A stretch of DNA of 34,414 nt from Phycisphaerae bacterium (GTDB lineage: Bacteria; Planctomycetota; Phycisphaerae; SM23-33), in NCBI GenBank assembly GCA_018335035.1, contig JAGXKT010000025.1, positions 1 to 34,414 of the forward strand, in the 5' to 3' direction. Within the stretch, counting starts at the first letter, position 1. The number at the start of each line of letters is the position of its first letter. A program made the position numbers and the translations under genes. The notes below the pieces were generated by a model. The model had not been told where the DNA came from and ran no database searches. It worked only from the letters and a program-made list of their open reading frames with translations. Positions 1 through 34,414 of the stretch are shown here, one piece after another.

Positions 1-66
1 GCGAAGGAGCTCGGCATCGAGACCATCTCCGAGCTGGCGGCGTACGTCAACGAGCACAACCACTGA
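1..66 (+). CDS. 3' end of an unidentified protein
   Basis: Only the last 21 codons and the TGA stop are inside the window, read in frame from base 1. The residues end in LGIETISELAAYVNEHNH. The LGIETISELA stretch resembles the second half of a helix-hairpin-helix-like helical pair, but this is too short to assign a family. A GC-rich hairpin follows 15 bases after the stop, and the next gene has its own promoter-like -10 element, so this is probably the end of a transcription unit. Confidence 0.6.
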   Translation, partial: AKELGIETISELAAYVNEHNH

Positions 67-80
67 CGTCTGAACTTGCC

Positions 81-106
81 GGCGCGATAAGCCGGGCTTA
101 TCCGCC
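81..106 (+). terminator. stem-loop after the upstream gene
   Basis: GATAAGC (86-92) pairs perfectly with GCTTATC (96-102) around a CGG loop. The stem extends by GGCG/CGCC (81-84 with 103-106) across one bulged C. No T-run follows directly, so it could be a weak or factor-assisted terminator or an mRNA 3'-end stabiliser. Confidence 0.45.
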
Positions 107-142
107 GTATCGGGCGCTTTGACGCGGCCGGCGGCGGCACGG

Positions 143-151
143 TGCTATACT
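143..151 (+). promoter_or_regulatory. extended -10 promoter element of the asparagine-synthetase-like gene
   Basis: TGCTATACT is an extended -10 (TGn plus TATACT, 5/6 to consensus). A TTGACG lies upstream at 119-124 but with a 21-nt spacer, which is too long to count as a normal -35. The implied transcript start near 158 gives a leader of about 70 nt before the ATG at 227. Confidence 0.45.
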
Positions 152-226
152 ACAGCCGCTTGACCGACACCACGACGACCTCACGACACAACCGACGCGA
201 GCACGACAGAAAGGACGCAACAGACC

Positions 227-1690
227 ATGGCAGGCATCGCAGGTATCCTCGCCCCGCAGCCGAAACCCGACACCGTCGAGCACATGCTCGAGACCATCGC
301 CCACCGCGGGCCGGACACGCTCAGCAGCCACCAAGCGGGCGAACTGACCGCCGGCGTGCGCGCGGCGACGCTCTCCGACGCGCGCGGCGACGGATACGCC
401 ACCGCCGGCGACGTGGCCGTGCTGTTCGACGGGGAGATCTACAACGACCGCGCCGAGGGCCAATCCGACGCCGACGTGGTTCTGGAGCTGTTCGACAGAT
501 ACGGGCGGGCGTTTCCCGGGCATCTGGAAGGCGTCTTCGCCTGCGCCGTCTGGGACGGGTCCGAGCTGCTGCTGGCGCGCGACACCGTCGGCGTCCGCCC
601 GCTGTACTGGGGGCGCGACGGCGACGGCAACCTGTGCTTCGCCTCGGAGATGAAGGCGCTGGTCGGCGTCGCCAAGGAGGTCACCGAACTGCTTCCGGCG
701 ACGATGTTTTCCAGCGTCTACGGGACCGGCGGGTATCTGCCCTACCATCCGAACGTCCACGTGCCGACGAAACGCGCGGACGCCATTCAGCGCGTCCGCG
801 ACGTGCTGCTCGGCGCCGTCCAGCGCCGCCTGGACGACGGCGCCGTCGGCGCGTGCCTGCTTTCGGGCGGGCTGGACAGCTCGATCATCGCCTGTGCGAT
901 TCACCATCTCGGCGTGCGGGACGTCCCGCTGATTACCGTCGGCGTCGAGGGCGCGCCGGACGTCGAGAACGCCAAGATCGTCGCCGAACAACTCGGCATG
1001 GAACACCGCATCCACCTCTACACGCCCGACGAGATTGAAGGGCTCGTCGAAAAGGCGGTCTGGACCATGGAATCCTTCGATGAAGACTGCGTCAGCGGCA
1101 CGATCGCCAACCTCATCGCCTCCGGCGCCGCGGCCGAGACGACCAACTGCATCCTCAGCGGCGAGGGCGGCGACGAACTGTTCGGCGGCTACCACCTGCT
1201 CAAGAAGCAGCCGACCGACAACGACAAGATCAAGATGATGGATCAGTTGATCGCGGTGGCCTACAACACGGCCGTCCAGCGGCTCGACCGGGCGATGTAC
1301 GGGAATGCCATCAACTACCGCACGCCGTTTATCGACGCGGAGGTGGTGGCCGTGGCGATGCAACTGCCCGTGCGGTGGAAGATTCAGCCGACCGAGGCGA
1401 AAGAAATCGAGAAATGGATCATCCGCGAGGCGTTCGCGGACCTGCTGCCCCAGGCGATCTACGAGCGGGACAAACTGCGTTTCGCAGGGGGCAGCGGCAC
1501 GGACGACCTGATGGACCGCATCGCCCAAGACAAGCTCCCGGACGGCGCCTGGAGCGAGCAGAACCGCAAAACGCCCGGCGGATACACGCTCAACTCGCCC
1601 AAGGAGATGTGGTACTACCGCATCTTCAAACAGCAGTTCCCCGATCCGGCGTTCGAGTCGCTCGTGGGGCGCTGGGATCCGGACAAGTAG
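227..1690 (+). CDS. asparagine synthetase B-like protein with a degenerate glutaminase domain
   Basis: 487 residues with the two-domain plan of AsnB: an N-terminal class II glutamine amidotransferase fold (about 2-165) and a C-terminal ATP-pyrophosphatase synthetase domain (about 185-480). The synthetase half is intact: PP-loop SGGLDSS at 213-219 and SGEGGDELFGG at 311-321. The amidotransferase half is not. AsnB starts Met-Cys-Gly-Ile, and that Cys is the glutamine-hydrolysing nucleophile; here the start is MAGIAG, so Cys is Ala. The NGEIYN motif reads DGEIYN at 68-73 and the usual arginine loop after the first strand is not recognisable. HRGPD (27-31) remains. The protein is also shorter than typical AsnB (about 550-650). 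I infer an ammonia-using asparagine synthetase or an amide-forming enzyme with another substrate. The start is supported by GAAAGGA upstream, although its spacing is long. Confidence 0.85.
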   Translation: MAGIAGILAPQPKPDTVEHMLETIAHRGPDTLSSHQAGELTAGVRAATLSDARGDGYATAGDVAVLFDGEIYNDRAEGQSDADVVLELFDRYGRAFPGHLEGVFACAVWDGSELLLARDTVGVRPLYWGRDGDGNLCFASEMKALVGVAKEVTELLPATMFSSVYGTGGYLPYHPNVHVPTKRADAIQRVRDVLLGAVQRRLDDGAVGACLLSGGLDSSIIACAIHHLGVRDVPLITVGVEGAPDVENAKIVAEQLGMEHRIHLYTPDEIEGLVEKAVWTMESFDEDCVSGTIANLIASGAAAETTNCILSGEGGDELFGGYHLLKKQPTDNDKIKMMDQLIAVAYNTAVQRLDRAMYGNAINYRTPFIDAEVVAVAMQLPVRWKIQPTEAKEIEKWIIREAFADLLPQAIYERDKLRFAGGSGTDDLMDRIAQDKLPDGAWSEQNRKTPGGYTLNSPKEMWYYRIFKQQFPDPAFESLVGRWDPDK

Positions 1691-1743
1691 AACCGCGATC
1701 GCCCTGTCCGTTGCGCCGATGGGCCTTCTTTTTCGTTCCATAT

Positions 1744-1772
1744 TTCACAATCTCACCAAACCGGGCTATGAT
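1744..1772 (+). promoter_or_regulatory. sigma-70 promoter of the AhpD-like gene
   Basis: TTCACA (1744-1749), a 17-nt spacer and TATGAT (1767-1772): 5/6 matches in each hexamer with ideal spacing. Transcription would start near 1779, inside the palindromic element that follows. Confidence 0.65.
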
Positions 1773-1774
1773 AG

Positions 1775-1798
1775 GCGGGACGGTCCCGCGCGGGACCG
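1775..1798. promoter_or_regulatory. operator-like palindrome at the transcription start
   Basis: CGGTCCCGCGCGGGACCG (1781-1798) is a perfect 18-bp palindrome. Including the preceding bases, the heptamer GCGGGAC occurs three times in alternating orientation (1775-1781 forward, 1783-1789 inverted, 1790-1796 forward). It starts 3 bp after the -10 hexamer and covers the expected +1, the position expected of a repressor site. It could instead act as an RNA hairpin at the 5' end of the mRNA. Confidence 0.5.
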
Positions 1799-1838
1799 CA
1801 CCCATGAGTACGACCTGCCCCCCATCGGGAGTTGACGC

Positions 1839-2180
1839 ATGGCCGCAACAGACATGAAGCAACTACACAATGACACGAAAGCCATTCTTGGCAAGGTCGC
1901 CCAGGAGTGCCCGGAGATGATGCAGGCCTTTCAGTCGCTGCATCAGGCCGGCGAGGCCGGTCCGCTGGACCTCAAGACGGTCGAGTTGATCGCCATCGGG
2001 CACGCGATCATCCAGCAGTGCACGTACTGCATCGCGTTCCACGTCAAGAACGCCCTGGACGCCGGGGCGACGCGGGCGGAGATCATGCAGGCCGCGTCGG
2101 TCTCCGTGGTCATGGGCGGCGGGCCGGCGCTGATGTATGCCACGGAGGTCGCCCGCGCCCTCGACGACTTCGGCGCGTAA
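1839..2180 (+). CDS. carboxymuconolactone decarboxylase/AhpD-like protein
   Basis: 113 residues, the usual length of a one-domain CMD/AhpD-like protein. The signature CTYCIAFH (61-68) gives the Cys-x2-Cys-x3-His arrangement used by AhpD-type peroxidase partners for disulfide exchange. It is preceded by the helix DLKTVELIAIGHAI and followed by DAGATRAEIMQAA, both typical of the all-helical family. A cytosolic thiol-disulfide or peroxide-related role fits the CxxC motif, but family members include decarboxylases and proteins of unknown substrate. The start is backed by GGGAG six bases before the ATG. The gene has its own strong promoter with an operator-like palindrome, which suggests inducible control, possibly by redox or peroxide stress (inference). 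Confidence 0.85.
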   Translation: MAATDMKQLHNDTKAILGKVAQECPEMMQAFQSLHQAGEAGPLDLKTVELIAIGHAIIQQCTYCIAFHVKNALDAGATRAEIMQAASVSVVMGGGPALMYATEVARALDDFGA

Positions 2181-2205
2181 GGCGGGCAACACGGCACAAT
2201 ATGTC

Positions 2206-2234
2206 TTGACGCCGCCCTTCCATGCGTGTACGCT
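2206..2234 (+). promoter_or_regulatory. possible promoter of the DEAD-box helicase gene
   Basis: TTGACG (2206-2211), a 17-nt spacer and TACGCT (2229-2234). The -35 is 5/6 but the -10 only 3/6. Spacing and position in the 112-bp gap after the AhpD-like gene make it plausible. Confidence 0.35.
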
Positions 2235-2251
2235 GGGATACTGCTAGGGAG

Positions 2252-2268
2252 GGCGGCGTAATGCCGCC
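2252..2268 (+). promoter_or_regulatory. leader hairpin before the DEAD-box helicase
   Basis: GGCGGC (2252-2257) and GCCGCC (2263-2268) form a stem with loop GTAAT. The right arm runs into the purine-rich stretch at 2272-2279, the only candidate ribosome binding site for the ATG at 2293. The left arm could alternatively pair with ACGCCGCCCT at 2209-2218 in a read-through transcript from the upstream gene, so two exclusive folds are possible. Confidence 0.35.
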
Positions 2269-2292
2269 GCCGGGGGAAGCGCCTACCACGAC

Positions 2293-3513
2293 ATGACATT
2301 CCACAAGCTTGGTGTAATCAAACTGCTTCGCAAGACCCTCCACAAGGAGGGTTACGAAGCGCCGACGCCCATTCAGCAGCAGGCGATTCGCCCCGCCATC
2401 GACGGTCGCGACATCTTGGGCTGCGCGCAGACGGGCACGGGCAAGACGGCCGCGTTCGCCCTGCCCATTCTTCAGCGGCTCAATGCCGCCGCACCGGGCG
2501 ACAAGCATCGCCCCATCCGCGCGCTGATTATCACGCCGACGCGCGAACTGGCCGCACAGGTCGCCGAGAGCTTCCGCACGTACGGGCGTCAGACGCCGCT
2601 GCGCGCGGCGGTGGTCCACGGCGGCGTGCGCAAGGGCCCGCAGATCAAGGCGTTGAAACACGGCGTGGACGTGCTGGTCGCCACGCCGGGGCGTCTGCTG
2701 GACCTGATGGGCGATCGGCACGTGAAACTCGATCGCGTCGAAGTGCTGGTGCTCGACGAGGCCGACCGCATGCTGGACATGGGCTTCATCGAGGACATCC
2801 GCAAGATCGTCGCCGCCGTGCCGGACGATCGCCAGACGATGCTGTTTTCGGCGACGATTCCGCCGCGGATCAAGTCGCTGGCGGACTGGGTGCTCCACGA
2901 CCCTGAAGAGATCCGCATCGCCCCGGAAGCCCCGGCGGCCGAGACGGTCGAGCAGCGCATCTACCTGGTCGAGGCGCGCAACAAGCAGGCGCTTCTGGAG
3001 CACCTCTTGGCGGACGAAGACGTCACGCGTGCGTTGATTTTCACGCGAACGAAGATCAAGGCCGACCGGGTCGCCGAACGGCTATCCGCGGCGGGCATCG
3101 AGGCCAAAGCGATGCACTCGGACAAGCCGCAGAACGTCCGCAAGCGCCGGCTGGAGCGGTTCAAGAGCGGGCGGACGCGCGTGCTGGTCGCCAGCGACAT
3201 AGCCGCGCGCGGGTTGGACGTGGAGGACATCTCGCACGTGATCAACTTCGACCTGCCGGACGAGGCGGAGGTTTACGTCCACCGCATCGGCCGGACCGGG
3301 CGCGCCGGGGCGGGCGGGCAGGCCATCAGTTTCTGCGGCATCGAGGAGCGCGAGAAGCTCGATGCCATCGAGCGGCTTCTCGGCCGGAACGTGGGTGTGA
3401 TTACCGATCACCCCTTCCCGTCACCACTACCGAGACGCGACCAGCAGGAGCAGCGCCCGCGCGGCCTCGGGCGGTTCCGCATCCGCTCGAAGCGCCCCCG
3501 CCGGTTGCGGTGA
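2293..3513 (+). CDS. rhlE: DEAD-box ATP-dependent RNA helicase, RhlE type
   Basis: 406 residues carrying all superfamily 2 helicase motifs in order: the Q motif with PTPIQ (25-29), Walker A AQTGTGKT (45-52), PTRELAAQ (82-89), [10 protein letters not shown] (131-138), DEAD (155-158), SAT (186-188), ARGLD (305-309) and HRIGRTGR (330-337). The short basic C-terminal tail (about 378-406, Arg-rich) and overall length match RhlE rather than DeaD/CsdA or DbpA, which have extra RNA-binding domains. It unwinds short RNA duplexes, typically in ribosome assembly or RNA decay. The RhlE label is a best fit within a family whose subgroups are hard to separate by eye. The N-terminus aligns with RhlE starts, which supports the ATG at 2293 despite a weakly placed ribosome binding site. 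Confidence 0.92.
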
Positions 3514-3553
3514 CGAGCACCCATGCGGGAAGCATGCTCCAGCGCGAAGTCGC

Positions 3554-3604
3554 CAGCCCCCAGGAGGCGCAACATTCCACGCGGGGCGTGAGCCCCAGCA
3601 TCGC
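3554..3604 (+). repeat. dispersed GC-rich palindromic repeat, copy 1
   Basis: An element of about 51 nt containing the hairpin GGGGC-GTGA-GCCCC (3583-3596), preceded by CAGCCCC and CATTCCA. It lines up along its whole length with 28226-28279: shared blocks are CAGCCCC, GGCG, CATTCCA, GGGGCGT, AGCCCC and GCAT. It sits between the convergent 3' ends of the helicase and the MgtC-family gene and could serve as a bidirectional stem-loop terminator. Confidence 0.6.
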
Positions 3605-3605
3605 C

Positions 3606-4319
3606 TCAGCCGTCGAACGTGACCTTGTGGAGCCCGGGCAGTTCGCTGACGGCCGCCAGCAGCGTTTCCGACGAGTCGCGCGTTCCGGAGATGTGAAACG
3701 TCAGCGTCTCGCGGCCCTTTTCGAGATCGCGCGCGTAATCGGCCGCGACGACCCGGACGCCGCGATCCTTGAGCACCGTACGCACGCGGGCCGGGTTGTC
3801 GCCCTGGGTGGCGTCCATGACCAGCTTGATCTGCTTATACCACCGTCCGGGGATATGCCGGTCCAGCCGCGAGAGCACGTAGAGGACGAACAGCACGATC
3901 AGCGTCGCCGCGGCGGCGATCTCGAACATGCCCAACCCCGTCGCCAGCCCCACCGCGGCCGTGCACCACAAGCTCGCAGCCGTCGTCAGACCGCGTACGC
4001 CCACGCCGTACCGCAGGATCGCCCCGGCGCCGAGAAAGCCGATACCCCCCATCACGCCGTAGGCCACGCGCGCAGGGTCCACCTGGATCATCGACGCCGA
4101 CAGCTCGTAGCGCGGCGCGATGCCCAACACAAACTGAAGCGACACCAGCATCGCCAGCGTCGCGCCCAGAGCGACCAGCATCTGCGTGCGGAACCCCGCG
4201 CTGCGCCCGCGACGTTCGCGCTCCAGGCCGATCAGCCCGCCCAGCACGGCCGCGACGACCAACCGAATGATCGCCTGCAGGATCCACGGAAGATGGCTCA
4301 ATGCTTCTGCGATGGTCAT
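3606..4319 (-). CDS. MgtC/SapB family inner-membrane protein
   Basis: 237 residues. The N-terminal two thirds holds about five hydrophobic segments with the family hallmarks GGLIGLERERRGRSAGFRT, the GIGFLGAGAIL motif and the TTAASLW motif. The C-terminal cytosolic part (about 150-237) resembles the ACT-like tail of larger MgtC proteins. Members support growth at low magnesium or alter membrane potential and ATP synthase activity in some pathogens; the role in other bacteria is unclear. I start at the ATG at 4319 (MTIAEALSHLPW), because everything further upstream in this frame is non-homologous and overlaps the previous gene. It lies 56 bases after the GH130 stop and may be co-transcribed with it. 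Confidence 0.87.
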   Translation of the reverse strand: MTIAEALSHLPWILQAIIRLVVAAVLGGLIGLERERRGRSAGFRTQMLVALGATLAMLVSLQFVLGIAPRYELSASMIQVDPARVAYGVMGGIGFLGAGAILRYGVGVRGLTTAASLWCTAAVGLATGLGMFEIAAAATLIVLFVLYVLSRLDRHIPGRWYKQIKLVMDATQGDNPARVRTVLKDRGVRVVAADYARDLEKGRETLTFHISGTRDSSETLLAAVSELPGLHKVTFDG

Positions 4320-4375
4320 GGGCACGCATCCGTTCAGCGGGGCGGGTCGCGGCCAGCATAACGCCGCCTTCTGCG

Positions 4376-5299
4376 TCAGTCCACCGGCTCCAGCACGTTG
4401 AGCACGTCGTCGAGTTTCGCCGTCGCCAGCGCCACGCACGCGTCTGCCGCACCATAGTACATCCACAGTTCGTCGCCGCGCAGCAGCAGGCCCGTCGGAA
4501 AGACCACGTTCGACAGCAAGCCCGAGACCTCGTACCGCTCGATCGGCTTGAAGATGCACTGCGGCGTCCGGGCAAGCACTTTGTGCGGCCGGGCGCGGTC
4601 CAGCAAGGCGGCGCCGACGCGATAGACGTCCTTATCGCCGTACTGCTTGACCCCATGGTACAGCAGCAGCCAGCCGTCGTCGGTCGCCACCGGCGGCGGA
4701 CCGGCGCCGACGCGATGGGCATCCCACGCCGACCCGCGCCCCTCGGTGAGCACGCAGTGCGGCTCGCCCCAGTACGTCAGGTCCGGCGAGTAGGCGATCC
4801 AGATGTTCTCGATGCCGCCGCCGGCGTCCGGTCGATGCAGGACGGCCCAGCGCCCGTCGATCTTTTCCGGGAACAGCGCCGCGTCCTTGTTGCTCGGCGA
4901 GAAGATCAGTCCGATCCGCTCGACGGCGACCAGGTCCTCCGTCCGCGCCAGCCCAACGGTCGTCCCGGCCGGCGAGAAGGCGGTGTACGTGATGTACCAG
5001 GCGCGCTCATCGGCCAACCACACGATCCGCGGATCCTCGCAGCCCCATTGCTCGTAGCGCATCTCGGGCAGGCCGTAGTTCAGGAACGGCTCCGGCGCGA
5101 TGTCCCATCCGTCGACGCCGTTATCGCTTCGTGCCACGTAGATCGCCGAATGCCCGGAGGTATCCTCCACGCGGACAAGCATCACGACGCGCCCATCCTG
5201 TTCGGTGACGCCGGGGTTGAGAACGGCCTCGGCGCGCCCGGGGATGTCCCGGACCTTGATGATGGGGTTCTTCTGGCAGCGCCTGAAGATCGGGTCCAT
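4376..5299 (-). CDS. glycoside hydrolase family 130 protein (beta-mannoside phosphorylase type)
   Basis: 307 residues, within the GH130 size range, with a five-bladed beta-propeller pattern. Supporting motifs are the NPGV strand near residue 30, RVED, the conserved WGCEDPRI segment, SPSNKDAALFPEK and WLLLYHGV. GH130 enzymes cleave beta-mannosidic bonds, mostly by phosphorolysis, releasing alpha-mannose 1-phosphate; a few members hydrolyse. The exact substrate (mannosyl-glucose, mannobiose or mannosyl-GlcNAc) cannot be read from the sequence. There is no signal peptide, consistent with cytosolic use of imported oligosaccharides. The ATG at 5299 follows AAGGAAG at workable spacing; the longer upstream frame is Arg/Ala-rich shadow sequence. 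No mannan-transport genes are adjacent. Confidence 0.85.
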   Translation of the reverse strand: MDPIFRRCQKNPIIKVRDIPGRAEAVLNPGVTEQDGRVVMLVRVEDTSGHSAIYVARSDNGVDGWDIAPEPFLNYGLPEMRYEQWGCEDPRIVWLADERAWYITYTAFSPAGTTVGLARTEDLVAVERIGLIFSPSNKDAALFPEKIDGRWAVLHRPDAGGGIENIWIAYSPDLTYWGEPHCVLTEGRGSAWDAHRVGAGPPPVATDDGWLLLYHGVKQYGDKDVYRVGAALLDRARPHKVLARTPQCIFKPIERYEVSGLLSNVVFPTGLLLRGDELWMYYGAADACVALATAKLDDVLNVLEPVD

Positions 5300-5340
5300 A
5301 ACGGGTTGCTTCCTTTCTGAGACGCTTTCGAATACCCGGA

Positions 5341-5361
5341 CGGCAGCGGCCCGCGCTGCCG
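5341..5361 (-). terminator. intercistronic stem-loop between PEBP and GH130 genes
   Basis: CGGCAGCG (5341-5348) pairs with CGCTGCCG (5354-5361) around a 5-nt loop, starting 9 bases after the PEBP gene's stop. There is no T-run, so an mRNA-stabilising or factor-dependent element is as likely as a terminator. Confidence 0.4.
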
Positions 5362-5370
5362 CCAAGCCGG

Positions 5371-5841
5371 CTAGTGGCGCTCGTAAACGCCGACCAGCTC
5401 CGTCTCGGCCAGGACGTGCCCGTCGATCCGCTCCAGAAGATCGTTCTTGCTGAGTCCGGGCGGCAGGTCGCCTTCGGCATCGAGGGCGTAAAGCTTGAAG
5501 TGATAATGATGCGTGCCGTGACCGGGCGGCGGCATCGGCCCGCCGTAGCCGATCGTTCCCCACGAGTTGAGCCCCTGAGCAGCCCCGGAGGGGTCGGACG
5601 GCGCTTCGGCCTTGTCGACGCCCTCAGCCAGCCCCTCAGCGTAGCCGGGGATATTGTAGATCAGCCAGTGGACCCACGGCTCACTGCGCGGCGCGTCGGG
5701 GTCGTCCATGACCAGCGCGAAATGGCGTACGCCATCCGGCGCCCCCGTCCACCGCAGCGGCGGGGAGACGTCCTCGCCTTCACCGGTATACTTGACGGGA
5801 ATCGTCGTCGACGGCTGGAATGCTTCGCTCGTCAAATCCAT
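5371..5841 (-). CDS. YbhB/YbcL family PEBP (Raf kinase inhibitor-like) protein
   Basis: 156 residues, the usual bacterial PEBP length. Diagnostic blocks are YTGEGEDVSPPLRW, VMDDPDAP (the anion-pocket DPDxP), WVHWLIYNIPG, and GPMPPPGHGTHHYHFKLYALD, in which the more common GxHRY reads GTHHY. No signal peptide is seen, so it is probably cytosolic. Bacterial members bind anionic ligands but their physiological role is mostly unknown. AGGAG lies 8 bases before the ATG at 5841, and a TATACT -10-like hexamer on the minus strand (5916-5921) suggests its own promoter, though no good -35 is visible. Confidence 0.9.
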   Translation of the reverse strand: MDLTSEAFQPSTTIPVKYTGEGEDVSPPLRWTGAPDGVRHFALVMDDPDAPRSEPWVHWLIYNIPGYAEGLAEGVDKAEAPSDPSGAAQGLNSWGTIGYGGPMPPPGHGTHHYHFKLYALDAEGDLPPGLSKNDLLERIDGHVLAETELVGVYERH

Positions 5842-5964
5842 CTCTGTGACTCCTGACACACATACGCCGGGCCCGTGGCCGGCACGCGCCGACCGACGGC
5901 GCCCACTTGTTACGAAGTATAGGCGCCACCCCTGTCGGCTGCCCACCGCGGCGATGCACCGCCG

Positions 5965-7032
5965 TCAGCCCCCGTATCGCAGTTGCATCACCCACCGGCG
6001 CCAGGAGGCATCAACCACGTCGATGTCCGCACCGCAGACCGTCTCGATCGCGTGAACGTCCACCGATCCCTCGTCGGGACGCCGGCCGGCCACGGCGTGC
6101 AACCGGCGTAACGTGCGGTAAAAGCGATGCAAGAGGCCCCGATGCTGAAGATACTGCACGAAGTAGCGCGCCTGGGCGTAGTTGAGGCCTTCAAGCCGCC
6201 CACGGAAGTCCCGCGCCGTGACCAATTCGCGCAAGGGGCGCAGCCGCCCCGCTGCCACGGCCGTCTGCAACGCCGGCAACCGCCAGTTGCACAGCCCGAT
6301 GATCCTATCGTCCCCGATGCGGCACTGTTCGTGCAGGCAGGCCAGACCCTCGTTGAACCACGTCGGCACGCCGCGGAAGTCCGGCGCGATCAGCGCATGC
6401 GTCAGCTCGTGAATCAGCGTCCCCGTTCCGGTGGCGATGTTCATCACCAGCACCCCGTCGCGGCGGCAGTAGCCGAATTTCGGCAGGTCCGTATCGCCGA
6501 ACAGCGCGCCGGCCCAATGCATGTAGGCGGCGGCATCGGGAAACAGCAGCGCCACGACGGGTCGTGTCGGCCGGTGCCTGAAGTAGCTCGCCCACATCGC
6601 CCGCGCCGCACGAACGATGGTCTCGGAGACAATTCGCTCCAGCGAGACGCTCGCGCCGCCCGTGCGCATCACGGGCCGACCAGCCACAACAAAAGGCGGC
6701 CGAACGATGAAAACATAGTCCGGCGGCAATCTGTCGCGCAGGCGCTCGGCCGCCACTTCGCACGCCGCCGCCAGCGCGGGCGCCGGATAGGGCGCTGCGC
6801 GCGTCGCCGGTTGCGATTCCGCCGCCGCCAGCGTTTCGGACAGGTTCGTCCCAGTGTCCGGGGACCGCCCCGCCGCCCGCGTCGCCGGGGGGCGGGCGGG
6901 CGTACGTCCGTCCAGAAGCCCAATCGTCGCCGCGGCGGCGCCGAGAAGCATCAGAAGAGCGGCCGTGATAAGTTTCACGTAGGTCGTGGCGGACTCCCAA
7001 CGGTGCGGCGGTGCATGCAGCGCCCGGGTCAT
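5965..7032 (-). CDS. membrane-anchored HExxH metalloprotease-like protein
   Basis: 355 residues. A basic start is followed by one hydrophobic segment (about 18-41), then a proline/alanine-rich linker and an extracytoplasmic domain. The zinc signature is IHELTHAL, with H208, E209 and H212. The downstream WFNEGLA (E228 as likely third zinc ligand) gives the gluzincin-like arrangement of the peptidase MA family. A peptidase with substrate unknown is the best reading; many planctomycete homologs of this layout are unstudied. The ATG at 7032 lies just 2 bp beyond the stop of the sigma-factor gene, so the two are almost certainly translated from one mRNA. The close coupling could mean the protease acts in the same response, but no anti-sigma factor is seen. 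The gene ends 123 bp before the PEBP start. Confidence 0.78.
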   Translation of the reverse strand: MTRALHAPPHRWESATTYVKLITAALLMLLGAAAATIGLLDGRTPARPPATRAAGRSPDTGTNLSETLAAAESQPATRAAPYPAPALAAACEVAAERLRDRLPPDYVFIVRPPFVVAGRPVMRTGGASVSLERIVSETIVRAARAMWASYFRHRPTRPVVALLFPDAAAYMHWAGALFGDTDLPKFGYCRRDGVLVMNIATGTGTLIHELTHALIAPDFRGVPTWFNEGLACLHEQCRIGDDRIIGLCNWRLPALQTAVAAGRLRPLRELVTARDFRGRLEGLNYAQARYFVQYLQHRGLLHRFYRTLRRLHAVAGRRPDEGSVDVHAIETVCGADIDVVDASWRRWVMQLRYGG

Positions 7033-7034
7033 TC

Positions 7035-8708
7035 TCACTTCAGCAGTTCGGCCTCGCACGGGGCGAGGTAGGTACGCAGCTTATGCAGCGCCTTGATCTC
7101 AATCTGCCGGACGCGCTCCTTGGACATGCCGAGGTAGCGGCCCAGTTGCTCGAACGTCCGTGCGGGACGATCCGGCTCAAGGCCGTAATGTCCCACCAGG
7201 ACCTTCCGTTCCGTCGGCGAGAGGCGCGTCAGGACGGTCTCGATGCTCTCGCGCAGCTCCAGCATGTTGATCTCGCCGGGGTCGTAGCTCTTGAGAGCCG
7301 CGGCGATATCCAGGATCTCATCGTGCCCGGTGGTGAACCGACCCAGATGGTACTTCTCGCGCGGAACGGAGCGGGCGAAGTTCCGCATAATGGCCCAGGA
7401 CGCGTAGGTGGAGAAGCGATTCCCGCGAGCGTAGTCGAACTTCTCGACCGCCCGCATCAACGAGACGTTCCCGTCGCTGACCAGCTCAAAAAGCGTCTGC
7501 GGCCCGGCGACGTGCTTCCTGGCGATCGACACCACGAGTCGCAAGTTGGCGCGCACGATCGCGTTCTTGACGGCCGTCGCCCGCAACAACAGGTCCTCGA
7601 TCTCCTTGAGCCGGGCCGTATTGACGCGCCGCACGTCGATCGTGCGCCGCAGGCGGTCGGCCTTGTACTTGAGGTAGTTGTACCGCCGAAACAGCTGCCG
7701 CTCGCGGTCAGCGGCAAGCAGCGGCACCTCGTACAGTGCCCGCAGATAGGCCGGCAACTCCGACGGCTTGGGCATCGCGGGCGGGCGCTGCGTGTCGGCG
7801 CCAGCGTCGGCGGTGCTGTCCAGAATGACGTCGTCGGCATTGGGCAGGTCGAACTGCGGGTTGTACACGTACTGAATGGAGCGTGCGGCCAGATGACGGG
7901 CGCGCATCTCGTTGATAATGCGATAGATGCTGCTTCGCGTCCGCGCGTGGCGCCGTGCCAGCGTCGGAACGGCCGTGCCGCGAAGGTAGCTGCGGTAGAT
8001 GTCCCCCCGCTCACCGTCGTCCAGCACGCCGCCTCCGGCGAAGATCGCCTCGTCCGGATGCTGGCGGTCGTAATTCCGCAACGTGTAGCGGACGGTTTCT
8101 ACGGCCCGGCCTTTTCGGGCGGCGATGCGGCGCGAGGCCTCGATGAGCGAACAATCGGCCGACCGCGCCATGCGTCGCGCGCGACGGATGACGTCCCGGC
8201 GCTCCGTGGCGGACATTTGCGAAAAGTGCATCGAACGACGCACCTGCTGCCGCCGCTGCGAGACGAACCAGCGCAGGGAGCTTTCCAGAAACGCTATATG
8301 CCGCGTCCCGTCCCCCATCACCAGGCGACGGGCCGCCAGCCCGCGTGTGCGCCATCGCTGGATCGTCTTCTTGCTGACGCGGAATCGCTGAGCCACGCCG
8401 GCCGTGTCGTACACCGCCTGACAGTATGCCGATGCGCGCAGCTCGAAGCTGTCACAGACATCGAGCATCAAACGCAGGAGGTCCTGGCGCAAGGCGGCGC
8501 CGTCGAGCGATTCGGCCGGACGCTCGCCCCGCGGCGGTCGATAGCCCGTCAGGCGATACACCACGAACTCGAAGGGATACGCGCGACGCGGGTCGATGAG
8601 CTGGGCAAGAGCTTCGGCGGCATCAACATATCCCCGCTTGAGGCGGTTGAGCCCCGCGGCCAATTCACCGGCCAGAATCCGCATAGGCCTGTTGGCGTAC
8701 TTCCGCAT
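7035..8708 (-). CDS. sigma-70 family factor with a long HTH-containing N-terminal half
   Basis: 557 residues. The C-terminal half is a sigma factor: a region 1.2-like helix (about 317-345), region 2 (about 381-450, with NLRLVVSIARKHV, FELVSDGNVSLMRAVEKFDY and FSTYASWAI), a short divergent linker in place of a full region 3, and region 4 (about 494-551, LSPTERKVLVGHYGL and MSKERVRQIEIKALHKLR). The first 300 residues are not sigma-like. They contain a MerR/excisionase-like helix-turn-helix near 101-125 (TAGVAQRFRVSKKTIQRWR) and two further HTH-like segments near 188-212 and 245-270. Region 2.4 reads SWAIMRNFARSVP, unlike housekeeping SigA, so promoter choice probably differs. It has its own consensus promoter and is followed by a coupled protease gene. 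It may be a planctomycete-specific alternative or SigA-like factor; I cannot tell which. Confidence 0.88.
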   Translation of the reverse strand: MRKYANRPMRILAGELAAGLNRLKRGYVDAAEALAQLIDPRRAYPFEFVVYRLTGYRPPRGERPAESLDGAALRQDLLRLMLDVCDSFELRASAYCQAVYDTAGVAQRFRVSKKTIQRWRTRGLAARRLVMGDGTRHIAFLESSLRWFVSQRRQQVRRSMHFSQMSATERRDVIRRARRMARSADCSLIEASRRIAARKGRAVETVRYTLRNYDRQHPDEAIFAGGGVLDDGERGDIYRSYLRGTAVPTLARRHARTRSSIYRIINEMRARHLAARSIQYVYNPQFDLPNADDVILDSTADAGADTQRPPAMPKPSELPAYLRALYEVPLLAADRERQLFRRYNYLKYKADRLRRTIDVRRVNTARLKEIEDLLLRATAVKNAIVRANLRLVVSIARKHVAGPQTLFELVSDGNVSLMRAVEKFDYARGNRFSTYASWAIMRNFARSVPREKYHLGRFTTGHDEILDIAAALKSYDPGEINMLELRESIETVLTRLSPTERKVLVGHYGLEPDRPARTFEQLGRYLGMSKERVRQIEIKALHKLRTYLAPCEAELLK

Positions 8709-8768
8709 GGCTGACGCCTACCTTCGTCGCCGTGCTTCCCCAAGAGGGCGGCTGCCCCAACGCTATCG

Positions 8769-8797
8769 ATGATATCTGCAGTGTTACCGTGAGTCAA
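8769..8797 (-). promoter_or_regulatory. promoter of the sigma-factor gene
   Basis: On the minus strand TTGACT (8797-8792), a 17-nt spacer, then TATCAT (8774-8769): 5/6 in each hexamer with ideal spacing. Transcription would start near 8762, leaving a leader of about 54 nt. The -35 abuts and slightly overlaps the T-tract of the preceding terminator. Confidence 0.7.
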
Positions 8798-8832
8798 TAG
8801 AAAAAGCGCCCGGCGACACCGGCGCCGGGCGC
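8796..8832 (-). terminator. rho-independent terminator of the lipoprotein unit
   Basis: Read on the minus strand, a 10-bp perfect stem GCGCCCGGCG/CGCCGGGCGC (8832-8823 with 8815-8806) with a 7-nt loop is followed at once by TTTTTCTATT. It lies 30 bases after the stop of the long lipoprotein gene. Confidence 0.9.
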
Positions 8833-8861
8833 GAATGACCAATACTCACACCATCGCACGA

Positions 8862-11558
8862 CTACATCGGCGGCGATCCCGCGCCCGCCCCCGCGGCGTC
8901 CGCCTCCGTTCCGCCGTCGTCCGTGTCGCCTGCGTTGGTTTCATCCGTCTCGGTCGTCTGCGCGGCTGCCTCCGGCATGGGCACCAGACCCATCACCCGG
9001 CGAAGCTGACGGATCGCCGGCATGCGTCCGGCCTGCTCGGGCGGCACGGACGTCAGATACGTGCCGAGCGGCGACTGCTTCGCCTGCCGCAAAACCGCGT
9101 CGCGACCCTCCTTGGCCCGCGCCAGGCGCATCCGGACCATGTACGCGGCAGCCAAGGCGTTGACAGTGTCCGTCTGCGCGGTCGTCGCGCCAGCTGTCTC
9201 CAGGGCGCTGCGGCATAGGGAGCCTGCCTTGTCGAGCTGTTCCTCGGCCTGTTCGCGCAGTGCGCCGGTGGGCCTCATCGTCGCGAACATACGCGCCAGG
9301 GCATCCACGGCCCCCTCCGGCGCTGCAAGGCCGTCCTGCGCGGTGATGTTGCGCAGCTGCCCCGCCAGGGCCTCGCCCTCACCGGCCGCATCCTCCGCCG
9401 CGAGCCGATCGGCCAGAGCGTCCGCACCCCCTGCTGTTCCGCCTGCCGCATCGCTCCAGAGCCGAACCAGCGCCGCGCCCAACTCACCCACGCCCCGTTG
9501 CAGTGCGATTCGCCGGGCGATCATACGTCCGGCCTCGACGTTGGCACGCGCCACCGCAGCGCGAGCGGCGACATCGGTGCCAAACGAATCGGCCGCAAGC
9601 AAATACTGCTTGCCGGCGGCGGCAGGCCGTTCGTAGGCCTGGCCGGCCAGCGCCGCCATCTGCGCGCCGGTATCGGCGGCGTGCGCGACGGCCTGTTCGG
9701 CAGCGGTACTGTCGGCCTCGGGCGGCGCCGGGACGGTGCGGCAGGCCCGCAGCGCGCGTGCCGTCGCCGCCAAAGCGTGATCCAGCGTGCGGGTCTCCAT
9801 CGCCATCACGTCCGCACGGCGCATCATCAGCAACGGAGCGCCCACGTCACGGTCACGCAACGCTTCGGCCTCGTCCACGGCCTGTTGATACGTCTCGGCG
9901 GCGCGGACGGCGCAGCCGGACAGTCGCCGCTGACCGGCCGTCACTTGCGCCAACTCATCGGCCAGCGCGCGCCGCACGCGCGCCACGGCCGCCTTGCAAT
10001 AGCGCCACTGCTTGCGTTGGCCCTCGCGCCAATCGGTCAACTCCTGGCGGGCGCCGGCATGCAGCGCGACGCGTTCGTTCGCCGCTTCGGCGGCAAGCCG
10101 CGCCATGTCGCGATCCACTTCGGCACGCTTCAGCGCGCTGTCCAGCCGATCCCGTTTGGACGCCGCCTCATCCGCCTTTGCCTGCAACCGGACGTACTCG
10201 TCCAGCGCCTTCTTGATGGTCTCAACGCCCGTCGCCGTGGCAACGCGTGTGTAGGCCTCTGATGCCGCCGCCGAAAGGCGTTCGGCCTGCTCGGTCGTCC
10301 GCTCCAAGCTGGTCCGGGTCTCGGAGACGGTCCCTTCCAGTTTACGCAGCGCGCGTTTGGCCTCAGCGGCGTGCTCCTTGGCCTCGATAAGCCCCGTCTC
10401 GAGCTTCGCGGCGCTTCCGCCGGCAAACGCCGCCTGTCGTTCGGCACGGGCCAGCAGGTTCTCGGCATGGTGTGCCCAGCGAGTCACGTTCGCCGCCGCG
10501 GTATCGACCAACTGGGCGGCCTGACGTGCGTCGGCGGCATGAAACCCCGCCTGGCGCGCCAGAATGTCCACCAGCGCTGCTCGCGCGTTGTCCTTGTCGG
10601 CCGCGGCGGCCGCGGAGGTTCGCGCGACTACGTCGCGCAGCTTCTGCTCGGATTCGTGCAGGCGCTCAAGCGCCTCGCCGTGTGCCCCCATAGCCAACTC
10701 GTCGCCGACCGACCCGGTCTGTCTGAGGCGCGCGACAATCTGCTCACGCCGCTGGGGGTCCTGAAGGACATCGCCGATGCGATCCGCCACGGGCGCCGTT
10801 CTCGCCTGCGGGACCTTCTGGATAATCGCGTTGCGTACGGCGGGGTCGGCAACCCATCCGCCGATCCGCTCGAGTGCCGCCTGCGGTGACGCGGTCAATA
10901 CGTCAAGCCGCTGCGGCTCATCGCGTACGTACGCCTCCAGGGCTTCGACCGCAAAATCCACGAAGAGCGGCTCGAGAAACTCGGGCAGGTCATTCGGGTC
11001 CGGGCTCTCCACAAGCGATTGGATGTGGGTCACGACGCGGCGCTTGGCGCGCTCGCGCTGCCAGTACTCGGCGTCCAGCTCGTCGGCGCTCTCCGGCGGC
11101 AAAGGCGGCAGATCACTGCGACGGAGCGGCGCCATCCTGTCCAGCGTATTGACGACCTGCGCCGACGCGGCGCGGTCGCCAATGCCGACGTCCATCGCCT
11201 CGATGTCTGCAAACCTGTCGCGCAGGGCCTGCCAGTCCAGCAGTCTGTTTCTCAGTTCGGTGGGGTCGATCAGCACCTCCTCACGCCCGCGTTGCGCGCG
11301 AACCCAGTCCATCAGCACATCGCGCGCAAGGCGCGCGGCGTGGCGTTTCTGCCGGGCCTCGGCGGCCTCCGCACCGGCTTCGGCGACCCCCGCGGCCGCC
11401 GCGCCGCTCGCCGATTCGGCTTCGCGGCGCGACTCGTCGGTCCGCTCGCGAAGCTTCTTGCTCGCCTCGCGGCTTTCGGATTCGGAACATCCCCCGAGAG
11501 TCCAGACGGCGGCCAAGAAGATCGCGGCCGTCACGGCAAAGCGTCGCTGGCTGTGCAC
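8862..11558 (-). CDS. large Ala-rich helical lipoprotein of unknown function
   Basis: 898 residues from the GTG at 11558. This start has AGGGAG 7 bases upstream, whereas the earlier GTG at 11594 has no good ribosome binding site. The N-terminus is a lipoprotein signal: basic residues, a hydrophobic core and the lipobox LGGC with the acylated Cys near residue 24, followed by Ser/Glu residues. The mature part is almost wholly helical and rich in Ala, Glu, Arg and Asp, with long heptad-like stretches (about 30-70 and 300-560) that predict coiled coils. The last 40 residues are acidic and Ala/Gly/Thr-rich. I recognise no catalytic motif. It is probably a periplasmic or outer-membrane scaffold. 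It follows the single-TM gene by 43 bp and ends at a strong terminator, so it is the last gene of a three-gene unit. Two copies of a GTGCAC start region lie 36 bp apart. Confidence 0.75.
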   Translation of the reverse strand: MHSQRRFAVTAAIFLAAVWTLGGCSESESREASKKLRERTDESRREAESASGAAAAGVAEAGAEAAEARQKRHAARLARDVLMDWVRAQRGREEVLIDPTELRNRLLDWQALRDRFADIEAMDVGIGDRAASAQVVNTLDRMAPLRRSDLPPLPPESADELDAEYWQRERAKRRVVTHIQSLVESPDPNDLPEFLEPLFVDFAVEALEAYVRDEPQRLDVLTASPQAALERIGGWVADPAVRNAIIQKVPQARTAPVADRIGDVLQDPQRREQIVARLRQTGSVGDELAMGAHGEALERLHESEQKLRDVVARTSAAAAADKDNARAALVDILARQAGFHAADARQAAQLVDTAAANVTRWAHHAENLLARAERQAAFAGGSAAKLETGLIEAKEHAAEAKRALRKLEGTVSETRTSLERTTEQAERLSAAASEAYTRVATATGVETIKKALDEYVRLQAKADEAASKRDRLDSALKRAEVDRDMARLAAEAANERVALHAGARQELTDWREGQRKQWRYCKAAVARVRRALADELAQVTAGQRRLSGCAVRAAETYQQAVDEAEALRDRDVGAPLLMMRRADVMAMETRTLDHALAATARALRACRTVPAPPEADSTAAEQAVAHAADTGAQMAALAGQAYERPAAAGKQYLLAADSFGTDVAARAAVARANVEAGRMIARRIALQRGVGELGAALVRLWSDAAGGTAGGADALADRLAAEDAAGEGEALAGQLRNITAQDGLAAPEGAVDALARMFATMRPTGALREQAEEQLDKAGSLCRSALETAGATTAQTDTVNALAAAYMVRMRLARAKEGRDAVLRQAKQSPLGTYLTSVPPEQAGRMPAIRQLRRVMGLVPMPEAAAQTTETDETNAGDTDDGGTEADAAGAGAGSPPM

Positions 11559-11601
11559 GGTGATTCTCCCTACTCGTCTGCCGTTGGTGTGCACGGTGTT
11601 C

Positions 11602-12261
11602 TTACCGCGCAGGCGGGGTTATTTCAACATCGCTTGCATGGCGCGAGACGCGCTCGGCATCCAGGCGATTCAGAAGCATCTCCAGGTCGTCCGGTCCGAT
11701 GGCATCCTCGCGGTCGGCACCGGAGGTCGGGGCGCAGAGCAGCAGCTTGCCGTCGCGGACCTCCATGCTCACGGGGCGCTCGCCGAGCGCCCCGGCGGCA
11801 TGCGCCAGTTGCTCAGCCGCCGACGGCTCGCCCACGCACCGCCACGGAGCGGCAACAGTGCGTCCCTCCCGTGCCGCCAGCGGCGCCAGCGCAAGGTCCT
11901 CCACGTGCCACATCAGCACGCGGGGCGCCTCGACGCCCTCGGCGACAAGAACGCTGTAATGGCGTGTCACGCGCCGCGTGGCGTGCCCGGCCTCGCAGCG
12001 GAAGTCAAACGCGCGGACGCCGCGGCCTGCGACATGCCCGTGGGTGACATCGCGAGCGCGCGGGCTGTGTCCGGACGACAGCAGTGCCATCCGCCCGTAG
12101 CGACGCGGCATGTCAAACGGGTCACGCGCGGAAAATCGCATCCCCCGCCCGTGCGCCGATCGCGCTAACAGACGCGACCGCCGTCGGCGGCGGACCGCCA
12201 TAACCGCGAAGTAAACCATCGCGGCGGCCAGCACGGCCAGTAAAAGCACGCGGACGATCAC
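11602..12261 (-). CDS. single-pass membrane protein of unknown function
   Basis: 219 residues from a GTG at 12261, with AAAGGCG upstream. One N-terminal transmembrane helix (about 3-22) is followed by an Arg-rich RRRRRSR stop-transfer segment, so the bulk lies in the cytosol. The next block, GMRFSARDPFDMPRRYGRMALLSSG, followed by GRGVRAFDFRCE and later SMEVRDGKLLLCAP, resembles membrane proteins of the DUF3137-like type that read an F/D-Y-x-Y core after an N-terminal anchor; this resemblance is by eye only. No enzymatic motif is seen. It sits 27 bp after the CX4CH gene and 43 bp before the lipoprotein, all on one strand, so the three are probably one transcript. Confidence 0.7.
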   Translation of the reverse strand: MIVRVLLLAVLAAAMVYFAVMAVRRRRRSRLLARSAHGRGMRFSARDPFDMPRRYGRMALLSSGHSPRARDVTHGHVAGRGVRAFDFRCEAGHATRRVTRHYSVLVAEGVEAPRVLMWHVEDLALAPLAAREGRTVAAPWRCVGEPSAAEQLAHAAGALGERPVSMEVRDGKLLLCAPTSGADREDAIGPDDLEMLLNRLDAERVSRHASDVEITPPAR

Positions 12262-12288
12262 AAGCGCCTTTCGCCGCCCCGAAGCGAC

Positions 12289-13491
12289 TCACTCCTCATC
12301 GTCCGCCGGGCGCGTCGTCGAGCGGGTGGTCGGCTCGCCGGACCCGGGGGCGGGCGGCTCGTAAGCGACGTCGTATCCGCGGAAGGGCGGGCCGTCCAGC
12401 GACTCGATCCAATCCACGAGGCGTCGATATTTCGGGTCATCCCGGTCGCGGAATATCGGCTCGATCGCGCTGGGGTGCCTGCGCTCGGCGTACCTGGCGG
12501 GCAAACCGTACTGAACCAGAAGCGACAGATCCGGGTGGTCCCGGTCAATCAGCTTCCAGCCGTCGACTGCATGCGTACTCAGGATGTAGAAATTCGTATA
12601 GTGGGCGCGCGTGAGGTTCCCGGCAATCGGGAACAACCTGAACGTGCCCTCAGCGGCCTTCTCGCCATGGCAACCCGCCGTAGCGCAACTGTTGCGGATC
12701 AGTGGCCAGATGTCACGTTGATAGGTCACCATGAACTGCGGATCGCGCCGAAGGAGGATGTCGTCGCGCATGGCACGTTCCGTCTCGTCCGTGTGCTTGA
12801 GGATGTAGCGGGCCTGCTCCAGCGGGCTCATTCGCCAGAACGTCCGCTCGAACCCGGGCTCCTTGAAATCCCCCTTTCCGTGGTTGGCCCGCACGAAACG
12901 CCGTCGCACGTTGTTCTTGAATGAGACCGCCACCTCCTCGTCTTCGCGCAGTTCGTGGCGCCGAATGCGGTTGACGTCCTCCATGGTCATCAAATGCTTC
13001 GCCGCGACGCCGTCGTCGGCGGCGTCGCCGCCGTCATCGGCGCCGGTGTCTTCGGTGGCGGCGATCCTCTGGCGAACCTGTTTGAGCAGCAACTGGGCCA
13101 TCTCGAATTCGCCGTCGCGCAGCTCGATCGCCTTGGTCAGTTCCCGCTCAGCGATCTGCAGATACCCCTTGTCCGACGCCCACCGCCCCAGCCGGTAGCG
13201 CACCAGCGGGTCGGAGAGGTCTTCGCCGGCGGCCTGGTCGTCGTATTCGTCCTGGGGCGTGACGATGTCCTCGATGGACTCGACGTTGTCGGCGGCCACC
13301 CGCATGGTCACGCCGCCGGGCGTGGTAATCGTGTAGGTATCGCCGCTCTTGACGACCTCGCCGACGATTTCCCCGCCGTCTCTAAGCGTGACCCGTTGGC
13401 GCTTGGCATCGGCCGGAACGACCACAAGCAGGCAGGCAACACACAGCAGCAGCGCGTTTCGTTTCCACATGTCGGCACCTCTTGAGGGCAT
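12289..13491 (-). CDS. secreted protein with a haem-like CX4CH motif
   Basis: 400 residues from the ATG at 13491 (AAGGAG 6 bases upstream); the ATG at 13470 with AGAGGT is nearly as good and would give 393 residues. An N-terminal signal peptide (about 8-29, ending PADA) is followed by a small beta-rich segment VTLRDGGEIVGEVVKSGDTYTI, then a helical repeat-like part (100-145), an acidic linker (147-163) and a C-terminal domain. That domain contains NSCATAGCHG, with C269, C274 and H275. The spacing is Cys-x4-Cys-His rather than the common CxxCH; CX4CH haem sites exist in multihaem cytochromes, and planctomycetes have many secreted cytochrome-like proteins with a CHG signature. Only one such site is present. 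Haem binding is an inference. The gene leads a three-gene unit directly after tRNA-Cys. Confidence 0.75.
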   Translation of the reverse strand: MPSRGADMWKRNALLLCVACLLVVVPADAKRQRVTLRDGGEIVGEVVKSGDTYTITTPGGVTMRVAADNVESIEDIVTPQDEYDDQAAGEDLSDPLVRYRLGRWASDKGYLQIAERELTKAIELRDGEFEMAQLLLKQVRQRIAATEDTGADDGGDAADDGVAAKHLMTMEDVNRIRRHELREDEEVAVSFKNNVRRRFVRANHGKGDFKEPGFERTFWRMSPLEQARYILKHTDETERAMRDDILLRRDPQFMVTYQRDIWPLIRNSCATAGCHGEKAAEGTFRLFPIAGNLTRAHYTNFYILSTHAVDGWKLIDRDHPDLSLLVQYGLPARYAERRHPSAIEPIFRDRDDPKYRRLVDWIESLDGPPFRGYDVAYEPPAPGSGEPTTRSTTRPADDEE

Positions 13492-13509
13492 GGCTGGCTC
13501 CTTCAGCGG

Positions 13510-13528
13510 AAAGCCGCATCCATGCGGC
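13510..13528 (-). terminator. small stem-loop between tRNA-Cys and the CX4CH gene
   Basis: On the minus strand GCCGCA-TGGA-TGCGGC (13528-13513) is followed by TTT. It lies 55 bases after the tRNA and just before the ribosome binding site of the CX4CH gene. It could end part of the tRNA transcripts or be a leader hairpin; the short T-run makes it weak. Confidence 0.35.
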
Positions 13529-13582
13529 GTCCACCGACCGGGGGATACGCCGAAGCCCGCGGCGGCACGGAGCGCGGTTACA

Positions 13583-13656
13583 AGGCGGCAGTGGGATTCG
13601 AACCCACGAATAACGGATTTGCAATCCGTCGCCTTGGTCCACTTGGCTATGCCGCC
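13583..13656 (-). tRNA. tRNA-Cys (anticodon GCA)
   Basis: A 74-nt cloverleaf on the minus strand. The acceptor stem is GGCGGCA with TGCCGCC, the D-arm contains AGCCAAGTGGACCAAGGC, and the anticodon stem-loop GGATTGCAAATCC exposes GCA. The T-arm is GTGGGTTCGAATCCCAC, and the discriminator base is U73 as expected for tRNA-Cys. The 3' CCA is not encoded (genomic TGT follows) and must be added by nucleotidyltransferase. A consensus-like promoter lies directly upstream. A long open frame runs through the tRNA into the next gene but is not coding here. Confidence 0.97.
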
Positions 13657-13665
13657 ACGCGTGCC

Positions 13666-13693
13666 AGTATACCAACTCCCGCCCACCATTCAA
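13666..13693 (-). promoter_or_regulatory. promoter of tRNA-Cys
   Basis: On the minus strand TTGAAT (13693-13688), a 16-nt spacer ending in TGG, then TATACT (13671-13666). The extended -10 TGGTATACT compensates for a modest -35. The start would be near 13659, giving a very short 5' leader to the tRNA. Confidence 0.6.
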
Positions 13694-13726
13694 CGCCGCA
13701 GAACGCTTCGCGATGCGGTCCATCCG

Positions 13727-13735
13727 TGGTACGAT
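13727..13735 (+). promoter_or_regulatory. extended -10 element directly before truD
   Basis: TGGTACGAT is an extended -10 (TACGAT, 4/6). The predicted +1 (about 13742) is only some 4 bases before the ATG at 13746, so the truD message may be leaderless or nearly so. No -35 consensus is visible. Confidence 0.35.
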
Positions 13736-13745
13736 CCGCCCTGAG

Positions 13746-14975
13746 ATGGACGCCGAGACCGCTCATGCCGACCGCCCGTATCTCACCGCCGAGCTCCCGG
13801 GCGTCGCCGGGCGCTACAAGCAACGTCCGGACGACTTCCGCGTCGAGGAAGTCCCCCTCTACATGCCCGGCGGGACCGGAACGCACCTCTACTTCCGCGT
13901 GACCAAGACGGGCGTGTCCACGCCAGAGGCCGTCGCCCGCATCGCGCGGCACCTGGGCGTCCGGCCGGGCGAGATCGGCTTCGCCGGGCTCAAGGACGCC
14001 CGCGCCGTGACGCGCCAGATGATGTCGCTCGAACACGCCGACGCCGCCCGCCTGGGCGCGTTCGCCGACCCGCGTATTGGCGTCGAGCCGGTCGGGCATC
14101 ACGGAAACAAGCTCCGCACCGGGCACCTGGCGGGCAACCGCTTCACCATTCGCCTCCGCGGCGTCGGTGCCGAAGACCTCCCCGCCGCCCGAGCCGTGCT
14201 GGACATCCTCCAGCGCCGCGGCGTTCCGAATTACTTCGGCCGGCAGCGGTTCGGCGCCCGTGGCGACACGGCCGCGCTGGGCGAGGCCCTCGTCCGTGGC
14301 GACCTCGAGCAGTTCGTAGCGCTGCTGCTGGGCCAACCCTGCGCCGCCGACGGCGACGACGTCCGCGCCGCCCGAGACGCCTTCGACACCGGACACTACG
14401 CCCGGGCGCTGGACCTCTGGCCGCGAGCGTTTCGCGAGCACCGCAAGGCCCTGGCCGCCTACAAGAAGCGCAGCTCGCCGAAGGCGGCCCTGGCCGCCGT
14501 GGACAAGCGCACGCGGCGGCTGTACGTCTCGGCTTTTCAAAGCGCTATCTTCAACGACGTACTCGCCCGCCGGATCGACACATTCGACCGCGTCCGGATC
14601 GGCGATCTGGCGAAAAAGGCCGGCAGCGGCGGCGTCTTTCGCGTCGAGGACGCCGACGCCGAACAGCCGCGCGCCGCGCGGTTCGAGATCTCCCCCACCG
14701 GACCAGTCCCGGGCTATCGCAGCCGCCTGGCCGACGGCCAACCCGGGCGAATCGAGCGCGACGTGCTTCAGGAGCACGAGATCGCGCCGGAGGACTTCCG
14801 CGGGCTCGGGGCGCTCAAGCCGAAGGGAACGCGCCGCCCGTTGCGGTTCGGCCTTGGCGATCCGGAACTCTCGGCCGGCACGGACGCCGACGGCGACTAC
14901 CTCGAGCTGCGATTCACCGCCCCGCCGGGCAGCTACGCCACCGTCGTGCTGCGAGAAATAGTGAAGGGCGAGTGA
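13746..14975 (+). CDS. truD: tRNA pseudouridine(13) synthase TruD
   Basis: 409 residues, with TruD family motifs in order: KQRPDDFRVEEVPLY near the N-terminus, GFAGLKDARAVTRQ with the catalytic Asp (KDA, where E. coli has KDR), GNRFTIRLR, and VPNYFGRQRFG. The middle TRUD insertion domain (about 160-330) is present. TruD isomerises U13 of tRNA-Glu to pseudouridine. I start at the ATG at 13746, which aligns with the family; an in-frame ATG at 13713 would add 11 unlike residues. Neither start has a clear ribosome binding site, which fits the near-leaderless promoter placement. It is divergent from tRNA-Cys and convergent with the Gfo/Idh gene; pairing with the tRNA is likely coincidental. Confidence 0.93.
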   Translation: MDAETAHADRPYLTAELPGVAGRYKQRPDDFRVEEVPLYMPGGTGTHLYFRVTKTGVSTPEAVARIARHLGVRPGEIGFAGLKDARAVTRQMMSLEHADAARLGAFADPRIGVEPVGHHGNKLRTGHLAGNRFTIRLRGVGAEDLPAARAVLDILQRRGVPNYFGRQRFGARGDTAALGEALVRGDLEQFVALLLGQPCAADGDDVRAARDAFDTGHYARALDLWPRAFREHRKALAAYKKRSSPKAALAAVDKRTRRLYVSAFQSAIFNDVLARRIDTFDRVRIGDLAKKAGSGGVFRVEDADAEQPRAARFEISPTGPVPGYRSRLADGQPGRIERDVLQEHEIAPEDFRGLGALKPKGTRRPLRFGLGDPELSAGTDADGDYLELRFTAPPGSYATVVLREIVKGE

Positions 14976-14983
14976 AGAACATC

Positions 14984-15024
14984 GGCCGCAGCGTGCTACG
15001 GGCAGGCACGCCCGCCATACGGCC
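14984..15024. terminator. stem-loop between convergent truD and gfo/idh genes
   Basis: GGCCG (14984-14988) pairs with CGGCC (15020-15024), and inside it GCGTGC (14991-14996) pairs with GCACGC (15006-15011). The structure fills nearly the whole 49-bp gap between two convergent stops and could end transcription from both sides. There is no T-run on either strand. Confidence 0.4.
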
Positions 15025-16074
15025 TCAATCGCGTTGAATGACGTCCAGCCCCTCACGGTCGCTGAGGCGTCCGTCCCAGCGGTGTGTCTTGATGGACTCG
15101 ACAACCTGGCGTGCGGCACGGACGGCCGCAAGCCCCTCCCGGGCCGTCACGACCGGCTCGTCGCCATCGATGACGGTCCGGCGCAGCGCCTCGGCCTGGC
15201 GGCGTAGCGGCTCGGTGGAGTCGTCGACGACCAGCTCCTCGACCTTCAGCAGCTTGGTGTAATCCACGGTTTCGGCCAGTTCGGCCAGGTCTTCGACGTT
15301 CGTATCGCGTGCCATCTGGATCAGGTCCAGGTTCTGGCTCTTGTGGACGACGAGCCCGACCTTCTTGCCGTAATCAACCGACAGGTACGCCTCCTCGGAA
15401 AAGATGCGCATCTTCCGTTCGGTCTTGATCGCCAGCCGACTGGCGGTGAGGTTCGCCACGCAGCCGTTGTCGAACGTCAGCCGGGCATTGCAGATGTCCT
15501 CGTGCTCGCCGATGACGTTGACGCCGATGGCGCGGACGCTTTCGAGTCCTCCGCGCGTGAGCATCCCCACCAGGTCGATGTCGTGAATCATCATGTCAAG
15601 CACGACGCCCACGTCCGCCGAACGAAACGTAAACGGGCTGATCCGGTGGGCCTCGATGAACTTCGGGCGGATGTCATACTTGCGCAGCGCCGCCACCGCG
15701 GGGTTGAACCGCTCGGTGTGGCCTACCTGCACGCTGGCGCCTGTCTGCCTGGCCAGTTCCAGCAGGGCCTCGCCATCGGCCGGGTCGTCCGTCAGGGGTT
15801 TCTCGATCAGCACGGCTTTTCCGGCCTCGACGAACGGGCGTGCCGCAGTCACGTGTTGGCGCGTGGGCACCGCGATGATGGCCGCATCGGTCAACTCGAC
15901 GGCCTCGGCGGGATCGCCAAGGGCCCGGCAGTCGCGTTGGCGCGCGACAGCTTCGGCGCCCGCGAGGTTCGTGTCCACCACGGCGACCAGGTCGGCATCG
16001 TCCATCTCGCTGAGCACGCGAGCGTGCAGCTTGCCCATCCGCCCAACGCCGACAACGGCAACACGGAAGCTCAT
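15025..16074 (-). CDS. Gfo/Idh/MocA dehydrogenase, candidate GnnA-like UDP-GlcNAc 3-dehydrogenase
   Basis: 349 residues. The N-terminal Rossmann fold (VAVVGVGRMGKLHA) is followed by the family's EKP motif (E91-K92-P93) and VQVGHTERFNPA. The second domain has the catalytic-type D160-x3-H164-D in GVVLDMMIHDID. Enzymes of this group next to lpxA include GnnA, which with aminotransferase GnnB converts UDP-GlcNAc to UDP-GlcNAc3N so that lipid A carries amide-linked acyl chains at position 3 (known from Acidithiobacillus and Leptospira). The start ATG overlaps the lpxA stop (ATGA, 16071-16074), so it is the last gene of the lipid A operon and translationally coupled. GnnB is not in this window, so the GnnA role remains an inference; another UDP-sugar oxidoreductase is possible. 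Confidence 0.85.
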   Translation of the reverse strand: MSFRVAVVGVGRMGKLHARVLSEMDDADLVAVVDTNLAGAEAVARQRDCRALGDPAEAVELTDAAIIAVPTRQHVTAARPFVEAGKAVLIEKPLTDDPADGEALLELARQTGASVQVGHTERFNPAVAALRKYDIRPKFIEAHRISPFTFRSADVGVVLDMMIHDIDLVGMLTRGGLESVRAIGVNVIGEHEDICNARLTFDNGCVANLTASRLAIKTERKMRIFSEEAYLSVDYGKKVGLVVHKSQNLDLIQMARDTNVEDLAELAETVDYTKLLKVEELVVDDSTEPLRRQAEALRRTVIDGDEPVVTAREGLAAVRAARQVVESIKTHRWDGRLSDREGLDVIQRD

Positions 16075-16949
16075 GAAACGTTCCTTTGGATCTTGGCCCA
16101 CTGCTCCGGCGTAAGGTGGTCGCGGGCCTCGGGGGGTATCCTACCGCGGAACACCTCACGATAGCGACCATAAACGCCCTTGAGCGACCGCTGGCAGAAC
16201 CGGCACAACTCCGCGACCTCGCCCTCGACGCCCAGGTTGAACAACTGCTCGATCTTGTTCTGGACGGCGAACTCGTTGTCGAACAGCTCGCCCAACGCAC
16301 GGCGCAGCTCCTTCTGCTCCCAGGTGCTCAGCCCGGCCCGGCGGATGCCGGGCTCGTGGGCGCCGATCACGGTCGGTGGCGCGTTGGGCGCCGCGTGGGA
16401 AAAACGAGTGTAGGGCGGAACGTCCCGCCGGACAGGCGTGCGGGGCGCGACGCAGGCGTACCGGCCGACCGTCACGAAGTGATGCACGCCCGACAGGGCG
16501 CCGATCACCGCCCCGCTCTGGACGCGGATGTGCCCGGCCAGCATGACACTCGGGCCCAGATACACGCCGTCGTCGATGTAGCAGTCATGCGCGACGTGAC
16601 AGCCGTCGGCGAGTTCGTTGTCGTCGCCGATGCGCGTGAGGTACCCGCCGGCCTCGGTGCCGATGTGCGCCGTGACCATCCGTCCGAAGCGGTTGCGGTG
16701 CCCCACCGACAGCACCGTCTCGCCGCCGCCGTACTTGAGATCCTGTGGGGCGGCGCCGAGCACGCAGCCCTCGGCGAGAACGTTGTCCGAGCCGATGGTC
16801 GTCCGCCCGGTGATGCACACGCGCCGCTCCAGTCGCGTCCGCGGGCCGATCGTCACGTGCGGGCCGATCACGCAAAACGGGCCGATGGACGCGTCCGGCG
16901 CCACCCGCGCCGACGGATCGATCTCGCGGATGACGGTCAGCTCAGTCAT
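16071..16949 (-). CDS. lpxA: UDP-sugar acyltransferase LpxA with altered C-terminus
   Basis: 292 residues from the ATG at 16949, which has GGAG at good spacing and overlaps the previous stop (ATGACTGA). Left-handed beta-helix hexapeptide repeats fill about 10-175. LpxA landmarks are present: QDLKY (70-74) and HVAHDC with the catalytic-type His at 121. The C-terminal part departs from the family: the usual GVNxEGLKRRGF is replaced by VIGAHEPGIRRAGL, a helical region follows, and a basic tail FCQRSLKGVYGRYREVFRGR with additional residues extends the protein beyond the usual 255-265. It transfers an R-3-hydroxyacyl group from ACP to the 3-position of UDP-GlcNAc, or to the 3-amine if the neighbouring dehydrogenase makes UDP-GlcNAc3N. 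Confidence 0.85.
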   Translation of the reverse strand: MTELTVIREIDPSARVAPDASIGPFCVIGPHVTIGPRTRLERRVCITGRTTIGSDNVLAEGCVLGAAPQDLKYGGGETVLSVGHRNRFGRMVTAHIGTEAGGYLTRIGDDNELADGCHVAHDCYIDDGVYLGPSVMLAGHIRVQSGAVIGALSGVHHFVTVGRYACVAPRTPVRRDVPPYTRFSHAAPNAPPTVIGAHEPGIRRAGLSTWEQKELRRALGELFDNEFAVQNKIEQLFNLGVEGEVAELCRFCQRSLKGVYGRYREVFRGRIPPEARDHLTPEQWAKIQRNVS

Positions 16950-17703
16950 CGGCGTCTCCATCGCCGTCACCGGCCGCCTCGACGGCGCGCCGCACGTGCG
17001 GGTTGAGGTCGTCGCGTTTCAGCAGGCGCGCCACGGCCTGCGGCGCTGCTCGCCCGCTCGTGCCGTTGTACATCTGCCGGAAGGCGTCCTTCAGCGCGCG
17101 GATGTCCCGATCGCCGAACCCGCAGCGCCGCAGGTTCTCGGCGTTGACGCCGCGAACCCGGACCGGGTCGCCCTCGACGATGGCGAACGGCGGCACGTCG
17201 CGCGTGACGCTGGCGTAGCCGTTGACGAACGTGTACGCCCCGACGCGCACGGAATCCGCGATGACGGGAAAGGCGCTGGTACGGACGTAGTCCTCCACCG
17301 TCGCGCCGGCGCCGATGTGCGTGCAGTTGGCGAAGATGCCGTGGTCTCCCACCGTTGCCCCGGCGCCGATGACCGACCCGATCATCACGAGGTTGTCTGA
17401 ACCGATCCGCGTGGCGCGCTTGCCGCCGGCGCAGACCGTCACGTGCTCGCGAATCGCGCACGCCTCGCCGATCTCGCACGCGCCGTCATCCTGCCCGCCC
17501 GGCGAGGCCCCCACCACCGCCAGCGGGAAGATCTCTGTCCGTTCGCCCAGCGTGGTCCGGCCCGTCACGGTCGCCCCGACGCCGATGACGCACCCGCTTG
17601 CGGCGCGTACGCCCGCTGCGACATACGCGAACGGGCCGACCGTCACGTCCTCGGCCAGCTCGGCTCCGGCGTCCACCAACGCTCGTGGGGAAATAGTCGC
17701 CAT
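16942..17703 (-). CDS. LpxA paralog lacking the catalytic histidine
   Basis: 253 residues, the usual LpxA length. It has hexapeptide repeats from residue 5 to about 175 and a canonical LpxA C-terminal helical start, GVNAENLRRCGF, followed by RDIRALKDAFRQMYNG. Yet where LpxA reads NAHIAHDC, this protein has SVIGAGATVG, so the active-site His is missing. The second His-containing stretch (VHQF in E. coli) reads VIAD. QDLKY is replaced by SPGGQDD. It may be a non-catalytic trimer partner, or an acyl- or acetyltransferase with another substrate. It lies 19 bp after lpxC/fabZ and overlaps the next gene by 8 bp. The ATG at 17703 follows GGAGGAAG. The acidic tail (GDGDGDADD) is unusual. Confidence 0.85.
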   Translation of the reverse strand: MATISPRALVDAGAELAEDVTVGPFAYVAAGVRAASGCVIGVGATVTGRTTLGERTEIFPLAVVGASPGGQDDGACEIGEACAIREHVTVCAGGKRATRIGSDNLVMIGSVIGAGATVGDHGIFANCTHIGAGATVEDYVRTSAFPVIADSVRVGAYTFVNGYASVTRDVPPFAIVEGDPVRVRGVNAENLRRCGFGDRDIRALKDAFRQMYNGTSGRAAPQAVARLLKRDDLNPHVRRAVEAAGDGDGDADD

Positions 17704-17722
17704 GGTCCGTTTCTTCCTCCGA

Positions 17723-19039
17723 TCACGCCGGCTCGGCGTCGACGAGCATAAACTTGATCTCGGCCTCGGCGACGACGTCGCCGTCGACGCGGGCGCGGCA
17801 CGCGCAGTGCCCCGTCCGCGGGCGAACGCGAACCGCCTCGGCCTCCAGGTACATGCGATCCCCGGGATGGACCGGACGCCGCATCTTCACGCGATCCATG
17901 CTCAACAGCACGGCCACCTTCCCGGCGTGCTCCAGCCGGCGGCTCAGCAGGATACCCGACATCTGCGCCATTGCCTCCAGAATCATCACGCCGGGCATGA
18001 TCGGCTGGCCCGGGTAATGCCCCTGGAAGTACGGCTCATTGATGGTCACGTTCTTGATGCCCACCGCCCGCTCATCGCCCTCGGTCTCCACGATGCGATC
18101 GACCATCAGGAACGGATAGCGATGCGGCAACAGCCGCATCACCCCGCGAATGTCCAAAACCGGTTCAGCACGGTCGGCGGAGCTCTCGCCCCCGCCGGAC
18201 GCCTCACGCAACCGCCGCACAAGCTCGTGGTTCATCCGGTGCCCGCTGCGACTGGCCAGGATGCGCCCCTCCAGGCGCCGCCCCAGCAGCGCCAGATCGC
18301 CGATCAGGTCGCAGAGCTTGTGGCGCACGTGCTCGTCCGAGAAACGCAGCTCGTTGTCCACGGGCCCCTCGTCGTCCATCACCAGCAACTGCGTGGCGTC
18401 CAGATGCCCGCCGTAGCCCTGGGAGCGAAACGCGGCCGCCTCATCCGCCAGCAGAAATGTCCGCGCCGGTGCGATCTGACCGGCGTAGTCGTCGCGATCC
18501 AGGGCGAACGCTCGCACCTGCCGCCCGATGCTGGGCACGCCCGCGTAGTCCAGATCGTACAGCAGGTCCAACTGCCCCTCCACACCCGGAAGCGCCGAGA
18601 GTGTCGCCTCACCGGACGAAACGGTCACCGGCTCCTCGACGACCTCCACGACGCGCTCGGCCGCCTGCTCCTCAAGCCCGACCTCGCCGATGGCGTCGGT
18701 GAACAGCCGCGCCGAGCCGTCATCGCTCGGCGGCTCGGGGGCGTTCATCTCGATACAGGCGTTGTCCACGCCCAGCCCCCACACGGCCGAGAGGACGTGC
18801 TCGACGGTCTCGACCGTCGCCTCCCCGGCGGCCAGCACTGTCCGGCGCGTTTCGCTCCGCGTCAGTCGGTTGATATCGCACGCAACCCGCGGGGCGCCGT
18901 CCAGGTCCGTTCGCACGAACACCAGGCCGGCGTCCGCCTCTGCCGGTACGATGCGCAAGCGGCACAGGCGCCCGCCGAACAGGCCCCGCCCCTCGACAAC
19001 CACGGGCCGCCTAACCGTCTTCTGAGAAGTCACGGGCAT
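17723..19039 (-). CDS. lpxC: bifunctional LpxC deacetylase / FabZ dehydratase fusion
   Basis: 438 residues. Residues 1-280 are LpxC: TVEHVLSAVWGLGVDN gives E80 and zinc ligand H81, HVRHKLCDLIGDL gives H240 and D244, and SGHRMNHE gives H267. Residues about 295-438 are FabZ: LLPHRYPFLMVDR, GHYPGQPIMPG with catalytic H341, and LEAMAQ with E355. LpxC removes the N-acetyl group of acylated UDP-GlcNAc, the committed step of lipid A synthesis; FabZ dehydrates 3-hydroxyacyl-ACP and so competes for the acyl donor of LpxA and LpxD. This fusion is known from Bacteroidetes and Chlorobi. The N-terminus from the ATG at 19039 aligns with LpxC (SQKTVRRPVVVEGRGLFGG), which implies a 29-bp overlap with lpxD. 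Confidence 0.95.
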   Translation of the reverse strand: MPVTSQKTVRRPVVVEGRGLFGGRLCRLRIVPAEADAGLVFVRTDLDGAPRVACDINRLTRSETRRTVLAAGEATVETVEHVLSAVWGLGVDNACIEMNAPEPPSDDGSARLFTDAIGEVGLEEQAAERVVEVVEEPVTVSSGEATLSALPGVEGQLDLLYDLDYAGVPSIGRQVRAFALDRDDYAGQIAPARTFLLADEAAAFRSQGYGGHLDATQLLVMDDEGPVDNELRFSDEHVRHKLCDLIGDLALLGRRLEGRILASRSGHRMNHELVRRLREASGGGESSADRAEPVLDIRGVMRLLPHRYPFLMVDRIVETEGDERAVGIKNVTINEPYFQGHYPGQPIMPGVMILEAMAQMSGILLSRRLEHAGKVAVLLSMDRVKMRRPVHPGDRMYLEAEAVRVRPRTGHCACRARVDGDVVAEAEIKFMLVDAEPA

Positions 19040-20051
19040 TGAGCTTCGTTTCGAGTTGACGAACACGCTTGACCAGCTCCGGCAACTTGTTCCATGCTGC
19101 GACGATGCGTCGATGATCCCGCGCGTCGATGGCCGGTATGCCGGAGACCACCTGCCCGTCGGGCACGTCCGCGGCGACGGCGCAGAACGCCGCCAGGCGC
19201 ACGCCGTCGCCCAGGGCAATGTTGTCGCGCACGCCGGAACTGCCGCCGGCCACGACACCGTCACCCAGCCGCGCGCTGCCGGCGATGCCGACCTGCGCCG
19301 TCAGCAGGCAGCCGCGCCCGATCTGAACGTTGTGTGCAATCTGCACGAGGTTGTCCACTTTCGTACCGGCGCCGATCCGCGTGGAGCCGAATTTTGCCCG
19401 GTCGACGCAACTGCACGCGCCGATCTCCACGTCGTCGTCGATTTCCACGTTGCCGGCGTGAGGCACGCGACGGGGCGCACGGTCGGCGACATAATAGCCG
19501 TAGCCCTCGCTGCCGATAACGCTGTTGGACCCGATACGCACGCGGGTGCCGATCACGCAGCCATGCCGCACGACGGCGCCGGCGTCCAGCCGCGATTCCG
19601 GCCCGATGACCGCCCGCGCGCCAACCACAGCACGGGCCATCAGCACCGCACCGGCGCCGATTGTCGCGCCGGGCGCGACGACCACCCCCGGGCCGACGAT
19701 CGCGTCCGCAGCCACGTCGGCGTCCTCCGCGACCGACGCCGTCGGATCAATGCCCGCCGGGGGAAGCGTCTCCGGTGGCGCCAGCCGCCGCAGCACCTCC
19801 GCCACGGCCGCCTGCACATCGTCCACCTGCACCAGGGGCATCGCAGCCGCGTCGAGCGGTTCGGCGACGATTGCCGCACCCGCGCGCGACTCCCTCAGAC
19901 CAGCGGCGCGCTTGGCGTCGGCGGCGAACGTGACGTCCTCCGGGCCGGCGTCGCCGATGGACGCCACGCCGCGCAACGTCACGCCCGCGTCACCGACGGC
20001 CCTGCCGCCGACCCATTCGGCAATCTGTCGGACTGTGAAGGGTTCGCTCAT
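19011..20051 (-). CDS. lpxD: UDP-3-O-acylglucosamine N-acyltransferase LpxD
   Basis: 346 residues, the usual LpxD length. The uridine-binding N-terminal domain (1-100, with SIGDAGPEDVTFAAD) is followed by a hexapeptide-repeat beta-helix (about 105-310). Its active-site loop contains VIGSEGYGYY, VEIGACSCVDRA and KVDNLVQIAHNVQIG, with catalytic His240. A C-terminal helix (312-340) caps it. LpxD adds the second R-3-hydroxyacyl chain, at the 2-amine, after LpxC. It starts 93 bp after the skp/ompH gene and overlaps lpxC/fabZ by 29 bp, so the two are likely translated in tandem. Confidence 0.95.
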   Translation of the reverse strand: MSEPFTVRQIAEWVGGRAVGDAGVTLRGVASIGDAGPEDVTFAADAKRAAGLRESRAGAAIVAEPLDAAAMPLVQVDDVQAAVAEVLRRLAPPETLPPAGIDPTASVAEDADVAADAIVGPGVVVAPGATIGAGAVLMARAVVGARAVIGPESRLDAGAVVRHGCVIGTRVRIGSNSVIGSEGYGYYVADRAPRRVPHAGNVEIDDDVEIGACSCVDRAKFGSTRIGAGTKVDNLVQIAHNVQIGRGCLLTAQVGIAGSARLGDGVVAGGSSGVRDNIALGDGVRLAAFCAVAADVPDGQVVSGIPAIDARDHRRIVAAWNKLPELVKRVRQLETKLNARDFSEDG

Positions 20052-20144
20052 GGGTTCGCCGCGGCGGGCGATGCGCCGCCAGTCATGCCCGTTACGGCGC
20101 CGTGAAGCCCCCGCGATTGATACAGCGCCGGCCGGCGCGGCACG

Positions 20145-20762
20145 TCATCGGCTTTCTCGCTGGTACGTGGCGTTGACCTGCTTGAGCACGGCGTCGGTCA
20201 AGTCGACACCCTCGTCCGCGTACAACACCGTCCGGCGGGACATCTGCTGGAGGACCTGCTGTATATCACCGCCCTGAAGCCCGCCGCGCTCGACGTGCAG
20301 AATCGCCGACAGGCCACGCCGTTGGGCGACGGCGCCCACCGCGTCGACGATCTCGTCGTACATCTGCCTGGTCATCTGCAAATGCCAGCGCTCCACGCGG
20401 GCTCGCGTGAGCTTCTGCCAGGCGTCGTTCTGCGCCCGCATCTCCTCCAGCTTGAGAAAACGCTTCTCGTACATCTCGCTGCCGCGTTTCCACTGCCCGA
20501 GTTCCTTGGAAAGCTCTGTCTGTTCCTGCGCGCGGCGCTCCGCTTCCTGGCGGATCTTCTGGCGTCGCTTGTCCAGTTCGGCGTTGAGATCCGCTGCGCG
20601 ATCATAATTGGCGTACACTTCGTTGAGGTCGCAGACGCCGATGCCCAGTTCCTCGACCGGTGGCGCAGCGTCCTGCCCGACAGCGGAGGTTACCACCACC
20701 GCGCCGAGAGCCGCCACGGCCAGCCCGAGGATGCCCACGCGTGTCCACTGTGCTGTTGTCAT
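20145..20762 (-). CDS. skp: OmpH/Skp family periplasmic chaperone
   Basis: 205 residues. The signal peptide (about 8-31, hydrophobic core VGILGLAVAALGAVVV, then QDA) is followed by the OmpH strand GIGVCDLNEVYANY. A long charged coiled-coil hairpin (about 55-150, rich in KRRQKIRQEAERRAQEQ) comes next, then a return strand ending in the VDLTDAVLKQVNATY motif. Skp forms a trimeric jellyfish-shaped cage that carries unfolded outer-membrane proteins to BamA. It is slightly longer than E. coli Skp (161). The ATG at 20762 comes one base after the bamA stop (TGA-G-ATG), so the two are translationally coupled; no independent ribosome binding site is evident. Confidence 0.88.
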   Translation of the reverse strand: MTTAQWTRVGILGLAVAALGAVVVTSAVGQDAAPPVEELGIGVCDLNEVYANYDRAADLNAELDKRRQKIRQEAERRAQEQTELSKELGQWKRGSEMYEKRFLKLEEMRAQNDAWQKLTRARVERWHLQMTRQMYDEIVDAVGAVAQRRGLSAILHVERGGLQGGDIQQVLQQMSRRTVLYADEGVDLTDAVLKQVNATYQRESR

Positions 20763-20763
20763 C

Positions 20764-23037
20764 TCAGAACCACCATCCAATGCTGAAGCTGAATGCCTGC
20801 GTGTCGTCCGAACCGTGCTTGGCGATCGGAAAGCCCAAGTCCAGCTTGATCGGTACCGGGCCCATTCCCGGCACGGTCCATCGTAGGCCGACGCCGACCG
20901 AGGCACGATACGTACTGATGCTCGCATCCTCTTCCACCGTGCCCGTGTCGAGAAAGACCACGCCGCGAAGCTGCTCGCCGAGAATCGGATACTCGTACTC
21001 GCACCCGGCAAACAGGCGGAAATCGCCGCCGATGGCCTCGTCCGTTCCGGCGCTGCGCGGGCTGATGCCGCGATGCGCGAAGCCGCGCATCCACGCGCTG
21101 CCGCCGCCGAAGTACCGATCGAACACCGGCGCGTCGCCGCAGAGGTACCCGCCCGAAACCCGCGCCTTGAGCACGTGCTTGCGCTCCAGGGCGTCGGTGA
21201 AGACCGTGAAGTAATGACGGTAACCCGCCTCGAGCCGGCCGTAGTTCCAGTCGCCCATTACCTGCTCGTAGCCAAAGCTCAGCCGCCCGCCCGTCGTCGG
21301 ATGCAGTCGGCTGTCCGTCCGATCGCGCACCAGCGAACTGCGAACGGCAAACAGCGTGTGCTGCCCGTCCATAGCGAGAATCTCCGGCGGCGCGCCGCTG
21401 TCAAAATCGTCGATCCGCACGCCTTCGATTCGCGGGGCGATCTCGCCGTACCAGCGATTGGGAAACATGTGCCCGACCGATACCTCGCTGCCGAAGCGGC
21501 GCTCGTCGTAATGATCCCAGACGCGATCGAACAGGTAGGCCTTCGTCCCCAGCGAGTACGGGCGGTCGAACAACATCGGCTCGCGCCAGTCCACGAGGAA
21601 ACGCATCATCTCGGTGCCTGGCTCGGCCGTGATCCGCAACGTCTGCCCCCCGCCGCGCCAACTGTCGCGCTGGAACATCTCGCTGAACGATCGCGGGCCG
21701 TGAAACAGATCAAAATTCCGCTCCACCAGCATGATCGTCCCGACCAGCCCGTTGTCGCTGCCGACCGCGCCGCCGAGGATGATGTGCGCCGTGTCGCGCT
21801 CGGTGAGATCCACCACGACGTCGCGCGTATCGGGCATGTCGCCGACGGTGCGCATCTCGACGGTCTCAAACAGTTGCGTGCCCAGCAACTGCTGGCGCGA
21901 CCGCTCCAGCGCCGTGCTGTCCAGCCGCTGGCGCGGGAAGAACGTCAGGTTCCGCCGGACGACGCTTTCCCGCGTGACGCGATTGCCGCGAATCACAATG
22001 TCGCCCACGTCGTACTGCGCCGATTCGTGAATCGAGAACACCAGATCCACCACGCCCGGTTCCTCGCGGAACACCTGTTGCGCCGTCACGCGCGTCTCGA
22101 TGTAGCCCAGTTGGCCGTACGTGTCCTCCACGCGCCGAACCGCCCGGCGCAGCTTCATCGGCGAAATGTACGCCCCCTCGCGCAGCTCCAGCCGCTCGGC
22201 GAGTTCGTCATCGGCGAAGACCGCGTTGCCCTCGAAGCGAAACGCGCCCACCTGGTACCGCGGACCTTCGTCGATGTGGAAGATGACCTCGGCCTCCTGC
22301 TTGTCCTCGGAGAAGACGATCTCCGGGCCCACCTCGGCCGCCAGAAAGCCGTCCTTGCGGTACATCTCGCGGATGCGCTCGGCGTCAGCGGCGACCTGGG
22401 CCCGATCGAGCCGCCCGGGAATGATCGGCCAGAGACGCTCGGTGGTCTCGATCTTCTGCTTGAGCCACAGCGACGTGAAGAAGCTGTTGCCGTCGAAGAC
22501 GATGTCGTCGACCGTCGTGGAGACGCCCTCGCGGATGCGGTAGACCACCTCGCCGCGGCGCATGACCCGCTCGCGGTCGAAGCTGACGTCCACGTCGTGG
22601 TAGCCCTGCTGGGTGTAGTGGTCGGCCAGGGCCTGCCGCCCGCGCTGCACGGCGGCCACGTCCAGCGCCGCGCCCGTTGCGAACGGCAGGAGCTTCATCA
22701 GTTCAGCGTCGTCGAAGGCGTGATTGCCGAAAATCTGCACGCTGCGGATCACGGGGCGCTCGGTGACCTCGAAGGTCACGACGACGCCCTCATCGGTCTC
22801 CGAACGGCGCGCGACAACGTTCTCGTAGTTGCCGGTTTCGATCAGCCGCCGCTGGTCGGCCTTGACCCGCGCGGCGTCGTACGGCTCGCCCGCTCGCGTC
22901 CGCACGTGGGAGAGGACCTCTTCGTCGGAGATCCGCTCATTGCCCTCGACGCGGACGTCCACTACGTTCGCCGCCACCGCGGCGCCGGCCGTCGCGACCA
23001 TCGCCAACGCCACCGCTGCTGCCCGAATCCGTCCCAT
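20764..23037 (-). CDS. bamA: outer membrane protein assembly factor BamA
   Basis: 757 residues from the ATG at 23037, with a signal peptide (about 5-23, AVALAMVATAGAAVAA). Five POTRA domains cover about 25-400; each shows the beta-alpha-alpha-beta pattern, for example VVDVRVEGNERISDEEVLSHV and YQVGAFRFEGNAVFADDEL. The rest is the 16-stranded barrel. It includes the loop-6 motif WMRGF (R-G-F of the VRGF family signature) and ends in FSFSIGWWF, a typical C-terminal beta-signal with an aromatic final residue. BamA inserts beta-barrel proteins into the outer membrane. It heads the envelope operon, with a consensus promoter about 80 bp upstream. Confidence 0.95.
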   Translation of the reverse strand: MGRIRAAAVALAMVATAGAAVAANVVDVRVEGNERISDEEVLSHVRTRAGEPYDAARVKADQRRLIETGNYENVVARRSETDEGVVVTFEVTERPVIRSVQIFGNHAFDDAELMKLLPFATGAALDVAAVQRGRQALADHYTQQGYHDVDVSFDRERVMRRGEVVYRIREGVSTTVDDIVFDGNSFFTSLWLKQKIETTERLWPIIPGRLDRAQVAADAERIREMYRKDGFLAAEVGPEIVFSEDKQEAEVIFHIDEGPRYQVGAFRFEGNAVFADDELAERLELREGAYISPMKLRRAVRRVEDTYGQLGYIETRVTAQQVFREEPGVVDLVFSIHESAQYDVGDIVIRGNRVTRESVVRRNLTFFPRQRLDSTALERSRQQLLGTQLFETVEMRTVGDMPDTRDVVVDLTERDTAHIILGGAVGSDNGLVGTIMLVERNFDLFHGPRSFSEMFQRDSWRGGGQTLRITAEPGTEMMRFLVDWREPMLFDRPYSLGTKAYLFDRVWDHYDERRFGSEVSVGHMFPNRWYGEIAPRIEGVRIDDFDSGAPPEILAMDGQHTLFAVRSSLVRDRTDSRLHPTTGGRLSFGYEQVMGDWNYGRLEAGYRHYFTVFTDALERKHVLKARVSGGYLCGDAPVFDRYFGGGSAWMRGFAHRGISPRSAGTDEAIGGDFRLFAGCEYEYPILGEQLRGVVFLDTGTVEEDASISTYRASVGVGLRWTVPGMGPVPIKLDLGFPIAKHGSDDTQAFSFSIGWWF

Positions 23038-23119
23038 TGCCGTTCTTCCGATCTCGCCTGTGTCGCTGCCCGTGCCCGCCGGAACAGCGCACCGGCAGGT
23101 GCCAAGGTACTTTTGGCGG

Positions 23120-23148
23120 ACCATACGCGGCGCCCGCGGCGATGTCAA
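23120..23148 (-). promoter_or_regulatory. promoter of the bamA-lpx operon
   Basis: On the minus strand TTGACA (23148-23143, perfect -35), a 17-nt spacer, then TATGGT (23125-23120). Predicted start near 23113, leader about 76 nt. No other comparable promoter was seen within the following seven genes. Confidence 0.75.
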
Positions 23149-23167
23149 TCCTCGTTTGCCCGCCAGG

Positions 23168-23196
23168 TTGCGGCCGGTCGCAATGAACGATACCAT
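23168..23196 (+). promoter_or_regulatory. promoter candidate of the second Gfo/Idh gene
   Basis: TTGCGG (23168-23173), 17-nt spacer, TACCAT (23191-23196); 4/6 in each hexamer. A start near 23203 would lie after the in-frame ATG at 23183 and so favours the GTG at 23243 as the true start. Confidence 0.4.
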
Positions 23197-23242
23197 CCCG
23201 CATGACCAATCCTCAGCAGGCCCTCAACCCGGGAGCGCAACT

Positions 23243-24436
23243 GTGGATAAGGTGCGATTCGGAATCATCGGAACGGGCGTCATCGGGCAACTGCACGCCG
23301 ACAGTATCGCGAGCGACACCGGGCGATACGTGGCCCTGACCGCCGTCTGCGACTGTGACGCCGACCGGGCCCGCGCCGTAGGCGAAGCCCACGGCGTAGC
23401 GCATTTCGCCGACGCCGGCAAGCTGTTCGACTCCGGCCTGTGCGACGCGGTTATCATTGCCACGCCGCACTACGCCCACGGGCCATTGACGATCCGCGCG
23501 GCGCGGGCGGGGTTGCACGTGCTGTGCGAGAAGCCCCTGGCCTCCAGCGTCACGCACGCCCGGGCAATGATCGCCGAGTGCAAGAAACGCCGCAGGCAAT
23601 TGGGCGCCATGCTCCAGCACCGCACCCGCGGCATCATGCAGACAGCCCGCAAGCTCGTCGCCGACGGCGCGCTGGGCGAGGTCTTCCGCGTGCAGATGAT
23701 CTGCTCCGGCTGGTTCCGCACCCAGGCCTACTATGACAGCGGCGCGTGGCGCGGCACCTGGGACGGCGAAGGCGGCGGCGTGCTGATCAACCAGGCCCCC
23801 CACCACCTGGACCTGTTCCAGTGGATCGGCCTGGGCCTGCCGCAGCGTCTCATCGCCGTCACGCAGACGCGCGAACACGAAATCGAGGTCGAGGACACCG
23901 CCAACATCCTCTGCGATTACGGAAACGGGCGCATGGGGTACATTTGCGCCACCACGGCCGAGCTGCCCGGCATGGAGCAGTTCATCCTCTCCGGCGACAA
24001 GGCCACCATGGTCATCCAGGACGACACCATCCGCCTCGGCACGCTCAAAGTGCCGATCAAGGACTTCACCTACAGTTCGAAAGCGGCCAACGCCGGCGTC
24101 TCGCCGACGATGACGCAGGACTGCACCTGGCGCGAGGTGCCTTACCGCCGCCCCAAGACCGACGGAGCGCATATCGAGATCATCCGCGGGTTCGCGCGGA
24201 AGGTGCTCGGGCGGGGCGAGCAGTACGCTCCCGGCGCCGAAGCGATCAACGAGTTGGAGCTGTCGAACGCGGCCTACCTGTCGGGCTACGCCGACGGCCG
24301 GGCGGTAGACGTGCCCGTCGACGGGGCGAAGGTGGACCGCCTGTTGGCCAAGCTCGACCGCCAGCGCTCCACGGGCAAAGGCGGCGGCCTCCGCGCCAAA
24401 CACCAGCGCCAATTCACGCGACTCATGCGGCGATAG
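23243..24436 (+). CDS. Gfo/Idh/MocA family oxidoreductase
   Basis: 397 residues from the GTG at 23243, chosen because GGGAG sits 7 bases upstream and the protein then begins at once with the Rossmann strand KVRFGIIGTGVIGQLH. The in-frame ATG at 23183 would add a 20-residue non-homologous extension and has no ribosome binding site. Family motifs are DAVIIATPHYAH, CEKPLASS (the E-K-P of the nucleotide domain) and GGGVLINQAPHHLDLFQW, with the second-domain catalytic His. It is an NAD(P)-dependent sugar or polyol dehydrogenase of unknown substrate. The C-terminus is Lys/Arg-rich. It is divergent from the bamA operon and convergent with the MscS gene; no sugar-transport neighbour helps to fix a substrate. 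Confidence 0.88.
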   Translation: MDKVRFGIIGTGVIGQLHADSIASDTGRYVALTAVCDCDADRARAVGEAHGVAHFADAGKLFDSGLCDAVIIATPHYAHGPLTIRAARAGLHVLCEKPLASSVTHARAMIAECKKRRRQLGAMLQHRTRGIMQTARKLVADGALGEVFRVQMICSGWFRTQAYYDSGAWRGTWDGEGGGVLINQAPHHLDLFQWIGLGLPQRLIAVTQTREHEIEVEDTANILCDYGNGRMGYICATTAELPGMEQFILSGDKATMVIQDDTIRLGTLKVPIKDFTYSSKAANAGVSPTMTQDCTWREVPYRRPKTDGAHIEIIRGFARKVLGRGEQYAPGAEAINELELSNAAYLSGYADGRAVDVPVDGAKVDRLLAKLDRQRSTGKGGGLRAKHQRQFTRLMRR

Positions 24437-24455
24437 GTCGAAGGTCGGAGGTCGA
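24434..24455 (+). repeat. AGGTCGR heptamer array, left arm
   Basis: The stop codon TAG of the Gfo/Idh gene is the first part of a T plus three tandem heptamers AGGTCGA-AGGTCGG-AGGTCGA (24435-24455). The array is mirrored in inverted orientation at 24665-24686, 211 bp away, with 21 identical bases. Confidence 0.85.
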
Positions 24456-24664
24456 AGAGACGGGGGCTCTGCGTGTCTTGGAACGCCGTTTTGTTCTCAG
24501 AACAGGACGCTCTGGGGGCGATACAAGAGGGTGGGCCCACAGGGCGCTGCAGCATACCTGCTCCTCACGACGCGTGTTTGCTGTCACGTGGCGTGCACGA
24601 ACGGCCTCGTCGAAGCTCAAACGGAAGGTCCGACGCCCGCGCAACGCACAGCGCCGTCCGCACT

Positions 24665-24686
24665 CCGACCTCCGACCTTCGACCTA
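24665..24686 (-). repeat. AGGTCGR heptamer array, right arm
   Basis: On the minus strand the TAG stop of the MscS gene (24686-24684) opens T plus AGGTCGA-AGGTCGG-AGGTCGG, an inverted copy of the left arm. The 210 bases between the arms contain no supported gene and no transposase. Confidence 0.85.
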
Positions 24687-25835
24687 GCCGTTCGTGATCT
24701 GCGCCTCGAAGGGCGAGTCCTGCTTGACGTACAGCGTCTGGGTCGGGAAGGCGAATTCGATGCCGGCCTCGTTGAAGCGGCGCAGCAACTCCATGTTGAA
24801 CTCGTGGTTAAACGCCTGAGCTTCCCAGTAGTCCGGCGGCGCGTACCAGTACACCACGAGGATGTTCAAACTGGCCGCGTTGAAATCGCTGAAAACCACC
24901 TTCGGCTCGCGATCAGGCGCCCAATGGTCCTTGCGGGCATCGAGCATGTCGTGGAGGATCGCGAAGGCCTCCTCCATCTTCTCCGGCGGCGTGTCATACG
25001 TGACGGTGATATTGAGATTCCGGCGGATGAAGCCCCGGGCCGAGACGTTGTCCACCGCCACACTGGCGACGGTGTTGTTCGGGATGACGATCAGGTGGCC
25101 GAAGAACGTCCGCACCCGCGTCGAGCGGAAGCCCACCTCCTCGATGATCCCCTCGTAATCGGCAATGCGGACCCAGTCGTCGAGTTGGAAGGGCCGATCT
25201 GTCAGGATGGTGATCGAGCCGAAAATGTTGGACAATGCCTCCTTGGCCGCCAACGCCATCGCCAAACCGCCGACGCCCAGCCCGGCGATCAGCGCGCCGA
25301 TGTCCCACCGGAAGACGTTCTGGGCGATGAACAGCGCCGCGACGATCACGACGAAGACGCGCATCGCTTTGCGGATCATGGGCACGAGTTGATCGTCCAG
25401 CTGCGTTTCCGTCTTGGACGTCCAGCGGTTGAGGACCACCTCGATCAAATCCACCAGGCGAAAGATGAACCACGCCATGGCCAGGACGGTGATGGTCCGG
25501 CAGGCGTTTAACCAGAACGGCTGGAAGGACTGGACGACACCGTCGGACCGGTAGCTGAGGTTCATGAACGTCGCGGCGAAGTAGAGCCCGCCGGCCAGGG
25601 CGAACATCGTCACCGGTCCGGCGAGGGATTCCAGCACCGTCGCCGCGGCCGAGATACCCTTGTGCTTCCGCAGCCGTCCGCCCCAGCGCGTCAGCGCAAA
25701 CGCCGCACCCTTACCGACGACGAAGCTGACCAGCAGCACCCCAAACAACGCCAGCCAGCGCCAGGGCTCGTTATTCAGGAACGTCTCTTCGACGAACCAG
25801 TCGGTCCAACCTGCGGCGAGGTGATGTGCGCGCAT
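24684..25835 (-). CDS. MscS-family small-conductance mechanosensitive channel
   Basis: 383 residues from the ATG at 25835 (GGGAG upstream). Four hydrophobic segments lie at about 25-47, 67-92, 105-130 and 160-182, then the pore-lining helix GLGVGGLAMALAAKEALSNIFG, a Gly/Ala-rich TM3 with the family's GxGGLAxALAAK pattern. The cytosolic vestibule begins ITILTDRPFQLDDWVRI and continues with EEVGFRSTRVRTFFGHLIVIPNN. It opens on membrane tension to release solutes on hypo-osmotic shock. The C-terminus ends in a conserved FPTQTLYV strand and a short tail. The longer upstream frame is excluded because it covers the promoter. It is convergent with the Gfo/Idh gene and divergent from rny. Confidence 0.93.
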   Translation of the reverse strand: MRAHHLAAGWTDWFVEETFLNNEPWRWLALFGVLLVSFVVGKGAAFALTRWGGRLRKHKGISAAATVLESLAGPVTMFALAGGLYFAATFMNLSYRSDGVVQSFQPFWLNACRTITVLAMAWFIFRLVDLIEVVLNRWTSKTETQLDDQLVPMIRKAMRVFVVIVAALFIAQNVFRWDIGALIAGLGVGGLAMALAAKEALSNIFGSITILTDRPFQLDDWVRIADYEGIIEEVGFRSTRVRTFFGHLIVIPNNTVASVAVDNVSARGFIRRNLNITVTYDTPPEKMEEAFAILHDMLDARKDHWAPDREPKVVFSDFNAASLNILVVYWYAPPDYWEAQAFNHEFNMELLRRFNEAGIEFAFPTQTLYVKQDSPFEAQITNG

Positions 25836-25877
25836 AGCGGCGGTCTCCCGTGCGTTATTCGGCGATACGACGGGCGT

Positions 25878-25906
25878 AGTATATCGCGCCGCCGCGGCGG
25901 TGTCAG
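25878..25906 (-). promoter_or_regulatory. promoter of the MscS-family gene
   Basis: On the minus strand CTGACA (25906-25901), a 17-nt spacer, then TATACT (25883-25878), 5/6 in each. The spacer contains the palindrome CCGCCGCGGCGG. Predicted start near 25871, leader about 36 nt. Confidence 0.65.
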
Positions 25907-25930
25907 CCACGACAGCAAGCGCCATTTTGC

Positions 25931-25959
25931 TTGACGCGCTCACTGCTGAACCGTAGACT
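25931..25959 (+). promoter_or_regulatory. promoter of the rny leader or of a small RNA
   Basis: TTGACG (25931-25936), 17-nt spacer, TAGACT (25954-25959). Predicted start near 25966, which is about 515 nt before the rny ATG. Confidence 0.55.
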
Positions 25960-25965
25960 GCTGTG

Positions 25966-26481
25966 TGAGGCGGCGTGGACGGCCGAGGGGCCGACCGTGC
26001 GGCCGCGAAAACCGAGCGTGACGGCCGAGAAAGTTGGTGTGCTCAGGCCGTCCGGCCAGCGGCGAGCCCGTTTCCGCCAGGCGCCAAGGCGTATGGCGTC
26101 CGTGGGAATGTGCGTGTGGCCGGCGCCGCCCGAGAGGGAACTTGCCAAAGGGCGCCGCAGCACCGGCCGCCGAAAATTCCCCGTTTTGGGGAGGCCTTCG
26201 GGTCATAGATTCACGATGCGTCAGTGCTTTCGACGATTTGGGGGGTCGCTGCGACGCTTAGTTGCGCCTCGGCGCCGGGGTGTGTCGGCCGCGGGGCTTG
26301 TCTGGGCGTAAGATGGCTATGCCGTTGCGGGTACGGTACGACACGTAACTCCGCAGGGGCCGTTCGCAGCGCGGGTGAGTCGATGTGACCTGGGGCGAAC
26401 GTCCGCCGAGAAGCAGGCGGACGCCGGCCGGGCGTGACTGTTGCGCATTTCTCGGCGCGTCTCCGTAGAAAGGACCGTGCC
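25966..26481 (+). ncRNA. long structured untranslated leader or small RNA upstream of rny
   Basis: This region of about 515 bp has a promoter at its start and no coding frame that looks like protein: candidates in all frames are short, Arg/Pro-rich and lack ribosome binding sites. It is rich in perfect stems: CGGCGCC/GGCGCCG (26121-26127 with 26151-26157), TCCCC-GTTTT-GGGGA (26178-26192) and CGTCCGCC/GGCGGACG (26400-26407 with 26416-26423), the last about 60 nt before the ATG. I searched by eye for RNase P RNA, tmRNA and SRP RNA signatures and found none. It may be an rny 5' UTR with autoregulatory structure or an independent small RNA. Confidence 0.4.
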
Positions 26482-28071
26482 ATGGATTTCTGTTTGCCCC
26501 TGGCTCAACTGACCTCCGCGCAGTGGGTTGCGCTGGCATTTGCCGCCGCCATTTGTTCGGTCGTCGCCACCGCCGTTGTCATGAAGCGATTTGAGCGTGC
26601 CCGGCAGGACAAGGCCCTTCAGGAGCTTGAGGCCCACAAGGCCGCTGCCCACGCCGAGGCCGAACGCATCAAGGCCAACGCCAAGGCCGAAGCTCAGGAA
26701 GAGCATCTCAAACGCCGCGAGAAGTTCGAGAGTGAAACGCAATCCACGCGAAAGGAACTCCGTGACGAGGAGAAGCGCCTTTCCAAGCGTGAGGACATGA
26801 TCGACCAGAAGCTCGAGACGATCAGCTCGAAGGAGCGGATGGTCGAGGCCGCCCAGAACGCCGTCAAGGAGAAGGAAAAGGGCCTGGCCGAGAAGGACCG
26901 CCACCTCAACGAGGTGATCGCCCAGCAGAAATCACAACTGCTGAAGGTCGCCAACATGAGCGAGGACGACGCCCGCAAGACGCTGCTCCGGCAGATCGAG
27001 GAGCAGATGGAGCAGGAAGGCGCCCAACTCATCGAAAAGCGGCTCAACGAGGCCCGCGAGAACGCCGAAGACCAGGCGCGCGAGGTCGTCGTCAATGCGA
27101 TTCAGCGCTTCGCCGCGGACCACACGTGCGACGCGACCGTCTCGGCCGTCGACATCCCCTCCGACGACATGAAGGGGCGCGTCATCGGACGCGAGGGACG
27201 CAACATCCGCGCGTTCGAGAAGGCGACCGGCGTCGACGTCATCGTCGACGACACGCCGGGCGTGGTGGTGGTATCGGCCTTTGACCCGGTCCGGCGCCAC
27301 ATGGCGCGGTTGGCGCTGGAGAAGCTGATCCAGGACGGACGCATCCACCCGACGCGTATCGAGGAAGTCGTCGCCAACACGCAGAAGCAGGTCAAGAAGC
27401 AGATCGCCACGTACGGCAAGCAGGCCGTCACCGACGCCAACATCCGCGGGCTGCACAACAAGCTCGTCGAGCTGCTCGGGCGGCTGCACTACCGCACCAG
27501 CTACGGACAGAACGTGCTGCAGCACTCGATGGAGGTGGCCTACGTCTCGCAGGTGATCGCCGACCAGCTCGGGCTCAACGGACGCACCGCCCGCCGCGCG
27601 GGGCTGCTGCACGACATCGGCAAGGCAATCGACCACGAGGTCGAGGGCGGGCACCCCGAGATCGGCGCCGACCTGTGCCGCCGTCACGGCGAGAACGAGG
27701 AAATCGTCAACGCCGTCGCCGGACACCACGGCGACGTGGAGGCAGCGAGCTTGTATACCCCGATCATCGCCGCGGCCGACGCGGTCAGCGCCTCACGACC
27801 CGGCGCACGGCGCGAGACACTGGAGCGATACATCCAGCGGCTGGAGAAGCTCGAGGGCATCGCCACGAGCTTCGAGGGCGTCAAGCAGGCCTATGCCATC
27901 CAGGCCGGGCGCGAAATTCGCGTCATCGTGGACGCCGACAACGTCGACGACCGCCTCTCGTCGAAGGTCGCCCGCGACGTCGCCCGGCGCGTCGAGGATG
28001 AACTGGAGTATCCAGGCGAGGTGAAGGTCACCGTCATCCGTGAGGTCCGCGCCGTGGAATACGCACGCTGA
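26482..28071 (+). CDS. rny: ribonuclease Y
   Basis: 529 residues from the ATG at 26482, with AAAGGA upstream. An N-terminal membrane helix (about 14-33) is followed by a long charged coiled coil (about 36-205). The KH domain carries [15 protein letters not shown] (232-246), and the HD domain carries [12 protein letters not shown] with H377-D378. The C-terminal region ends as in other RNase Y proteins ([11 protein letters not shown]). It is a membrane-bound endoribonuclease that starts bulk mRNA decay in many bacteria without RNase E. The gene sits alone behind a long structured leader. The 3' side has heptamer-type direct repeats and a palindromic repeat. Confidence 0.96.
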
Positions 28072-28089
28072 GAAACGTTCGACGTTTGT

Positions 28090-28156
28090 AGGTCGAAGCG
28101 CAGCGCAGATCCGTATGCGTCGAAGGTCGAAGCGCAACGCAGACCCGCATGGTCGA
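28090..28156 (+). repeat. imperfect tandem repeat downstream of rny
   Basis: Two units of 34 and 33 nt (28090-28123 and 28124-28156), each starting AGGTCGAAGCGCA and ending in ATGCGTCGA or ATGGTCGA. The head TAGGTCGAAG (28089-28098) is the same as at the stop-codon repeats at 24434 and 24686. Confidence 0.75.
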
Positions 28157-28225
28157 ATGACCCACGGGCATCCGCCGTCACGCGGTCCCTGTCTCAGTGA
28201 GCCGTCTCACGCGACGCAAAGCCAT

Positions 28226-28279
28226 CAGCCCCAACGGGGCGATTCCATTCCAGGCCGGGGCGTCAGCCCCGGCATTGCG
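28226..28279 (+). repeat. dispersed GC-rich palindromic repeat, copy 2
   Basis: Two hairpins: GCCCC-AAC-GGGGC (28228-28240) and a perfect GCCGGGGC-GTCA-GCCCCGGC stem (28254-28273). It aligns over its full length with 3554-3604. It lies between the convergent ends of rny and cstA and may end transcription from both sides. Confidence 0.65.
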
Positions 28280-28310
28280 CGGTCCCATACCGCCCGTTTG
28301 ACTTCGGCCC

Positions 28311-30104
28311 TCAGTCCCCGGCTCTTGCGTATTCGGTGGCGCCCCTGGCCTGAGGCCCCCTACCGCGAAGCAGCACGACGAACGCTTCGATCGCCACCCA
28401 CACGGCCAGCGCGAGCGTCAGCCCGTTGATCGCCACAAGCGTCCAGTTCTGCTTCGTGACGAAGTCGACCTCGTTGTGAACGACCGCCCAGAGCGTCATC
28501 ACCAGCATGAACAGGCACGGCAGCAGCGTCAGCAGCCAGGCCCGCGCGAATTTGCGGCGCAGGTACAGCGTCACGAGGAACAGCGCCAGTGCGGCCAGAA
28601 GCTGATTGACCGCCCCGAACATCGGCCAGAGCACCAGTGCGCCGGTGCCCAGGCCTTCCAGGCCCTTGCCAGCCGGTCGCGCGGCGAACGCCAACAGACC
28701 GGCCGTGATTACCGCCAGCGCCGTCGCCACCCAACGATTGGCCAGCCAGCGCATGCGCCACTCGGTCGCGATCTCGCTGACGACGTAGCGCTGCAACCGC
28801 GTGGCCGTGTCCAGTGTTGTCCCGGCGAATGAGGCGATGAACACGCCGATGATGACGATCGCCAGGCCCTTGCTGATGCCCAGCGTCGCGATCATGTTGG
28901 CCGAGCCGACCACCACGGCGGTGATCTTCGAGCCGAGTCCTTTTGCCGCCGTCCATGAGGCATAATGCTGGTTCCACGCCGCCGTGCCCGTGAGCGTCGC
29001 CCCGCTCGTGCTCTCGTAGGCGAGTCCGATTCCCGCCGCCACGGCCACGATCACCAGCGTCGCCAATGCCGCCTCCATCAGCATCGACCCGTAGCCGACA
29101 AACAGCGAATCGCGCTCCGTGCGAATCTGCTTGGGTGTCGTACCGGAGGCGACCAGCGAGTGGAAACCGCTGATCGCCCCACAGGCAATGACCACCATCA
29201 GAAACGGCCACATCGGCGGGGCGCCGGTGGGCCCGGGGTTGTACGCCGGGGCAACGACCTTCAACCCCCCGGCTGCCATGTGTGCGCCAACGATGCCGGC
29301 GATCAGCAAACCCGTCGCGATGAACAACTGCCAGGCGTTGATATAGTCCCGCGGCTGGAGCAGCGTGGTCACGCGAATCGACGAGGCGATGTACGCGTAG
29401 ACCAGAAGAATGCCCACCCACAGCGCCACCGGCGGCAGCGTCGTGCCGCCCACGGTCATCGCGGGCATCTCCAGCGGCAGCTTGTGCCCGGCCACGACGG
29501 TCGCGTACATCAGCGCCACGGCCATCAGCGTCCCGAGGAAGACCTTTCCGCGACCAGCGCCGCCGGCGATGCCCAACCCCAACAGCACGGCGATGGGCAC
29601 CTCGCACCAGACGGGAAAGACGGCTTGCGGAAAGCGCGCGAACACCAGTGCGATCACCACGCCGAAAATTGCGACGACGATGAGAAGTTCCAGGAACACC
29701 ACCAGGAAGAACAGCGTTCGGGCGCGCCCGTTGATGTAGCGCCCCGTGATCTCGGCCATGCTCTTGCCCTCGTTGCGGAGCGAGATCACCAGCGAGCCGA
29801 AATCGTGTACCGCGCCCATCACGATGCTGCCGACGAACACCCACACCATCGCCGGCACCCAACCCCAGATAATGCCGATCGCCGGACCGACGATCGGCCC
29901 GGTTCCGGCGATGGACGTGTAGTGGTGCCCGAAGATCACTCCCTTGCGCGTCGGGACGTAGTCCACGCCGTCTTCCAACTCGCGCGACGGAACGGCCGCG
30001 TGGTCGCGCAGCCGGAAGATCTTCCGCGCCAGGAAGCGTCCGTAGGTGTTGTAGGCGAGCACGTAACCCACAAACGAGACCACCATGATCCAGATTGCGT
30101 CCAT
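28311..30104 (-). CDS. cstA: CstA-family carbon starvation transporter
   Basis: 597 residues, shorter than E. coli CstA (701) but in the range of many family members. It has about 15 hydrophobic segments. The family core is clear: YNTYGRFLARKIFRL near the N-terminus, FGHHYTSIAGTGPIVGPAIG, WVFVGSIVMGAVHDFGSL, and ISGFHSLVASGTTPKQI. CstA and its relatives import pyruvate or peptides and are induced by carbon shortage. The ATG at 30104 is 8 bases after GGAG. It is transcribed divergently from the glycerate dehydrogenase-like gene, with its own promoter, and convergently with rny. Confidence 0.93.
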   Translation of the reverse strand: MDAIWIMVVSFVGYVLAYNTYGRFLARKIFRLRDHAAVPSRELEDGVDYVPTRKGVIFGHHYTSIAGTGPIVGPAIGIIWGWVPAMVWVFVGSIVMGAVHDFGSLVISLRNEGKSMAEITGRYINGRARTLFFLVVFLELLIVVAIFGVVIALVFARFPQAVFPVWCEVPIAVLLGLGIAGGAGRGKVFLGTLMAVALMYATVVAGHKLPLEMPAMTVGGTTLPPVALWVGILLVYAYIASSIRVTTLLQPRDYINAWQLFIATGLLIAGIVGAHMAAGGLKVVAPAYNPGPTGAPPMWPFLMVVIACGAISGFHSLVASGTTPKQIRTERDSLFVGYGSMLMEAALATLVIVAVAAGIGLAYESTSGATLTGTAAWNQHYASWTAAKGLGSKITAVVVGSANMIATLGISKGLAIVIIGVFIASFAGTTLDTATRLQRYVVSEIATEWRMRWLANRWVATALAVITAGLLAFAARPAGKGLEGLGTGALVLWPMFGAVNQLLAALALFLVTLYLRRKFARAWLLTLLPCLFMLVMTLWAVVHNEVDFVTKQNWTLVAINGLTLALAVWVAIEAFVVLLRGRGPQARGATEYARAGD

Positions 30105-30145
30105 GACATGTCTCCATGCGCCTCGCGGGGCAGTCGTGCGCGTAT

Positions 30146-30174
30146 TGTCTATATCTTCGCCGCTTGAGCGTCAA
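30146..30174 (-). promoter_or_regulatory. promoter of cstA
   Basis: On the minus strand TTGACG (30174-30169) is followed by an AT-rich TATAGACAAT block. TAGACA (30151-30146) has the ideal 17-nt spacing; TATAGA (30153-30148) is better in sequence but at 15 nt. Leader about 35-40 nt. No CRP-like palindrome was recognised. Confidence 0.5.
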
Positions 30175-30266
30175 TGGCTTTAGCGCTGTTCGCGCGGGGT
30201 GGACAGCTCACGCCGGAAGTCCTATCGTCGTGACACAGACCGCGCCATGCGCGTCGTGGAGAGCCC

Positions 30267-31214
30267 ATGAACATTGTCGTCCTGGATGGACACGCCCTGA
30301 ACCCGGGCGACCTGAGCTGGCACCCGCTGGAGGCGCTCGGCCGGTGCGTCGTGTACGATCGCACGCCGGCTGAGCAGACCGTCGCCCGCGCCGCCGACGC
30401 CGAGATTGTCATTACGAACAAAACGCGGCTCGATGCCGACGTCCTGGCGCGCCTGCCGAAACTCCGCTATATCGGCGTGCTGGCAACGGGCTACAACGTG
30501 GTGGACATCGCCGCGGCGAAGCGCCGCGACATCGTCGTAGCCAACGTCCCGGCCTACAGCACGGCCTCGGTCGCCCAGACGGTCTTCGCCCATCTGTTGA
30601 ACCTGACGCACCACGTCGCCGAGCACGCTGCGGGCGTCCGCGAGGGCAAGTGGGCGGCCTGTGAGGACTTCTGCTACTGGGACGTCCCGCTGATCGAGCT
30701 GGCCGGACAGACGATGGGCATCGTGGGGTACGGACGCATCGGCCGGGCTGTCGCCCGCTGCGGCGCGGCGTTCGGCATGGACGTGCTGGCCTGCGACCCG
30801 CACGCCGAGATCGTCGCCCCGGCCGAGCCGGCAGACCTGGGCGCCCTGCTGCGTGCGGCCGACGTCGTCACGCTGCATTGCCCGTTGACGGACGAGACCC
30901 GCGGACTGATCGACTCAACGCGCCTGGCGCTGATGAAGCCCACGGCCTTTCTGATCAATGCCAGCCGCGGACCGGTCATCGACGAGGCGGCGCTGGCCGA
31001 CGCGCTCAACGCCGGACGCATCGCCGGCGCGGGCTTGGACGTGCTGTGCGCCGAACCCCCCGCTTCGGACAACCCCCTTGCCGCGGCGCGTAACTGCTAC
31101 ATCACGCCACACATCGCCTGGGCGACGCGCGCCGCGCGGCAACGGCTGATGACCATCGCCATTGACAACGTCCGCGCCTTCCTAGCGGCTCGGCCGAAAA
31201 ACGTTATCGCTTAG
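30267..31214 (+). CDS. hprA: D-2-hydroxyacid dehydrogenase, glycerate/hydroxypyruvate type
   Basis: 315 residues with a complete D-2-hydroxyacid dehydrogenase plan: NAD-binding GYGRIG (154-159), catalytic R234 in NASRGPVID, E263 in CAEPP and H282 in TPHIAWAT. The substrate-domain motifs NKT (51-53) and ATGYNVVDI (73-81) are typical of glycerate dehydrogenase/hydroxypyruvate reductase. It would reduce hydroxypyruvate to D-glycerate with NAD(P)H, linking glyoxylate or serine routes to glycolysis; other 2-oxoacids are possible. The ATG at 30267 is preceded by GGAGAG. It is convergent with the hybrid kinase; its TAG stop is part of a shared hairpin. Confidence 0.88.
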   Translation: MNIVVLDGHALNPGDLSWHPLEALGRCVVYDRTPAEQTVARAADAEIVITNKTRLDADVLARLPKLRYIGVLATGYNVVDIAAAKRRDIVVANVPAYSTASVAQTVFAHLLNLTHHVAEHAAGVREGKWAACEDFCYWDVPLIELAGQTMGIVGYGRIGRAVARCGAAFGMDVLACDPHAEIVAPAEPADLGALLRAADVVTLHCPLTDETRGLIDSTRLALMKPTAFLINASRGPVIDEAALADALNAGRIAGAGLDVLCAEPPASDNPLAAARNCYITPHIAWATRAARQRLMTIAIDNVRAFLAARPKNVIA

Positions 31215-31244
31215 CACAGCGCCGCTACCCGGCGGCGCTGTGCT
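31213..31244. terminator. hairpin spanning both stop codons of a convergent pair
   Basis: AGCACAGCGCCGC (31213-31225) pairs perfectly with GCGGCGCTGTGCT (31232-31244) around a 6-nt loop. It includes the end of the dehydrogenase stop (31212-31214) and the last six codons plus stop of the kinase (stop at 31225-31227). The 13-bp stem without T-run could block transcription from either side. Confidence 0.6.
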
Positions 31245-34134
31245 CGGAAGCGTAGGCCTTGAGCTCGTCCAGCAGGCGGTCGACCTCGCCGGAAAGCTGC
31301 TCGACGAGCTCCTTAACCCCCTCCGTCTCGCCGTCGCGGGCGGCGCGTTCGGTGTTCAAGGCCGCCTCAAACACGTACTTGGCGGACAGGTTGCCCGAGG
31401 CGCCCTTGATCGAATGGGCGGCCTCGGTCACACCCGCCGTGTCACCGGAGGCGATCGCCTCGTTCATCCGTTCGATCAACTCCGGCGCCTCGCCGCTGAA
31501 CAACTCGATCAACTCACAGAGCAGTTCTTCGTCGCCGCCGACGCGTTGCATTGCCGCGGCAGGATCGAACGCCGGGCCTTTCGGTTCGTCTGAGTGGGAT
31601 GTTTCGGGCATGCTCTTGCCTTTTCTTTCGGCGTTTCGGGATGGTTTTCGCCCGCTGGCGGCGTCCTCGTGCCCGTCGCCGGTTGTATCGTGCTCGGCGC
31701 GGGGAACGTCGTTCAACACTTTCTGCAAGGCGTTCAGGCGGATCGGCTTGCTCAGGTAATCGTCCATGCCTGCATCGAGGCATCGCTCGCGGTCGCCCTT
31801 CATGGCATGCGCCGTCAGCGCGATGACGTAGGCACGCGGACGGCTGGCGTCGGACGCCTCGCGACGCCGAATCTCTGCAACCGCCTCGAACCCGTCCATC
31901 TCCGGCATCTGGAGGTCCATCAGAACGGCGTCGAAGGGTTCGCCCTCGAGCTGGTTGACGGCCTGGCGACCGTCTTCCGTCAGGACGGCCTCGTGCCCCA
32001 GGCGCTGGAGCATGCGCTCGGCAAGCTTACGGTTGACGGCGTTGTCTTCGGCCAGGAGGATCCGCAACGACCGCCCGTCGCCTTCGACGGCAACCTCGCC
32101 CTCCGTCTGCTCGTTGCCTCTGTGCTTGCGGTCGAGGGCGTTTTGAATCGCGTCCATCAACGCCGACTGGCGAATCGGCTTGAACAGGTACTGGGCGATG
32201 CCCAAGTCCTTGCAGCGCCTTACGTCGTGGCGGCGCGCCGCCGAGGAGAGCATCAGAATCGCCGCGTCGGACACCAGCCCGGACTCCTGTCGAATGCGCT
32301 CGGCCAATTCGAAGCCGTCCATCTTCGGCATGTTCACGTCGGAGATGACCAGGCCGAAGGGCCGCCCCTCCTTGGCGCCGGTGCGAAGGACGTCCATCGC
32401 CTCCGGTCCGCTGGAGGCCACCGACACGCCAATGCCCCAGTGCTCGAGAATCCCGCCGATCACGCGGCGGTTCGTGCCGTTGTCGTCCACGGCCAGCACG
32501 CGCAGCCCGTCGAGATCCGCCTGCGGGCGAGTCGGCGTGCTTGTCCCTTCCTCCTGCCGCTCGAACTCGGCCGTGAAGGCAAACGTACTGCCTTCGCCGG
32601 GCGTGCTGGTTACCGAGATGTCGCCGTTCATCAGGCCCACCAGCTTGGAGCAGATCGCCAGCCCCAGGCCCGTGCCACCGTATTGACGCGTGGTGGACTT
32701 GTCGGCCTGCTCAAAGGCCTCAAACACCCGCGCCTGCTGTTCGTCGCTCATGCCGATGCCCGTGTCGCGGACGGAGAACTTCAACGTGGCCTTGCGTTCG
32801 TTCGCCGCCTCGGGTTCCACGCGGACGACGATCTCGCCGCTGTCGGTGAACTTGATCGCGTTGCTGACAAGGTTGATCAGCACCTGCCGGAGTCGGTCGG
32901 AGTCGCCGACAAGCCCCTCCGGCGTATCCGGGAAGATGTCGCAGATCAGCTCCAACCCCTTCTCGTCAGCGCGAATGCCCAGCGCCGCCAAGGCGTCGCC
33001 GAAACTCTGACGCAACGAGAATGGCTCGGACTGCAGTTCCATCTTTCCCGCCTCGATCTTCGAGAAATCCAGAACGTCGTTGATCACACGAAGCAACGCG
33101 TCGGCTGATTGCTTCGCCATCGTCAGGTACTCGCGCTGCTCTTCAGTCAGCTTGGTATCCAGCGCCAACTCCGTCATGCCCATCACGCCGTTCATCGGCG
33201 TGCGGATCTCGTGAGACATGTTGGCGAGGAACTCGCTCTTGGCCTTCGTCGCCTGCTCGGCCTGCTCCTTCGCCTGACGGTACTGCTCCTCGGCCAGCTT
33301 TCGCTGGGCGACCTCGTTTTCCAACTGCTTGTTGCTGCGCTGGAGGTCGGCGGTGCGCTGCTGCACGGCCGTCCGCATCTGGTCGTATGCCCCCGCCAAC
33401 TCGCCGATTTCGTCCGACTGGCGCAAATCCAGCTCGAACGAGTAGTCCCCCTCGCTGATGCGCCCGGCCGCCTTTCGCAACATGGCCAGCCGCCGCGTCC
33501 AAAGCGAGACCACCAGAAACACGACGGTCCCGGAGACCAAGCCGGCGGCCAGCAGAAACGTGGCGACCATCGCGGCCTGTTCTCGCTGGGCCTCATGCAA
33601 GACGGCACGACTCAAGCCGACTTCAACATGCCCAAGTGCGCGGGATGCCGCCACGTTCGGCTCTACCAGAGGCGCTGCATCGTCCAGCTCTCCGATCTCG
33701 CCTTCCATGTCCAGAGGCGTCGCGGTGTCGAACGACCCCGGATAAGCCCAGTCTCCCCCGTCGCTCGCGCTGAGCGTCACGTGGCTCCGGCCGATCAGTG
33801 GATCTTCCGAGCCGGGCCCGTTGCTGACCTCGCAATCGCCGACGAGCTTGCCTTCGGCATCGTACACGTGAACGAAGACGACGCTCGACTCGCGACTGAA
33901 GCGCTCCGCCAGGCGATCCAACTCCCCCTCGTCGCCCACCGCCAACGGAAGCTCGCACGCACGCGCCAAACTTCGCGCCAGTGTGTCCGCATCGTCCTGC
34001 TTCTCGGCGACCGTGAACCGGTCGACGTGCCAGATCAGCGCGCCCGCCGTGCCCATCAGCGTCACGAAAATCACGCAGATCACAAATGCGATCGCCTTGA
34101 AGCGCAAGCTGCGCCCGCGAATCCTATTCCACAT
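31225..34134 (-). CDS. hybrid histidine kinase with two receiver domains and HPt
   Basis: 969 residues from the ATG at 34134 (GGAGGG 8 bases upstream), a BarA-like multistep kinase. Order: TM1 (about 14-36), periplasmic sensor (37-185), TM2 (190-211), HAMP (212-262), a short coiled coil, and HisKA with SHEIRTP (phospho-His H308). The HATPase part has N-box [15 protein letters not shown] and GGTGLGL. Receiver 1 has phospho-Asp D599 in [12 protein letters not shown], receiver 2 has D740 in [11 protein letters not shown], and the C-terminal HPt domain has H907 in [11 protein letters not shown] complete His-Asp-His relay is therefore in one protein, with the final receiver on another protein not seen here. 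The periplasmic domain has no motif I recognise. It is convergent with the dehydrogenase gene. Confidence 0.95.
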
Positions 34135-34152
34135 GTCTCGACCCTCCGGCAC

Positions 34153-34414
34153 GCGCTGTGGTCGCTACCATCCTTTGCGCAAGAGCCCGTTCGGTTGGCA
34201 CATGGCCGCATTCGCGAACGGCATTTGCGACCATCCTGCAACCGCGGGGTTCACGCCCGTCCGTTCTGACGGCGCGCCATCGCACGTCAGTCCGACACGT
34301 CCGCCTCCGTAGCCATCAGACGTGTTATCGACTCCATTGCCGACGGCCTTTCATAAGATTTGACTTCCCCTGCGGTAAGATGCCGATCCGACGCCTCCCC
34401 TATCGGCCGCGCGG
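34153..34414. other. upstream region of the hybrid kinase, no gene supported
   Basis: About 260 bp with lower coding character. No frame has a ribosome binding site or family motif, and no convincing -35/-10 pair was found on either strand, although TAAGAT hexamers occur at two places near 34352 and 34375. The kinase promoter and the start of a gene beyond the window may lie here. Confidence 0.5.

What the first reader, a model, noticed from the sequence alone, without database searches (positions are those of the whole stretch)
16071..17703. Tandem LpxA-family pair, one without the catalytic histidine
Two LpxA-type beta-helix proteins are encoded back to back with an 8-bp overlap. The first translated (253 aa) keeps the classical LpxA C-terminal signature GVNAENLRRCGF but has SVIGAG where LpxA has the catalytic AHIAHDC. 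The second (292 aa) keeps HVAHDC and QDLKY but has an atypical C-terminus. Family hallmarks are thus split between them. This suggests a hetero-oligomeric acyltransferase, or one enzyme for lipid A and one for another acylated UDP-sugar.
Basis: partly seen in the sequence, partly recalled or inferred. Interest (0 to 1): 0.72.

Follow-up and report, generated by a model that had tools for sequence, protein, structure and literature searches.

The report
LpxA active site split between subunits
In one order of planctomycete bacteria the enzyme that starts lipid A (endotoxin) synthesis appears to have been split into two neighbouring genes, each keeping only one half of the active site that normally forms where two identical subunits meet, so the enzyme can probably work only as a mixed complex.

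Summary
Window 16942-17703 (-) and 16071-16949 (-) encode two LpxA homologues overlapping by 8 bp, in the lpxA slot of a bamA-ompH-lpxD-lpxC/fabZ-[lpxA1-lpxA2]-gfo/idh cluster. In solved LpxA trimers one subunit supplies the uridine pocket (N198, R204/R205; E. coli numbers) and its neighbour supplies catalysis and GlcNAc binding (Q73, K76, H99, H122, H125, D126, G143, H144, Q161). The two genes divide along that line. LpxA1 keeps N198 in 31/31 genomes plus the acyl/uridine wall but lost H125 and its companions. LpxA2 keeps the catalytic set in nearly all of 30 but lost N198, G173 and most of the uridine wall. The difference in constraint follows the 18-residue coil of the beta-helix (permutation p = 5e-5), peaking at the H125 corner. 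Both genes are under purifying selection. The pair marks one Phycisphaerae-type order, is never found singly, and was lost jointly twice. Best explanation: an obligate heteromeric LpxA with composite active sites. Assembly, stoichiometry and substrate are inferred, not shown. A complete third LpxA elsewhere in the genome leaves the exact role open.

The parts
16942..17703 (-). lpxA1: LpxA homologue, 253 aa, keeps the uridine/acyl-chain face (N198, R204, M118, I134, F170, G173, R93, E94, N137 in E. coli numbering), lacks H125 and all other catalytic-side residues
16071..16949 (-). lpxA2: LpxA homologue, 292 aa, keeps the catalytic/GlcNAc face (Q73, D74, K76, H99, H122, H125, D126, G143, H144, H160, F162), lacks N198 and most of the uridine face
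16942..16949 (-). 8-bp overlap of the two reading frames; in 24 of 31 genomes the two genes overlap or lie within 20 bp
15025..16074 (-). gfo/idh/mocA oxidoreductase of the cluster, nearest NCBIfam model UDP-GlcNAc 3-dehydrogenase (below its cut-off); stays in the cluster when the lpxA pair is lost
17723..19264 (-). lpxC-fabZ fusion gene (the true start probably lies downstream of the ORF's first start codon)
19011..20051 (-). lpxD
20145..21011 (-). ompH/skp-like gene (ORF; true start probably downstream)
20764..23196 (-). bamA-like gene (named from the translation and its place in the cluster; used as the bamA query)

Best explanation
The pair encodes one heteromeric LpxA-type acyltransferase. 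In homotrimeric LpxA each of three identical active sites lies between two subunits: one subunit holds the uridine and lines the acyl channel, its neighbour carries the catalytic His-Asp dyad, the oxyanion glycine and the GlcNAc contacts. Here LpxA1 keeps only the first face and LpxA2 only the second, so a complete site forms only where an LpxA1 uridine face meets an LpxA2 catalytic face. A ring with both subunits (2:1 or 1:2) would have one working site out of three; homotrimers would have none that is complete. Shown: the complementary loss and retention, its conservation, its fit to the beta-helix faces, purifying selection, co-occurrence and co-loss, and the place in the lpx cluster. Inferred: physical assembly, stoichiometry, and that the reaction is still R-3-hydroxyacyl transfer from ACP to UDP-GlcNAc (or UDP-GlcNAc3N).
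For: Interface anatomy from solved structures: in E. coli product complex 2QIA, N198 and R205 come from one subunit and G143, H99, H122, Q73, H125, D126, H144, K76, L75, Q161 from another (PMC6286764); the same division in P. aeruginosa LpxA (PMC7072397). Retention by literature face: all 12 catalytic-face positions are better kept in LpxA2 and 8 of 11 uridine/acyl-face positions in LpxA1, Fisher p = 0.0003. Unbiased test: the difference in column entropy has power at the 18-residue coil period, 17.3 against 1.5 shuffled, p = 5e-5, with its maximum at residue mod 18 = 17.4, the H125/G143/Q161 corner (per-phase table). Canonical LpxAs of the class, the phylum and other phyla keep both halves. 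dN/dS 0.12-0.24 (LpxA1) and 0.06-0.20 (LpxA2) in close pairs. The pair is confined to one order and never single where the contig allows a judgement; two independent joint losses leave the rest of the cluster intact. The LpxA1 model matches PaLpxA-UDP-GlcNAc (5dep), TM 0.89.
Against: No complex was modelled or measured. Three uridine-face positions go the other way: I152 is Arg, G201 is Asn and R205 is Cys in LpxA1 while LpxA2 keeps allowed residues there; R204 is Ala or Gln in 7 of 31 LpxA1 and is kept in the window's own LpxA2. LpxA2 has conserved new residues on its 'dead' face (His198 25/30, Arg170 25/30), which could mean a new pocket rather than decay. Many genomes hold a complete third LpxA, so lipid A synthesis need not depend on the pair.
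Confidence: 0.75

Rival explanations
1. LpxA2 alone is an active homotrimer with a re-made nucleotide or acceptor pocket, and LpxA1 is a separate non-catalytic homotrimer (for instance a UDP-sugar or acyl-ACP sensor, or a regulator of LpxA2).
For: LpxA2 has conserved new residues on the former uridine face (His198, Arg170, Ala205); LpxA1 has conserved new residues Arg152, Asn201, Cys205, Tyr168. LpxA2 alone passes one LpxA equivalog cut-off (NF003657, 230.8 against 226 bits).
Against: Positions 116, 118 and 134 of the LpxA2 uridine face are variable (2.1-3.4 bits), not re-conserved. A separate sensor would not be expected to lose exactly the complementary face, nor always to be kept and lost with LpxA2.
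Confidence: 0.15
2. Two functionally separate acyltransferases for two UDP-sugars (GlcNAc and GlcNAc3N), as proposed for the two lpxA genes of Capnocytophaga canimorsus, with the gfo/idh gene as GnnA.
For: Two lpxA genes plus gnnA/gnnB in C. canimorsus, which has a hybrid GlcN3N-GlcN backbone (PMC3342949); a gfo/idh gene with resemblance to UDP-GlcNAc 3-dehydrogenase lies next to the pair here.
Against: Neither protein keeps a complete active site. The gfo/idh gene stays when the pair is lost and sits next to single canonical lpxA genes in other families, so it is not tied to the pair.
Confidence: 0.05
3. LpxA1 is a decaying duplicate (pseudogene in progress) beside an active LpxA2.
For: LpxA1 evolves faster than LpxA2 (identity within the order 36-55% against 50-66%) and has lost its catalytic residues.
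Against: Intact, near full-length frames in about 30 genomes; dN/dS 0.12-0.24 in close pairs; N198, R93 and E94 invariant in 31/31 and N137, M118 in 30/31; new conserved residues.
Confidence: 0.03

Closest known systems
LpxA, acyl-ACP--UDP-N-acetylglucosamine O-acyltransferase (TIGR01852, NF003657, PF13720)
   Same: Fold (left-handed beta-helix plus C-terminal helices), cluster position lpxD-lpxC/fabZ-lpxA, and all active-site residues except R205 (not conserved in LpxAs) if the two proteins are taken together
   Different: Known LpxAs are homotrimers with three identical sites; here two paralogues each keep one face only
Plant mitochondrial complex I gamma-carbonic anhydrase / gamma-CA-like heterotrimer
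   Same: Same beta-helix trimer architecture, active site between adjacent subunits, paralogue that lost catalytic histidines, one conserved site per trimer (PMC7567890)
   Different: There one subunit type (gamma-CA) still forms a complete site with itself, and the gamma-CAL subunit only lost residues; here the loss is complementary, so neither subunit can form a complete site with itself. Different reaction
Catalytically dead paralogue activators, e.g. trypanosome AdoMetDC prozyme (PMC5201418, abstract)
   Same: A dead paralogue is needed for an active enzyme complex
   Different: Prozyme relieves autoinhibition allosterically; here the partner is inferred to supply substrate-binding residues of the site itself
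Two lpxA genes of Capnocytophaga canimorsus (PMC3342949)
   Same: Two lpxA genes in one lpx operon
   Different: Explained there as two enzymes for two UDP-sugars; no split of active-site halves was described

Membership tests
LpxA | Left-handed beta-helix with C-terminal helical domain (PF13720) | tested here: met
   Both proteins over the PF13720 cut-off; both AlphaFold models match LpxA best in the PDB, LpxA1 TM 0.89, LpxA2 model poorer, TM about 0.5-0.75
LpxA | Curated equivalog cut-offs | tested here: inconclusive
   LpxA1 below both models (190.2/226, 186.8/231); LpxA2 above NF003657 (230.8/226) and below TIGR01852 (208.9/231)
LpxA (lpxA1 alone) | Catalytic dyad H125-D126, oxyanion G143, GlcNAc-binding Q73/K76/H144 | tested here: not met
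LpxA (lpxA1 alone) | Uridine-binding N198 and phosphate-binding R204 | tested here: met
   N198 31/31, R204 24/31 and present in the window's protein
LpxA (lpxA2 alone) | Catalytic dyad H125-D126, oxyanion G143, GlcNAc-binding Q73/K76/H144 | tested here: met
   30/30 for H125, D126, G143, H144, Q73, K76
LpxA (lpxA2 alone) | Uridine-binding N198 (invariant in the other LpxAs sampled) | tested here: not met
   N in 3/30, H in 25/30; N in 54/54 canonical rows
LpxA (the pair as a unit) | Complete interface active site | tested here: met
   Union of both proteins covers the substrate contacts of 2QIA except R205, which is Cys/Ala here and also variable in canonical LpxAs
LpxA | Trimer formation and acyl transfer to UDP-GlcNAc | not testable with these tools
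   needs complex modelling and biochemistry
Two LpxAs for two UDP-sugars (Capnocytophaga type) | Each protein has its own complete active site | tested here: not met
gamma-CA/gamma-CAL type heterotrimer | Beta-helix heterotrimer of paralogues with a reduced number of active sites | not testable with these tools
   used as an analogy only

The most novel reading that the evidence does not exclude
The first heteromeric LpxA: after duplication the two faces of one interface active site were divided between two paralogues (duplication, degeneration, complementation inside a single active site), giving an obligate mixed trimer with a single working site whose activity depends on the ratio of the two subunits.
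Probability: 0.7. Interest if true: 0.8.

Novelty: new variant of a known kind. Interest (0 to 1): 0.74.

Why it matters
[quoted passage not shown] I know of no heteromeric form, and the library searched holds none. If true, this is an unusually clean natural case of two duplicated genes locking each other in by complementary loss within one active site. Relatives show possible stages: single lpxA; tandem lpxA with both copies complete (family f11); tandem with the first copy lacking only D74 and K76 (family f10); full split (this order). It makes the evolution of obligate heteromers from homomers directly testable by residue restoration and subunit mixing.

Tried and rejected
Pseudogene reading of lpxA1: rejected by dN/dS and conservation. 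Separate enzymes for two sugars: not supported. LpxA1 and LpxA2 as products of a duplication inside the order: not favoured (LpxA2 groups with the second tandem gene of families f10/f11), but holding LpxA1 and LpxA2 as one clade is not rejected (AU p 0.17 and 0.13). LpxA1 groups with the first tandem gene when all columns are used (83/78), but this is lost when active-site columns are removed, so its origin is unresolved. Complex prediction was not possible with the monomer folding tool. Literature searches for a heteromeric LpxA found none in the open library; subscription papers were not searchable. One family search failed on a wrong frame and was repeated.

Full report
WHAT IS THERE. On the minus strand the window carries bamA, an ompH/skp-like gene, lpxD, an lpxC-fabZ fusion, two LpxA homologues and a gfo/idh/mocA oxidoreductase in that order (bamA named from its translation and cluster place). 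lpxA1 is 16942-17703 (253 aa), lpxA2 is 16071-16949 (292 aa); they overlap by 8 bp. In 24 of 31 relatives the two genes overlap or lie within 20 bp. The genome (2.74 Mb, 97% complete) also has a third LpxA homologue on another contig, and its LpxB and LpxK.

THE TWO HALVES. In the E. coli LpxA product complex (2QIA) the uracil is held by N198 and R205 of one subunit, and all other listed substrate contacts (Q73, L75, K76, H99, H122, H125 with D126, G143, H144, Q161) come from another subunit (PMC6286764). The P. aeruginosa substrate complex gives the same division, with R200 (E. coli R204), F166 (M170) and I148 (I152) on the uridine side (PMC7072397). The acyl-channel ruler G173 has the same coil phase as other uridine-side positions (173 mod 18 = 11, as N137). 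Aligned to E. coli LpxA, LpxA1 of 31 genomes keeps N198 (31), R93 and E94 (31), M118 (30), N137 (30), L116 (28), F170 (28), G173 (about 28) and R204 (24), but H125 is kept in 3, H122 in 2, H160 in 0, Q73 in 0 and K76 in 1. LpxA2 of 30 genomes keeps Q73, D74, K76, H122, H125, D126, G143 and H144 in 30, H160 in 28 and F162 in 29, but N198 in 3 and R204 in 2, with M118, I134, F/M170 and G173 mostly replaced.

HOW STRONG IS THE PATTERN. Taking what canonical LpxAs allow at each position, all 12 catalytic-face positions are better kept by LpxA2 and 8 of 11 uridine/acyl-face positions by LpxA1 (Fisher p = 0.0003); the three exceptions are 152 (Arg in LpxA1), 201 (Asn) and 205 (Cys). Without using any residue list, the column-entropy difference between LpxA1 and LpxA2 along residues 108-180 has strong power at the 17-18-residue coil period (17.3 at period 18 against 1.5 in shuffles, p = 5e-5), with its maximum at residue mod 18 = 17.4, the corner of H125, G143 and Q161; the opposite corner (mod 8, 10, 11) is relaxed in LpxA2. 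Of 40 columns invariant in canonical LpxAs, 15 are kept only by LpxA2, 6 only by LpxA1, 10 by both, 8 are mixed and 1 is kept by neither.

NOT DECAY. dN/dS in close pairs is 0.12-0.24 for LpxA1 and 0.06-0.20 for LpxA2, near the neighbouring gfo/idh gene (0.08-0.15). LpxA1 has new conserved residues such as Arg152 and Tyr168.

DISTRIBUTION. LpxA1-type sequences score 334-413 bits (one contig-cut copy 257) with the LpxA1 profile in the window's order and at most 259 in 261 other genomes of the class. The LpxA2 profile gives 492 bits for the window and at most 267 in 391 other genomes of the phylum. Related public records are titled Phycisphaerales, Phycisphaerae or Planctomycetota bacterium, some Planctomycetales. 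Outside the order, the LpxAs examined from the class, phylum and other phyla keep both halves. Five genomes of the order have the lpxD, lpxC/fabZ and gfo cluster without either gene. On a tree of the three flanking proteins these are two nested joint losses, one in the sister group of the window's genome. Where the contig allows a judgement, no genome has only one of the two.

ORIGIN. Families f10 and f11 of the same class have a tandem lpxA pair in the same operon slot: both copies complete in f11, the first copy lacking D74 and K76 in f10. LpxA2 groups with the second tandem gene with and without active-site columns. LpxA1 groups with the first only when active-site columns are included. A common LpxA1+LpxA2 clade is disfavoured but not rejected.

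MECHANISM. The simplest reading is a mixed beta-helix trimer in which a complete site forms only at an LpxA1(uridine face)-LpxA2(catalytic face) contact, hence one site per trimer at 2:1 or 1:2. Steps shown: complementary loss, conservation, co-inheritance. Steps inferred: assembly, stoichiometry, chemistry. The closest precedent of architecture is the plant gamma-CA/gamma-CAL heterotrimer with one conserved site (PMC7567890); unlike there, here neither subunit could form a site with itself.

OPEN POINT. The third LpxA keeps both halves. It may be the lipid A enzyme, or may acylate another sugar: in the genus that lost the pair (L174-L176) it has K76 to G and H144 to Y, two GlcNAc contacts. 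So whether the pair makes the lipid A precursor or another acylated UDP-sugar is not settled; the cluster position favours lipid A.

Noticed in passing
L171 7505-8314 (-) (G000:C2): Third, stand-alone LpxA with both active-site halves, next to an LpxL-type acyltransferase (PF03279) and a polyprenyl synthetase; present in most genomes of the order.
   Followed up: partly
L174 6304-7467, L175 2951-3865, L176 5331-6536, L178 6642-7463: Third LpxA with K76 to Gly and H144 to Tyr (two GlcNAc contacts), including the genus that lost the lpxA1-lpxA2 pair; suggests a different acceptor sugar.
   Followed up: partly
L068 3296-4108, L234 3570-4418, L235 4232-5110, L236 3898-4716, L237 2708-3517: Tandem lpxA pairs in family f10 where the first copy has lost only D74 and K76: a possible intermediate of the split.
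   Followed up: partly
L164, L165, L166, L167, L170: lpxD-lpxC/fabZ-gfo clusters with both lpxA genes cleanly missing; at least two independent joint losses.
   Followed up: yes
L035 2837-3906 and L064: One genome (G005) holds two copies of the pair on different contigs; lpxA2 of one copy is spread over two frames (frameshift, assembly error or contaminant).
   Followed up: no
window 15025-16074 (-): Gfo/idh oxidoreductase resembling UDP-GlcNAc 3-dehydrogenase follows lpxA in nearly all clusters of the class; hints at GlcNAc3N or another 3-keto sugar route, no GnnB partner sought.
   Followed up: no
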